The position numbers and the translations under genes were made by a program. A stretch of DNA of 53,990 bases. Source: Sulfurovum sp. (GTDB lineage Bacteria > Campylobacterota > Campylobacteria > Campylobacterales > Sulfurovaceae). Each line of letters begins with the position of its first letter. The stretch's first letter is position 1. The notes under the pieces are model-generated. The model did not search any database, was not told the DNA's origin, and saw nothing but the letters and a program-made list of their open reading frames with translations. Positions 1 through 53,990 of the stretch are shown piece after piece. The stretch is taken from positions 1 to 53,990 of the forward strand of contig JAAXPZ010000029.1 of NCBI GenBank assembly GCA_012329065.1, given 5' to 3'.

Positions 1-1
1 A

Positions 2-394
2 GGTGAGAGAAATATCGATGAGGTGAGAAAAGCCTACAAAAAGCTAGGGGTAGAAGCAAAGGTGTTTGGCTTTACAGACAAGCTGTCAGAGTATATGAAA
101 GAGGCGGATTTTGCAGTTGCTAGAGCAGGAGCTTCTACACTTTGGGAGCTAGCTGCCACGGCACTGCCTACACTGTTCATCCCATATCCCTATGCCGCAG
201 GAGATCACCAGTTCTACAATGCCCAGTTTCTACTCCAAAAAGATCTAGCATGGCTGATGCGTGAGGATGAGATAGACCATGAAAAGGTGCTGGCACTACT
301 GGAGGAGGATATATCTATACGGAGCAGGGGGTTGATGGAGATTGTAGAAAAAGATGGGGCAACGAAGATCGCTGAGATACTTATACGGTTTTGA
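2..394 (+). CDS. murG: MurG, C-terminal part (5' end cut by window edge)
   Basis: Last ~130 residues of the glycosyltransferase that adds GlcNAc from UDP-GlcNAc to lipid I, making lipid II on the inner face of the cytoplasmic membrane. The frame is open from base 2, so the GTG at 23 is an internal Val codon and not a start. What is seen: an RAGASTLWELAA segment followed by PYPYAAGDHQFYNA, the C-terminal nucleotide-sugar binding signature of MurG (GT28). The stop is TGA at 392-394. The mur genes mraY and murD lie about 30 kb away on the other strand, so the mur genes here are dispersed. Identity is sure for this fragment; the N-terminal domain cannot be assessed. Confidence 0.93.
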   Translation, partial: GERNIDEVRKAYKKLGVEAKVFGFTDKLSEYMKEADFAVARAGASTLWELAATALPTLFIPYPYAAGDHQFYNAQFLLQKDLAWLMREDEIDHEKVLALLEEDISIRSRGLMEIVEKDGATKIAEILIRF

Positions 395-407
395 CACAAT
401 TTTTTGC

Positions 408-413
408 TATAAT
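408..413 (+). promoter_or_regulatory. Putative -10 box for the lipoprotein gene at 445
   Basis: TATAAT preceded by a T-rich run and GC, the form usual for sigma70 promoters in Campylobacterota, where a -35 box is often missing. A TTGACA at 391-396 is only 11 bases upstream, too close to serve as its -35. Confidence 0.5.
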
Positions 414-444
414 ACGGATATTAATAATTTCAAAGGAGATAAAG

Positions 445-855
445 ATGAAACAGTTACTTAGATTAGTGTTGGCGGGCGTGGCGGTGTTGGCTTTGAATGG
501 GTGTAGTACTGGTGATACAGACACTGGAAATTCATATAAAGACTATTATATTACAAAGACTGATGGTAGTGGAGTTAAGAATATCGTTTGGAATTGTGAT
601 TCTGGTACAAATGGAACTACCAATAGTTCAGGCAAATTCTATACCGAGTCAAATGATAATTGTGATTTAGATTTACGAACAAATCTCATTACTGGAGATA
701 TATTTCTTGAAGGTAACAGGGGAGATTTACAAGGAGTTAGATATCGTTGTATAGGAAATAGTACTAACCCCAGTGTAGATGATTTTACACTCGCAAATGG
801 CTACATAGACAATGCATCACGCTTTGCAAGTTGCACTCTTTATAATTTACCTTAA
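445..855 (+). CDS. Small exported lipoprotein, function unknown
   Basis: 136 residues starting at ATG 445, which follows AAGGAG at 433-438; the longer TTG reading from 391 would overlap murG and the promoter and is rejected. Residues 1-19 are a hydrophobic signal with lipobox LNGC, so Cys20 is probably lipidated. The mature part is Asn/Asp/Thr/Ser-rich and has four further cysteines (in contexts WNC, DNC, YRC and ASC), enough for two periplasmic disulfides. No known domain is recognised. It is followed by a strong hairpin, so it is probably monocistronic. A second, unrelated lipoprotein and a Cys-rich secreted protein follow, making a small cluster of exported proteins of unknown role. Confidence 0.75.
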   Translation: MKQLLRLVLAGVAVLALNGCSTGDTDTGNSYKDYYITKTDGSGVKNIVWNCDSGTNGTTNSSGKFYTESNDNCDLDLRTNLITGDIFLEGNRGDLQGVRYRCIGNSTNPSVDDFTLANGYIDNASRFASCTLYNLP

Positions 856-866
856 TTATGGCCTTC

Positions 867-888
867 TTCCCATCGTGTTAGATGGGAA
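867..888 (+). terminator. Hairpin after the lipoprotein gene
   Basis: Perfect 8-bp stem TTCCCATC / GATGGGAA with a 6-base loop, 11 bases after the stop codon. Only a weak T tract follows. Likely transcription terminator or mRNA-stabilising hairpin. Confidence 0.55.
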
Positions 889-927
889 TCTTACTTACAT
901 ATAAAAACTGACATATCCTCTGACCAT

Positions 928-976
928 AAAGGGCAGACACTAGATTTGAAAGGGCAGACACTAGATCTGCCCCTAC
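928..976. repeat. REP-like palindrome with a duplicated arm
   Basis: An 18-base unit (AAAGGGCAGACACTAGAT) occurs twice in direct orientation at 928-945 and 949-966. The second copy continues into TCTGCCCC and forms a 7-bp hairpin (952-958 with 966-972). Read on the minus strand from 976, the element begins GTAG and is then palindromic, as is typical of REP elements mobilised by RAYT transposases. A related element with compensatory base changes lies at 7508-7532. Confidence 0.6.
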
Positions 977-1052
977 TCACATAAATTTATTCTTCACAAT
1001 TCCCACACAATTCTCTGAGATAATACAACATAACCAATCAAAGGAGAGTTAG

Positions 1053-1568
1053 ATGAAAAAGTTTATTTTGATATCGTTAGGTTTTGTTTCGGTATTTGTC
1101 TTGAGTGGGTGTAGCGGTGTGGGTGCTGGCGAGAGTGATAGGGTAGTAGTCACAAGTAGCCATGAGGTGTATGTATCAGGCAATAGAGATAGTGCAGCAG
1201 AAGTTGCAGATGAAAGTGAGCCGATAGATAATACTTCGAATGATAACATCAAAGTCGATATATTGGATCTAGATGATGGATATACAGTAGAGGGATTTAG
1301 CAGTTTTGGCAATGGCGTGACACTTAGGTTTTATGAGGGTAGATACAGTTATGAGAGGACAGATGAATACGGCGTAGTGCGTGAGTTATTTTCTGGATAC
1401 TTTGCACTACATAACGGTGCCATCAAGATATATTTTGGTGACAATGATGGCGGAGGCTATGCTATAGAGACTAACAACGGACTACTCGAAGAGGGCTACT
1501 TCTATAACATCATAGGTGTGAGAGATGACATCACTATCACAGATATCTATAGGAGTAATTCGCTCTAA
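1053..1568 (+). CDS. Putative lipoprotein, function unknown
   Basis: 171 residues from ATG 1053, preceded by AAGGAGAG at 1041-1048. The N-terminus is a lipoprotein signal with lipobox LSGC (Cys20), so the product should be anchored in the inner or outer membrane facing the periplasm. Residues about 30-70 are acidic and low in complexity, like a linker. The C-terminal ~90 residues have many Tyr, Gly and alternating hydrophobics (YEGRYSY, GYFALHNGAIKIYFG), suggesting a small beta-rich domain. No family is recognised. A GATAAT at 1019-1024 is a possible -10 box. The gene stands alone between a REP-like repeat and the next secreted protein. Confidence 0.72.
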   Translation: MKKFILISLGFVSVFVLSGCSGVGAGESDRVVVTSSHEVYVSGNRDSAAEVADESEPIDNTSNDNIKVDILDLDDGYTVEGFSSFGNGVTLRFYEGRYSYERTDEYGVVRELFSGYFALHNGAIKIYFGDNDGGGYAIETNNGLLEEGYFYNIIGVRDDITITDIYRSNSL

Positions 1569-1640
1569 TATCTAAAAAGACCTATTGCTAGATGTACCCT
1601 TAATCACATTTTGGATAGAATTATTTCCGAAGGATATGTG

Positions 1641-2219
1641 ATGACAAAAGAGTTTTTGCGAATATTGATAGTGGGCATGCTGCTCTTTTTTGCTAGTTTG
1701 GCTCAAGCCAAAGGAAATCCAGACTATAGAGCTGGATACAATGATGGCTGCTCTAGCGGAAAAGGACACTATACTCGCAGTGCATATAAGTATAGATATT
1801 CCAGTTCATACAAGAGTGCTTGGCGAAAAGGCAAGCGAACTTGCACTAAACGCAGTAAAACCAAACGAAAAATCAGACGCAAGCCTGTGGTCAAGAGCTA
1901 TGCCAAAAGTTGCAGTACAGAAGTGCCATGGGAGGAGTTTTTGCGTGGTTGGGATGATGGTCTCCGCTCAGCAAAAGGTCGTTATACCAAAGAGCGTAAA
2001 GGATGTGCTTCATATCGACATGGCTGGGTAAGTGGGTACCGCTCCTGCCAGTGTGTTGACGACAGAAGAGTAGATACTTATGTCGAAGGGTACCATAGTG
2101 GATGCAAGAGTAGTACAGAAAAAGATATGATTCGAAATGATAGCTATTTTCAATCTTCTCCAAAGTACCATCAAGGGTGGACTCAGGGCTTTAAGGATTG
2201 TGAAAAGATTGATATGTAA
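1641..2219 (+). CDS. Secreted basic Cys-rich protein with G-Y/W repeat motifs
   Basis: 192 residues from ATG 1641, with GAAGGA at 1629-1634; the TTG at 1611 has no ribosome site and would disturb the signal peptide. Residues 1-23 form a Sec signal ending in AQA. The mature chain is strongly basic, with eight cysteines. It carries about five degenerate copies of a motif Y/F-x-x-G-Y/W-x-x-G-x-x-S/D, for example YRAGYNDGCSSG, FLRGWDDGLRSA, YRHGWVSGYRSC, YVEGYHSGC and YHQGWTQGFKDC. Such spacing suggests short disulfide-stabilised helical hairpins. No named family is recognised. The last 29 bases overlap the convergent gene on the other strand. Function unknown. Confidence 0.75.
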   Translation: MTKEFLRILIVGMLLFFASLAQAKGNPDYRAGYNDGCSSGKGHYTRSAYKYRYSSSYKSAWRKGKRTCTKRSKTKRKIRRKPVVKSYAKSCSTEVPWEEFLRGWDDGLRSAKGRYTKERKGCASYRHGWVSGYRSCQCVDDRRVDTYVEGYHSGCKSSTEKDMIRNDSYFQSSPKYHQGWTQGFKDCEKIDM

Positions 2220-2526
2220 TTGCTGTATGCATCATATTCTGATCTGCGACATGACTTACTAATGGAGAACTATCACCTAGAGGGATAGCCATATAGACCT
2301 CTGTTTTGTATTCGAAAAGTATAGCATTGCCAGTATCTATAGTATGGCTGATGGTAGAGCGGGTGAGTTTTGCCAGTTTTTCTACCGATATATCTACTCT
2401 GACCATTGCAGTTTTATCTTTAGTAATGCTGTTGATTTTATGAAAAAGCATCAATCTGTTCCTGCTCAATACAGCATAGGTCAATAAAACCAAAACAAGT
2501 GGAATGAAAATATATAACCAAGTCAT
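2191..2526 (-). CDS. Small single-pass membrane protein, function unknown
   Basis: 111 residues starting at the ATG whose complement is at 2524-2526, with an AAAGGAG site just upstream; the start at 2580 given by the longest frame has no such site. Residues 2-20 form one hydrophobic helix, followed by a basic stretch, so the N-terminus is probably outside and the ~90-residue soluble domain cytoplasmic. The soluble part (KINSITKDKTAMVRVDISVEK, then ILFEYKTEVYMAIPLG when read across) has no motif that I recognise. The gene is divergent from alaS and its 3' end overlaps the convergent Cys-rich secreted protein. Confidence 0.6.
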   Translation of the reverse strand: MTWLYIFIPLVLVLLTYAVLSRNRLMLFHKINSITKDKTAMVRVDISVEKLAKLTRSTISHTIDTGNAILFEYKTEVYMAIPLGDSSPLVSHVADQNMMHTAITYQSFHNP

Positions 2527-2683
2527 GCTAACTCCTTTTTTATGTATTGTATCTGTATGTAGTGTTTGTGATAAGGGCATTTAAAGGAATAACAAGTAGT
2601 TTCAAATGCCAAGTTGCATCACTCTGTAAATACTCCACCATAGTAGTCTGCCAGCCATCAACTCCCGATAACCACATTTTGGC

Positions 2684-2689
2684 TAAAAT
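2684..2689 (+). promoter_or_regulatory. Putative -10 box of alaS
   Basis: TAAAAT preceded by TTTTGGC, 30 bases before the alaS start; no clear -35, as expected for this phylum. Confidence 0.45.
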
Positions 2690-2718
2690 ACCTCTACTTT
2701 ATTTTAGGACAGTTATTT

Positions 2719-5280
2719 ATGGATATTAGAAAATTATTTTTAGACTTTTTTCAGGATAGAGGGCATGTATTGGTTCCTAGCTCTCCACTTGTGCCAGATG
2801 ATGCGACGCTGATGTTTAGCAATGCAGGAATGGTACAGTTCAAAAATATATTTACAGGTGAAGCACCTATACCTATACCACCAAGAGCTACTAGTTCTCA
2901 GACATGTTTGAGGGCAGGAGGTAAACACAACGATCTAGATAATGTAGGCTATACAGCTAGACACCATACGCTTTTTGAGATGCTTGGTAATTTTTCTTTT
3001 GCTGATTATTTCAAAGAGGATGCTATCGATTATGCATGGGAGTTTATCACTGATGAGAAGTATCTGAACTTAGCGATAGAAAAGATTTGGGCTACAGTAC
3101 ATGATAGTGATGATGAGGCATTCGAGCTTTGGAAGAAGTACCTGCCTGAGGATAGGATTGTTCGTTTTGGTGACAAGGACAACTTCTGGCAGATGGGCGA
3201 TACTGGACCTTGTGGCCCATGTTCTGAGATATTTTATGATCAGGGGGCAGCACACTTCAACTCATCAGAAGATGTAATGGGTGGGGATGGTGATAGGTTT
3301 TTAGAGATATGGAATCTAGTCTTCATGCAGTATGAGAGATCTGCTGATGGTACTATGACAGAGCTGCCAAAACCCAGTATAGATACAGGAATGGGGCTTG
3401 AGAGAGTGGTAGCTATCAAAGAAGGCAAACTCAATAATTATCACTCATCATTATTTATGCCATTTTTGGACAAAATAGGTGAGCTTGTAGGAACAAAGTA
3501 TGATTTCGACGCTGCCAATTCAGCTTCATACCGTGTTATAGCAGACCATGTGCGTTCTTGTTCTTTTTTGCTAGCTCAAGGAGTGAACTTCGACAAAGAA
3601 GGCAGGGGCTATGTGCTCAGACGCATCATGCGTCGTGCTATCCGTCATGGCTATCTACTAGGGCTTAGAGAGCCATTTATGCATAAGCTAGTAGATACTA
3701 TCGTGGATCTTATGGGCGGACAGTATGATTATCTGCTAAAAAAAGCAGAAGTAATCAAGTCTGCGATGAAGATGGAAGAAGAGAGATTTTTCGATACTAT
3801 TGAGGCTGGTATCAAGCTTTTTGCTGAGGAGCTGGCAGACACCAAAGATATTTTTGATGGTGAGGTGGCTTTTAAGTTATACGATACATACGGATTCCCT
3901 CTTGATCTGACTGAGGATATGCTTAGAGAGAAAAATATCAAGCTCGATATCGAGGCGTTCGATAGGAGAATGAAAGTACAAAAAACCAAATCCAAAGCAA
4001 GTTGGAAGGGTACAGGTGATGCAGCGACCACAGGTGACTTCAAGGCTCTCAAAGAGAAGTTTGGCGAGAATGAGTTTGTCGGATATGAAAGCAGTACAGC
4101 TACAGCCAAAGTACTTGCAGTGCTGGATGATAGTTTCAAAGAAGTTGATTCTATTGATGGCAAAGGTTGGGTACTGCTTGATAGAACACCATTTTATGCA
4201 GAGTCAGGTGGACAAGTTGGTGATAAGGGAGAGCTAGGAATTAGGAATGAGGAATTAGGAGTTAAGGTGTCAGATACTAAGAAATTTCTTGATATGAATC
4301 TTTCCAATATAGAAGGTAAACTTTTTGTAGGAGATGAGGTAATGGCTATAGTAGATAGCTCTCGTACAGAGATAGAGAAGCATCACTCTGCCACGCACCT
4401 TCTTCATGCGGCACTTAGAGCGATACTGGGTGATCATGTGGCTCAGGCTGGGTCGCATAATGATGATAGGCGGTTACGATTTGATTTCTCGCATCCCAAG
4501 CCCTTAAGTAGCAAAGAGATAGACCAAGTAGAAGCTTGGGTCAATGACAAGATAAGTAGGGCAATACCTAGAAAGACAGAGGTGATGAGTATAGAGGATG
4601 CAAAAAACTCTGCTGCGGTTGCACTCTTTGGCGAAAAGTATGGTGATGCTGTTAGGGTTGTAAGCTTTGATGATGCTTCGATAGAGCTTTGTGGCGGTAC
4701 TCATGTGACGAGTGCTTCTGAGATCGGGCTATTTATGATCAGTAAAGAGAGCGGCGTAAGTGCTGGAGTGAGAAGAATCGAAGCGACATGTGGTAATACT
4801 TCGATAGAGACCGTTGCTAGACTTAGAGATGAACTTGGAGAGATTAAAGGTATACTAAAAAATCAAAATGCCATTGCAGGAATTTCTAGACTAAAAGAAG
4901 ATATCAAGACTCTCAAAAGTGAACTTCAGACTGCACTCAGTAGTGCAAAAAAAGAACTAAGTGTAGCTGAGGTAAACGGTATCACAGTCATAGTGGATGA
5001 GGTATACAGCGGAGATATCAAAGAGATGATAGATGAGGCAAAAAACAGATATGAGCAAGTAGCTATCATGCTCTTTCAAAAAAAGGGCGACAAAGTTCTG
5101 TTGGCGGCTGGCTCCAAAACTTGTGCTGTCAAAGCTGGCGACTGGATCAAAGCCATTGCACCGATAGTTGGTGGTGGTGGAGGAGGAAGGGCAGATTTTG
5201 CTCAAGCTGGAGGAAAAGACCCTAGCAAAATCAATGATGCCAAGCTCAAAGCTATGGCATATATAGAGGAGAGTCTTTGA
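2719..5280 (+). CDS. alaS: Alanyl-tRNA synthetase
   Basis: Class II synthetase that charges tRNA-Ala in the cytoplasm; 853 residues, a normal length. The N-terminal catalytic core shows [18 protein letters not shown] (about residues 76-93). The editing domain has HSATH near residue 556 and CGGTH near residue 658, whose His and Cys residues bind zinc. The C-terminal C-Ala domain has the glycine-rich [15 protein letters not shown] near residue 818. The start ATG 2719 has AGGA at 2706-2709. Odd feature: between the aminoacylation and editing parts the DNA at 4235-4262 is four tandem 7-base units, encoding a stretch around [10 protein letters not shown] that looks like a small repeat insertion. 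The gene stays in frame and looks functional. Confidence 0.98.
4235..4262 (+). repeat. Heptanucleotide tandem repeat inside alaS
   Basis: Four consecutive 7-base units: TAGGAAT, TAGGAAT, GAGGAAT and TAGGAGT. They encode part of a loop after the GGQVGD segment of AlaS. Because the unit is not a multiple of three, gain or loss of one copy would shift the frame. Confidence 0.7.
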
Positions 5281-5387
5281 TTTTTATATGTTCTTCTTCA
5301 AAATCCAAAGTTTATCTTTTGTGCAAATCTACTGTCGTGTTTCACATGACTCAAAAAAGATCGCAATACTCAAAAGGAGTTTGATAG

Positions 5388-7508
5388 GTGCTATATAAAC
5401 TAACCAAAGCCATTATAATTATTGCGATATTGGGCATAGTGGGATTGGCTGGAGTATTCATGTATGCGTATAGTCAAGTTAAGCTTGAGGCAGATGCACT
5501 GATACACTACTCACCTGAGGTATCTAGTGAAATACTCGACCGCAATGGTGAAAGATTGGCATTTGTTTTCAAGACTAGGCATAGACTGTATGCCAACTAT
5601 GATGAGATACCTGGCCATATGATAGAGGCACTGGTGGCGATTGAAGATACTATGTTTTTTGAGCATAAGGGGATTAATCCAGACGCCATACTCAGAGCTA
5701 CCTACAAAGTTATCAAGGCAGGGAGATTTGTGGAGGGTGGCAGTACGCTGACTCAGCAGCTGGTAAAGAACAAGCTCCTAACACGAACAAAAACTCTCAG
5801 ACGAAAGCTATATGAGGCCGTACTTGCTGTCAAAATAGAAAATGAACTCAGTAAAGAGCAGATACTAGAAAGATATCTCAATGAGATCTTTTTTGGCAGC
5901 AATTATTATGGGGTAAAAACAGCTGCATTTGGTTATTTCCATAAGAAGCTAGAAGAGCTAACGCTCAAAGAATCTGCCATACTAATGGGTTTGCCAAAAG
6001 GTCCAAGCTACTACAATCCACTTAGACATTATAAAAGATCATTAAATCGTGCCAACTCAGTTTTGAGACGAATGAGAAACATAGGTTGGATTGGCGAAGA
6101 AGAGTATTTGACTGCTGTCAAGGAAACACCAAAGGTCTACAAGAGTTCATTGACACAAAATGTCGCCCCTTATATCGTGGATGAGATAAAGCGTAGATTT
6201 AAAGGGAAGTTTGGAGACATCAGAACAGGCGGATACACTATTTATACTACGATTGATCTTGGCATGCAGGAGATTGCTAGAGATGCAGTAAAGATGGGTT
6301 TCAACAATACATTAAAACGCTACAAAGAGAGTTCAAAGAAGACCAAGTTTAATGGCGGGATGATATCTGTAGAGAACAATACAGGAGATATATTGACACT
6401 GGTAGGAGGAGTAGACTATAAAAAGTCTGCCTTTAATCGTATCACGATGACAAATCGACAGCCTGGATCAGCATTTAAACCGTTTATCTATCAGACGGCA
6501 TTGGATATGGGCTATAATCCTTCAACTAAATTAACTGACTTAGCACGAACATTTCAGTATAGTAAAAATGGCAAAAAAAAGGTATGGGCTCCAAGAAACT
6601 ACGAGCGGAACTTTGAGGGATTTATCCCCTTGAGAGAAGCTTTGGTTCATTCTAGGAACTTGGCTACTATTAATCTAGTTTATGACATAGGAATAGGTAC
6701 GATTAGAAAAAGGCTGGCATTATTGGATGTGCCCAATATTCCAAAAGATCTCTCTATAGCTCTAGGAAACTTAGGGATTAGCCCGTTGAAAATGGCACAA
6801 ATGTATACAGTATTTTCCAATAACGGGCATATGATTGAGCCTAGACTGGTGAGTAAGATTATCTCCAAAGAGAATGCAGTGCTTTTCGAAACTAAACCAA
6901 AAGAGATAGCTAATTTCACAAAGCCTGAACAAGCGTACCTGATGACTGATATCCTCAAAGAGGTCGTCAGTAGAGGCACTGGAAGAAAGGCAAAGGTCAA
7001 AGGTATAGAGTTGACAGGTAAAACAGGCACCACTAATGACGGTGTAGATGCATGGTTTTGTGGATATTCTCCTACTATCACGACAATCGTATGGTTTGGT
7101 AGAGACAACAATAGGCGAATAGGAAAAGGAGCAACAGGTGGCTCAGTGGCAGCTCCAAGTTTTGCTTATTTTTATCGTGAGCTTCTGAAACTCTATCCTC
7201 AAACAGCTAGAAAGTTTAGCAAACCAAATGGTGTCAAAGCTGGAATCACCGCAGATGGCAAAGAAGAGCTATATACAGACATATCTCCGCTACAAAATAA
7301 GAAAATAGAAAAGACAAATCCTTTTGATGATTTTACTCAAGCAGAAGACGGAAAAAAAGAAGACGATTTAGATAGCATAGAAGTTATCAAAATAGATGAA
7401 GAGCCAGTCATTGATACTACAGGCAGAGATGATGATTATATAAATCCTATAGATTTAAAGAGAAGAGAACCAGAAAAAATAGGGGATGACAGCGGAACAT
7501 TATTTTAG
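5388..7508 (+). CDS. mrcA: Bifunctional class A penicillin-binding protein (PBP1A type)
   Basis: 706-residue peptidoglycan synthase anchored in the inner membrane, polymerising lipid II and cross-linking stems in the periplasm. The GTG start at 5388 is set by AGGAG at 5375-5379. Order: one transmembrane helix (about residues 7-28); GT51 transglycosylase with EDTMFFEHKGI (from about residue 86) and GGSTLTQQLVKN (about 117-128); transpeptidase with SAFK (Ser361, Lys364), SRN (422-424) and KTGTT (545-549). All catalytic motifs are present. The C-terminal ~80 residues are acidic, Lys/Asp/Glu-rich and low in complexity, a normal variable tail. It follows alaS by about 100 bases and ends at a REP-like hairpin facing glnA. 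Confidence 0.95.
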   Translation: MLYKLTKAIIIIAILGIVGLAGVFMYAYSQVKLEADALIHYSPEVSSEILDRNGERLAFVFKTRHRLYANYDEIPGHMIEALVAIEDTMFFEHKGINPDAILRATYKVIKAGRFVEGGSTLTQQLVKNKLLTRTKTLRRKLYEAVLAVKIENELSKEQILERYLNEIFFGSNYYGVKTAAFGYFHKKLEELTLKESAILMGLPKGPSYYNPLRHYKRSLNRANSVLRRMRNIGWIGEEEYLTAVKETPKVYKSSLTQNVAPYIVDEIKRRFKGKFGDIRTGGYTIYTTIDLGMQEIARDAVKMGFNNTLKRYKESSKKTKFNGGMISVENNTGDILTLVGGVDYKKSAFNRITMTNRQPGSAFKPFIYQTALDMGYNPSTKLTDLARTFQYSKNGKKKVWAPRNYERNFEGFIPLREALVHSRNLATINLVYDIGIGTIRKRLALLDVPNIPKDLSIALGNLGISPLKMAQMYTVFSNNGHMIEPRLVSKIISKENAVLFETKPKEIANFTKPEQAYLMTDILKEVVSRGTGRKAKVKGIELTGKTGTTNDGVDAWFCGYSPTITTIVWFGRDNNRRIGKGATGGSVAAPSFAYFYRELLKLYPQTARKFSKPNGVKAGITADGKEELYTDISPLQNKKIEKTNPFDDFTQAEDGKKEDDLDSIEVIKIDEEPVIDTTGRDDDYINPIDLKRREPEKIGDDSGTLF

Positions 7509-7532
7509 TAGGGGTAGCCCTTGTGGCTACCC
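7508..7532. repeat. REP-like palindrome between convergent genes
   Basis: Starts GTAG, followed by an 8-bp stem GGGTAGCC / GGCTACCC (7512-7519 with 7525-7532) and a 5-base loop. Same 25-base architecture as the element at 952-976, with paired base changes that keep the stem. It begins at the pbp stop codon and may also act as a bidirectional terminator for the PBP gene and glnA. Confidence 0.6.
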
Positions 7533-7539
7533 AAAAGAC

Positions 7540-8970
7540 CTAGCAAGAGTAGGTGCTTCTAAATTCAAACCCTGTTGGTCTGGATTCATCAGGATGTACT
7601 TGACTTGCAAACATATATTGTCTGTATGTAGTGATAAACTCTTCACTCATTACTGGTTTAAGAAACTCAAAGTCTTCACGGAGACCTTCAAGTGCTTCCC
7701 TGAGAGTACGAGGCATTTGTGGAATTTTTTTCTCCTTGATCTCATCAAGTGTAAGCTCAAATAGGTCGATATCCATAGGGCCAACTGGAACATCTTTGTT
7801 CTTGATTCCATCAATACCTGCAAGCATAAGAACCGCAAAACAAAGATAAGGGCATGCTGTAGAGTCTGGAAATCTTGTCTCAATCCTGGTTGCCATTTCA
7901 CCCGACCCATAAGGGATACGGCAAGCAGCTGAACGGTTTTGACTCGAATATGTCAAGATAGATGGTGCTTCAAATCCGGGAACTAACCTTTTGTAAGAGT
8001 TTGTACTCGGGTTGGTGAATGATGCAACTGCACCAGAATGTTTAAATACTCCACCGAGGTAATTTAGTGCCATATCTGATAAATTTGCATAAGCCCCTTC
8101 CTTGTAGAAAAGGTTTTTACCATTTTTCCAGATAGACTGGTGAACATGCATTCCGTTGCCATTGTCACCATAGAGTGGCTTAGGCATAAATGTTGCAGTT
8201 TTACCATTGAGGTGTGCAACCATTTTGACAACATATTTGTATTTTTGTACATTATCAGCTGCCTCAATCATATCACCATATTTGATACCAATCTCACCTT
8301 GAGCCTGAGCGACTTCGTGGTGACCAAGCATTACAGTCAGTCCTACTTCTTCTAAAATAAGCATCATTTCAGCACGCAAATCGACCATAGTGTCTGTAGG
8401 CATAACTGGGAAGTATCCACCTTTTAGACCTGGTCGGTGACCCATGTTTCCTATATCATCATATTTGGTAGAACGATTCCAGTCGCCCTCTTCAGAATCA
8501 ACTCTATAGCCAGTTTGGTTTACTCCAGACCAGATCCTAACATCATCAAAGATGAAGAATTCATTTTCAGGACCAAAAAATGCATCGTCACCTACTCCAG
8601 ACTCTTCCATGTACTTCAATGTCTTTTTAGCAATTGATCTTGGGCATCTCTCGTAGAACTCATTTTTATAAATATCATAGACATCACAAATAATAATAAC
8701 AGTGCTGTCAGCCGTAAATGGATCCATAAAAGCTGTCGGTACATCTGGCTTGAGGAGCATATCCGATTTTTCAATAGGTTGCCAGTTTTCAATAGATGAA
8801 CCATCAAATGGTATGCCAGCTTCTAACATAGTATCTTCTACAGCGGATCTTCTATAGCTAATATGATGCCATTTGCCATTGATATCTGTAAATCTAAAAT
8901 CTACAAATTCTACCTCGTTCTCTTCACAATAAGTGTTAAATTCTTTTACATTGTTCACAAATTTACCCAT
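7540..8970 (-). CDS. glnA: Glutamine synthetase, type I
   Basis: ATP-dependent ligase of ammonia to glutamate, the entry point of nitrogen assimilation; forms a cytoplasmic dodecamer. 476 residues, the size of bacterial GSI-beta. Seen: [22 protein letters not shown] and NRSAACRIP, all GS active-site signatures. The start ATG (complement 8968-8970) has AGGAG just upstream, and TATAAT on the minus strand at 9004-9009. Odd feature: where enterobacterial enzymes have the adenylylated tyrosine in NLYDLP, this protein has DIDLFELT with Phe404, so control by GlnE-type adenylylation is not possible at that site. I recall the same loss in Helicobacter pylori. Partners in the window are gltBD and the PII gene. 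Confidence 0.97.
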
Positions 8971-9003
8971 CTTTTCTCCTAATTAGAAATTTTGTATATA
9001 GTT

Positions 9004-9009
9004 ATTATA
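9004..9009 (-). promoter_or_regulatory. Putative -10 box of glnA
   Basis: TATAAT on the minus strand, preceded by GC, about 34 bases upstream of the glnA start and its AGGAG site. Confidence 0.5.
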
Positions 9010-9044
9010 GCGACTATCTATATGAGAGCCAAAGGGCTTTGTGC

Positions 9045-9830
9045 CTAAAAATTAATCATTTCTCTTTGGCGGTCTCTAAAAGTGACAGCTTTTGTGTATC
9101 CGATAGACTCTGCCAAAGCATAAGCATCGCTTAGTCCCGATCCTACTTGATCAGGTGCATGGGCGTCAGAGCTGAAGGTTACAGGAATATCAAGAGCATA
9201 AGCTTCTTCGAGTAGAGCCCTAGACGGATATATCTCCCGAATAGGCTTACGCAGTCCAGCAGCATTGATTTCAAGTACCATATTTGATTTTTTTATTGCC
9301 ACTAAAGCATTTTTGGCTAGAAGTCGTATATCTTTTTTTGGTAAAAATTTGAAAACTTTGATTAGATCCAAATGTCCCACTATGTCGAATTTTCCACTTT
9401 GAGCCATATGTGTAATTGCTTCAAAATATGCTAGCCATATCTCATCTATATTTCTATCTTTCCAACTACCTATGAATTCTGGGTTGTCAAAACTCCACTT
9501 GTTGATAAAATGTACAGAACCAATCAAAAAATCTACATCAGCATCAAGCACTCTGTCGTTCATATGCCCAGGTAGCCAGTCTACTTCATATCCAAACAGT
9601 ATTTCTATATCATTGCTGTATTTTTTTCTAGCAGTCAAAATATCGTTTCTGTATGCTTCCATCTCATCAAATCCAAGACGATATCCTTCGTCGAAGTCCA
9701 TGGGTGCATGTTCACTGAATCCATACCGCTCTATACCAAGTTTTATAGCACACTCTATGTACTCATCAACAGTACCCTCAGCATGATTGCATCGTGTTGT
9801 GTGGTTGTGTATGTCTATGATCATATGCAT
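9045..9830 (-). CDS. hisJ: PHP-domain histidinol-phosphatase, HisJ family
   Basis: 261 residues; probably hydrolyses L-histidinol phosphate to histidinol in histidine synthesis, using a multinuclear metal centre. PHP metal-ligand motifs are seen in order: DIHNHT at the N-terminus, FSEHAPM, GSVHFI, DIVGHLDLI, EINAAGLRK and SSDAHAP near the C-terminus. This pattern matches the HisJ (PHP) type and not the HAD type of histidinol-phosphatase. Two in-frame ATGs (9830 and 9824) are both possible and no strong ribosome site decides between them. No other his gene is nearby. It is divergent from the HD-GYP-like gene. A different phosphoester substrate cannot be excluded. Confidence 0.78.
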   Translation of the reverse strand: MHMIIDIHNHTTRCNHAEGTVDEYIECAIKLGIERYGFSEHAPMDFDEGYRLGFDEMEAYRNDILTARKKYSNDIEILFGYEVDWLPGHMNDRVLDADVDFLIGSVHFINKWSFDNPEFIGSWKDRNIDEIWLAYFEAITHMAQSGKFDIVGHLDLIKVFKFLPKKDIRLLAKNALVAIKKSNMVLEINAAGLRKPIREIYPSRALLEEAYALDIPVTFSSDAHAPDQVGSGLSDAYALAESIGYTKAVTFRDRQREMINF

Positions 9831-9913
9831 ATCTTTTTATAGTAGTGTAACATATTTCTATCCATAATGTGGGACAATAAACGCAATTTGACAATTTTAT
9901 GACATTTTTATAT

Positions 9914-9919
9914 TATAAT
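9914..9919 (+). promoter_or_regulatory. Putative -10 box of the HD-GYP-like gene
   Basis: TATAAT in an AT-rich stretch. Transcription would begin near 9926, downstream of the ATG at 9921, which supports translation from ATG 9978. Confidence 0.45.
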
Positions 9920-9977
9920 TATGATAAGCAGAGACCTAGCAGAGATATCAAGGGGTAGGTTTTTAAGAGGAGCAAGG

Positions 9978-10655
9978 ATGACAAAGATTATGAATGATGC
10001 AGAAGATACTATTAGTCGAGAGATTGGTTCGGTGCTTTCTAGATTTGGTATTAGTAGTAAGATAGGTTCTAGTGATAATCTAGAGGATGCGGCAATATCT
10101 GCATTGACAGATGCTCTTGTAAAGTATGGTAAAAGCAGAACCCAGATAAATAAAATATCAGCTGTGAGCACTCTACTTTGTTCTGCTACTGGAATGGGTG
10201 ATAAATATTGTGGTGTTATGTGTAAGGCTTCTCTTTTATATGATGTGGGTAATCTAAAAATAGACCCTAGAATATATGAAAAAGATAACAAACTCACTTT
10301 TGAAGAGTTTGAGATTATTAAGCAGCATACTGTTATGGGTCGAGATTTACTTCTGACACAGAAAAACCCTACGCTTGATATGGCGGCAGTAATCTCAGCA
10401 CAGCATCATGAATGGTACGATGGCAGCGGATATCCCTATCGGCTAAAAGGTCATGATATATCTTTATCGGCACGCATTGTGGCTGTTGCTGATACGACTG
10501 TAGCACTCTATTCAGTTCGTAAAGGCAGAGAGACTATGGAGTTTGGAGAGATCGTAGAGCATATCAAGAGGAGATCAGGCTTTCATTTTGATCCAGAAGT
10601 TGTAGATAGATTTTTGGAAAACAAAGAGAAAATATTGGAGATATTGGCTAAGTAG
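9978..10655 (+). CDS. Degenerate HD-GYP domain protein
   Basis: 225 residues from ATG 9978, which has AAGAGGAG at 9965-9972; the earlier ATG 9921 overlaps the promoter. The C-terminal two thirds aligns with HD-GYP cyclic-di-GMP phosphodiesterases: LLYDVGNLKIDPRI sits where the family has LHDIGK, then KQHTVMG, AQHHEWYDGSGYP and RIVAVADTT. The GYP motif (Gly151-Tyr152-Pro153) and several His ligands are kept, but the first His of the HD dyad is Tyr88 and the usual GK is GN; the second Asp of the ADxxDAL motif is also lost. It may therefore be a binding or regulatory protein and not an active phosphodiesterase. No membrane segment or receiver domain. The N-terminal ~60 residues are helical and unassigned. 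Confidence 0.75.
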   Translation: MTKIMNDAEDTISREIGSVLSRFGISSKIGSSDNLEDAAISALTDALVKYGKSRTQINKISAVSTLLCSATGMGDKYCGVMCKASLLYDVGNLKIDPRIYEKDNKLTFEEFEIIKQHTVMGRDLLLTQKNPTLDMAAVISAQHHEWYDGSGYPYRLKGHDISLSARIVAVADTTVALYSVRKGRETMEFGEIVEHIKRRSGFHFDPEVVDRFLENKEKILEILAK

Positions 10656-10822
10656 CATCTGCTTAAGTGACTTTTTGTCTCTTTTGACTTCTGTCTTTGA
10701 GACATTTGTTTGTAGCGGTACAGATATTTTTTTATTGCCCAGAGCATAGCATTTGATTGAAACTAAAACTCCCTTTTACTACCTTTATAGTAGAATATTA
10801 TTTATTTTTATATTGGAGAGAT

Positions 10823-12157
10823 ATGGTCACTCATGCAGAACTTTTGGCACCAGCAGGCAATCTAGAAAAGCTCAAAATAGCTTTGGCATATGGTGCTGAC
10901 GCAATTTATGGCAGTACTAGTACCTTTTCTCTCAGGATTAGATCGGGCAAGGAGTTTGATATGGACTCTTATGCCAAGGGGATAGAATATGCCCACAATC
11001 TAGATAAAAAGGTATATGCAACGGTCAATAGTTTTCCATTTAATTCGCAGATTAAGCTTTATGAGAATCATATTGCCAAGATAGCTGAGCTCAAGCCTGA
11101 TGCCCTTATAGTGTCTTCTCCTGGGGTCATCAAGCTTGCTACAACCATTGTTCCAGATATACCCATTCATCTCTCTACCCAAGCAAATGTAATGAATGCA
11201 CTAGATGCTCAGGTGTACTATGATCTAGGCGTAAAGAGAATCATTGTTGCAAGAGAGATTAGTCTCAAAGATTGTGAGGCGATCAAGTCGGTCATTCCAG
11301 ATCTTGAGCTAGAGGTTTTTGTGCATGGCTCTATGTGTTTTGCTTATAGTGGTCGCTGTTTGATATCAGCTCTTCAGACTGGAAGAGTGCCAAATCGTGG
11401 ATCATGTGCCAACGATTGTAGGTTTCCGTATGAGATTTATGCTCACAATCCTGAGAGTGGTACTACATTTAGACTTGAGGAAGAGAGTGAAGTGGGTACT
11501 TATATTATGAATGCCAAAGATATGAATATGGCATCACATATTGATGAAATATTAGGTAGCGGGGTGATAGATTCACTCAAAATAGAAGGTCGCACCAAGT
11601 CACCATATTATGCTGGAGTAGTTACTAAGTCTTATAGAGAAGCAATAGATGACTACTATGCAGGAAAATTTGATGCCTCAAAGTATCAAGCAGAACTAAA
11701 TACAACTCAAAATAGAGGTTTTTCTGATGCATATCTGACATCTCGCCCTTTTGAGAGAAACGACACTGAGTCTCTCGGATTCTCGATTCAGTACGGTACA
11801 CATCAGGTCGCTGGACTTGTTGCAGAGGATGGACTAAGTTGGAAATGCAAAGACAAGACCTGTGTGGGAGATTCTGTTGAGATAGTGCTACCAACTGGTG
11901 TTGTCGTAGAGTCTGTAGATAATGAATATGGCAATATTGTAGAGAAAAATAGTTCTTACTGGCTGACATTTAAGAAAATTATAACAACAGATGGCAAAGA
12001 GCTTGAGTGTGTACATAGTGGCAATCTAAACAGCATTAGATTGCCTATATACTTGCCAAGCTATACAATTCTAAGGCGTAAGATAGCTGAAGCTCTGGAG
12101 AATAAAGGACTAAGAGGTCAGTCTACTCCAATGAATATGGAACCAAAAAAAAGCTAG
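10823..12157 (+). CDS. Peptidase U32 family protein (TrhP/YegQ-like)
   Basis: 444 residues from ATG 10823, preceded by GGAGAG; the upstream TTG reading from 10757 adds an unlikely leader. It begins ELLAPAGNLEKLKIALAYGADAIYG, the typical U32 start of a TIM barrel. The signature HGSMCFAYSGRCLIS (Cys172 and neighbours) and SCANDCRFPY are present; these cysteines likely hold an iron-sulfur cluster. Members once called collagenase-like peptidases include the tRNA and rRNA hydroxylation proteins TrhP (YegQ) and RlhA; length and C-terminal domain best fit TrhP, which acts on tRNA uridine 34. This assignment is by family only. purE follows 35 bases downstream and may be co-transcribed. Confidence 0.88.
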   Translation: MVTHAELLAPAGNLEKLKIALAYGADAIYGSTSTFSLRIRSGKEFDMDSYAKGIEYAHNLDKKVYATVNSFPFNSQIKLYENHIAKIAELKPDALIVSSPGVIKLATTIVPDIPIHLSTQANVMNALDAQVYYDLGVKRIIVAREISLKDCEAIKSVIPDLELEVFVHGSMCFAYSGRCLISALQTGRVPNRGSCANDCRFPYEIYAHNPESGTTFRLEEESEVGTYIMNAKDMNMASHIDEILGSGVIDSLKIEGRTKSPYYAGVVTKSYREAIDDYYAGKFDASKYQAELNTTQNRGFSDAYLTSRPFERNDTESLGFSIQYGTHQVAGLVAEDGLSWKCKDKTCVGDSVEIVLPTGVVVESVDNEYGNIVEKNSSYWLTFKKIITTDGKELECVHSGNLNSIRLPIYLPSYTILRRKIAEALENKGLRGQSTPMNMEPKKS

Positions 12158-12192
12158 AATAGTAGTAAAATAAATCCAAAGAAGAGATTATT

Positions 12193-12687
12193 ATGAAATT
12201 TGTATCTATTGTAATAGGAAGCAAAAGGGACTACGAGGCGATGGCAGCTTGTTCTGAAACACTCGAAAAATTTGGTGTTCCGTATGAAATGATCATTTCA
12301 TCTGCCTCAAGAAGTCCAGAGAGAACCAGAGAGTATGTACAAAAAGCAGAAGTAAAAGGTGCACAGGTTTTTATCGCTGCGGCAGGCATGGCGGCACATT
12401 TAGCAGGCATGCTGGCAGCTTCAACAATCAGACCAGTAATAGGCATACCTATGGACAGTGGTCCACTGAAGGGAGAGGTAGCATTGATGAGTACTGTCAT
12501 GATGCCAGCAGGCACACCAGTGGGTACTATGACCATAGGTAGAGCTGGTGCTGTCAATGCAGCCTATATGGCGGTACAGATCATGGCATTACAAGATGAT
12601 GAGCTTAGGGTAAAGCTTCAAGAAGACAGAGTCTCTAAGGCAAAAAAAGTAGAGCTTGATTCTTCTGAGATAGAAATAATATTATGA
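12193..12687 (+). CDS. purE: PurE-family protein (N5-CAIR mutase) with altered SAHR motif
   Basis: 164 residues, the normal length of PurE, which in purine synthesis moves the carboxyl group of N5-CAIR to form CAIR. Seen: SIVIGSKRDYEAM at the N-terminus, AAAGMAAHLAGMLAA in the middle, and MPAGTPVGTMTIGRAGAVNAAY near the C-terminus, all PurE signatures. Odd feature: the conserved SAHRTP segment reads SASRSP (bases 12301-12318), so the His known as a general acid/base in Escherichia coli PurE (His45) is Ser. All other landmarks are normal, so it may be a lineage variant, a paralogue with altered activity, or a sequence error. It lies 25 bases upstream of glyQ in a same-strand run. Confidence 0.9.
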   Translation: MKFVSIVIGSKRDYEAMAACSETLEKFGVPYEMIISSASRSPERTREYVQKAEVKGAQVFIAAAGMAAHLAGMLAASTIRPVIGIPMDSGPLKGEVALMSTVMMPAGTPVGTMTIGRAGAVNAAYMAVQIMALQDDELRVKLQEDRVSKAKKVELDSSEIEIIL

Positions 12688-12712
12688 AACTTAAGAAAGT
12701 AGAAATTTGCAA

Positions 12713-13645
12713 ATGAATACTAATGCCATCACTTTTTCTGAACTGTTATTGAAGCTCCAGGAATTTTGGGCAGAGCAGGGGTGCAATATCTTGCAGCCAT
12801 ATGATATACCAAGTGGAGCAGGCACATTTCATCCAGCGACATTGCTGAGAAGCTTAGACTCCAAGCCTTGGTCAGCTGCGTATGTGGCACCAAGCCGTCG
12901 CCCCACAGATGGACGATATGGAGAGAATCCAAATAGACTAGGGGCGTATTATCAGTTTCAAGTGCTCATTAAACCAAGCCCCGATAATATTCAGGAGCTT
13001 TATTTAAAATCCTTGGAGTATTTAGGGTTGAACTTACAGGAGCATGATATCCGTTTTGTGGAAGACAACTGGGAGTCACCGACACTTGGTGCATGGGGTC
13101 TAGGCTGGGAGGTATGGCTTGATGGTATGGAGATTACTCAGTTTACATATTTCCAACAGGTGGGCGGTATTGCCTGTGACCCAGTCGCAGTGGAGATCAC
13201 ATACGGTACAGAGAGGCTTGCTATGTACTTGCAGGGAGTAGAATCAGTTTATGATTTAGTATGGAATCGTATGAATGATACTGTCACTACATATGGAGAT
13301 ATACACAAAGAGACAGAGTATGAGTTTTCTAGATACCATTTTGAAATAGCCAATATAGAGAAGCTATTTCAGCACTTTGAAGACGCAAGTAATGAATGCA
13401 AGGTCTGCCTAGAGGCAGAACTCCCACTGCCAGCCTATGACCAATGCATGTTAGCTTCACATGCTTTCAATATGCTTGATGCCAGAAAAGCTATATCTCA
13501 GACACAAAGACAGAACTATATCCTCAAAGTAAGGGAACTTTCTATAGGATGTGCACAGCTCTATAAAGAGCAGGAGCCTGAACGAAACAAGAGAATTTGT
13601 AGAAGTTTAATATTGACTCAAGGAGAGAATCATGTCAAACGATAA
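12713..13645 (+). CDS. glyQ: Glycyl-tRNA synthetase alpha subunit
   Basis: 310 residues; catalytic subunit of the alpha2beta2 bacterial GlyRS that charges tRNA-Gly. Seen: [35 protein letters not shown], and [19 protein letters not shown], standard GlyQ core motifs. I take ATG 12713; the TTG at 12707 adds only two residues. No strong ribosome site is seen, so translation may depend on purE upstream. The 3' end overlaps the next gene by 14 bases. The beta subunit gene glyS is not in the window, as is common when the two are unlinked. Confidence 0.96.
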
Positions 13646-14111
13646 TAGACGCAAAAAAACAAAAAGACCATATTTTATAGAATCGGAAATTAAACTAGCA
13701 CTAACAGTGCTTGAAAAACTAGAGAAGCCTCTCGAGTTATTTTATTATCTTATGAGAAAGAACGAGAAGACTTCAACTGTAATAATGCTTCTCTCTGCTG
13801 ATGGATTAGAGCTTAAGGAGATGCTGCTATCAGAAAAAAGAGATAGTGATCTATTGGTTGAGATAGATAAAGAGAATCAAATTTTTGCAATCGCCTGCCA
13901 AGAGACAAGTGTGGATGAAGGGTATCGATTTGCATTGAGACTCCGTAAACATTTACAAGATCAGGGTCTAGAAAAACTTTATTTGGCAGAGGTTGAGATT
14001 TCTTCACAGAGCTATTCAGAAAAGGATGTATTGCTAAAGCTTGTAGATCTCTATGTTGGTAGCGTGAGAGACGAGAAGAACAACGAGACAGTATTTTATA
14101 GTTTTTACTAA
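13632..14111 (+). CDS. Small protein resembling a degenerate GGDEF domain
   Basis: 159 residues from ATG 13632, with AAGGAGAG upstream inside glyQ, so it is translationally coupled to glyQ. No signal or membrane helix. Residues about 70-155 follow the layout of the second half of a GGDEF domain: [21 protein letters not shown] where diguanylate cyclases have RxGGDEF followed by the LLP-T strand, then [13 protein letters not shown] for the helix with eeA..aeriR, and a [15 protein letters not shown] end where AD.AlY.AK..GRN is expected. The catalytic GG(D/E)EF is absent. This is a pattern-level inference. If correct it would be an inactive c-di-GMP or structural relic. Otherwise unassigned. Confidence 0.55.
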
Positions 14112-14133
14112 ATAGATTGGTGAGGGAGATGGT

Positions 14134-14865
14134 ATGAAGTTGCAAGAAATATACAGCATGCTCGATCAAATAAGCCCCTTTGAGCTTCAAGAAAACTGGG
14201 ATAACTCTGGGTTGATTATAGGCGATATGGGTAGAGAAGTGTCACAGATAGTCCTCTCTTTGGATGTTGATGAAAAGATGGTGGAAGAATCAGTCAAAGG
14301 GACACTTTTTGTGGTGCACCATCCTCTAATATTCTCTGGACTGATGCAGTTAGATTTGACAAAATACCCGTCAAATTTGATTGAGAAGATGATACTCAAA
14401 GGCCAATCATGTATCGCAATGCATACCAATTTTGATAAAACACATCTCAATCGCTATGTCTTTGAAAAAATACTAGGTTTGAAGCTCTCATCTCAGAATG
14501 ATTTTGTCTGTATTGCAGAGGGTGAGTGGAGATATAAAGACCTGCAAGACCTTGTAAAAGAAAAATTAAACCTACCTATGTTAAAAGTCATAGGAAAAAA
14601 AGAATATATAAAAACAATAGCATTGACTACAGGAGCTGGAGCATCTCTTATAGATGAAATTGATGCAGATTGTTTTTTAACAGGGGATATTAAATATCAT
14701 GATGCGATGAAGGCTATGAGTCAAAATCTAATGATGATAGATATTGGACATTATGAGAGTGAATGTTTTTTTGCTGAGATACTACAACAGGATTTGAAAA
14801 TTTTAGGGATTTTAGCTATAATAATGAAATCAAAAAACCCGTTTACAATAGAACGAACAAACTAA
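14134..14865 (+). CDS. NIF3 / YbgI family dinuclear metal protein
   Basis: 243 residues, the short single-domain form. The family (also annotated GTP cyclohydrolase 1 type 2 homologue) forms a hexameric toroid with two metals per subunit; its cellular reaction is not settled. Seen: WDNSGLIIGD near residue 22, FVVHHPLIFSG, AMHTNFDKTH and, near the C-terminus, DIGHYESE; the His, Asp and Glu residues here are the metal ligands. Start ATG 14134, with GAGGGAGA upstream. In Campylobacterota this gene is often next to the zinc-ribbon gene that follows here, as in this window. Family assignment is firm, function is not. Confidence 0.9.
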   Translation: MKLQEIYSMLDQISPFELQENWDNSGLIIGDMGREVSQIVLSLDVDEKMVEESVKGTLFVVHHPLIFSGLMQLDLTKYPSNLIEKMILKGQSCIAMHTNFDKTHLNRYVFEKILGLKLSSQNDFVCIAEGEWRYKDLQDLVKEKLNLPMLKVIGKKEYIKTIALTTGAGASLIDEIDADCFLTGDIKYHDAMKAMSQNLMMIDIGHYESECFFAEILQQDLKILGILAIIMKSKNPFTIERTN

Positions 14866-14913
14866 CCAACCATAAATTGTAGCCAAAACAATTTACCACC
14901 TAAAGGATATAGA

Positions 14914-15633
14914 TTGAACAAACACCTAGAAGGGCTTGTAGAGCTTTCAGATATTGATAAAAGTGTAGATGGATTCACTCCTCAAATAGAGATTGCAGAG
15001 AAGAAGATAACCAAAGAGCAACAAAAAGTTGATGATGTCACAGAGAAAATAGCCAATCTTCATAGTCTTATAGAAGACAATGGTAGCAAAATCAAGAGTT
15101 ATGAAGAGCAGATTGCTACGCTAGACGAGCAACTAAAGTCTATCCAAAAGAAAAACAAAGCGATCACAAATGAAAAAGAGATGAAAGCCCTGTCTCTAGA
15201 AGAGGAGCTTGCTAAGGAAAAGTTGACATTTGCCAATGAGGAGATAGAAAGACTTGGAAAAATCAACGAGACTAAGAAAGAAGAAGAGAAAGAGCTAAAT
15301 ATTAAACTAGAAGAGCTTAGTGCTGTTGCGGTCACGGTCAACAAAGAGGCAGAAAAAAAGCTAGCAGATATCGAAAAGCAGAAATCAGGTCTTTACGAGG
15401 AGAGAGTAAAAAAAGTTTCTTCAATAGACCAGAAAATTTTGGTATTTTATGAAAAAGTAAGAAACTGGGCAGGTAACACCGCAGTAGTTGCAGTAAAAAA
15501 ACAGGCATGCTACGGATGCTATATGAAGATCAATGACAAGGCATACAGCGAAGTAATCAGAGGCGAAGAGATCGCCACATGCCCACACTGTGGAAGAATT
15601 CTCTTTTTAGAGAAAGTTGAAGCTGAGGCTTAA
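14914..15633 (+). CDS. Coiled-coil C4 zinc-ribbon protein (HP0958/FlgZ family)
   Basis: 239 residues. The TTG start at 14914 is set by AAAGGA at 14902-14907. Residues about 15-175 are an almost uninterrupted, Glu/Lys-rich coiled coil. The C-terminal zinc ribbon has Cys199, Cys202, Cys223 and Cys226 (CYGC and CPHC). In Helicobacter pylori the homologue HP0958 binds the sigma factor RpoN and flagellin mRNA and is needed for flagella; that role is family knowledge and not shown here. No flagellar gene is in the window. It lies between the NIF3-family gene and waaA in a same-strand run. Confidence 0.85.
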   Translation: MNKHLEGLVELSDIDKSVDGFTPQIEIAEKKITKEQQKVDDVTEKIANLHSLIEDNGSKIKSYEEQIATLDEQLKSIQKKNKAITNEKEMKALSLEEELAKEKLTFANEEIERLGKINETKKEEEKELNIKLEELSAVAVTVNKEAEKKLADIEKQKSGLYEERVKKVSSIDQKILVFYEKVRNWAGNTAVVAVKKQACYGCYMKINDKAYSEVIRGEEIATCPHCGRILFLEKVEAEA

Positions 15634-15656
15634 ATATCATTAAGGCATATAGGTAC

Positions 15657-16862
15657 ATGGGAGATAAAATATTTTTCTTCTTCTATGTTGCCATATCTAC
15701 TTTGGTAAATATCGCTACACTTCCTTATTTGTTGCTTATCTCGAAAAAAAAGCAAAAATATAAACAATCAATACCAGCTAGATTTTTTATGACCAACAAT
15801 AAGCCTTTGGTGGCAGATGGTGTTTGGTTTCATGCGTGTAGTTATGGTGAGACAAGATCGCTATATCCTCTGATAGATATATTGCCTGTGTCCGTACTGA
15901 GGTTGAGCAGTATTACTCAGACAGGACATGGTGCCATGGCAGAAAAATCACCACAACAGTGTAGATATCTTCCCTTTGAGCCATGGCTTCTATTTTGGAT
16001 GAAGCCTCAGTATATTTTGATTGTCATGGAAGCAGAGCTATGGTATATGCTTTTTGCACTTGCTAAAAAAAAGGGTAGCAAAACTATGCTTGTCAATGCC
16101 AGGGTTTCTGATGCTTCTTGGAATAGATACAAACGCTTTAGCTGGCTATACAGAAGGATATTTCGATATATAGACGAAGTATATGTGCAGAGAGATATAG
16201 ACCAAGAACGATTGGTAGTAATAGGGGCTAAAAATGTTAAAGTCACAGGCAACATCAAATTGGCATCAATTCCAAAACCAAATAGAATAATCCAGAAGCA
16301 AGATGGGCTGTTGATTTGTGCTGCGAGCACACATAAAGGTGAAGAAGAAATTATATTAGATTCTTTTGCCCAATTAAGAAAACAAGTATATGATGCCAAG
16401 CTAATCATCGTGCCTAGGCATCCAGAAAGATTTGAGAATGTAGCGGAAATGAGCCAATCTTTTTGTAAAAATAATAATATGAAATTTGGGCTATATTCTC
16501 AAGCACAATCATTAGAAAATGATTTGACTGTTGTGGATAAGCTTGGCGAGCTTATCAACCTATACGCAATTTCTGACATTGTGATATTAGGAGGAGCATT
16601 CGGTAAGTATGGAGGTCATAATGCTGCAGAAGCAGCACAGTTTGGATGTAGGATAATATCAGGTGAATACTACTACAACCAGAGAGATATTTTTGATTCT
16701 ATAGAAGGAATAGTTGTAGCGAATAAAGAAAAATTGACACAGATATTGTTGGATTATGAGAGTCTTCCAATGACAAAAATAACCCAGCAAACAAATTTAG
16801 AACCAATTATAAACTCAATAAAACAAACATTAAAAGAGAGAGAAAATGGAACAAGCCTATAA
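15657..16862 (+). CDS. waaA: 3-deoxy-D-manno-octulosonic acid (Kdo) transferase
   Basis: 401 residues, typical of WaaA/KdtA, which adds Kdo from CMP-Kdo to the lipid A precursor at the cytoplasmic face of the inner membrane. A membrane-anchor helix covers about residues 7-29. FHACSYGETRSLYPLI carries Glu65 of the family's conserved S-x-G-E motif; GT30 domain with VNARVSDASWNRY and, near the C-terminus, GGAFGKYGGHNAAEAA, the CMP-Kdo binding loop. The ribosome site is weak (AAGG around 15642). Its last 17 bases overlap the pseudouridine synthase gene, indicating coupling. Confidence 0.94.
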   Translation: MGDKIFFFFYVAISTLVNIATLPYLLLISKKKQKYKQSIPARFFMTNNKPLVADGVWFHACSYGETRSLYPLIDILPVSVLRLSSITQTGHGAMAEKSPQQCRYLPFEPWLLFWMKPQYILIVMEAELWYMLFALAKKKGSKTMLVNARVSDASWNRYKRFSWLYRRIFRYIDEVYVQRDIDQERLVVIGAKNVKVTGNIKLASIPKPNRIIQKQDGLLICAASTHKGEEEIILDSFAQLRKQVYDAKLIIVPRHPERFENVAEMSQSFCKNNNMKFGLYSQAQSLENDLTVVDKLGELINLYAISDIVILGGAFGKYGGHNAAEAAQFGCRIISGEYYYNQRDIFDSIEGIVVANKEKLTQILLDYESLPMTKITQQTNLEPIINSIKQTLKERENGTSL

Positions 16863-17577
16863 ACTTTTGGCACAGCAAAAAGAGATATCTAACAATAAGG
16901 CTAAAGAGCTTATAGATAGAGGATTGGTATTTGTTGGAGATAGACAGCTCAAAATTGCCAGAGCTCAACTGCCAGAAGATAGTAGATTTCGCATAGAGAT
17001 GCCAGAAGATATCACTGTTATATACGAAGATGAGGATATGGTAGCAGTCAACAAACCAGCCGGCATAGATAGCTACGAGGTACAAGACTCTATAGCCGGT
17101 ACTGAGCTTCTGCATAGACTTGATCGTGATACTAGCGGTGTTCTACTACTTGGCAAAAACAAAGAGTTTATCAAAGATGCTGTTAAGGCTTTCAAGCAGA
17201 GAAAAGTAAGTAAAGAATATATAGCGTGGGTAGAGGGCGTGGTCTATGAAGAGATAGTTATCGATACACCTATTCACACCATAAAAAAAGGCAAAGCATT
17301 TTCGAAGATAGATGAGAGGATAGGGAGGCCAGCACATACAGAAGTTTATCCAGATGAGGTGCAGGGCAAAAAGAGTAAGGTCAAAATCATGATTGCTACA
17401 GGCAGAACTCATCAGATCAGAGTGCATTTGGCATCTGTAGGTCATCCTGTAGTTGGGGACAGTCAGTATGGTAGTAGAACCAGAGCCAAAAGAGCACTAC
17501 TTCATGCACGCAAGATAGGGCTACTAGGTAAAGAGTTTGTAGCACCTGTGCCAACAGACATCAAGAGATACAAATAG
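16846..17577 (+). CDS. RluA-family RNA pseudouridine synthase
   Basis: 243 residues. An S4-like RNA-binding region occupies about residues 1-50 (KELIDRGLVFVGDRQ), then the catalytic domain with HRLDRDTSGVLLL; Asp93 is the nucleophile that starts uridine isomerisation. TGRTHQIRVHLASVGHPVVGD near the C-terminus is the second family signature. Target specificity (RluA, RluC, RluD or TruC type, in rRNA or tRNA) cannot be read from sequence alone. The chain is short compared with RluD (~320), which is common in Campylobacterota. The start lies inside waaA, with a purine-rich GAGAGAGAAA just upstream. Confidence 0.92.
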   Translation: MEQAYKLLAQQKEISNNKAKELIDRGLVFVGDRQLKIARAQLPEDSRFRIEMPEDITVIYEDEDMVAVNKPAGIDSYEVQDSIAGTELLHRLDRDTSGVLLLGKNKEFIKDAVKAFKQRKVSKEYIAWVEGVVYEEIVIDTPIHTIKKGKAFSKIDERIGRPAHTEVYPDEVQGKKSKVKIMIATGRTHQIRVHLASVGHPVVGDSQYGSRTRAKRALLHARKIGLLGKEFVAPVPTDIKRYK

Positions 17578-17627
17578 AGTTTTAGATAAGATACATGATT
17601 ATTTTATAAATTTTTTAGGATATATAT

Positions 17628-18989
17628 ATGTTTGACACCATTACAGACAGCTTCAAAAATGCCATAGGTAAAATCCGTTTTCATGATGATGAAAAGGCAC
17701 TCAAAAAAGCGACAACAGAGCTCAAGAAGTCACTTCTAAAATCTGATGTACACCACAAAGTTGTAAAAGAGCTTATCAAAACAATAGAGCTTGAAACCAA
17801 AAAGAATGGTATAGGTAAAGATAACTTTTTAGCAGCACTACAGCATGAGCTGACTCGCATTCTCACTGCAGAAGGAAATCAGGGTTTTGTGTTTGTCTCT
17901 AGACCACCTACGGTTGTGTTGATGACTGGGCTCCAAGGATCAGGAAAGACAACAACAACAGGCAAACTCGCCTATATGTTAAAAGAGCAAAAGAAAAAGA
18001 AGGTGCTTATAGCAGCAGCAGATCTACAAAGGCTAGCAGCCGTAGAGCAGCTGAGGCAGATATGTGCAGATATAGAGGTTGATCTTATAGCAGATGAGGA
18101 TAGCTCGCCAGATGAGATTGCCAAGAAAGCTCTTGAGAAAGCCAGAGATGAGATGTATGATGTCTTGCTTATAGATACGGCTGGACGACTTGCTATTGAC
18201 GAGCAGTTGATGGGTGAGCTAGAACGCATCAAGGATGTAGCCAGACCTGATGAAATCTTTTATGTGGCAGATGCGATGACAGGAATGGATGCAGTACGCA
18301 CAGCTACAACATTTAAGGAAAAAATTGGTATCACTGGTGTGGTGCTTTCAAAATTTGATGGAGACAGTAAGGGTGGAGTAGCACTTGGCATCTCACATCA
18401 GGTAGGTGTGCCACTTAGATTTATAGGTAGTGGTGAGAAAATGCCAGACTTGGAAGTCTTTATTCCAGAGAGAATCACCAACCGTCTCATGGGTGCAGGA
18501 GATATAGAGGGACTTGCTGAAAAAACATCTGCTATCATTGATGAAAAAACTGCTAAAAGAGTTGCAAGTAAGATCAAAAAAGGACAGTTTAACTATAATG
18601 ACTTCCTAGAGCAGATGGAACAGATGAAAAAATTGGGCTCCATGAAGTCCATTATGGGGATGATTCCTGGTATGGGCAATATGGCAAAACAGATAGGTGA
18701 TATGGATTTGGAAAATTCCAGTGAGATGAAAGCAATTAAATCAATGATCGGCTCTATGACCAAAAAAGAAAGAGAAAATCCAGACCTGCTAAATAATACT
18801 CGAAAACGCCGTATAGCAGCAGGTGCAGGACTAGAGTCTATGCAGGTGAATCGTGTACTAAAGCAGTTTAAGAATGCAGCCAAGATGGCTAAAAAGATGT
18901 CCAGCAAAGGTGGCATGAAAGAGATGCAGAAAATGATGGGTCAGATGAGCGACCAAGGCAGCGGAGGCATCCCTGGGTTACCTAGGTAG
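17628..18989 (+). CDS. ffh: Signal recognition particle GTPase Ffh
   Basis: 453 residues; binds signal peptides of nascent membrane proteins with SRP RNA and docks to FtsY. Order: N domain (1-85), G domain with GLQGSGKT (101-108), LLIDTAGRLA and LSKFDGDSKGG, and a Met-rich M domain from about residue 300 (MEQMKKLGSMKSIMGMIPGMG and later MAKKM repeats) that binds the signal peptide and RNA. Normal length and complete. The 4.5S RNA gene was not found in the window. Downstream, the conserved order ffh-rpsP-rimM-trmD-rplS is interrupted by the RCC1 lipoprotein gene. Confidence 0.98.
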   Translation: MFDTITDSFKNAIGKIRFHDDEKALKKATTELKKSLLKSDVHHKVVKELIKTIELETKKNGIGKDNFLAALQHELTRILTAEGNQGFVFVSRPPTVVLMTGLQGSGKTTTTGKLAYMLKEQKKKKVLIAAADLQRLAAVEQLRQICADIEVDLIADEDSSPDEIAKKALEKARDEMYDVLLIDTAGRLAIDEQLMGELERIKDVARPDEIFYVADAMTGMDAVRTATTFKEKIGITGVVLSKFDGDSKGGVALGISHQVGVPLRFIGSGEKMPDLEVFIPERITNRLMGAGDIEGLAEKTSAIIDEKTAKRVASKIKKGQFNYNDFLEQMEQMKKLGSMKSIMGMIPGMGNMAKQIGDMDLENSSEMKAIKSMIGSMTKKERENPDLLNNTRKRRIAAGAGLESMQVNRVLKQFKNAAKMAKKMSSKGGMKEMQKMMGQMSDQGSGGIPGLPR

Positions 18990-19021
18990 TAGACATAACT
19001 TTATATAACTAGGGGGGGGAT

Positions 19022-20422
19022 ATGAAAATCTCACATATATCTTTTATACTGTTTTCTTTGGTCATGTTTTTGGCATGCGGTGAAGATGACAACAAAAGTG
19101 CAGATCAAGAGTTAAAAGCAAAACAGAAAGCCGTTCATATTGATGCGAGAGAGGATGCGTCCACACTTGTACTTGCTGCTATACACATTGGTATTATTGA
19201 TGCAGATATAGACAAAAATAGCTCAAATATCAGTGTAGTAGATTTGGCAAACAAGCTAGAGTGGAATCATATATCACCAAGCAGAAGCCATGCCGCAGGA
19301 ATCAAAAAAGATGGTACTTTATGGGTGTGGAAATTGAGCTCCAAACGCAATGGTACTGTAGATAAAAATAGCTTGATACAAATAGGGATAGAGAAAAATT
19401 GGAATTTTGTTTCGGCAGGATACAGGTATACTATGGCTATCAGCAGTACAGGTGAATTATATGGCTGGGGAGCCAATGCTCATGGTCAACTAGGAGATGG
19501 CACAAAAACAAATCGAGATATGCCAGTTCGCGTAGGTGAGGCATCTAACTGGAGAATAATATCAACAGAATATAGGCACACAATGGCTATCAATAGCAAA
19601 GGTGAATTGTATGGCTGGGGCTATAATGGTTTTGGTCAGCTTGGAGATGGCAACACAACAAACCATAACAAACCCGCTCATGTAGCAAAAGAAAAAAGCT
19701 GGAAATCTGTCCAAGCTGGTACATACCATACTACGGCTATCAGCGGCGATGGGAAAATGTATACATGGGGATATAACCGATATGGCCAGCTTGGCAGCGG
19801 GGATAGCAAAAAAAGTAATTTACCTATCTTGATAGATGATAAAAAAACTTGGCAACAGCTTTCTACAGGTGGTTATCACTCTTTGGCAATAAGCAAAGAC
19901 GGTAAACTATATGGATGGGGACTAAATAAAGCTAGGCAACTAGGTGATGGCAGTAAGTCAAATCGCAAAATACCAGTATTGATCAAAAAAGATATTTTAT
20001 GGAGATCGGTATTGGCAGTGGGGATGCAAAGTATTGCAGTAGATGTAAACGGCAAGATATACAGGATGGGTCACCCTCTAATAAGCCAAAAAATCAACAA
20101 GAAGCAGAGTCAAGTCGCTACACAAGTCAAGAAGAGTATCTTGGTAAAGCGTCCCAAGACAAAAAAAATAATACCTGCAAAGCAAGCTATCATAAAGCAA
20201 GAGCCTATAAAAAAACTAACAAGCTTATCGGTCAAAAAGAGCAATATCGGCAACAATGCAGTAAAAGTATCTGGAGAATATGAGAGTATTTCGTTTAGTC
20301 ATTGGGGATATGATGTTTTATATGAAAAAGATATAGAAGCTAAAATACAGTTTGAAAGATATTTGCCATTAGAATACGATGGAGTGTCCGAACTATCCAT
20401 AAAACTTTCTCAGCGACAGTAA
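19022..20422 (+). CDS. RCC1-repeat (beta-propeller) lipoprotein
   Basis: 466 residues from ATG 19022, preceded by a G-rich run (AGGGGGGGA). The N-terminus is a signal with a lipobox-like FLAC, Cys19. From about residue 95 to 350 there are about five ~50-residue repeats with the RCC1 core GELYGWG-x-N-x-x-GQLGDG (for example at bases 19451-19500, 19601-19650 and 19751-19800), predicting a beta-propeller outside the inner membrane. The last ~110 residues are Lys-rich then a short hydrophilic tail. RCC1-like propellers usually mediate protein binding; the partner is unknown. It is inserted between ffh and the ribosomal operon and ends 20 bases before the rpsP promoter. Confidence 0.88.
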
Positions 20423-20441
20423 GCATTTATAAACATTATGC

Positions 20442-20447
20442 TAAAAT
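20442..20447 (+). promoter_or_regulatory. Putative -10 box of the rpsP operon
   Basis: TAAAAT preceded by TTATGC. It would start a transcript near 20455 with a leader of about 158 bases before rpsP. Confidence 0.5.
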
Positions 20448-20529
20448 CGCGTTCCTAAAAGTATTGATGAGTGCTTAAACTTGTTTAGCCGACATTTCAT
20501 TAGTGGTAGTTGTCAGTACTTATCGTAGT

Positions 20530-20584
20530 CCTCAGCGGATGGCTCACACGGATAGCCGTGTTTTCTGAAGCCTTTCCCGCTAGG
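20530..20584 (+). ncRNA. Structured leader RNA upstream of rpsP
   Basis: Three nested helices can be drawn by eye. The outer stem pairs 20530-20538 (CCTCAGCGG) with 20577-20584 (CCGCTAGG), eight pairs with one bulged C. The middle stem pairs GGCT 20541-20544 with AGCC 20569-20572. The inner hairpin pairs ACACGG 20546-20551 with CCGTGT 20556-20561 around an ATAG loop. The element ends just before the rpsP ribosome site (AAGGA, 20601-20605). GGCT 20541-20544 can also pair with AGCC 20554-20557, giving a competing fold. It could be a ribosomal-protein autoregulatory leader. No known Rfam family is recognised. Confidence 0.5.
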
Positions 20585-20612
20585 TAAAATAAAGCAATAT
20601 AAGGAAAATAGC

Positions 20613-20840
20613 ATGACAATGATCAGAATGGCAAGAATGGGTAGAAAAAAGAAACCATTTTATAGAATAGTGGTAACAGACAGTAGAAAAAGAAGAGATA
20701 GTGGATGGATCGAGACTATAGGTCACTATAACCCAGTATCAGCCAACAAGGACTTGACGCTTGATGAAGAAAGATTGAACTATTGGTTGGGTGTTGGTGC
20801 ACAAATGAGCCCAACAATCAAAAGACTAGCCAAAAGATAA
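20613..20840 (+). CDS. rpsP: 30S ribosomal protein S16
   Basis: 75 residues, normal for S16. Seen: the N-terminal [18 protein letters not shown] core and [19 protein letters not shown] small-subunit assembly protein. Start ATG 20613, eight bases after AAGGA. First gene of the tightly packed rpsP-khpA-rimM-trmD-rplS operon (gaps of 4 and 3 bases, then overlaps), with the structured leader described at 20530-20584. Confidence 0.98.
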
Positions 20841-20844
20841 GCTA

Positions 20845-21087
20845 ATGGCAAAAGATTTTGTGCTCGCTTATGCTAGAATGATTGTCAAATATCCTGATGC
20901 TGTCTCTGTGGAGATTTTAGCTCTTGATGAGTCAACAGAAGAGATTACAATATATGCTGACCCAGAAGATGTAGGCAAGCTAATAGGTAAAGAGGGACGC
21001 ATGATAAATGCGATCAAAACGGTTATATCGGGCTGTAAGGCAAAGTATGGCAAAAGCTACAGAGTAAATGTCAAAGCTAAGACCTAA
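20845..21087 (+). CDS. khpA: KH-domain RNA-binding protein KhpA
   Basis: 80 residues, a single KH domain with the RNA-contacting loop VGKLIGKEGRMINAIKTVI (about residues 45-64). Homologues (KhpA/YlqC) act with KhpB as an RNA chaperone pair in several bacteria; in this operon the protein sits between S16 and RimM, the usual place. Starts four bases after rpsP. Confidence 0.93.
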   Translation: MAKDFVLAYARMIVKYPDAVSVEILALDESTEEITIYADPEDVGKLIGKEGRMINAIKTVISGCKAKYGKSYRVNVKAKT

Positions 21088-21090
21088 ACA

Positions 21091-21618
21091 ATGAAAAATG
21101 AGCAATTTTTCATCGCTCAAATAGGTCGCACGATCGGATTGTATGGTGATTTAAAACTTCATCTTCATACAGATTTTCCAGAACAGTTCAAAGTCGGAGC
21201 TATGCTCCAAAGTGATAAAGAAAAACTAGAGATAGAATCTTACAATCCTACTAGAGGGATGATTCGATTTATAGGGTATTCCTCTATAGAATCAGCAAAA
21301 ATACTCACCAATACTAAGCTTTATAGTACGATAGATCAGACCAAAGAAAATTGTTCTTTGAGTAAAGGTCAACACTTTTGGTTCGATATTATAGGACTAG
21401 ATATTTACGAGAATGAAGAGCAGATTGGTACAGTAGAGGACATAGATCGCATGCTTGAGATTGACTACCTGCTGATCAAAACTGATAGTAAACTTGTGGA
21501 TGAGGGGCATGCCAAGGACTTTTTGCTACCCTATATCCCTAGATATATCATCTCTGTGGACAAAGAAAGCAAAAAGATTTATGTTGTTGACGCAAAAGAT
21601 ATACTAGAAGCAAGTTGA
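21091..21618 (+). CDS. rimM: Ribosome maturation factor RimM
   Basis: 175 residues. Helps 16S rRNA processing and head assembly of the 30S subunit and binds S19. Seen: [24 protein letters not shown] at the N-terminus and the PRC-barrel segment [20 protein letters not shown], ending with [13 protein letters not shown]. Starts three bases after khpA; its TGA stop overlaps the trmD ATG (TGATG). Confidence 0.95.
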
Positions 21619-22316
21619 TGCACTTTTCTTTTGTCACACTATTTCCTCATATTGTCAAAGGCTACTTTTCTGATTCTATTTTAAGTCGTGCAATTAAAGA
21701 AAAGAAAATATTTATTGATTTTTATAACCCTAGAGACCTGACAGCAAATAAACATCTCAAAGTAGACGAGCCAATGATAGGTGGTGGTGCTGGTATGTTG
21801 ATGACTCAACAACCTCTTGATGATACCCTTATGAGTATTAAAAGGCAGTCCCATGAAGCCTATGTATTGTTTCTCACTCCTGTTGGCAAGCCATTTAAGC
21901 AGCATGATGCCAAAAGGTTGTCATCTAAAAAGCACATTGTGTTAGTAAGTGGTCGTTATGAGGGGATAGACGAGAGAGTGATAGAGCAACATGCAGATGA
22001 GCTTTTCTCTGTGGGTGACTTTATATTGACAGGTGGAGAACTACCTTCTATGATGTTGTGCGATGCTATATCTCGTAATGTATCAGGAGTGCTTGGAAAT
22101 AGTGATTCTCTAGTAATGGAAAGCTTTGAGAGCAGGTTGCTTGAGAGCCCGTCTTTTACGAAGCCCAGCAGTTATAAGGGCATTTCTGTCGTTTCAGAGT
22201 TTTTAAAGGGAAATCATAGTAAAATCGCAGACTTAAAAAACTGGATGTCTTTGTGTAAGACAAAGTATTTCAGACCCGACTTATATGTAAAAGCAAAGGC
22301 AAATAATGAAAAATAA
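21618..22316 (+). CDS. trmD: tRNA (guanine-37 N1)-methyltransferase
   Basis: 232 residues from ATG 21618, which overlaps the rimM stop; a TTG one codon earlier is less likely. Methylates G37 of tRNAs reading CNN codons with S-adenosylmethionine and so prevents frameshifting. SPOUT trefoil-knot motifs seen: [25 protein letters not shown] and [17 protein letters not shown]. Overlaps rplS by 11 bases. Confidence 0.97.
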
Positions 22317-22665
22317 ATACATAGAGAGCTTTGAAAAAACTCAACTAGAGAGTAAAACTATCCCTGAGTTTAGAGCTGGAGATACGCTAAGAGTAGCTGT
22401 AACGATCAAAGAAGGTAGCAAGACTAGAGTTCAGAACTTTGAGGGTGTCTGTATCGCAATCAGAGGCGAGGGCACTGGTAGAACTTTTAATGTTAGAAAG
22501 ATAGGTGCCAACAGTGTAGGTGTAGAGAGAGTTTTTCCACTATACTCAGACAGTATTAATGAGATTACAGTCCTCAGAAGAGGTAAAGTAAGAAGAGCCA
22601 AACTATTTTATCTTCGAGATAGAAAAGGCAAGGCCGCTCGTATCAAAGAGCTACGCCGAAAATAG
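22306..22665 (+). CDS. rplS: 50S ribosomal protein L19
   Basis: 119 residues, normal for L19, found at the 30S-50S interface. Seen: [32 protein letters not shown], and [16 protein letters not shown], ending with [25 protein letters not shown]. Last gene of the operon; starts inside trmD. The 124 bases that follow hold a perfect palindrome GTTGTGCACAAC (22697-22708) and a TATAAT (22749-22754), probably the promoter of the next gene. Confidence 0.98.
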
Positions 22666-22789
22666 CTCTCTTTCTCAATTGTGCCCATCTTCTTGAGTTG
22701 TGCACAACTATATAAACTCTCAAACTTTATTTCTTTATCTTTTTCTAATATAATTACAATATTTTCTACAGCAAAAACAAAGGCTTAAG

Positions 22790-23377
22790 TTGTCAATTTT
22801 AAACAAAATATTTGCTAGACTACTTTCACTCATCCAATTTATCCTCGTTGTTATTTTTATAGTATTCGAAGAGATTGTATGGGAAAACTTTGCCAGACCA
22901 ATATATAACTTTATTCAAGATTTACAAATATTGCAGTTATTGGAAAAAAAACTAAAAAAAACTAATAGATATTTTATATTGTTACTCTTTGTTATGCTCT
23001 TTGTTGTAGCTGAAGCTACAGGTATCGTTGCTGGTGTTATATTTGTTAAAGGAATGGTAACTCTTGCTATATTTCTTTATGTGCTGAGGATTCCGATAGT
23101 TGCATTTACATTTTGGCTTTTTAGGGTGACAGAGGATAAGCTTTTGTCTTTTGGGTGGCTCAAATATCTATATCTGAAAATACTAGATATATTTGAATGG
23201 GTCAAGTCACGAGACACATACATCAGTATGCTCAGTACGGCAAGAGATTTTAAGATCAAAGTAAAAATATTCACAAAAGAGTTTAGGCAAAAATATATAT
23301 CTGGAGATAGCCCTATAGCAAAACGATTTGCAAAGACATATACCCAACTCAAAAAAATAATACAAAGAGAGGCTTAG
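22790..23377 (+). CDS. Membrane protein, function unknown
   Basis: 195 residues. TTG start at 22790 with AAAGG at 22779-22783. A hydrophobic helix at about residues 10-31, a short amphipathic stretch, then a long hydrophobic region (about 61-112) that probably spans the inner membrane twice. The last ~80 residues are basic and should lie in the cytoplasm (RDTYISMLSTARDFKIKVK, KRFAKTYTQLKKIIQ). No domain name is recognised; similar bitopic proteins are common hypothetical proteins in Campylobacterota. The 3' end overlaps the convergent smpB by four bases. Confidence 0.75.
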   Translation: MSILNKIFARLLSLIQFILVVIFIVFEEIVWENFARPIYNFIQDLQILQLLEKKLKKTNRYFILLLFVMLFVVAEATGIVAGVIFVKGMVTLAIFLYVLRIPIVAFTFWLFRVTEDKLLSFGWLKYLYLKILDIFEWVKSRDTYISMLSTARDFKIKVKIFTKEFRQKYISGDSPIAKRFAKTYTQLKKIIQREA

Positions 23378-23835
23378 TAAGATCTACTTTTTATAGCCTG
23401 TTGTGCTTCTCTGTCTAGGGTTTTGGCTTTAAGGTCAGCTCTTTTATCATGAAGTTTTTTTCCTTTGGCAACAGCAATGCTGACCTTGACCAAATTTCGT
23501 TCATTGAAGTAAAGCATAAGAGGTACCACTGTCAGAGCGTCTTTGTGTATCTTTATATATATTTTTTCTATCTGCTTTTTGTGGAGAAGTAGTTTTCTTG
23601 GTGTCCTACTATCCCTACTGTAGTGTCTATTGGTGGTCTCAAGCTCCGCAATATATGTGTTCATTAGATGCAGTTCACCTTTGATAAATCTACAAAAAGC
23701 ATCACTTAGATTGGCTCTTTTTGCACGAAGAGCTTTGACCTCTGACCCTTGCAAGACGATACCTGCTTCAAATTTCTCAAGTATCTCATAGTCGTGTCTA
23801 GCTTTTTTGTTCTGCACTATAAGATTGATTGCCAT
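23374..23835 (-). CDS. smpB: SsrA-binding protein SmpB
   Basis: 153 residues. Binds tmRNA and brings it to stalled ribosomes in trans-translation. Seen: NKKARHDYEILEKFEAGIVLQGSEVKALRAKRANLSDAF, the standard N-terminal OB core (quoted here only for its pattern), MNTYIAELETTN and the basic tail around KLHDKRADLKAKTLDREAQQ. The tmRNA gene ssrA itself is not in the window. Divergent from sppA. Confidence 0.97.
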   Translation of the reverse strand: MAINLIVQNKKARHDYEILEKFEAGIVLQGSEVKALRAKRANLSDAFCRFIKGELHLMNTYIAELETTNRHYSRDSRTPRKLLLHKKQIEKIYIKIHKDALTVVPLMLYFNERNLVKVSIAVAKGKKLHDKRADLKAKTLDREAQQAIKSRSY

Positions 23836-23898
23836 TTATCCAAACCTTCTGTTAATACTTTTTTGTCATTATATCACAAACTATTATGAAGGTTGCAG

Positions 23899-24810
23899 AT
23901 GGAAAATGACATAAAAGATTACAAGATCAAAGCTCTCAAAAGAGAAATACTTATAAATAACCTCAAAGCTTGGATAGTAGGCATTATATTGATAGCCCAA
24001 ATCATATTTATAGGAGCCTTGTTCGCAAAGAGTGGATACTTTGGTAGCAAGACTTCTGCCTCTGACAAGAAGGTTGGAGTGCTAAGATATAACAAGACCG
24101 TAACTGAAGAATTTACGACTAAGATCATGGAAAAAATGGACAAATTAAGAAACGATAAAAGCTATAAGGAGATACTATTTATCATGGGTTCACCTGGAGG
24201 CTCTCCTACGGCCAGTGAAGAGCTTTCGGAATATCTGAAGGCATATCAAAAAGATAAAAACATTACTATGTATGTAGAATCCATAGCAGCAAGCGGTGGA
24301 TACTATATCGCCTCTGCCATCAAGCCTTTGGTTGCCAACAAGAATGCCATAGTAGGTTCCATAGGTGTCATTATGCCTCATTACAACCTAGGAGAGCTTG
24401 CCAAAAAGATAGGAATAGAGGAGGATTATTTGGCAGCAGGAGAGTATAAAAAACCCATATCTGTGTTTGAAAAAATTGATGATGAAAACAGGGAGTACAT
24501 GACCAAACATTTAATTAAGCCTACATATGAAAACTTTATAAATGCGGTTGCGAGTAACAGGGGGATCAAGAGAGATAAGTTATTACCATTTACTGAGGGT
24601 AAGATTTATATTGCAAATGCACCTGAGATACAAGGTGTTCTGGTAGATAAAATTTCATCCTTGTATAAAATCAAAAATGAGCTCCGAGAGAAACATGGTA
24701 AAAATGTACAGTTTGTCAAAATAGAAACTGAAAAAAAGTTTCCATTTTTACCTGAAGTCAAACTTTCTCTAGACATAGAGGCACTCAAGACAGGATTTGG
24801 TCTGAAATAA
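23899..24810 (+). CDS. sppA: Signal peptide peptidase SppA (short form)
   Basis: 303 residues from ATG 23899 with GAAGG at 23888-23892. Type II inner-membrane serine protease that degrades released signal peptides, facing the periplasm. One transmembrane helix at about residues 20-45. Catalytic Ser132 in ESIAASGGYYIASA and the general base Lys184 in GEYKKP, the SppA Ser/Lys dyad (S49 family). Half the length of E. coli SppA, matching the single-domain form usual outside the Enterobacteriaceae. The Ig-like lipoprotein gene follows after 59 bases. Confidence 0.94.
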   Translation: MENDIKDYKIKALKREILINNLKAWIVGIILIAQIIFIGALFAKSGYFGSKTSASDKKVGVLRYNKTVTEEFTTKIMEKMDKLRNDKSYKEILFIMGSPGGSPTASEELSEYLKAYQKDKNITMYVESIAASGGYYIASAIKPLVANKNAIVGSIGVIMPHYNLGELAKKIGIEEDYLAAGEYKKPISVFEKIDDENREYMTKHLIKPTYENFINAVASNRGIKRDKLLPFTEGKIYIANAPEIQGVLVDKISSLYKIKNELREKHGKNVQFVKIETEKKFPFLPEVKLSLDIEALKTGFGLK

Positions 24811-24869
24811 GCAGAAATTAATTTCTACAAGATAAAATTAACTATTATATTTTTAGGGAGACAATTGGG

Positions 24870-25238
24870 ATGCGAAGAGTATGGCAGATAGTTTTTATCA
24901 GTACACTAGCACTATTTTTAACGGCATGTTTTGATTTGGTAGCACAGAGTAAGCATATTCAAGTGGAAAAAAACAGTGTTGAAAACCCAATTGTGCTAGG
25001 TCCTACTTCTGAGCAAAGTGATGGCGTAGTGATTTACACAATAGTGACTCAGCCGTCTCATGGTGCACTAGATGGGGAGGCTCCACTTTTAACATATACT
25101 CCAGATACGGATTATGTGGGAAAGGACAAATTCACCTTTAAGCTAGGTGATGGCGAAAAAGAATCCAATATAGCAACAATTTCGATAAGTATAGTAGATA
25201 CCGAAGTAGAGGAAGAAAACAATAACACTTCTATGTAG
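24870..25238 (+). CDS. Small lipoprotein with Ig-like (cadherin-type) domain
   Basis: 122 residues from ATG 24870 with GGGAG at 24856-24860. Signal with lipobox LTAC (Cys20). Residues about 35-110 form one Ig-like repeat of the type seen in bacterial cadherin-like proteins: VVIYTIVTQPSHGALDG, LLTYTPDTDYVGKDKFTFKLGDG, ATISISIVD. The acidic C-terminus (EVEEENNN) is low in complexity. Likely a surface or periplasmic binding protein, partner unknown. Its end overlaps the convergent ispE by eight bases. Confidence 0.82.
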   Translation: MRRVWQIVFISTLALFLTACFDLVAQSKHIQVEKNSVENPIVLGPTSEQSDGVVIYTIVTQPSHGALDGEAPLLTYTPDTDYVGKDKFTFKLGDGEKESNIATISISIVDTEVEEENNNTSM

Positions 25239-26001
25239 AAAGCCTAAAAAAAGTACTTCCGCTTCCAGAAAAAAACCATCCTTTCTTATTTAGTTTTTCT
25301 ATTTCTGGATACGCCACCATAGCGGCTGGATACAAATCGTTTATAACCACGGGATCTACTATTGTGTTCAGAAGAGTCCTAGAGTCTAAATTTTCCCAGC
25401 CAAAAAATGATGCAGGATCTATGCGTTCAAGCAAATACTTTTTAAATACTTTATACACAACAGTGGTATCGCAGGCTATGTCAGGCGTATGTAGCTCTAG
25501 AGACAAAGGCTCTTCATCAAAAGGAGTAACAATCTCTCCGAATCCTTTGACATTAGCAGATGGATAGTTGTAGATAAAAAAGGGTAGATCAGCTCCTACT
25601 TCTGATCCAATTGCTGCTAATGTTTCGGTGTCGATATCTAGTTTACATACTTCATTGACAAGCCGCATAAATGCAGCAGCATCAGAACTGCCTCCTCCAA
25701 GCCCAGCTTGAGTTGGTATCTGTTTGCTAACCACTACTTTGTGATTCATAAAAAAATGTATTAGAATCGGGTTGTTTAGGTATCTATTGAGTGCTATAAA
25801 TGCCTGATAGATAGTGTTGATTTTCCTATCAACCCCATCACAACCCTCTATAGTAAACTGTTCAAACTCTCCAGCTTCAAATGTGATAGTATCATACAAG
25901 TTCTCCACACGCACAAAGCGTGAGAGTAGAGTATGATATCCATCTTGATGACCTGTGATTTTGAGGAATATATTTACTTTTGCATGAGCTTTGATGGTCA
26001 T
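25231..26001 (-). CDS. ispE: 4-diphosphocytidyl-2-C-methyl-D-erythritol kinase
   Basis: 256 residues. ATP-dependent kinase of the MEP isoprenoid pathway. GHMP-kinase motif PTQAGLGGGSSDAAAF (ATP-binding loop) in the first half; AKVNIFLKITG at the N-terminus carries the active-site Lys; FFSGSGSTFF at the C-terminus is the family's third motif. The chain is somewhat short but complete. Its ATG overlaps the truB stop (ATGA), so it is translated from the uvrD-truB-ispE operon. Confidence 0.95.
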   Translation of the reverse strand: MTIKAHAKVNIFLKITGHQDGYHTLLSRFVRVENLYDTITFEAGEFEQFTIEGCDGVDRKINTIYQAFIALNRYLNNPILIHFFMNHKVVVSKQIPTQAGLGGGSSDAAAFMRLVNEVCKLDIDTETLAAIGSEVGADLPFFIYNYPSANVKGFGEIVTPFDEEPLSLELHTPDIACDTTVVYKVFKKYLLERIDPASFFGWENLDSRTLLNTIVDPVVINDLYPAAMVAYPEIEKLNKKGWFFSGSGSTFFRLST

Positions 26002-26834
26002 TTTAGATCCTTATTATATTTTGGTATTCTGTTAAATCTATACTTTACTGCACTGTTTATTATCTCAATAATCGAAAAAAAGTTTAATGTTTCAATAAGA
26101 TACACTCCCGCACTTTTGTTTGTAAAATATTCTATCGATATTTTCTTGCCTAGCTCTAGATACTCTTCATCTCCTGTATAGTTGTTGCGTGGGATTGCTA
26201 GATACTTAAAAGGATCAAGTGCTCTTTCGTCATCAAAATAGAACTTCCCCTCATGAATACGATGCAGACTAGAGAGTGCACAGCTGACCCCAAGTTTGTC
26301 AGCTACGAGTGCCCCCAAGCTTCGTATATATGTACCTTCAGATACTTTGGCTTCAAAGTGTACAAAAGGGTGATTATAGTTGATGAGCTTGATGCTGTAA
26401 ATAGTAGAAACAATGGTTTTTAGCTCTACCACTTGTCCTTTGCGTGCTAGCTCATAAGCCCGTCTACCATTTGTCTTTTTAGCGGAGTATTTGGGTGGGC
26501 GATAAGAGAGTTCTCCAGATAGTGAGTTGAGAGTATTTTTAATCATTTCTATGTTGAATTCTGGTATTTCTTTGATGCTACCTATTTGTTCTATATCAAG
26601 ACTTGGGGAGTCAACTCCTAGCCATAGGGTTGCTTTGTAGCTTTTGGGTGCTTTGTCGAGATATTGAAAGAGTTTGGTGTATTGTCCAGTAGCAACGATG
26701 AGGCATCCTGTGGCAAATGGATCAAGTGTGCCAGAGAAGCCTACTTTTTTAGTATTATACTTACGCTTGATATGACCCATATAGCCGTTTGATGACCTAA
26801 ATATAGGCTTATTTACAACAAATAAACGATTCAA
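25998..26834 (-). CDS. truB: tRNA pseudouridine-55 synthase TruB
   Basis: 278 residues. Makes pseudouridine 55 in the T-loop of tRNAs. The start is TTG (complement at 26832-26834), with AGGAAAG upstream; the N-terminus NRLFVVNKP aligns with the usual TruB start. Catalytic Asp38 in GFSGTLDPFATG; YRPPKYSAKKTNGRRAYELAR is the second signature. Between uvrD and ispE, eight bases after uvrD. Confidence 0.96.
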   Translation of the reverse strand: MNRLFVVNKPIFRSSNGYMGHIKRKYNTKKVGFSGTLDPFATGCLIVATGQYTKLFQYLDKAPKSYKATLWLGVDSPSLDIEQIGSIKEIPEFNIEMIKNTLNSLSGELSYRPPKYSAKKTNGRRAYELARKGQVVELKTIVSTIYSIKLINYNHPFVHFEAKVSEGTYIRSLGALVADKLGVSCALSSLHRIHEGKFYFDDERALDPFKYLAIPRNNYTGDEEYLELGKKISIEYFTNKSAGVYLIETLNFFSIIEIINSAVKYRFNRIPKYNKDLK

Positions 26835-26842
26835 TAACTTTC

Positions 26843-28900
26843 CTACACCGATTGCACAAATGAGCTAAGAATCTCTTTTTTGTTGCCCCCAAAATTTATA
26901 AGAAGCTTATACTCTCTACCAGATTTGTTAGCAGCCTGCACGCGACCTATGCCAAATATCTTGTGCTTGACTAGATCACCTTTTTTGAAATCTGCTGTCT
27001 TGGTGATCTTGAGGGCGGTATCACTGATCAATCCTGCTTCTCCAAGGAAACGACTCTTGTCTAGCTGTTTTCTACGACCTTTATAGAACCTGCTGTCAAC
27101 ATAGCACAAAGTAAGATCAGACTTCGCTCTAGTGATAGCAACATAGCCAAGACGGCGTTCCTCTTCCATATTGCAGCCTTCACCCAATAACGGAAAGAAT
27201 TCTTCTTCCATGCCTATGACATAGAGATGCTCAAATTCAAGTCCTTTGGCAGCATGTATGCTCATGATGGCAACAGTATCTTGTTCTACTTCATCTTGAT
27301 CACTTTGTAAAGAGATATTATTTAGAAACTCATCAAGTGTAATATCTGGATTTTGCATGATTGATTCACGGAAGTATCCATAAAATTCATCGATATTTAG
27401 TACTCGCTCATACCCATCTACTAAGCTATGATAATGATCTTTGAGCTTGATGGTCTCTTCAAATAGAGTAACAAAATTATATATAGACTCTTCTGTCTCA
27501 GCCTGTAGCATATGTATGTCATCTATCAATTTTTTGAGTGAGGTGGCAGCTCGTTTAGTAGTAGCCTTTTCCAGCTCTTTGAGTGAAAGAGTCTCTATAG
27601 CCTGATAGATCGACAGGTGTTTATCATATGCGAGTCTATGAAGTTTGTCTATAGAAACTTTTCCGATACCTCTCTTTGGTTTGTTGGCAATTCGTAAAAA
27701 AGAGAAATCATCATGAGGGTTAGATAGTACCCTAAAATATGATATGATATCTTTGACCTCCGCTCTCTCATAGAATCGCATTCCACCGATGAGCTTAAAT
27801 CCCAATCCTTCCTTAGTAAAGCCCTCTTCTAGAGATCTTGAGAGTGCATTGATACGATAAAGCACAGCAACCTCATCTTGGTGTACTCCGCTTGAGAGTA
27901 GTTCTTTGATCTCCTTGGCTATGGCTCTGGATTCATGACCTTCATCCAGAGAATGCAGAAGCTTGACCGCTTCTCCATCTCCTTTGTGAGAAGATAGTTT
28001 TTTGCCAATCCTATGGCTGTTATGTTCGATAAGAGCGTTGGATGCATCTAAGATAGGCTGCGTAGAGCGATAATTCACTTCAAGTTTGACTATCTTTGTA
28101 TCTTTGAAGTGTTTATGGAAATCTAAGATATTTCGTATATTGGCACCTCTCCAGCCATATATGCTTTGATCGTCATCTCCAACAACACTGATATTGTCAT
28201 GTTCACTCGATAGGTGTTCAAGAAGCTTAAATTGTAGCTCATTTGTATCTTGATACTCATCCACCATGATGTATTGGTAGTGATTACTTACCTCTTTGCG
28301 TAGTTTAGGGTGTTGGTCTAAGATTTTAAATGTAAGCATCAGTAAGTCATCAAAGTCTACTAAGTTGTTTTCAACTATATTTGCTTCATAAGCTTCATAG
28401 ATTTTGGCTATATTTTTATAGTCAGGCAGTTCAGCTTTTTCTGTCACTTCTTTGGGATCAAGCAGTGTATTTTTGTATTTTGAGATTTCACTACCTATGA
28501 ATGACAGGTTGAGGTCAACTTTCATCTCTTTTGCGATGGATCTGATAAGTCTTTTCTTGTCATCACTGTCGATAATCACAAAAGTATTCCTGCGTCCTAG
28601 TTTTTCTATATGGAACTTTAGGAAGATAAGTCCAAATTTATGAAATGTACAGAGAAGAGGAGGTGAGGCATAGCGATTTCCAATGAGTGAAATAGCCCTT
28701 TCTCTCATTTCACTGGCTGCTTTATTTGTAAAAGTCAAAGTGAGAGTATTGGCAGGATCTATGCCTACTTCTCCGATGAGATATGCCAATCGTGTAGTGA
28801 GTGTTTTAGTTTTACCACTCCCAGCACCCGCAAGGATTAGAAGAGAACCGTCGATATGTGTAACAGCTTCTCTCTGTGCCTGATTAAGTTCCTCTAGCAT
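26843..28900 (-). CDS. uvrD: UvrD/PcrA/Rep-type superfamily 1 DNA helicase
   Basis: 685 residues. A 3'-5' ATP-dependent helicase for nucleotide excision and mismatch repair or replication restart. Start at the ATG complementing 28898-28900, which has GGAGGA just upstream; the ATG four codons earlier lies on that ribosome site. Motifs: Walker A AGAGSGKT (24-31), DEYQDTN, DDQSIYGWRGA, VNYRSTQPI, SIHAAKGLEFEHLYVIG and VAITRAKSDL. The C-terminal ~45 residues (GDLVKHKIFGIGRV) form the Tudor-like UvrD/PcrA tail. Name is by family; PcrA or Rep could be equally apt. First gene of a three-gene operon. Confidence 0.94.
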   Translation of the reverse strand: MLEELNQAQREAVTHIDGSLLILAGAGSGKTKTLTTRLAYLIGEVGIDPANTLTLTFTNKAASEMRERAISLIGNRYASPPLLCTFHKFGLIFLKFHIEKLGRRNTFVIIDSDDKKRLIRSIAKEMKVDLNLSFIGSEISKYKNTLLDPKEVTEKAELPDYKNIAKIYEAYEANIVENNLVDFDDLLMLTFKILDQHPKLRKEVSNHYQYIMVDEYQDTNELQFKLLEHLSSEHDNISVVGDDDQSIYGWRGANIRNILDFHKHFKDTKIVKLEVNYRSTQPILDASNALIEHNSHRIGKKLSSHKGDGEAVKLLHSLDEGHESRAIAKEIKELLSSGVHQDEVAVLYRINALSRSLEEGFTKEGLGFKLIGGMRFYERAEVKDIISYFRVLSNPHDDFSFLRIANKPKRGIGKVSIDKLHRLAYDKHLSIYQAIETLSLKELEKATTKRAATSLKKLIDDIHMLQAETEESIYNFVTLFEETIKLKDHYHSLVDGYERVLNIDEFYGYFRESIMQNPDITLDEFLNNISLQSDQDEVEQDTVAIMSIHAAKGLEFEHLYVIGMEEEFFPLLGEGCNMEEERRLGYVAITRAKSDLTLCYVDSRFYKGRRKQLDKSRFLGEAGLISDTALKITKTADFKKGDLVKHKIFGIGRVQAANKSGREYKLLINFGGNKKEILSSFVQSV

Positions 28901-28957
28901 TGTATCCTCCATTAATAAATAATTATATCTATAAATTCATAAAGAGTTGATAGGAGT

Positions 28958-28976
28958 ACACAAGAGACACTTGTGT
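28958..28976. promoter_or_regulatory. Palindrome in the uvrD-lysR divergent region
   Basis: ACACAAG-AGACA-CTTGTGT, 7-bp arms. The 13 bases 28958-28970 recur inverted at 30010-30022, just past the lysR stop. Possible operator. Confidence 0.45.
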
Positions 28977-29001
28977 GTTTAGACAAACAAAATTTTACTA
29001 A

Positions 29002-29016
29002 ATAAGTTCAACTTAT
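29002..29016. promoter_or_regulatory. LTTR-box candidate upstream of lysR
   Basis: ATAAGTTCAACTTAT, a dyad with the T-N11-A form bound by LysR-type regulators (T29003, A29015). It lies 35 bases before a TATAAT at 29052-29057 and 62 before the lysR start, suitable for autoregulation. Confidence 0.5.
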
Positions 29017-29078
29017 GTTTATATTTGCTATAGTTAAATATAAAGATGGATTATAATTTATAACTAAAAGGATGTTGT

Positions 29079-29981
29079 GTGCTAAAAGATTTCGTAAAAA
29101 TGGAAACATTTCTAACAGTAGTTAGGGAGAGAAGCTTCTCTAAAGCTTCTGCAAGACTAGGTATATCGCAGCCTGCGGTGACACAGCAGATCAAATATAT
29201 AGAGAAATATCTAGACAGCAAAATCATAGAAAGAAAAAAGAACGGTATTCGACTGACTTCATCAGGAGAAGCACTTTATAGAGTAGCAATAAAACTTGAG
29301 AAGTGCATTCAAGGTGCAGAGGGTGAGATGCTTGATATTATAGATAAAAAGATTACCTTTAGGCTTGGAGCATCTTTTACTATTGGTAGCTATGTAGTTC
29401 CTGGCGACTGCCTCAATACTATGAGCGAAGTAATCAATAATGATATTAAGTTACATGTAGGTTTGAGTAGTGAGATTGTAACGAAGCTTAAAAACAAGGA
29501 ACTAGATCTTGGTCTTGTGGAGTCTCAGATTTTGGATGATGACTTGATATCTAGGGAATGGAAAGAGGACGAGTTAGTGGTGTTTAGTAATGTTCCGATT
29601 CCAAAAATACTGAAACCAGAAGACCTTTATGGCTTTAGATGGGTATGTCGTGAAGAAGGAAGCCATACACGAAAAATCATGACAGAAGTATTTACTGAGC
29701 TTGGTGTGCAGTGTACATCTTTTAATATGATCTCTGAAGTGAGCGACACGACCGCAGCTCTACAAACAGTTAAGAGGAGTACTAAAGATCCCTCAAACCC
29801 TGTAGTTTCCGTGGTTTCCAAACATGCCATAGCAGATAAAGTACGAGATGGAATATTGTTTGAATCAAGACTCCAGGGCTATAAGATGCTTAGACATTTC
29901 TATATCATGTATCACAAAGATAACAAGTATAATGCCTATGTTAACAATACAGTGGATCATATTCTTTCAGGGTATTGCTAA
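29079..29981 (+). CDS. LysR-type transcriptional regulator
   Basis: 300 residues; GTG start 29079 with AAAGGA at 29067-29072. N-terminal winged HTH (about 1-62): FLTVVRERSFSKASARLG, ISQPAVTQQIKYIEKYL. The rest is the two-lobed periplasmic-binding-like effector domain (FRLGASFTIGSYVVPG from about residue 93). Effector unknown. LysR proteins commonly control a divergent gene; here that is the uvrD operon, an unlikely target, so autoregulation or a distant target is more probable. A T-N11-A dyad and a longer palindrome lie upstream. Confidence 0.92.
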   Translation: MLKDFVKMETFLTVVRERSFSKASARLGISQPAVTQQIKYIEKYLDSKIIERKKNGIRLTSSGEALYRVAIKLEKCIQGAEGEMLDIIDKKITFRLGASFTIGSYVVPGDCLNTMSEVINNDIKLHVGLSSEIVTKLKNKELDLGLVESQILDDDLISREWKEDELVVFSNVPIPKILKPEDLYGFRWVCREEGSHTRKIMTEVFTELGVQCTSFNMISEVSDTTAALQTVKRSTKDPSNPVVSVVSKHAIADKVRDGILFESRLQGYKMLRHFYIMYHKDNKYNAYVNNTVDHILSGYC

Positions 29982-30003
29982 AGGGCAACCCTAATGCAGA
30001 TAA

Positions 30004-30034
30004 GCTACGGTGTCTCTTGTGTGCACTTCGTAGC
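30004..30034 (+). terminator. Hairpin between convergent lysR and rhodanese genes
   Basis: GCTACG (30004-30009) pairs with CGTAGC (30029-30034); the loop contains the inverted copy (30010-30022) of the 13-base sequence found upstream of lysR. Weak terminator candidate. Confidence 0.35.
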
Positions 30035-30045
30035 GAGTATATTTT

Positions 30046-30453
30046 CTATTTTGCTTTAACGGTTTTTTCGCCAAGGTCTATCCAGCCGTAATTTATACCA
30101 CCTTTGAGTTCATAAACATTCTTGTATCCAAGTTTATCTACCAGCCAGTTTCCTACAGCTTTGGTTCTGTTGGCATGTGCACAGTAGATGATAAAAGGGC
30201 TCTGCTTGTCTTTGACTATCTTGGATAGGTCTTCCATCCATTTTTCTGCAAGAGCATTGCCTCTGACATCGAAGAATACCATCTGTTTTGCACCTTTTAT
30301 AATACCAGTCTGTTTCCACTCTTGGGGTGTTCGGATGTCTATCACTGGCACACCTTTTCCCTGAAGTGCTTTGAACTGTTTGACATCTACTTCACCAAAA
30401 CCTGCTGCCAATGAGAGGGATGTAAGTAGTGCCATAGTACTTGGGTATTTCAT
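30046..30453 (-). CDS. Periplasmic rhodanese-like protein
   Basis: 135 residues from the ATG complementing 30451-30453, with AAGGAAC upstream; the longer frame reaching 30561 would run into tRNA-Phe and is rejected. Residues 1-18 form a signal peptide (MALLTSLSLAAGFG region), so the single rhodanese domain should act in the periplasm. Seen: VPVIDIRTPQEWKQTGIIKGA and YCAHANRTKAVGNWL, in which the Cys opens the active-site loop (C-x5-type, with Arg) that carries persulfide sulfur. Sulfur donor and acceptor are unknown; periplasmic sulfur handling fits a sulfur-oxidising or thiosulfate-using organism. Confidence 0.87.
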   Translation of the reverse strand: MKYPSTMALLTSLSLAAGFGEVDVKQFKALQGKGVPVIDIRTPQEWKQTGIIKGAKQMVFFDVRGNALAEKWMEDLSKIVKDKQSPFIIYCAHANRTKAVGNWLVDKLGYKNVYELKGGINYGWIDLGEKTVKAK

Positions 30454-30526
30454 ATTGTTCCTTGATTGATAATTAAGTATTTGATTGGAAATCATAATGT
30501 AAAAAGGTAAATGATATTTTTTGAAG

Positions 30527-30601
30527 TGGTGGCTCGAGACAGAATCGAACTGTCGACACAAGGATTTTCAATCCTTTGCTCTACCCCTGAGCTACCGAGC
30601 C
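30527..30601 (-). tRNA. trnF: tRNA-Phe (anticodon GAA)
   Basis: 75 bases including an encoded CCA (complement 30527-30529). Acceptor GGCTCGG / TCGAGCC (last pair G-T), D-stem GCTC/GAGC, anticodon stem AAGGA/TCCTT around loop TTGAAAA (anticodon GAA), T-arm GACAG-TTCGATT-CTGTC. Same strand as murD, 38 bases downstream of it. Confidence 0.96.
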
Positions 30602-30639
30602 ACATTGTTTTAAGAGGATAGAATTATAGCTATCCAAGA

Positions 30640-31887
30640 TTAAGAATCACTTAATTTTTTAATCTCATTTATAAAAAACTCACCCCTTTTTGCATAAGAG
30701 GAAAATTGATCCAAACTAGAGGCAGCAGGAGAGAGTAGTGCAACATGATTTTGGGTTAGGTTTTGATTGATTTTTCTTACAGCTATATCTATTTGTTTGC
30801 AGTTGTGATGAGTGATATTTCTTTTGCTTGCCATGGATGCAAGCTTGTCGCTATTACTGCCTACGGCGTATAGTTCTATTGTTTGACTAGCAATAAAATC
30901 CATTAGTATACTGAGGTCTAGACCTTTGTCATCTCCTCCTAATATGAGATGAATCTTGTTGTGGCTATAGGCTTTTATTGCCTGCATTGAAGCATCAGCA
31001 TTGGTAGCTTTGGAATCGTTGACCCACAGCCTTCCTAAGTGGTCGTCAATCTCCTCTTGTCTGTGATTGTCTAGTTGAAAGTCATTGAGCAGCGAATAGT
31101 CGGTTTCATCAAAAAGAGTTCTGCTTATTGCTAGAGAAAGTAGCGCATCTTGCAAAAAAGCAGCTCTGTATTTTAGTTTGGAACTGTCTAAATCAAAAAA
31201 ATGCTCCAGAAAGGCATCGTCGTTATACTCCACTACCCATGCATCCGTATCTGGTAACGAAAGCCCTTTTGGCACTAAAGCCAATTCTCCTTCTCTCATA
31301 CCAAGTAGAGGTCTTAACTTGTCAGCCTCATACTGCTCTGGAGTTTCATGCCAATCTAGATGATCTGAAGTAACAGGCAGGAGCAAATAAATATCAGGTG
31401 AGGCATATTTGGTATGGTGTAGTGCAAAGGAGCTACTCTCAAGTATCCATATAGGGGCATTTGGGTCTAGTTCTGCGAGGGGTGTGCCTATATTTCCACC
31501 GCTTATAGCACCTTTTTTTGCAAGAAGCTGCGTTAGCATTTGTGTAGTTGTTGTTTTGCCATTTGTTCCTGATATCCATATGGTAAATGGCTTGGCATGC
31601 ATGTGATTAAGGTGTGCATATTTTTTAGATAGAAAAAAATCATATTCGCTGATAAGATTGCAGGCATTTTTGACAAGAGGGTTGTCGGGCTTTAGACTAG
31701 GTGTGGTGATTTCTAATTTACTTTGGCTAGGATCAAAGCTGCTTGGTGGCAAAATGATATTTTTATTTTCGTCTTCTCTGCTCTCTATGGTGTTATCATC
31801 ATAAAACCTAAAGCCTCCTCCAAGCATTTTGGCGATAGCCTTTGTTGTTTTGCCATAACCGAAAAAGACAATATCGTTTGTTTGCAT
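30640..31887 (-). CDS. murD: UDP-N-acetylmuramoylalanine--D-glutamate ligase
   Basis: 415 residues. Adds D-Glu to UDP-MurNAc-L-Ala in cytoplasmic peptidoglycan precursor synthesis. Start ATG (complement 31885-31887) overlaps the mraY stop (TAATG), so it is translationally coupled; the longer frame beginning at 31944 is inside mraY. ATP loop SGTNGKTTTTQML; SDHLDWH and NDSKATNADAS are Mur-ligase signatures; C-terminal LLSPAASSLDQF. Shorter than E. coli MurD (438) but complete at both ends. Confidence 0.95.
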   Translation of the reverse strand: MQTNDIVFFGYGKTTKAIAKMLGGGFRFYDDNTIESREDENKNIILPPSSFDPSQSKLEITTPSLKPDNPLVKNACNLISEYDFFLSKKYAHLNHMHAKPFTIWISGTNGKTTTTQMLTQLLAKKGAISGGNIGTPLAELDPNAPIWILESSSFALHHTKYASPDIYLLLPVTSDHLDWHETPEQYEADKLRPLLGMREGELALVPKGLSLPDTDAWVVEYNDDAFLEHFFDLDSSKLKYRAAFLQDALLSLAISRTLFDETDYSLLNDFQLDNHRQEEIDDHLGRLWVNDSKATNADASMQAIKAYSHNKIHLILGGDDKGLDLSILMDFIASQTIELYAVGSNSDKLASMASKRNITHHNCKQIDIAVRKINQNLTQNHVALLSPAASSLDQFSSYAKRGEFFINEIKKLSDS

Positions 31888-32948
31888 TATCTGATTTTCA
31901 GCGTGATAAGTGCTAAAAGATTTGCCAAAAATGCAATCATCCAAAATCTAACAATAATTTTATTTTCGGCCCATTTTTTCATCTCAAAATGGTGATGAAT
32001 TGGTGCCATAAGAAAGACTCTCTTGTTTCGGAGTTTATAGCTTCCTACTTGCAAAATGACAGAAACTGTCTCTATCACAAATATAATACCAATAAGCATA
32101 AGTAAAACTTCACTTTTGCCTAGTATTGCCATGTATGCTAAAAACGCACCGATAGAGAGTGAGCCTGTGTCACCCATGAAGAGTTCAGCAGGGTAGCAGT
32201 TGTACCATAGAAATGCCAAAAGAGCTCCGCAGAGGGCTGATGCGATGATGATTGCCTCTCCTACTCCATTGATATTTGGAAGCAGTAGATAGTCAGAGAA
32301 GATAGCATGTCCTGTCACATAAACAATGATAGATAATGTACCCAGTGCAACTACCGTGGGGACGGTAGCGAGTCCATCTAGTCCATCAGTTAGATTGACA
32401 GCATTGCTTGTGGCAACCAGTACACAGACCCAAAATAATATAGACCAATACCCCATATCCAAAAGTGGCTGCTTGAGAAATGGAACATATAATTCTGTAG
32501 GAAAATCTGCAAAAAGTATCAATATTAATGCTATCAGTATAGAAGCAGCTATTTGTAGCCCAAACTTAGTTCTAGCACTTAATCCCTCAAGGTTATCACC
32601 AGATAGTATCTTGCCAAGATCATCCTTGAGCCCTATGAGTGCGAAGGCTATAAGGGTGATTAGCCCAGCGACAGTATGCCAATTGGTGATATCAGCACTT
32701 ACGATAGAGGCTATTATTGTGGCAGAGATAAATACAGCACCTCCCATAGTGGGGGTATACTGCTTGACCTCATGAATGGGCACATATTTATTGATTGGCT
32801 GATTAGCCTTTTTTGAGATAGACCAAGCTAGATATTTGGGCAAAAGAAATACAGTTAGACAAAATGCCAGAAAAAATGCAATTCCAGCACGCACAGATAT
32901 ATAGCTAAGGATATTGATGTCAAAGATTTGATGAAAGTAATATAGCAT
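31887..32948 (-). CDS. mraY: Phospho-N-acetylmuramoyl-pentapeptide transferase
   Basis: 353 residues. Transfers phospho-MurNAc-pentapeptide to undecaprenyl phosphate, forming lipid I; about ten transmembrane helices. Start ATG complementing 32946-32948; a GTG three codons earlier (32957) is possible, but the N-terminus [10 protein letters not shown] matches the family in this phylum. Motifs: [14 protein letters not shown] (catalytic Asp pair), [10 protein letters not shown] (Mg-binding Asp), FMGDTGSL and PIHHHFE. Divergent from gpmI. Confidence 0.95.
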
Positions 32949-33024
32949 GAGCTCCACATTTAATTAGTTATTTATACAAGAAGTGTTATTTTACTATAAT
33001 AATATAAAAATCAGGAAATTATCA

Positions 33025-34506
33025 ATGAGTATAAATAAAACAATTTTGATTATTACAGATGGTATCGGACATAAGCCAGACAGCAAATGTAATGCTTTTG
33101 AAGATGCTGTCAAGCCCGCGTACGACAAACTGTTCGATTCCGCCCCAAAGACACTGATTTCCACTCACAGTATGAGCGTAGGACTGCCTGAAGGTCAAAT
33201 GGGTAACTCAGAAGTAGGACATATGACCATAGGAAGTGGTCGCATACTCTATCAGGACTTAGTCAAAATATCTTTGGCGCTTGAGGATGGAAGTATAGAA
33301 GAGAACAGAGAACTACAGCAGACATTGGATACTAGCGATAGAGTTCATCTGATAGGACTTTTGAGTGATGGCGGAGTACACTCACATATAGAGCATACTA
33401 TAGGTCTCGCAAAGCTTGCAAAATCACGAGGAAAAAAGGTATTTTTACATCTTATCACCGATGGTAGAGATGTGAGTCCTACATCAGCAAAAGAGTATAT
33501 ATTGCAAATAGAGCAAATAGTAGATGATGACATTGTCATAGCGACCATATGCGGTAGATTTTATACTATGGATAGAGATAATCGCTGGGAGAGAGTAGAG
33601 AGAGGCTATAGAGCCATAGTTGAAGCCACGATAAAAACTATACTTGAGCCATCAGCATACATAGATAATAGTTATGCAGATGATACTACAGATGAATTTA
33701 TCGAACCTGTTGCTTTTGCTGGGTATGAGGGGATGATGGATGGTGACGCAGTAATCATAACAAACTTTCGGTCTGATAGAGTCAGAGAGATTGCCTCTGC
33801 TCTTGGAGAAGAGAAGTTTTCACATTTTCAAAGAGTTGACAAAAGCTTGCATATCGCCACAATGACACAATATGATGCTAACTTTTCTTATCCTGTCCTC
33901 TTTTCGAAAGAGCCACCTAAAAACACACTAGCACAAATCATTTCAGAGGCTGGGCTAAGACAGCTTCATACAGCAGAAACTGAAAAATATGCACATGTGA
34001 CATTTTTCCTAAATGGTGGTATCGAAGAGCCATATCCAGGAGAGAGTAGAGTATTGATACCAAGTCCAGATGTTAGGACATATGACCTCAAGCCAGAGAT
34101 GTCTGCCCCAGCAGTAGGGGAGGCAGTCAGGGTTGCCATGGATGATGAGTACGATTTTATAGTGGTAAACTTTGCCAATGGTGACATGGTAGGGCATACA
34201 GGAAATTATGAGGCAGCAAAAATGGCTGTTGAAGCCGTAGATAGAGAGTTGAGCAAGATTATATCTCAGGCTAAGGGAGTGAAATATAATGTTATGATTA
34301 CCTCTGATCATGGCAATTGTGAAGAGATGAAAGATGCAGATGGAAATATACTTACAAATCACACAGTAGGTGATGTATGGTGTTTTGTCTTAGCCAAGGG
34401 TGTAGATAAGCTCAAAGATGGAGGAGGGCTGAATAATATTGCAGCTACTGTGCTAAAGCTGATGGGCTTAAGTATTCCTAAAGAGTTGGATGAACCATTG
34501 TATTGA
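33025..34506 (+). CDS. gpmI: 2,3-bisphosphoglycerate-independent phosphoglycerate mutase
   Basis: 493 residues from ATG 33025 with AGGAA at 33013-33017. Interconverts 3- and 2-phosphoglycerate using two Mn ions; alkaline-phosphatase-like fold. Seen: LIITDGIGH at the N-terminus, catalytic Ser62 in GNSEVGHMTIG, LITDGRDVSP, FYTMDRDNRWERV, NFRSDRVREI, and the C-terminal metal-binding VNFANGDMVGHTG and TSDHGNCEEM. Complete. Confidence 0.97.
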   Translation: MSINKTILIITDGIGHKPDSKCNAFEDAVKPAYDKLFDSAPKTLISTHSMSVGLPEGQMGNSEVGHMTIGSGRILYQDLVKISLALEDGSIEENRELQQTLDTSDRVHLIGLLSDGGVHSHIEHTIGLAKLAKSRGKKVFLHLITDGRDVSPTSAKEYILQIEQIVDDDIVIATICGRFYTMDRDNRWERVERGYRAIVEATIKTILEPSAYIDNSYADDTTDEFIEPVAFAGYEGMMDGDAVIITNFRSDRVREIASALGEEKFSHFQRVDKSLHIATMTQYDANFSYPVLFSKEPPKNTLAQIISEAGLRQLHTAETEKYAHVTFFLNGGIEEPYPGESRVLIPSPDVRTYDLKPEMSAPAVGEAVRVAMDDEYDFIVVNFANGDMVGHTGNYEAAKMAVEAVDRELSKIISQAKGVKYNVMITSDHGNCEEMKDADGNILTNHTVGDVWCFVLAKGVDKLKDGGGLNNIAATVLKLMGLSIPKELDEPLY

Positions 34507-34680
34507 ATTTACATGAGGGTTCGTGTTTTTAAACTTCTTTCGATATTATAGACTCTATCTAGCTATACCACGCTTTTTATTACTTTAGCAAAACAAAAGT
34601 TATTTATATGTCTAAAATTTTCAATAAAAGACTCAGGGTACATAATTATAGTATAGAAAAATCAATAGTCAGGAGAGTGA

Positions 34681-37600
34681 ATGAGCTTGAAATGTTATCC
34701 GTGCAAAGAGGGTCTATATGATCCAGAGTTTGAACATGATGCTTGTGGTATTGGGTTTGTTGCTCATCTCAAAGGGAAGCAGTCTCATGAAATTGTTAGC
34801 AAAGGCATAGAGCTACTGATTAATCTTGAGCATCGTGGTGCAGTTGGCGCAGAGTCAAACTCTGGTGATGGTGCTGGCATATTGACCCAGATGCCAGATA
34901 AATTTATGAGAAGAGCAGCACGCCAAGCGGGAATCAAAGAGGAGCTTCCTCCTTTTGGTGAATATGGCGTAGGAATGGTATTTATACCAAGGGATCCTGA
35001 TGCCTACAGTGAAACACAGAGCATTGTGGAGCAATGTATAGAAGAGATGGGTCAAGAGTGTTTGGGTTGGAGGAAAGTACCTACCTGTAATGACTCCTTG
35101 GGTGATACAGTTAAAAGCGTGGAGCCTATAGTTAAACAAGTTTTTATTAAAAAAGCTAAAGGAATTGACAAAGAAGCGTTTGAAAGAAAACTATTTGTAA
35201 TTAGAAAATATGCCCAAGCTAGAGTGACCGAGTCGCCCATACGAGGCACTGCGTACTTTTATATGACTTCTATGTCATACAAGACAATTGTGTACAAAGG
35301 CCAGCTCATCACAGAGCAGCTACCGCTTTATTTTGCTGACTTGGGTGATCCTGAGTATGAGTCTGCTATCGCGTTGGTGCATAGTAGATTTTCCACCAAT
35401 ACTTTCCCTTCATGGCCACTAGCACAACCTTTTAGATATTTAGCACATAATGGGGAGATAAATACGCTCAAGGGCAATATCAACTGGATGAGAGCTAGGC
35501 AATCTTTGCTTCGATCTAAACTTTTTACAGAAGACGAGCTAAATAAAATATACCCATACCTTATCAATAAAAAAAGTGGCAGCGATAGCTCGGTACTTGA
35601 TAATGTGGTAGAACTACTTACCTTGGCTGGAAGAAGTCTGCCTCATGTGATGAGTATGATGATACCTGAGTCATGGAAATATGAAGAACTTTCAGCAAAA
35701 AGAAGAGCATTCTACGAATATCATGCTACATTTATGGAGCCTTGGGACGGCCCAGCATCTGTAGCATTTACTGATGGTAAGCTGATCGGCGCTACTCTAG
35801 ACAGAAATGGTCTCAGACCTTCTAGGTATTCACTGACAAAAGATGATATTTTAGTCATGGCATCAGAGCAAGGCACACTGGAGTTTCCAGCAGAAGATAT
35901 CGTGCTCAAGGGAAGACTCCAGCCTGGCAAAATGTTCTTGGCGGATCTGGAGCAAGGTCGCATAATTCCCGATGATGAGATCAAGGATAAACTTGCAGAT
36001 GCATATCCGTATGAAGATTGGATTGCCAAACAGAAGATAAACTTGGATGATCTCCTCCTCAATGAAGAGATTCACCAACCCAATCACGAAACTGTATTGC
36101 AGAGACAAAAGTGTTACGGATACACTGTAGAGGACCTTAAAACTATCATAACACCTATGGCAAATGATGCATATGAGGCGACAGGTTCTATGGGTAATGA
36201 TGCAGCTTTGGCTGTACTTTCGCATAAGTCTATCAATCTCTATAATTATTTTCATCAGCTTTTTGCACAGGTTACCAATCCTCCTATAGATCCTATCCGT
36301 GAAGAATCAGTAATGAGTCTTACTTCCTATATTGGCTCACAGGGTAATCTTTTCCAAGAGGTAGATGAAGAGCGAAAGTTTATCAAGCTCTCTTCTCCTA
36401 TTTTGACCAATGAGCAACTTGTCAAACTAAAAGGAATTGATATTTTTCACTTTAGAGCAAAATATATTTCTATACTTTTTGATGCACATATTGAAGGGGC
36501 ACTAGCAAAGGCGGTAGAGAGGATAAAAAAGGAAGCATCGCAAGCTATCACAGATGGCTACAAAATGCTAATACTTTCTACTAGGGGCATCAGCGAAGAA
36601 AAAGCTCCTGTGCCTACACTTTTGGCTACTAGTGCTGTGCATCAGCATCTTATTACTGAGGGTACTAGGACTAGCTGTGGATTGATTATCGAATCAGCAG
36701 AGCCTAGAGAAATACATCATTTTGCCACACTTATCGGGTATGGAGCCAATGCTATCAATCCATATCTAGCATTTGAGACTATAGAAGATATGCGTACTAG
36801 GAAGCTCATACGAGAAGATCTTAGCCATGACGAAGCAGTCGATAACTATATTACTGCCATAGGTAAAGGTATTTATAAAATTATGTCCAAGATGGGTATC
36901 TCTACTATTCGTTCTTATACGGGAGCACAGATATTTGAAGCAGTAGGACTTGGAGATGAGATGATCGAAAAATATTTCAAGGGCACACCATCCAGGATTG
37001 GTGGTATCAATATTGATACACTTGAAAAAGAGACATTACTTTGTCACGGATTAGCTTTTCCAAAACATATGGTTGAATCTAGAAGGATAGGCGTGGGTGG
37101 GCAGTATTCATATCGACAAAGAGGTGAAAAGCATCTACTCACGGCTGAAAATATTTTTCTATTACAGCAGTCTACTAGAACTGACAGCTATGATATATAT
37201 AAAAAATATAGCAAGACAATCGATAAGCCTGGCGAAGATTTTATCACGCTTAGAGGCTTGTTGGAGTTTAAAAATCAAAGACCTGTTCCTTTGGATGAAG
37301 TGGAGCCTATTGAAGGAATAATGAAGAGATTTGCTACTGGAGCGATGAGTTATGGATCTATCTCCAAAGAAGCACATGAGACGATGGCTATTGCCATGAA
37401 TAGTATCGGAGCTAAAAGTAATACTGGCGAAGGCGGAGAGGATGCTGGTAGATTTGGTACAGAACGAAACTCCAAGATTAAACAGATAGCTTCAGGTAGA
37501 TTCGGTGTAACAGCGAATTATCTAGTCAATGCAGAGGAGTTACAAATCAAGCTTGCCCAAGGTGCAAAGCCTGGAGAGGGAGGACAGCTTCCTGGTCATA

Positions 37601-39207
37601 AGGTAGATAAAGTTATCGGTGCCACTCGCCACTCTACACCAGGGGTTGGATTGATCTCACCACCACCTCATCATGATATTTATTCTATAGAAGACTTAAA
37701 GCAGTTAATACATGATCTTAAAAATGCAAATGTTCATGCTCGTATCAACACAAAATTAGTTTCAGAAGTTGGGGTGGGGACTATTGCAGCAGGTGTTGCG
37801 AAGGCATACTCTGATGTCATATTGATATCAGGCTTTGATGGGGGCACAGGAGCTAGTCCGCAGACATCGATTAAACATGCTGGCTTACCTTGGGAGCTAG
37901 GGCTTTCAGAGACACATCAGACACTGGTTAAAAATGGCCTGCGAGGCAGAGTTGTGCTTCAGACCGATGGTCAGCTTCGTACAGGTCGAGATATAGCCAT
38001 AGCGACACTTCTAGGAGCAGAAGAGTGGGGTATAGCTACGAGTGCTTTGATTGCTGAAGGCTGTATAATGATGAGAAAATGCCACCTCAATACCTGTCCT
38101 GTAGGTATAGCCACACAGGATCCTGAATTGAGAGCAAAATATACAGGAAAACCTGAATATATTGTTAATTTTGTCAAATTTTTAGCTATGGATCTCAGAG
38201 AGGTTATGGCAGAACTTGGATTTAGAACTATCAACGAGATGGTAGGAAGAGTTGATAAGCTCAAAGCAAAAGAGCAGGTCTCTCACTGGAAAGCAAAATA
38301 TTTGCATCTGGATAAACTACTCCATAGAATGTATGTCAGAGAAGAGGATAATATCTTCAAGAATACGGAGCAAAATCATGGTATAGAGCATGCACTAGAT
38401 AATCAGCTTATCGCTTCCTGTAGGGATGCGATAAGCAAAGCTACACCTATCAAAAAAGAGATCAAGCTTCGTAATATCAATAGAACAGTAGGCACTATGC
38501 TCTCAGCTTATATGACAAAAAAATATGGGGACAAGGGTCTTCCTGAGGATACTATATATATCAAGGCTACTGGCACATGCGGTCAAAGCTTTTCTGCCTT
38601 TGCCAACAAGGGAATTACTTTTGAAGTAGAGGGTGATGCCAACGATTACTTTGGCAAAGGACTCTCAGGGGCAAAGCTTATACTTTATCCACCAAAAGAA
38701 TCTTTATTTGATGCTATAAGTACTGTTATTGTGGGCAATGTGGCATTTTATGGCGCTACTAGAGGCGAAGCATATATTTATGGAATGGCTGGAGAGAGAT
38801 TTTGTGTAAGAAATTCTGGAGTCAAAGTGGTTGTAGGTGCTGTAGGTGACCACGGCTGTGAGTATATGACTGGCGGTCGTGTAGTGATCTTGGGTGCTAT
38901 TGGCAACAACTTTGCAGCTGGTATGAGTGGTGGTGTTGTGTATATATACGATGAGTTTGATGGCTATTCAAGACGAATCAATACAGAGATGGTAGATCTA
39001 GACTGTATAGAGACTTCTGAGGATGAAATTGAGGTCAAGAGTATGATCGAAAACTATATCAAATACACTGGTTCTAAAGAGGCAGAGGCGATTTTAGCAA
39101 ACTGGGAAAACACTAAGTCAAAATTCATCAAGGTAATGCCAAGAGACTACAAGAGGGTATTGCAAGAGCAAAAACAAGAACAGATAGCACAAGTAGAGGA
39201 GGTGTAA
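34681..39207 (+). CDS. gltB: Glutamate synthase (NADPH type) large subunit
   Basis: 1508 residues. Moves the amide nitrogen of glutamine to 2-oxoglutarate. A 21-residue propeptide precedes Cys22 (DACGIGF), the N-terminal nucleophile of the glutaminase domain once processed. Then a central domain, the FMN domain (GEGGEDAGRFG, KPGEGGQLPGHKV, SGFDGGTGASPQ), a 3Fe-4S cluster loop CHLNTCPVGIAT and the C-terminal GXGXG beta-helix (ATGTCGQSFSAF, GDHGCEYMTGG). Ribosome site AGGAGAG just before ATG 34681; TATAGT at 34647-34652 is a possible -10 box. Works with gltD, which starts two bases downstream, and glnA. Confidence 0.98.
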   Translation: MSLKCYPCKEGLYDPEFEHDACGIGFVAHLKGKQSHEIVSKGIELLINLEHRGAVGAESNSGDGAGILTQMPDKFMRRAARQAGIKEELPPFGEYGVGMVFIPRDPDAYSETQSIVEQCIEEMGQECLGWRKVPTCNDSLGDTVKSVEPIVKQVFIKKAKGIDKEAFERKLFVIRKYAQARVTESPIRGTAYFYMTSMSYKTIVYKGQLITEQLPLYFADLGDPEYESAIALVHSRFSTNTFPSWPLAQPFRYLAHNGEINTLKGNINWMRARQSLLRSKLFTEDELNKIYPYLINKKSGSDSSVLDNVVELLTLAGRSLPHVMSMMIPESWKYEELSAKRRAFYEYHATFMEPWDGPASVAFTDGKLIGATLDRNGLRPSRYSLTKDDILVMASEQGTLEFPAEDIVLKGRLQPGKMFLADLEQGRIIPDDEIKDKLADAYPYEDWIAKQKINLDDLLLNEEIHQPNHETVLQRQKCYGYTVEDLKTIITPMANDAYEATGSMGNDAALAVLSHKSINLYNYFHQLFAQVTNPPIDPIREESVMSLTSYIGSQGNLFQEVDEERKFIKLSSPILTNEQLVKLKGIDIFHFRAKYISILFDAHIEGALAKAVERIKKEASQAITDGYKMLILSTRGISEEKAPVPTLLATSAVHQHLITEGTRTSCGLIIESAEPREIHHFATLIGYGANAINPYLAFETIEDMRTRKLIREDLSHDEAVDNYITAIGKGIYKIMSKMGISTIRSYTGAQIFEAVGLGDEMIEKYFKGTPSRIGGINIDTLEKETLLCHGLAFPKHMVESRRIGVGGQYSYRQRGEKHLLTAENIFLLQQSTRTDSYDIYKKYSKTIDKPGEDFITLRGLLEFKNQRPVPLDEVEPIEGIMKRFATGAMSYGSISKEAHETMAIAMNSIGAKSNTGEGGEDAGRFGTERNSKIKQIASGRFGVTANYLVNAEELQIKLAQGAKPGEGGQLPGHKVDKVIGATRHSTPGVGLISPPPHHDIYSIEDLKQLIHDLKNANVHARINTKLVSEVGVGTIAAGVAKAYSDVILISGFDGGTGASPQTSIKHAGLPWELGLSETHQTLVKNGLRGRVVLQTDGQLRTGRDIAIATLLGAEEWGIATSALIAEGCIMMRKCHLNTCPVGIATQDPELRAKYTGKPEYIVNFVKFLAMDLREVMAELGFRTINEMVGRVDKLKAKEQVSHWKAKYLHLDKLLHRMYVREEDNIFKNTEQNHGIEHALDNQLIASCRDAISKATPIKKEIKLRNINRTVGTMLSAYMTKKYGDKGLPEDTIYIKATGTCGQSFSAFANKGITFEVEGDANDYFGKGLSGAKLILYPPKESLFDAISTVIVGNVAFYGATRGEAYIYGMAGERFCVRNSGVKVVVGAVGDHGCEYMTGGRVVILGAIGNNFAAGMSGGVVYIYDEFDGYSRRINTEMVDLDCIETSEDEIEVKSMIENYIKYTGSKEAEAILANWENTKSKFIKVMPRDYKRVLQEQKQEQIAQVEEV

Positions 39208-39208
39208 G

Positions 39209-40681
39209 ATGGGAAAAGTAACAGGATTCAAGGAATACGGTAGAAAAAACTTCACTCTTGCACCAACTCAAGAGAGAATTAAGCATTATAACGAGTTCGC
39301 CAAACCTCTAGGTGACAAAGATATGAACGAGCAGAGTGCCAGATGTATGGATTGTGGTATTCCTTTTTGCCATAGCGACTACGGGTGTCCTGTGGCCAAC
39401 CTCATACCTCTATTTAATGATATGGTTTATAGGGGAGAGTGGGAGAGTGCCTTTAGGACTCTAATGAGCACAAACAATTTCCCTGAATTTACAGGCCGTA
39501 TTTGCCCTGCACCATGTGAGACTTCATGTGTGCTTGGACTTAACGATACAGCAGTAAGTATCAAGAGTATTGAATATACTATCATAGAAAGAGCATTTAG
39601 TGAAGGATGGATGAAGCCCCAAATTCCTGCCATAAGAACAGGGAAAAGAGTAGCAATTATAGGTAGTGGTCCAGCAGGTATGGCAGCTGCCAATCAACTC
39701 AACAAAGCTGGGCATACTGTCACAGTGTATGAAAAAGACCTTCGGGTAGGAGGTTTGATGAGATACGGCATCCCCAATTTCAAACTCGACAAAGAAAAAG
39801 TCATACAGAGAAGAGTCAGCATGATGACAGAAGAGGGAGTGGTGTTTATCACAGGTGTAAATGTCGGGATCGATAGATCTATAAAGCATATCAAAGAGGA
39901 TAATGATGCCGTGATCATAGCTACAGGTGCAGGTAATCCTAGGGATTTGCCTATTGAAAACCGTGATGCTAAAGGGATTTATTTTGCTATGGATTTTCTT
40001 TCACAGTGCAATAAACGAATAGAGCGTGAGGTAATCCCAGCAGAAGAGGAGATATCGGCTACAGGCAAACATGTAGTGGTTATAGGCGGTGGAGATACGG
40101 GTAGTGACTGTGTAGGAAACTCGATTCGCCAATCAGCAGCCAGTATCACTCAGATAGAGCTTATGCCAAAACCTCCCAAACATCGTACGGAAGATATGCC
40201 ATGGCCAACTTATCCAAGGATATTTAAGCTCTCAAGCTCTCAGCAAGAAGGGGAAACAACTGACTTCAAAATGGACTTCAATGTACTTTCAAAATCCTTT
40301 ATTAAAAATAATGATGGAGATGTGACGGGGATAAATTGTGTCTATATCAGATGGGAAGGTCGAGGCTTCAAGGAGATAAAGGGAAGTGACTTTGTTTTGA
40401 AAGCAGATTTGGTGCTATTAGCTATGGGATTTCTAGGACCCTTACAGGATGATGTGATAGCACAATTGGATTTGGAGACTGATGATCGAAGTAATATCAA
40501 GACAAGTACTTATGCTACCTCTATAGATGCAGTCTTTAGTGCAGGAGATAGTCGCAGAGGTCAGTCTCTTGTAGTATGGGCAATCAGCGAAGGAAGAGAA
40601 TGTGCCGTGGAGGTAGATATGTACATTACAGGTCATAAGAGCATGCTCAACAGAAAGGCTGCTTCTCTCTGTGAGAATTAG
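39209..40681 (+). CDS. gltD: Glutamate synthase small subunit
   Basis: 490 residues. FAD-containing subunit passing electrons from NAD(P)H to GltB. N-terminal ferredoxin-like cysteines CMDCGIPFCHSDYGC and CPAPCETSC for two 4Fe-4S clusters; FAD site VAIIGSGPAGMAAANQL; NAD(P) site VVVIGGGDTGSDCVG; C-terminal VFSAGDSRRGQSLVVWAI. Starts two bases after gltB with GGAGG inside the end of gltB. About 230 bases without a convincing gene follow (40682-40915). Confidence 0.97.
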   Translation: MGKVTGFKEYGRKNFTLAPTQERIKHYNEFAKPLGDKDMNEQSARCMDCGIPFCHSDYGCPVANLIPLFNDMVYRGEWESAFRTLMSTNNFPEFTGRICPAPCETSCVLGLNDTAVSIKSIEYTIIERAFSEGWMKPQIPAIRTGKRVAIIGSGPAGMAAANQLNKAGHTVTVYEKDLRVGGLMRYGIPNFKLDKEKVIQRRVSMMTEEGVVFITGVNVGIDRSIKHIKEDNDAVIIATGAGNPRDLPIENRDAKGIYFAMDFLSQCNKRIEREVIPAEEEISATGKHVVVIGGGDTGSDCVGNSIRQSAASITQIELMPKPPKHRTEDMPWPTYPRIFKLSSSQQEGETTDFKMDFNVLSKSFIKNNDGDVTGINCVYIRWEGRGFKEIKGSDFVLKADLVLLAMGFLGPLQDDVIAQLDLETDDRSNIKTSTYATSIDAVFSAGDSRRGQSLVVWAISEGRECAVEVDMYITGHKSMLNRKAASLCEN

Positions 40682-40915
40682 ATATTACAATGAGTGATTG
40701 TTTGTATCAATAATCTAGGACCTTTTATCAAAGGGCGGATTGTTGACTTGAGGGTATTGTATGTCTCCCAAAACTCTCTTCCTTTTTCATAACTCTCCAA
40801 GCCCCTAAAGCAGCGAAATATTTGTGGCATTAGGTGACCGAATAATAAGAGTATAGCCATGAGAGTGTAACTGTTTTCGTGCTACAATAAGCACAACTTT
40901 TTTGAAGGCAAGATT
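40682..40915. other. Intergenic region between gltD and fabG
   Basis: 234 bases with no convincing gene. It holds the fabG promoter (TACAAT about 30 bases before the start). A 60-codon minus-strand frame crosses it but has no ribosome site. No RNA gene, repeat or strong terminator was seen. Confidence 0.5.
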
Positions 40916-41659
40916 ATGAAATTTACAGGTAAAAATGTATTGGTAACAGGAAGCAGTAGGGGCATAGGAGCGGAGATAGTCAAGGGACTTGCAGCACAAG
41001 GACTAAAGGTATGGGTGAACTATCGCAGTGGTGAATCTGAAGCAGAGTTAGTCAAGAAAACTATTATTGAGGCTGGCGGTCGGGCTGAGGTTATTGGCTT
41101 TGATGTGAGTGATGACGACGCTTTTGTGGCATCCATCAAGCAGATAGTAGAGACTGATGGAGAACTTGCTTATCTAGTCAACAATGCAGGCATAACCAAA
41201 GATAAACTAGCTATGCGTATGAAAACGGATGAATTTATGGATGTGATCAATGCCAATCTCAAATCTACATTTATAGGCTGTCGCGAAGCGGTAAAAGTGA
41301 TGAGCAAAAAGCGTTTTGGTGCAGTGGTCAATATCGCCTCTATCGTAGGTGAAACTGGAAATGCAGGCCAGACCAACTACTCTGCATCCAAGGGTGGAGT
41401 GATAGCTATGACTAAAAGCTTTGCCCAAGAAGCTGCTTCTCGTGGTCTTAGGTTCAATACTGTTACACCAGGTTTTGTTGCCACAGAGATGACAGAGGTT
41501 CTAAAAGATGAAATCAAAGATGCTTTTACTGCAAAGATTCCACTTGGAAGATTTGCTGAGCCAGATGAAATAGCTGATGCTGTAGCATTTTTGCTTTCAG
41601 ATCATGCCAGCTATATCACAGGTGAGACTCTCAAGGTAAATGGTGGATTGATGATGTAG
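40916..41659 (+). CDS. fabG: 3-oxoacyl-[acyl-carrier-protein] reductase
   Basis: 247 residues. Short-chain dehydrogenase that reduces 3-oxoacyl-ACP with NADPH in fatty acid synthesis. Cofactor loop GSSRGIGAE near residue 13; NNAGI; catalytic Ser142, Tyr155 and Lys159 (NYSASKGG); C-terminal GETLKVNGGLMM. ATG 40916 with GAAGG upstream and a TACAAT about 30 bases before the start. The usual neighbours fabD and acpP are not present. The start and length are normal, and FabG is more likely than another SDR because of the C-terminal signature. Confidence 0.92.
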   Translation: MKFTGKNVLVTGSSRGIGAEIVKGLAAQGLKVWVNYRSGESEAELVKKTIIEAGGRAEVIGFDVSDDDAFVASIKQIVETDGELAYLVNNAGITKDKLAMRMKTDEFMDVINANLKSTFIGCREAVKVMSKKRFGAVVNIASIVGETGNAGQTNYSASKGGVIAMTKSFAQEAASRGLRFNTVTPGFVATEMTEVLKDEIKDAFTAKIPLGRFAEPDEIADAVAFLLSDHASYITGETLKVNGGLMM

Positions 41660-41762
41660 CTCCTTAGAAAATATAGAGATTAAAATTAATGCCCAACTGG
41701 GTGATGGTATAAGTGTGGTACTAGATTTTACTGCGGTCACGCAGGGGTAATATTAGAGCGGG

Positions 41763-41768
41763 TATAAT
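41763..41768 (+). promoter_or_regulatory. -10 box giving a probable leaderless mRNA
   Basis: TATAAT whose last base is 7 bases before the A of ATG 41775, so transcription should begin at or next to the start codon. No Shine-Dalgarno sequence fits between them. Confidence 0.5.
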
Positions 41769-41774
41769 ACTCCT

Positions 41775-42407
41775 ATGAAAATATTATTACTCGAAGATGA
41801 CGCACTGTTGGCTGAGAGCCTAAAGGAATACTTGGAGCTGGAAGGCTATAGCGTCGATACTGTAGGAAGTGGTGGAGAGGTATTTGATAGGACTTTTGAT
41901 GAACAGTATGATCTCTATATTTTGGATATCAATGTACCCGATATAAATGGCTTGGAAGTTTTAAAGGCATTAAAAGATGCAGACGATACAACACCTGCTA
42001 TTTACATCTCTGCCATGACCGATATTAAATCTATTACTCAGGGGTTCAAAGTAGGTGCTGTGGATTATATAAAAAAGCCATTTGATCCAGAAGAGCTACT
42101 AGTAAGAATACGGCATCACCTGGGCTCTAAAGATGATACTGTAGCCTATGAGGGTTTATTGTATCATCCAAAAAATGGAAAGGTTATCAGAGGTGATAGC
42201 TCTTTTTATCTAAGTGAAATACAAAAGAAGATTTTTGATCGCCTATTATTGTGCAAAGGTGACATTGTGTCCTCTGAAGAGTTAATGGAATTCCTAGATC
42301 GACCAAGCCCTAATGCACTTCGTGTGACCATGACCAAACTCAAAAAGAAACTCAAAATAGATATTAAAAATATTAGAAGCCAAGGCTATACTCTTGAAAC
42401 ACTATGA
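41775..42407 (+). CDS. OmpR-family response regulator
   Basis: 210 residues. Receiver domain with acidic Glu7/Asp8/Asp9, phosphoacceptor Asp51 (YILDINVP) and the conserved KKPF; C-terminal winged-helix DNA-binding domain (about 125-210, ending KNIRSQGYTLETL). No Shine-Dalgarno site, and the -10 box ends 7 bases before the ATG, so the mRNA may be leaderless. The 3' end overlaps the histidine kinase gene by 14 bases. Because the pair sits directly upstream of the NosL locus on the same strand, it may control that locus in response to metal, redox or electron acceptor; this is inference. Confidence 0.93.
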   Translation: MKILLLEDDALLAESLKEYLELEGYSVDTVGSGGEVFDRTFDEQYDLYILDINVPDINGLEVLKALKDADDTTPAIYISAMTDIKSITQGFKVGAVDYIKKPFDPEELLVRIRHHLGSKDDTVAYEGLLYHPKNGKVIRGDSSFYLSEIQKKIFDRLLLCKGDIVSSEELMEFLDRPSPNALRVTMTKLKKKLKIDIKNIRSQGYTLETL

Positions 42408-43449
42408 GCTAGAATCCCTTCTCAAGAGCTTCTTGCTATTTTTTATTCTGATGTTGTCACTATATCTGCTACTAGAGTGGCAAAGCTATAAAGAGCAGCA
42501 CCGTCAACTAGATAGAACTATTTATAGTGAAATGCAGATTTTTAGTTACAAGCCTCTTTCGGGCGAATTTGATGTAAGTTTTGTACCTCATGAAGAGAAT
42601 ATTCAAAGTACAAAGGAGATACACAAGGAAGAACTTGACCCTTATGCACTATTTGATATCCCTGGCAGCAAAAGTTATCTCATGAAGGTATCCTTGGTTC
42701 AAAAGAAGTATCAGGAGAGACTCGGGGTACTCAAAGAAAAAATATACTCTCATGTATCACTTTATATATTTTTCATACTTGTCATTGCCGTACTACTCGC
42801 ATATTATGCTCTATATCCTTTCAAGAAAGCCTTGCAAGTAAATGAAGAGTTTGTACGGGATATCTTACATGACATAAATACACCTCTGAGCTCATTACTC
42901 GTAAACTTAAATATACTCAAAAGGCGTTTTGGTAATGACAGAGGTTTTGATAGAATGGCAAATAATGTAGAGACGATTGAGAACCTCCAGTCAAATCTAA
43001 AATCATTTCTCCATAGGCAACCTCAGGTATGCGAGAAATTTTCTCTTTATACGATTTTGCATGGGCGTATAGAGTATTTTTCTGTGCTTTATCCCAGTGT
43101 ATCCTTTTTGATCGAAATGGATAAAAGTATCATGCTAAACACTAACCATGAAGCTTTTGTACGAATCATAGACAACTTGCTTTCGAATGCAGGAAAATAT
43201 AATAAAAAAAATGGAAAAGTACAGATTGCTGTAGAAGAAGATATCTTACAGATAGAGGATACTGGCATAGGTATTAAAAATACTGATAGAGTATTTGAGA
43301 GATATTACAAAGAAGGCGAAAGAGCTTTGGGCATAGGGCTTCATGTCGTAAAAAAGTTGACCGAAGAGCTGGACATAGATATATCATTGGAGAGTAGATT
43401 GGGCAAAGGCACCAAGGTGTTCCTGAACCTTTCTGAGGTAATAGACTAG
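42394..43449 (+). CDS. Sensor histidine kinase
   Basis: 351 residues from TTG 42394, inside the end of the response-regulator gene. Two transmembrane helices (about 10-27 and 122-142) enclose a ~95-residue periplasmic sensor region. HisKA-like dimerisation helix with His159 in ILHDINTPLSS (an unusual HDINTP in place of HELRTP), then the ATPase with N-box LLSNAGKYN and G1 box EDTGIGI, and a short GIGLHVVKKL. No HAMP or PAS domain. Cognate regulator is the upstream gene. Ligand unknown. Confidence 0.92.
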   Translation: MKHYELESLLKSFLLFFILMLSLYLLLEWQSYKEQHRQLDRTIYSEMQIFSYKPLSGEFDVSFVPHEENIQSTKEIHKEELDPYALFDIPGSKSYLMKVSLVQKKYQERLGVLKEKIYSHVSLYIFFILVIAVLLAYYALYPFKKALQVNEEFVRDILHDINTPLSSLLVNLNILKRRFGNDRGFDRMANNVETIENLQSNLKSFLHRQPQVCEKFSLYTILHGRIEYFSVLYPSVSFLIEMDKSIMLNTNHEAFVRIIDNLLSNAGKYNKKNGKVQIAVEEDILQIEDTGIGIKNTDRVFERYYKEGERALGIGLHVVKKLTEELDIDISLESRLGKGTKVFLNLSEVID

Positions 43450-43528
43450 TAATACTGTTAAACTATAATGAAAATTCATATTTTGACAATTCTACTGTAT
43501 AATTAAGTTTATGACAAGAAGGATAAAA

Positions 43529-43816
43529 ATGAAACACAAATGCCTTTCCTTTCTATCGTTGATTATTTTTCTATGCACTTCTTTTTTGATGGCAGGAGAG
43601 ATGGTGATGATAATAGACTCTACTACTAAAACCAAAGTACTAGAAGACAAAGAGAATAAACCTGTTAGTATTGATGCACTGTTGGTCAAATATCACAAAG
43701 CATCAGCAGAAGAAGCAAAAGAGATTATGAGACAAATCAAGCAGTACATAGCACATATGGCACAGGAGAGACAAGCAAATGCCATAGATAAAGCACAGAA
43801 AGAACTTGATCAATAA
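43529..43816 (+). CDS. Small exported protein, function unknown
   Basis: 95 residues from ATG 43529 with AAGGAT at 43519-43524; the ATG at 43511 is upstream of that site. Signal peptide to about residue 23 (FLCTSFLMAGE). The mature chain is charged and mostly helical, ending AHMAQERQANAIDKAQKELDQ. No family recognised. First gene of the NosL-associated locus; 24 bases before the NosL-like gene with its own strong ribosome site, so co-expression is likely. Confidence 0.68.
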   Translation: MKHKCLSFLSLIIFLCTSFLMAGEMVMIIDSTTKTKVLEDKENKPVSIDALLVKYHKASAEEAKEIMRQIKQYIAHMAQERQANAIDKAQKELDQ

Positions 43817-43840
43817 TATATTGACTACAAGGAGAAATTA

Positions 43841-44548
43841 TTGAAAATATTAATAATAATGGCAGTTGCTATGGGTGTGAGTATGACAAGTGCTGATACT
43901 GTGGTGGATGGGATGAAAAAGGGGATGAAGATGCCCAAAAACTATCGCATGGTTCCAATGAGCAAGGCAGAGATCCTACAGAAGGGTAAAGCCAAAATGT
44001 TTTGTCCTGTGTGCGGTATGACTCTTCCTGTATTTTACCGTACAAATCATGCTGCTCATGCAGATGGAAAAATGCATCAATACTGCTCTATATACTGTAT
44101 GGTTGATGAGATGAAGCATGGCAAGAAGATTGCAGATGTTAAAGTAGTTGATAACACTACCCTTAAATTTATAGATGCAACAAAGGCATACTATGTTGTT
44201 GGTAGTTCCAAGCCTGCTACAATGGCAAAGAAGATAAGTAAATACGCTTTTGGAGCAAAAGAGGTGGCAGAGAAGTTTAGCAGTGAGTTTGGTGGTAGGG
44301 TGATGGAGTTTGATGAGGTTCTTGAGCTTGCCAAAAAAGATTATGAGAGTGATACAAAAGCCAAAAAGATGCGTCAGGCAAAGATGGCAAAAATGGGTCA
44401 GAAGGTGTATAAGAAAAAATGTAAAGAGATTACTCAGAAGTTTGCTACAGCGGCAGAGGCAAAATCTCACATCAAGCAGAGCGGTGTTTGTGGAGAGATC
44501 AAGGGCAAGCCACTTCAGGCGGTTGGACTATATCTAATAAGCAGATGA
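43841..44548 (+). CDS. NosL-like exported protein with C-terminal cytochrome-like module
   Basis: 235 residues; TTG start 43841 set by AAGGAGA at 43830-43836. Short signal peptide to about residue 18. NosL-type core: FCPVCGM (Cys55, Cys58, Met60) and HQYCSIYCM (Cys82, Cys86), with FIDATKAYYVVGS, as in NosL copper-binding lipoproteins that help load copper into nitrous-oxide reductase. No lipobox is seen. The last 50 residues (186-235) form a separate module with Cys194, Cys217 and an LQAVGLYL helix, like a small cytochrome c domain that lacks CxxCH. The same module occurs at the N-terminus of the next gene. No nosZ is in the window. Confidence 0.82.
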   Translation: MKILIIMAVAMGVSMTSADTVVDGMKKGMKMPKNYRMVPMSKAEILQKGKAKMFCPVCGMTLPVFYRTNHAAHADGKMHQYCSIYCMVDEMKHGKKIADVKVVDNTTLKFIDATKAYYVVGSSKPATMAKKISKYAFGAKEVAEKFSSEFGGRVMEFDEVLELAKKDYESDTKAKKMRQAKMAKMGQKVYKKKCKEITQKFATAAEAKSHIKQSGVCGEIKGKPLQAVGLYLISR

Positions 44549-44603
44549 TATATTTTTGGTCTCCTTGTCAGTAGGATTGTGACTCATATCGACATTCTTG
44601 TGA

Positions 44604-44609
44604 TATAAT
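44604..44609 (+). promoter_or_regulatory. Putative -10 box of the second NosL-like gene
   Basis: TATAAT preceded by TTGTGA, 27 bases before the start codon at 44637; suggests separate expression from the first NosL-like gene. Confidence 0.5.
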
Positions 44610-44636
44610 GCGAAATCAATTTTCAAAGGTAACATA

Positions 44637-45317
44637 ATGATAACAAGAATACTTCCACTTTTGTTACTGCTGAGTATAGTGTTTTCTGTAAGTTATGGCA
44701 GTAGTGCCAAGATTATCAAGCTCTCCCAAAAAGGTGAGAAGATAACAAGGATTTTCTGTGATATAAAAAAGCTTCCCAAAGCAGAGGGGACTATCAGTGA
44801 CCTTATGAAGAAAATATCAGACTCCAAGGCCTGTAGAAAACTCTCAAAAGCCAAGCTTGAAGCAGTGGCATACTTTGTCAGTAACGGAGCCATGAAGTAC
44901 TCCAAAAAGCAGATGCATGTACCACATGATGCTAAGTGCCCAGTGTGTGGAATGTTTGTCTACAAGTATCCAAAATGGGCGGCAATGATTGAAGTAGATG
45001 GCAAAAAACACTATTTTGATGGCGTTAAGGATATGATGAAATTTTATATATTTGATGTGGACTTTCCCTATGACAGAACCAAGATATCAAAAATGGAGGT
45101 CACCGACTTTTATACTCTCGATGCCATACCTGCCAATGATGCCTGGTATGTCTATGATTCTCTGTTTTATGGTCCTATGGGTAGAGAGCTCATATCATTT
45201 GTTGACAAACCGTCTGCAGAGGAGTTCTCTAGAGACAATAGTGGCAAAGAGATACTTAGATTTAAAGATATCACTCCCAAAAAGGTGATGGCTCTTGACG
45301 GAATAGATTTTCAATAG
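44637..45317 (+). CDS. Second NosL-like exported protein, domains in swapped order
   Basis: 226 residues from ATG 44637 with AAAGG upstream. Signal peptide to about residue 22. Residues 33-80 are the heme-less cytochrome-like module (Gly33, Cys41, Cys66, LEAVAYF). The NosL core follows with KCPVCGM (Cys101, Cys104, Met106), KWAAMIEVDGKKHYFDGVKDMMKF and YVYDSLFYGPMG. In the preceding gene the same two modules occur in the opposite order. The CPVCGM motif suggests soft-metal binding, probably Cu(I), in the periplasm. The small membrane-protein gene starts 11 bases downstream. Confidence 0.82.
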   Translation: MITRILPLLLLLSIVFSVSYGSSAKIIKLSQKGEKITRIFCDIKKLPKAEGTISDLMKKISDSKACRKLSKAKLEAVAYFVSNGAMKYSKKQMHVPHDAKCPVCGMFVYKYPKWAAMIEVDGKKHYFDGVKDMMKFYIFDVDFPYDRTKISKMEVTDFYTLDAIPANDAWYVYDSLFYGPMGRELISFVDKPSAEEFSRDNSGKEILRFKDITPKKVMALDGIDFQ

Positions 45318-45328
45318 AGGATTTAGGT

Positions 45329-45580
45329 ATGATAAGAGAGTTTTATCTTCTTGTTATGGTACTGTCGCTGTTTCTCTCTGCTATAATAGCTCACTATAGT
45401 CTATTTGACAGATTGGAGGCTACAAACTCTCAGCTTGAGCTGTCTAGAGTTGTCAAGATGCCACTACTGGCTCTATCTGTTGGATATCTTGAGTCTCAAA
45501 AACTTTTTGATGATGACAGCAATACGATCTATCCTCAGATGCAAGAGATAGACAGAATGGACTTTGTCTATGAGAAGTAG
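45329..45580 (+). CDS. Small membrane protein, function unknown
   Basis: 83 residues from ATG 45329, preceded by GAGGA. One hydrophobic helix (about 5-25) and a ~55-residue soluble tail. No family recognised. Its 3' end overlaps the ABC permease by 11 bases, so the two are coupled and it may be an accessory part of the transporter. Confidence 0.65.
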   Translation: MIREFYLLVMVLSLFLSAIIAHYSLFDRLEATNSQLELSRVVKMPLLALSVGYLESQKLFDDDSNTIYPQMQEIDRMDFVYEK

Positions 45581-46748
45581 TCCTTTTTTATATTTTTTCA
45601 CACTTCAGTTTTTTAGAGAGTACAAAAATCATCTTGCTACCACAGTGATCTCTATAGCGTTGATCTTTCTGTTAAGTGCTGTACTGTTTATATCCTCCTC
45701 TATCAAATACTCTATAGATATCTCTCTTGGTGCTCAAGCAGATTTCGTAGTAGAAAGGGTCAGAGGGGGCAAAAAGGTAGATCTTCCCATAGAGTGGATA
45801 GATACTCTTCTTGAGACAAGAGGAGTACAGAAGGTGACTACTAGAGTGCACGGCAGATATTTTTTTGAGGATAAGCGGGAGTGGGCACTGATAGTGGGTA
45901 TAGATTTTATGGATGAGCAGAGTAATAGAGCTCTTGAGAAACTTGTAGAATCCGTAGATCTTGAGAAGTTTCTCTTTAGTAGCAATATGCTTGTAGGGGA
46001 TGGAGTGCAGAGATATCTAAAAGAGCACTTTTATCCAAAAGGATACAACTTTTTGACACCAGATGGTAAGTATAAAAAGGTATCAATATTTGGTACTATA
46101 CCAAATTCACTCAACCTGATGAGTAACAATATGATCATAATGCCTCAAGAATTGGCAAAGGAGATACTTGGCATAAAAAAGAGTATGGTCACAGATCTGA
46201 CTCTAAATGTTCCAAATGACAATCTATGGGACAGTATCTCAGACAAGATAGCCTCTTTGTATTATGATATCAGAGTGCTAACAAAACGAGAGATGCAGAA
46301 GGCTTATGAGAATATGTACAATTACAAGAGTGGAGTCTTTTTGATGCTCTTTTTGATAACAATGGCCACTTTTGTATTGATACTCTATCAGAGATACTCT
46401 ATGGTATTCTCATCCCAAAGACGCAATATAGGGCTGCTTAGAGCGGTTGGATGGAGTATAAGAGATATACTCAAGCTCAAGCTCTACGAATCCTTGATGG
46501 TTGTTTTGGTTTCATATGTAATAGGTGTCTCGTTGGCATATCTGTATGTCTTTGTTTTTGATTCACCTGTTTTGATAGATATGTTTCTAGGAGGAGAGAA
46601 TCTCGATCATAAGATCAAGCTGATACCCGTTGTAGACTTTGGAGTGCTTAGCAGTATCTTCTTGATTTATACAGTTGCTTTTATTGCATCGGTATTGATT
46701 CCCACTTGGAGTATCGCAGTTACTGATCCCAAGGAGGCTATGCTGTAA
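45570..46748 (+). CDS. FtsX-type ABC transporter permease
   Basis: 392 residues from ATG 45570, 11 bases inside the previous gene. MacB/LolC topology: one N-terminal helix (about 20-43), a large periplasmic domain (about 44-250), and three C-terminal helices (about 258-280, 310-332, 363-386) with the FtsX motif RRNIGLLRAVGWS before the third segment. Such permeases act as mechanotransducers for periplasmic proteins or lipoproteins and do not usually carry solutes through a channel. Its stop overlaps the ATPase start (TAATG). Substrate is inferred from neighbours to involve the NosL-like proteins. Confidence 0.9.
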   Translation: MRSSPFLYFFTLQFFREYKNHLATTVISIALIFLLSAVLFISSSIKYSIDISLGAQADFVVERVRGGKKVDLPIEWIDTLLETRGVQKVTTRVHGRYFFEDKREWALIVGIDFMDEQSNRALEKLVESVDLEKFLFSSNMLVGDGVQRYLKEHFYPKGYNFLTPDGKYKKVSIFGTIPNSLNLMSNNMIIMPQELAKEILGIKKSMVTDLTLNVPNDNLWDSISDKIASLYYDIRVLTKREMQKAYENMYNYKSGVFLMLFLITMATFVLILYQRYSMVFSSQRRNIGLLRAVGWSIRDILKLKLYESLMVVLVSYVIGVSLAYLYVFVFDSPVLIDMFLGGENLDHKIKLIPVVDFGVLSSIFLIYTVAFIASVLIPTWSIAVTDPKEAML

Positions 46749-47413
46749 TGATAACAATAGAGGCACTACAGAGATATTTTGATGGAGGAGATGAGAGGTT
46801 CTATGCACTCAAGGATATCGATCTGCATATTGGACGAGGAGAGTGTGTAGTGCTAAAGGGGGTAAGCGGAAGTGGTAAAACTACACTTTTGGGCATTATC
46901 GGAGGCTTAGATAAGCCAAGTAGTGGCAAGGTGATGGTGGATGGCGAGCCTATATCAAAACTTCCAGACCTTCATCTGTCCAATTTTAGAGCTCAGAAGA
47001 TAGGTATAATATTTCAGCACTATAACCTTATGGATCATCTGACTTCCAGAGAGAATATACTAGTGCCACTGATTCCAGTAGCAAATGATATGCATAGAGT
47101 TGAGGAGATGACTGATGCAGCCATGAAGCTTGCCAGCATATCTCATAAAGCAGATATGCAGACATCTAGACTCTCAGGAGGAGAGAAGCAGAGGGTTGCA
47201 ATTGCCAGAGCGGTGGTATCTGATCCAGATATAATTCTTTGTGATGAGCCTACTGCTAACTTAGACAGAGAGAATTCTCTAAAATTTATAGAGAGTATTC
47301 AGATGCTTCATCAGCTTGGCAAAACAGTTGTGATAGCAACGCATGATCCACTGTTTGATGATCTACCGTTTAAAAGCAGGGTGGTTCATCTGGAGGATGG
47401 GAGATTGGTTTGA
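46748..47413 (+). CDS. ABC transporter ATP-binding protein (LolD/MacB type)
   Basis: 221 residues. Walker A GVSGSGKT (38-45), Q-loop FQHYNLMDHLT, signature LSGGEKQRVAIARA, Walker B IILCDEPTANLD and switch His in ATHD. It has the size and sequence style of LolD-type ATPases that drive FtsX-like permeases. Start overlaps the permease stop, end overlaps the next gene by four bases (TTGA), so the three proteins are probably made in fixed ratio. Confidence 0.95.
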   Translation: MITIEALQRYFDGGDERFYALKDIDLHIGRGECVVLKGVSGSGKTTLLGIIGGLDKPSSGKVMVDGEPISKLPDLHLSNFRAQKIGIIFQHYNLMDHLTSRENILVPLIPVANDMHRVEEMTDAAMKLASISHKADMQTSRLSGGEKQRVAIARAVVSDPDIILCDEPTANLDRENSLKFIESIQMLHQLGKTVVIATHDPLFDDLPFKSRVVHLEDGRLV

Positions 47414-48378
47414 GCGAGATACTACTCAACAATCAGGTTATTGTCTATCTTGTAAGTGAGTCTATACTGTTTGTATTGATGCTTATTGCACTTTTGCCTA
47501 CTATCAAAATAGTTATAAAATGGAAGTTTTACAGCTTCTCTCAAGAACAGTTCGCTTTGGAGAAGAGAGCATATCTTGTTGCGACAATAGTGGATTTTAT
47601 CTTTGTAGTCAAGTTTTTTCTACTGATATATTTTGTATTTACCATAGATGCACTCTCTATTCTGGTGCCAGGAGCCATGTGTGCTGCTGGTGTAGTATCT
47701 GCCAACGATTATGGTATGCCACTACTATTCTTTAAACTGCTTATACTGTTTGTGATGCTTCTTTGGATGACACTTCACCGATATGATCTGGAGGCAAAAG
47801 AGTACCCTTTTATGCGATATAAATCGTGGTTGTTTATAGCGATATTTGTGCTTGTAGTGGTTGAGATGCTACTAGAGATCGGATATTTTACACATATAGA
47901 TACCAGAAGAGTTGTGAGCTGCTGCTCCGCACTATTTGGACAGCTTGAGGGTGCCAATCCTCTCCCCTTTGGGCTGGATATGCTTAAGATGATAATTCGG
48001 TTTTATCTCCTCTATTTTGTCAACATAGTAGCACTCATTGCAAGGTATAGAGCGCTTACAATGACCTCTTCCATACTATTTCTAATCATCTCCTACTATA
48101 GCGTCGTTTACTTTTTTGGGACATATGTCTATGAGCTTCCCACTCATAAGTGTCCATTCTGTATGATGCAGAAGGAGTACTACTTTATTGGATATTTAGT
48201 TTGGGGCAGTCTCTTTGGAGGAGTATCGATCAGTCTTGTATGGGCTATCATGGGATCACTGTTTGGTATAGACAAAAGCATATACAGAAATATTTCGGTA
48301 CTATTTATAAGTATTTTTGTGTTGATTTGTACCAGTTATGTGGTAGTTTACTACTTTAGAAATGGAGTTTTTCTGTAG
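47410..48378 (+). CDS. Eight-TM membrane protein with CxxC, function unknown
   Basis: 322 residues; TTG start at 47410 overlaps the ATPase stop. About eight transmembrane helices by eye. Cysteines: Cys91 in GAMCAAGVVSANDYG, Cys171-Cys172 in VVSCCSALFG, and Cys248-Cys251 in THKCPFCMMQKEYYFIGY. CPFC at a membrane edge recalls the thiol-oxidising DsbB/VKOR type, but the overall sequence is not one I recognise as either. Coupling with an ABC ATPase and a nearby NosL-like protein suggests a part in copper or disulfide handling outside the cytoplasm. No homologue can be named. Confidence 0.75.
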   Translation: MSEILLNNQVIVYLVSESILFVLMLIALLPTIKIVIKWKFYSFSQEQFALEKRAYLVATIVDFIFVVKFFLLIYFVFTIDALSILVPGAMCAAGVVSANDYGMPLLFFKLLILFVMLLWMTLHRYDLEAKEYPFMRYKSWLFIAIFVLVVVEMLLEIGYFTHIDTRRVVSCCSALFGQLEGANPLPFGLDMLKMIIRFYLLYFVNIVALIARYRALTMTSSILFLIISYYSVVYFFGTYVYELPTHKCPFCMMQKEYYFIGYLVWGSLFGGVSISLVWAIMGSLFGIDKSIYRNISVLFISIFVLICTSYVVVYYFRNGVFL

Positions 48379-48403
48379 CAAGGACTATTTTTGTTAGTAT
48401 AAC

Positions 48404-48585
48404 ATTAGGAGACCACAGCACAATAGGCATGGTCACAGCTTTTTGAGGTTTTTTTGTAGGCAAGGCAAACTTTTGTAGGACTATCTGGATAATCCAAAAA
48501 AGTTTAACGAAGCATACGAGAAACCTCAAAAAGCCCGTAGGGGAAGCCTACTGTGAAAGTGTCTATTGTGCTGTGGTCTCATTAG
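48404..48585. mobile_element. 172-bp MITE-like element with 5-bp target duplication
   Basis: The element spans 48409-48580. Perfect 18-bp terminal inverted repeats GAGACCACAGCACAATAG (48409-48426) and its complement (48563-48580). Flanking direct repeats ATTAG at 48404-48408 and 48581-48585 look like a target-site duplication. Inner inverted segments also pair: GCTTTTTGAGGTTT (48438-48451) with 48521-48534, so most of the element can fold into one long hairpin. No coding capacity. It probably moved by a transposase encoded elsewhere. Confidence 0.8.
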
Positions 48586-48634
48586 CCTAGAATATACAAA
48601 AGTGTACAATATATGAAAATTTGGAGCATACTAT

Positions 48635-49138
48635 ATGAAAAGAGTTTTGCCAATACTAGTCTCGCTAGTTATGATCGCTATTGTTGTTGGTATACTTGTC
48701 TCAATGGCAAAAGATAGTGCAACCATCACAGTAGTAAAAGGCAACCATGATATGAAACCACTTCCTATAAAGCTGGGACAAACAAACGATCCTCAGTGTG
48801 CAATGCTGATACATACAGAAGAGAATGCAGCACAAGTAGTAGCACCTGATGGCAGAACATGGTTTTTTGATGATCCAGGATGCATGGTATTGTGGCTAAA
48901 GCAGAAATCATTTAAAGATAAAGCAAAGCTTTGGGTGTACACAATAGATACCAAACGATGGACAGATGCAAGAAGAGCCAAGTATGGTGTGCGTGACATA
49001 ACAGTTATGCATTACGGGTTTGGTGCAAGAGAAGATGAGACAAATGAGACTATAAGTTTTGATGAGATGCTACTTAGAATGTATAGAGGTGAGAACCTTA
49101 GTAATCCCAAGATCCGAAAAAAGTTACTGGGCATATAG
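48635..49138 (+). CDS. NosL-related membrane-anchored protein
   Basis: 167 residues from ATG 48635 with GGAG at 48623-48626; a TACAAT at 48606-48611 may be its own -10 box, just past the MITE. One N-terminal helix (about 5-25) anchors it, soluble part outside. DPQCAMLI, AAQVVAPDGRTWFFDDPGCMVLWL and LWVYTIDTKRWTDARRAKY match the NosL pattern (C-x-M, FDD-x-GCM, W-V-x-D-x5-W-x-DA). It has a single Cys in place of the CxxC of the two other NosL-like proteins here. TauE/SafE gene follows after two bases. Confidence 0.78.
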   Translation: MKRVLPILVSLVMIAIVVGILVSMAKDSATITVVKGNHDMKPLPIKLGQTNDPQCAMLIHTEENAAQVVAPDGRTWFFDDPGCMVLWLKQKSFKDKAKLWVYTIDTKRWTDARRAKYGVRDITVMHYGFGAREDETNETISFDEMLLRMYRGENLSNPKIRKKLLGI

Positions 49139-49140
49139 AT

Positions 49141-50258
<1,118 letters not shown>

Positions 50259-50385
50259 TTATCCTCCGTTTATTATATATTATACTATTTTTGTACCTCA
50301 AACCCAAATTGTTAATCATCTTCTTTATGCAGGCTAAATACTTTGTAGTAGGTCTATAATCTCTATAAATGACACAATTGGGTAT

Positions 50386-51789
50386 TTATGCAATATCCAA
50401 TTTGGGTTTAAACTTTATCTCAAATGTTGAGCCAATCTCTTCTATGCTACTTATGTGGAGTGCAAATTCGTGCATGGCAAGAATATCGGATACCAAAGAT
50501 AAGCCTATGCCCATAGAACTATCCCAATTATTATCTTCTATTCTATAAAACTTTTTTGTGATGTTATTGATCTCTTTTTTTGGAATACCTATACCTTTAT
50601 CTTTTACCTTGAGAGAGTGTCTGTCTATTGTTACTTCTACCGCTGCATCATCAGAGTATTTGATAGCGTTTTCTATGAGATTTATGATAGCTATTTCCAT
50701 AAGTGTAGCATCACCTCTGACTATAGTTGGTTCCACTGCTTTTAGTAGTACTTCTCTGTCAGGGTATTTTACCATGAGTGTTTCAACGGCATTTTTAGAG
50801 ATGGAGATGATATTAACATTGATAAAGTTGGCAGAATGTTTGTTTTCGTCTAGCCTGATAAAGAGCCTAAGTCTATCGATCATATCACTGAGTTTGTGTG
50901 CGTTACTATGTATTTTGGATAGAAATTTCTCTGCTACTTCTGGATTAATTTCTTTATCGTCTATTAGGGTTTGAGTATAGCCACTAATGACAGCAATAGG
51001 ATTTTTAAACTCATGCGAAATCGCTGATATGATGTCGTCTTTTTGTCTGTTGGCAAGTTTTAATTTAGCAGTATATTTACTTTTTTGTTTACGCCTTTTA
51101 GAGAGCTTTTGAGATGTGTCTGTAAGAATTTTGGTAATTTTTTTAAATTCTATAGAGTAGTCTGAGCGTATCTCTCTATCTTTCTCCTTGCTTCCCATTT
51201 CGTCAAGAAAGTTGAGTATTTTTTGTGTCTCTTTCTGGATACTTGATCCTGTACCCAAAATCATCCAGTACGCAAAGAGTATAAAGAGTCCAAAAAGAAG
51301 AGTTGTTTTGATGGAAACTGCTATAAAGGACTGCATGATTTCATCGATATCTCTTGCAGTCCTTATAAAGTAAGTTTTGGCTCCCTTATCTACCTTTTTT
51401 GCAACATATAAAAGCTCTTTGTCTAGTGTAGCTGAGTGGCGTATAGAGTATCCATACGGGTATTGTCCAGCTTCTATGATTTCGTCTCTGAACTTGTGGT
51501 TATCCATATCAGATTTATCTTTGTTGCTTTCAGCTATAACTACGCCATGGCTATCTATGATAGTCACTCTGACTCCACTTTTTTCTTTGATTGTCTTAGT
51601 GTACTCATCTATATTTTTTAGATTATTTATACTTATGGATATTATATCGATATTATGAAGAAGATCTTTTTTTGCCTCTTCTATATAGATATCTTTGATC
51701 CAAAAATAGACAGAAGCACCAAGCACGATAAAGAGTACTAGAAAAATAAGTGCAATTTTGCGTAAAAATATATCTCTTAGGCTCAACAC
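50386..51789 (-). CDS. PhoR-like sensor histidine kinase
   Basis: About 467 residues. The start is a GTG (complement 51787-51789) or the next codon TTG; both overlap the response regulator end. Transmembrane helices near residues 12-30 and 160-180 enclose a periplasmic sensor region (VTIIDSHGVVIAES and NHKFRDEI resemble PhoR-type sensors). Phosphoacceptor His259 in ISHEFKNP; N-box IINLIENAIKYS; G1 KDKGIGIP; G2 GIGLSLV. Partner of the PhoB-like regulator. In Campylobacter the analogous pair PhosS/PhosR controls phosphate uptake genes, consistent with the divergent pstS. Confidence 0.9.
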   Translation of the reverse strand: MLSLRDIFLRKIALIFLVLFIVLGASVYFWIKDIYIEEAKKDLLHNIDIISISINNLKNIDEYTKTIKEKSGVRVTIIDSHGVVIAESNKDKSDMDNHKFRDEIIEAGQYPYGYSIRHSATLDKELLYVAKKVDKGAKTYFIRTARDIDEIMQSFIAVSIKTTLLFGLFILFAYWMILGTGSSIQKETQKILNFLDEMGSKEKDREIRSDYSIEFKKITKILTDTSQKLSKRRKQKSKYTAKLKLANRQKDDIISAISHEFKNPIAVISGYTQTLIDDKEINPEVAEKFLSKIHSNAHKLSDMIDRLRLFIRLDENKHSANFINVNIISISKNAVETLMVKYPDREVLLKAVEPTIVRGDATLMEIAIINLIENAIKYSDDAAVEVTIDRHSLKVKDKGIGIPKKEINNITKKFYRIEDNNWDSSMGIGLSLVSDILAMHEFALHISSIEEIGSTFEIKFKPKLDIA

Positions 51790-52448
51790 AGTATATAGCC
51801 CTCTCCTCTGACAGATTGAATATAGATCTTTTCTCCCGTAGGATCTATCTTTTCTTTGAGTCTTTTTATCGCTACATTGACTGTTTTTGGTTTTCTGTGC
51901 TGAGTGTCATGCCAGACCTTATTCAGTAGAGTGTCTCTGTCTAAAAGTATATCTGGATTACGCATAAACTCAAGCAGAAGATCTCGCTCTAGCTGGGTTA
52001 GATTCACTTCTTCTTTGTCAATAAATACTTTTTTGCTACTACTGTAATAGCAGATGTCCCTATGTGTGATGATTTGAGCTTCTTTTTTGCTTCTTCTGAT
52101 TACAGCCTTTACTCTGGCAACCAATAGGTCTAGGCTAAAAGGCTTGGTAATATAGTCATCCCCACCTCTATCAAAACCTTCCAAGATATCATCTTCAGTA
52201 TCTTTGGCACTTAGATAGATGACTGGCTGATTGTACCCCTCTTTTCGGAGGTACTGCACAAAAGTGCTCCCTTCTGTGCCAGGTAGATTTCTATCCATAA
52301 TTATGAGATCGATCTGCTCTTCGTCAAGTATCTGCTCTACAGCAGAGGTATTGAGGCAGCCTATAACATCAAATCCCTCTCTGGTCATTGTGTACTCTAC
52401 GAGATCAAGAATATCGCTCTCATCGTCAACTATGAGTATAGTGTGCAT
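51783..52448 (-). CDS. PhoB-like response regulator
   Basis: 221 residues. Receiver with Asp8, Asp9 and phosphoacceptor Asp52 (LIIMDRNLPG), then KPF; C-terminal OmpR/PhoB winged helix (LTQLERDLLLEFMRNPDILLDRDTL, ending KIYIQSVRGEGYIL). Overlaps the kinase gene. Divergent from pstS, whose promoter has 11-bp phased TTGT repeats, so autoregulation and pstS activation on phosphate limitation are likely. Assignment as a phosphate regulator rests on context. Confidence 0.92.
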   Translation of the reverse strand: MHTILIVDDESDILDLVEYTMTREGFDVIGCLNTSAVEQILDEEQIDLIIMDRNLPGTEGSTFVQYLRKEGYNQPVIYLSAKDTEDDILEGFDRGGDDYITKPFSLDLLVARVKAVIRRSKKEAQIITHRDICYYSSSKKVFIDKEEVNLTQLERDLLLEFMRNPDILLDRDTLLNKVWHDTQHRKPKTVNVAIKRLKEKIDPTGEKIYIQSVRGEGYILC

Positions 52449-52541
52449 GTAGTATTTTCCTTTTTGACAGACTAATTGACTTATTATAGTACCTTTTGAT
52501 TTCAGTATGGTTACATGCTTTTATATGAGGTATTGTAGCAT

Positions 52542-52575
52542 TTGTAACCAAATTGTTTCCAAGTTGTTCTATACT
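52542..52575 (+). promoter_or_regulatory. Pho-box-like repeats and -10 box of pstS
   Basis: TTGT recurs exactly every 11 bases at 52542, 52553 and 52564 (TTGTAACCAAA, TTGTTTCCAAG, TTGTTCTATAC), the spacing of PhoB half-sites. TATACT follows at 52570-52575. The repeats cover the -35 position, fitting activator-dependent transcription. Confidence 0.6.
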
Positions 52576-52605
52576 TCCAGCGTAAAAAATCACAAAGGAA
52601 TACAT

Positions 52606-53607
52606 ATGACACTCAAGAAAGTAATCGTATCAACTGTTGCCGTTGCAGTCGCACTAACAACTGTAAATGCCCAAGAACTTAAAGGTAGAGGAGCATCTTT
52701 TCCAGGACCAGTATATAAGGCTTGGACAGCTGAGTACTTTGCCGCTACTGGCAAAAAGGTAAACTATACACCAACAGGCTCTGGTGATGGCATCAAGTCC
52801 ATTAAGAAGAGAATGGTAGATTTTGCAGGATCTGATAAGCCACTCAAAGTAAAGAAGCTTAGAGAAGCAAAGCTTTATATGTTCCCTGCTGTAGTAGGTT
52901 CTATCGTACTTGCTTACAACCTTGACGGCGTTAAAGATGGTGAGCTTAAGCTCAGTAGAGCTGCTATGGATGCTATATTCTCAGGAAAAGCTACAAAGTG
53001 GAATGATCCAATTATCACAAAAGAAAATCCAAATGTAAAACTTCCAGATGCACCTATCACAGTATGTGTAAGAGCTGATAAGTCAGGCACAACATTTAAC
53101 TTTACCTACTTTCTAAACAAGATTAATCCAGATGTAAAAATAAGTAAAAAGCCAACATGGAAAGCACCAAAAGTAGTAGCAGGCAAATCTAACTCTGGTG
53201 TATCTGCAAATATCCAACAAATCAAAAATTCTATTGGATACATCGAGTATTCATATAAGCTCAAGCTTGGACTGCCAGCTGCACAAGTAGAGAACAAAGA
53301 GGGTAAATATATCAATCCAACTGTTAAATCTTTCCAAGATGCTGCTAAGTACGCAAGTTGGACAGCTGATAATGACTTCTACGCTGTCATAGGTGACCCT
53401 GCAGGTGCTACAAGCTATCCTATCGTTGCTGCTACATTTATCCTTCTTCCAGAAGAGAAAACTGATAAAAACAAAGAAGTAACAGCACTATTTGAGTGGG
53501 CATTTGCTCATGGAGATAAGGCAGCTTCTGATCTAGGATATGTTCCACTTCCAAAAGAGACAAAAGACGCCGTCAGAGCCTACTGGACTGCTAAAGGCAT
53601 CAAGTAG
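52606..53607 (+). CDS. pstS: Phosphate ABC transporter substrate-binding protein
   Basis: 333 residues from ATG 52606 with AAAGGA at 52594-52599; the longer frame starting at 52507 runs over the Pho-box and is rejected. Signal peptide ends near residue 22 (TTVNAQ). GRGASFPGPVYKAW, YTPTGSGDGIKSI and FAGSDKPL, then RADKSGTTFNFTYFLN are PstS signatures; binds phosphate in the periplasm. The permease genes pstCAB do not follow directly; the next gene faces the other way, so the transporter genes are either elsewhere or transcribed beyond the window. Confidence 0.95.
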   Translation: MTLKKVIVSTVAVAVALTTVNAQELKGRGASFPGPVYKAWTAEYFAATGKKVNYTPTGSGDGIKSIKKRMVDFAGSDKPLKVKKLREAKLYMFPAVVGSIVLAYNLDGVKDGELKLSRAAMDAIFSGKATKWNDPIITKENPNVKLPDAPITVCVRADKSGTTFNFTYFLNKINPDVKISKKPTWKAPKVVAGKSNSGVSANIQQIKNSIGYIEYSYKLKLGLPAAQVENKEGKYINPTVKSFQDAAKYASWTADNDFYAVIGDPAGATSYPIVAATFILLPEEKTDKNKEVTALFEWAFAHGDKAASDLGYVPLPKETKDAVRAYWTAKGIK

Positions 53608-53623
53608 TATAAGACTTATTTTT

Positions 53624-53647
53624 AGATGCCTCTTTTGTGGGGCATCT
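53624..53647 (+). terminator. Terminator after pstS
   Basis: AGATGCC (53624-53630) pairs with GGCATCT (53641-53647), followed by TCTATTT. Lies 16 bases after the pstS stop. Confidence 0.6.
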
Positions 53648-53669
53648 TCTATTTATAGTAAAACCATCA

Positions 53670-53951
53670 TTATAGTTCAGATAGTTTTCCACTTTTTTTC
53701 TTACATTTTCCAAATCCTGCACCTTTTTTAGTTTTTGCTTTTAACTCTAGATTTTCAACTATATTACGGTAATTCAGACCCGATTTATGCATATGGGCAA
53801 AACAGGAAGCAGCTACAGCGATGCAGTTTGGAACTTCACCTTTTTTCTTATAAGATTGGATATTTTTTTCACTTACTTTGATAAGTTTGGAGAATTTTGG
53901 CAAGCTGATCTCTGCGTCTAGTAGTGTTTTTTTGAATTCTATAAAAGTCAT
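53670..53951 (-). CDS. Small HTH-like protein
   Basis: 93 residues; start ATG complementing 53949-53951, with AAGGAG upstream. Residues about 5-45 (FKKTLLDAEISLPKFSKLIKVSEKNIQSYKKKGEVP) have the helical spacing of a Cro/C1-type HTH; the rest is Lys-rich, ending in a basic GKCKKKSGK tail. No family is named with certainty. Possible transcription or nucleoid-associated regulator; low evidence for target. Confidence 0.6.
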   Translation of the reverse strand: MTFIEFKKTLLDAEISLPKFSKLIKVSEKNIQSYKKKGEVPNCIAVAASCFAHMHKSGLNYRNIVENLELKAKTKKGAGFGKCKKKSGKLSEL

Positions 53952-53990
53952 TTTTCTCCTTGAGATTTATTAATTATTATAGATAATACC

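Follow-up and report, generated by a model that had tools for sequence, protein, structure and literature searches.

An IS5-type MITE of Sulfurovum sp. carries a truncated copy of a cruciform that recurs behind several kinds of transposon ends in Campylobacterales

A palindromic element of 172 bp lies between two co-directional genes of Sulfurovum sp., in the 53,990-nucleotide stretch of DNA analysed here (the window). It is very probably a non-autonomous MITE of the IS5 type with a truncated cruciform as its cargo, and in this reading at least six kinds of transposon ends have come to flank the core of the cruciform, whose palindromes are kept as DNA. The element and the genes on either side of it are composed as follows, in window coordinates.

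47410-48378, plus strand: upstream gene for a 322-aa membrane protein with CxxC and no Pfam or NCBIfam hit; it adjoins the downstream gene in relatives
48404-48408, no strand: left copy of the target duplication, ATTAG, from the sequence
48409-48426, plus strand: left terminal inverted repeat, GAGACCACAGCACAATAG, which recurs in the genome and in relatives
48427-48437, no strand: remainder of the outer stem, left arm, GCATGGTCACA, from the fold, with its partner arm at 48551-48562
48438-48534, minus strand: hairpin A of the cruciform core, of 37 bp with inner loop and tip, from covariance model R1 and folds
48535-48543, minus strand: mini-hairpin motif, minus-strand reading CCCTACGGG with one additional C, from alignment A1 and model R1
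48544-48550, no strand: AAGCCTA, left over from the base of hairpin B, which is otherwise absent by comparison with the full-length copies L077 and L173
48551-48562, no strand: remainder of the outer stem, right arm, CTGTGAAAGTGT, common to the 52-bp copies of the same genome
48563-48580, minus strand: right terminal inverted repeat, by its match to the left end
48581-48585, no strand: right copy of the target duplication, ATTAG, from the sequence
48635-49138, plus strand: downstream gene for a 167-aa protein (called NosL-related earlier), which is conserved among relatives (42 of 60) and has no Pfam or NCBIfam hit

A preliminary description of this site had proposed a 172-bp MITE with perfect 18-bp termini and an ATTAG duplication, which is borne out by the sequence: the inverted ends of the element (48409-48580) agree at 18 of 18 positions and ATTAG stands on each side. 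Matches to the 18-mer in the window, at up to three mismatches, are confined to these two ends, with a chance expectation of 0.06. The pairing of inner inverted segments that had been noted with them holds at 14 of 14 positions (48438-48451 with 48521-48534), and the strand of the element folds at -85.7 kcal/mol, compared with -39.8 in shuffles (z = -12.9). Neither an ORF of 60 aa nor a transposase gene was found within the 172 bp. The element thus has the inverted ends, the length below about 600 bp and the dispersed copies of a MITE, with a 5-bp duplication here and in most copies with GAGACC ends, and it is nearly certain that in its ends and its insertion it is an IS5-type MITE.

A full-length insertion sequence with the same ends, for which a search had been suggested, was found twice, both times in other phyla. 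Using a scan of bacterial genomes with an end-pairing test, a 1325-bp element was identified in Alloprevotella tannerae (L245), with ends GAGACCTTTGCACAATAG and the target duplication ACCTT. Its transposase has 360 aa, contains DDE_Tnp_1 and DUF772 (PF01609 and PF05598) and scores 233 bits against the IS5 model NF033581, the cut-off of which is 140. Plasmids searched at the protein level yielded an annotated IS5 element of 1271 bp on pDCAR1 of Solidesulfovibrio carbinolicus (L424), with the right end GAGACCACTGCACAAT and the duplication ATATC. These members of the IS5 family, in the NF033581 / IS1168-ISCca7 neighbourhood (L245, and WP_165352184.1 of S. carbinolicus), have the terminal sequence GAGACCnnTGCACAAT and a 5-bp duplication as the window element does, whereas they encode a transposase and the window element does not. 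Since L245 and L424 share ends and the 5-bp duplication, the GAGACC ends and their duplication of 5 bp can be assigned to one branch of the IS5 family. In the window's own genome, a draft assembly of 1.94 Mb in 82 contigs, the L245 protein had no match at E ≤ 1e-8, and its matches across the family were only weak ones, in 7 of 175 genomes, so the mobilising enzyme is unseen in the lineage of the window. Its gene may be absent from the assembly. Two copies at contig ends in the DeMMO3 MAG (L208 and L238) have no transposase ORF.

Searches for the 18-mer, also suggested earlier, yielded further copies with target duplications in the window's genome as well as in relatives. The own genome has 13 occurrences of the end sequence at up to three mismatches, against 1 for the reversed control. 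Four miniatures of 52 bp are found there (C25:8769-8820, C15:12725-12776, C6:98043-98094 and C34:1689-1740), each made of an 18-bp end, 16 bp and a second 18-bp end, and their flanks, ATGAT/ATGAT, ATTAT/ATTAT, ATAAT/ATTAT and ATAAT/ATGAT, match as duplications at 4 or 5 of 5 positions. A length of 52 bp is tiny for a transposable unit. A relative (G026, a JALWKP MAG) has 90 end matches (46 + 44), and its elements of 163 bp and of 81-84 bp are flanked by perfect 5-bp duplications of many different sequences. About 40 copies of the 163-bp GAGACCACTGCACAATAG MITE are present in this 1.9-Mb genome (for example L142, L184 and L197), with deletion forms of 47-84 bp, and these copies represent a recent burst. 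From the other copies with duplications, the full-length IS5 elements with the same ends and the relatives with an empty site, we infer that the window element was mobilised in trans, which supports the transposase-dependent insertion of the preliminary description.

Many relatives have the gene with CxxC and the downstream gene side by side, and their stop and start overlap or abut in G029, G035, G022, G023, G024 and G028, indicating that the insertion separates two genes whose coupling is tight in relatives. Relatives were compared for empty sites, and the gene pair is present and the element absent in these genomes and in G031, of the same genus. The spacer of G031 is the closest empty one, with about 73 bp against 79 bp in the window when the element and one ATTAG are subtracted, and its flanks align with the window loosely. 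The insertion had been called recent, which is plausible because the ends and the duplication are intact, but it is undated, as the flanking proteins of the nearest relatives are only 56-69% identical. A promoter had been placed 20 bases downstream of the element, and it had been suggested that the element could act as an insulator or change the expression of the downstream gene. A scan of the plus strand from 48586 to the start codon (48635) found no sigma-70-like site, and neither the promoter nor the effect on expression is supported. Two adjoining NosL-domain genes are located elsewhere in the window, at 43841-45317, upstream of the FtsX/ABC operon. In four genomes of another genus (G048-G051; L405, L408, L409 and L410), the same gap, of about 160 bp, holds a different palindrome, GGGACTTTAGTCCC...GGGACTAAAGTCCC.

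When the family was searched at the DNA level, positions 20-146 of the element were found to recur without the GAGACC ends. Folded, these copies give one constant design of about 265 bp, the full-length cruciform, in which an outer stem (26-31 bp) encloses hairpin B (about 100 nt), a CCCnnnGGG mini-hairpin and hairpin A (about 96 nt). The same four-way fold is found behind six types of ends, at 261-270 bp and in one copy at 291 bp. The window copy retains the outer stem, hairpin A and the mini-hairpin and has lost hairpin B; its interior is a truncated copy of a cruciform common across Campylobacterales. Covariance model R1, built from alignment A1 and covering hairpin A and the mini-hairpin, scores 111 bits on the window element (E of about 1e-22, over 48438-48542). 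It matches 98 of the 175 genomes of the family, in which copies are numerous, and 52 of 397 genomes in a sample of the phylum, where 23 of 69 genera are represented. The model of hairpin A also matches hairpin B on the opposite strand, which makes the core an inverted pair of related hairpins. At least six core copies are present in the window's genome. A bias of core copies to convergent gene ends was not seen, with 56 co-directional, 17 divergent and 10 convergent positions by crude ORF calls. Phage records gave no match to the core, and on plasmids it was found on one replicon of Sulfurovum mangrovi. The second-best match to the window interior in the own genome (C38:18682-18781) runs into the end of its contig, and with a core copy meeting a contig end in this way, the repeats probably cause assemblies of these genomes to break.

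Ends and target duplications were classified for 119 fetched core copies, a few of them fetched twice, and a few unsorted kinds of ends occur beyond the six kinds given here with the number of copies that have the duplication.

GGGCAC ends (GGGCACCTCTAA): duplication of 4 bp, about 26 of 60
ACCTGAG ends (ACCTGAGTTCGA): duplication of 5 bp, 11 of 20
TTACCGC ends (TTACCGCACCAA): duplication TA, 7 of 12
GAGACC ends: duplication of 5 bp, 4 of 6
GGCTACTCC ends: duplication TTA, 3 of 4
AGACTT ends (AGACTTCTT): duplication of 3 bp, 3 of 4

Three kinds are found in the window's genome itself (GAGACC, GGGCAC-like and TTACCGC). Copies with unrelated ends share up to 91% identity in hairpin A (L083 and L087), and that the cores behind different ends are homologous is well supported. 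Because the core stands behind at least six kinds of ends with duplications of 2, 3, 4 or 5 bp, the cruciform is probably moved by several types of transposase. A full-length element with GGGCACC ends, the commonest type, was found in none of eight genomes, with unpaired ends fetched in three, so the argument for several transposase types is drawn from duplication length and end sequence. Cores would also have exchanged their ends, and this exchange appears to be rare or occasional, since the nearest neighbours of core copies are mostly copies with the same ends. No core copy with two different ends was seen.

The stems of the core were compared among 83 distinct sequences, and 96.9% of cells are paired, while pairing drops below 50% when the partners are slid by one column. 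Two-sided changes are found in 32 of 33 stem pairs, and 0 of 500 shuffles were as high. Such strong covariation, together with the conserved inner loops, tip and mini-hairpin, would suit a core that acts as a functional structured RNA, regulatory or stable, carried by the MITEs and kept paired by RNA selection. In RNA under selection many G-U pairs are usual, being tolerated above other mismatches. Outside two conserved T-G positions, however, the cells comprise 2469 Watson-Crick pairs and only 13 G-T pairs, against 39 A-C and 43 other mismatches. No Rfam model scored above its gathering score, and the core copies are intergenic without a fixed neighbour, all of which makes a structured RNA very unlikely. 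Massive covariation with almost no G-T pairs suggests instead that the arms are maintained as DNA palindromes, and the comparison points to DNA rather than RNA as the level at which they are kept. Templated correction of quasi-palindromes probably maintains them.

Correia elements, ERIC and bcr1 are MITEs that are short, non-coding, palindromic, intergenic and high in copy number, with target duplications. To our knowledge each of these has one kind of ends, whereas the present core has at least six. REPINs and BIMEs (PMC3116915, PMC2817692) and GTAG-tagged REPs (PMC3733652) are like the core in their inverted pairs of related hairpins and many intergenic copies, but unlike the present elements they are without terminal inverted repeats of the DDE type. 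The likeness to REPINs is one ground for regarding the core as an independent mobile module that enters unrelated MITEs at their palindromic centre, by means of an enzyme of its own that recognises the core as folded single-stranded DNA; its presence inside six end types and its conserved mismatched loops and tips would fit as well. Such a module is nevertheless unlikely. No enzyme was found for it, and no intact core lies outside an outer palindrome among the fetched copies. The window's genome has three Y1 (RAYT-like) transposase genes, at C52:12249, C17:36062 and C34:3460, with no core motif adjacent to them. The GTAG tag of REPs stands at the foot of the hairpin tip in only 8 of 62 readable copies. 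The two marks of REPs and REPINs, the GTAG tag and an adjoining RAYT gene, are not general features of the core here, and a link to them is unsupported. An integron attC site was considered and dropped by eye; the arm of hairpin A has GTTA, and its partner arm has TGCC, not an AAC box. In the literature, which was partially covered, no such repeats were found for Sulfurimonas or Epsilonproteobacteria beyond general REP surveys, and an earlier description is possible.

A highly stable hairpin between co-directional genes might also never have been mobile and simply serve the upstream operon as an intrinsic terminator or attenuator. There is hardly any chance of this, and as the origin of the element it is refuted by the target duplication, the further copies at unrelated sites, the relatives without the hairpin at this site and the lack of a T-run 3' of the stem on the plus strand. 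Attenuation is possible as a side effect of the element.

The origin proposed for the window element is that of an IS5-type MITE with cruciform cargo. A transposase acting in trans would recognise the GAGACC ends and cut or copy the element, which would be inserted with a 5-bp duplication into the spacer of the two co-directional genes. The cargo would be hairpin A and the mini-hairpin of the conserved four-way cruciform, hairpin B having been deleted, and the 52-bp copies of the same genome would have lost both hairpins. The cruciform itself would be a single homologous module to which at least six kinds of transposon ends have been joined in Campylobacterales, so that several types of transposase mobilise it. 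Its near-perfect Watson-Crick arms would be kept as DNA palindromes, with correction templated by the palindrome during replication as the probable means.

A MITE is usually read as the decayed copy of one insertion sequence, bound to that transposase through its ends. Here, in 23 genera or more, one conserved cruciform core appears behind the ends of what are probably several transposase types. Two questions can be addressed by comparison alone in this system, namely what lets a non-autonomous element persist beyond its transposase, and whether DNA-level correction or RNA selection is the keeper of perfect palindromes. It is conceivable, though unlikely, that the cruciform is an autonomous structural parasite, a four-way module recognised or copied as folded DNA that repeatedly gains new transposon ends. 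If this is true, the cruciform would outlive each transposase family, as a mobile cargo that has no vehicle of its own, across the whole order.
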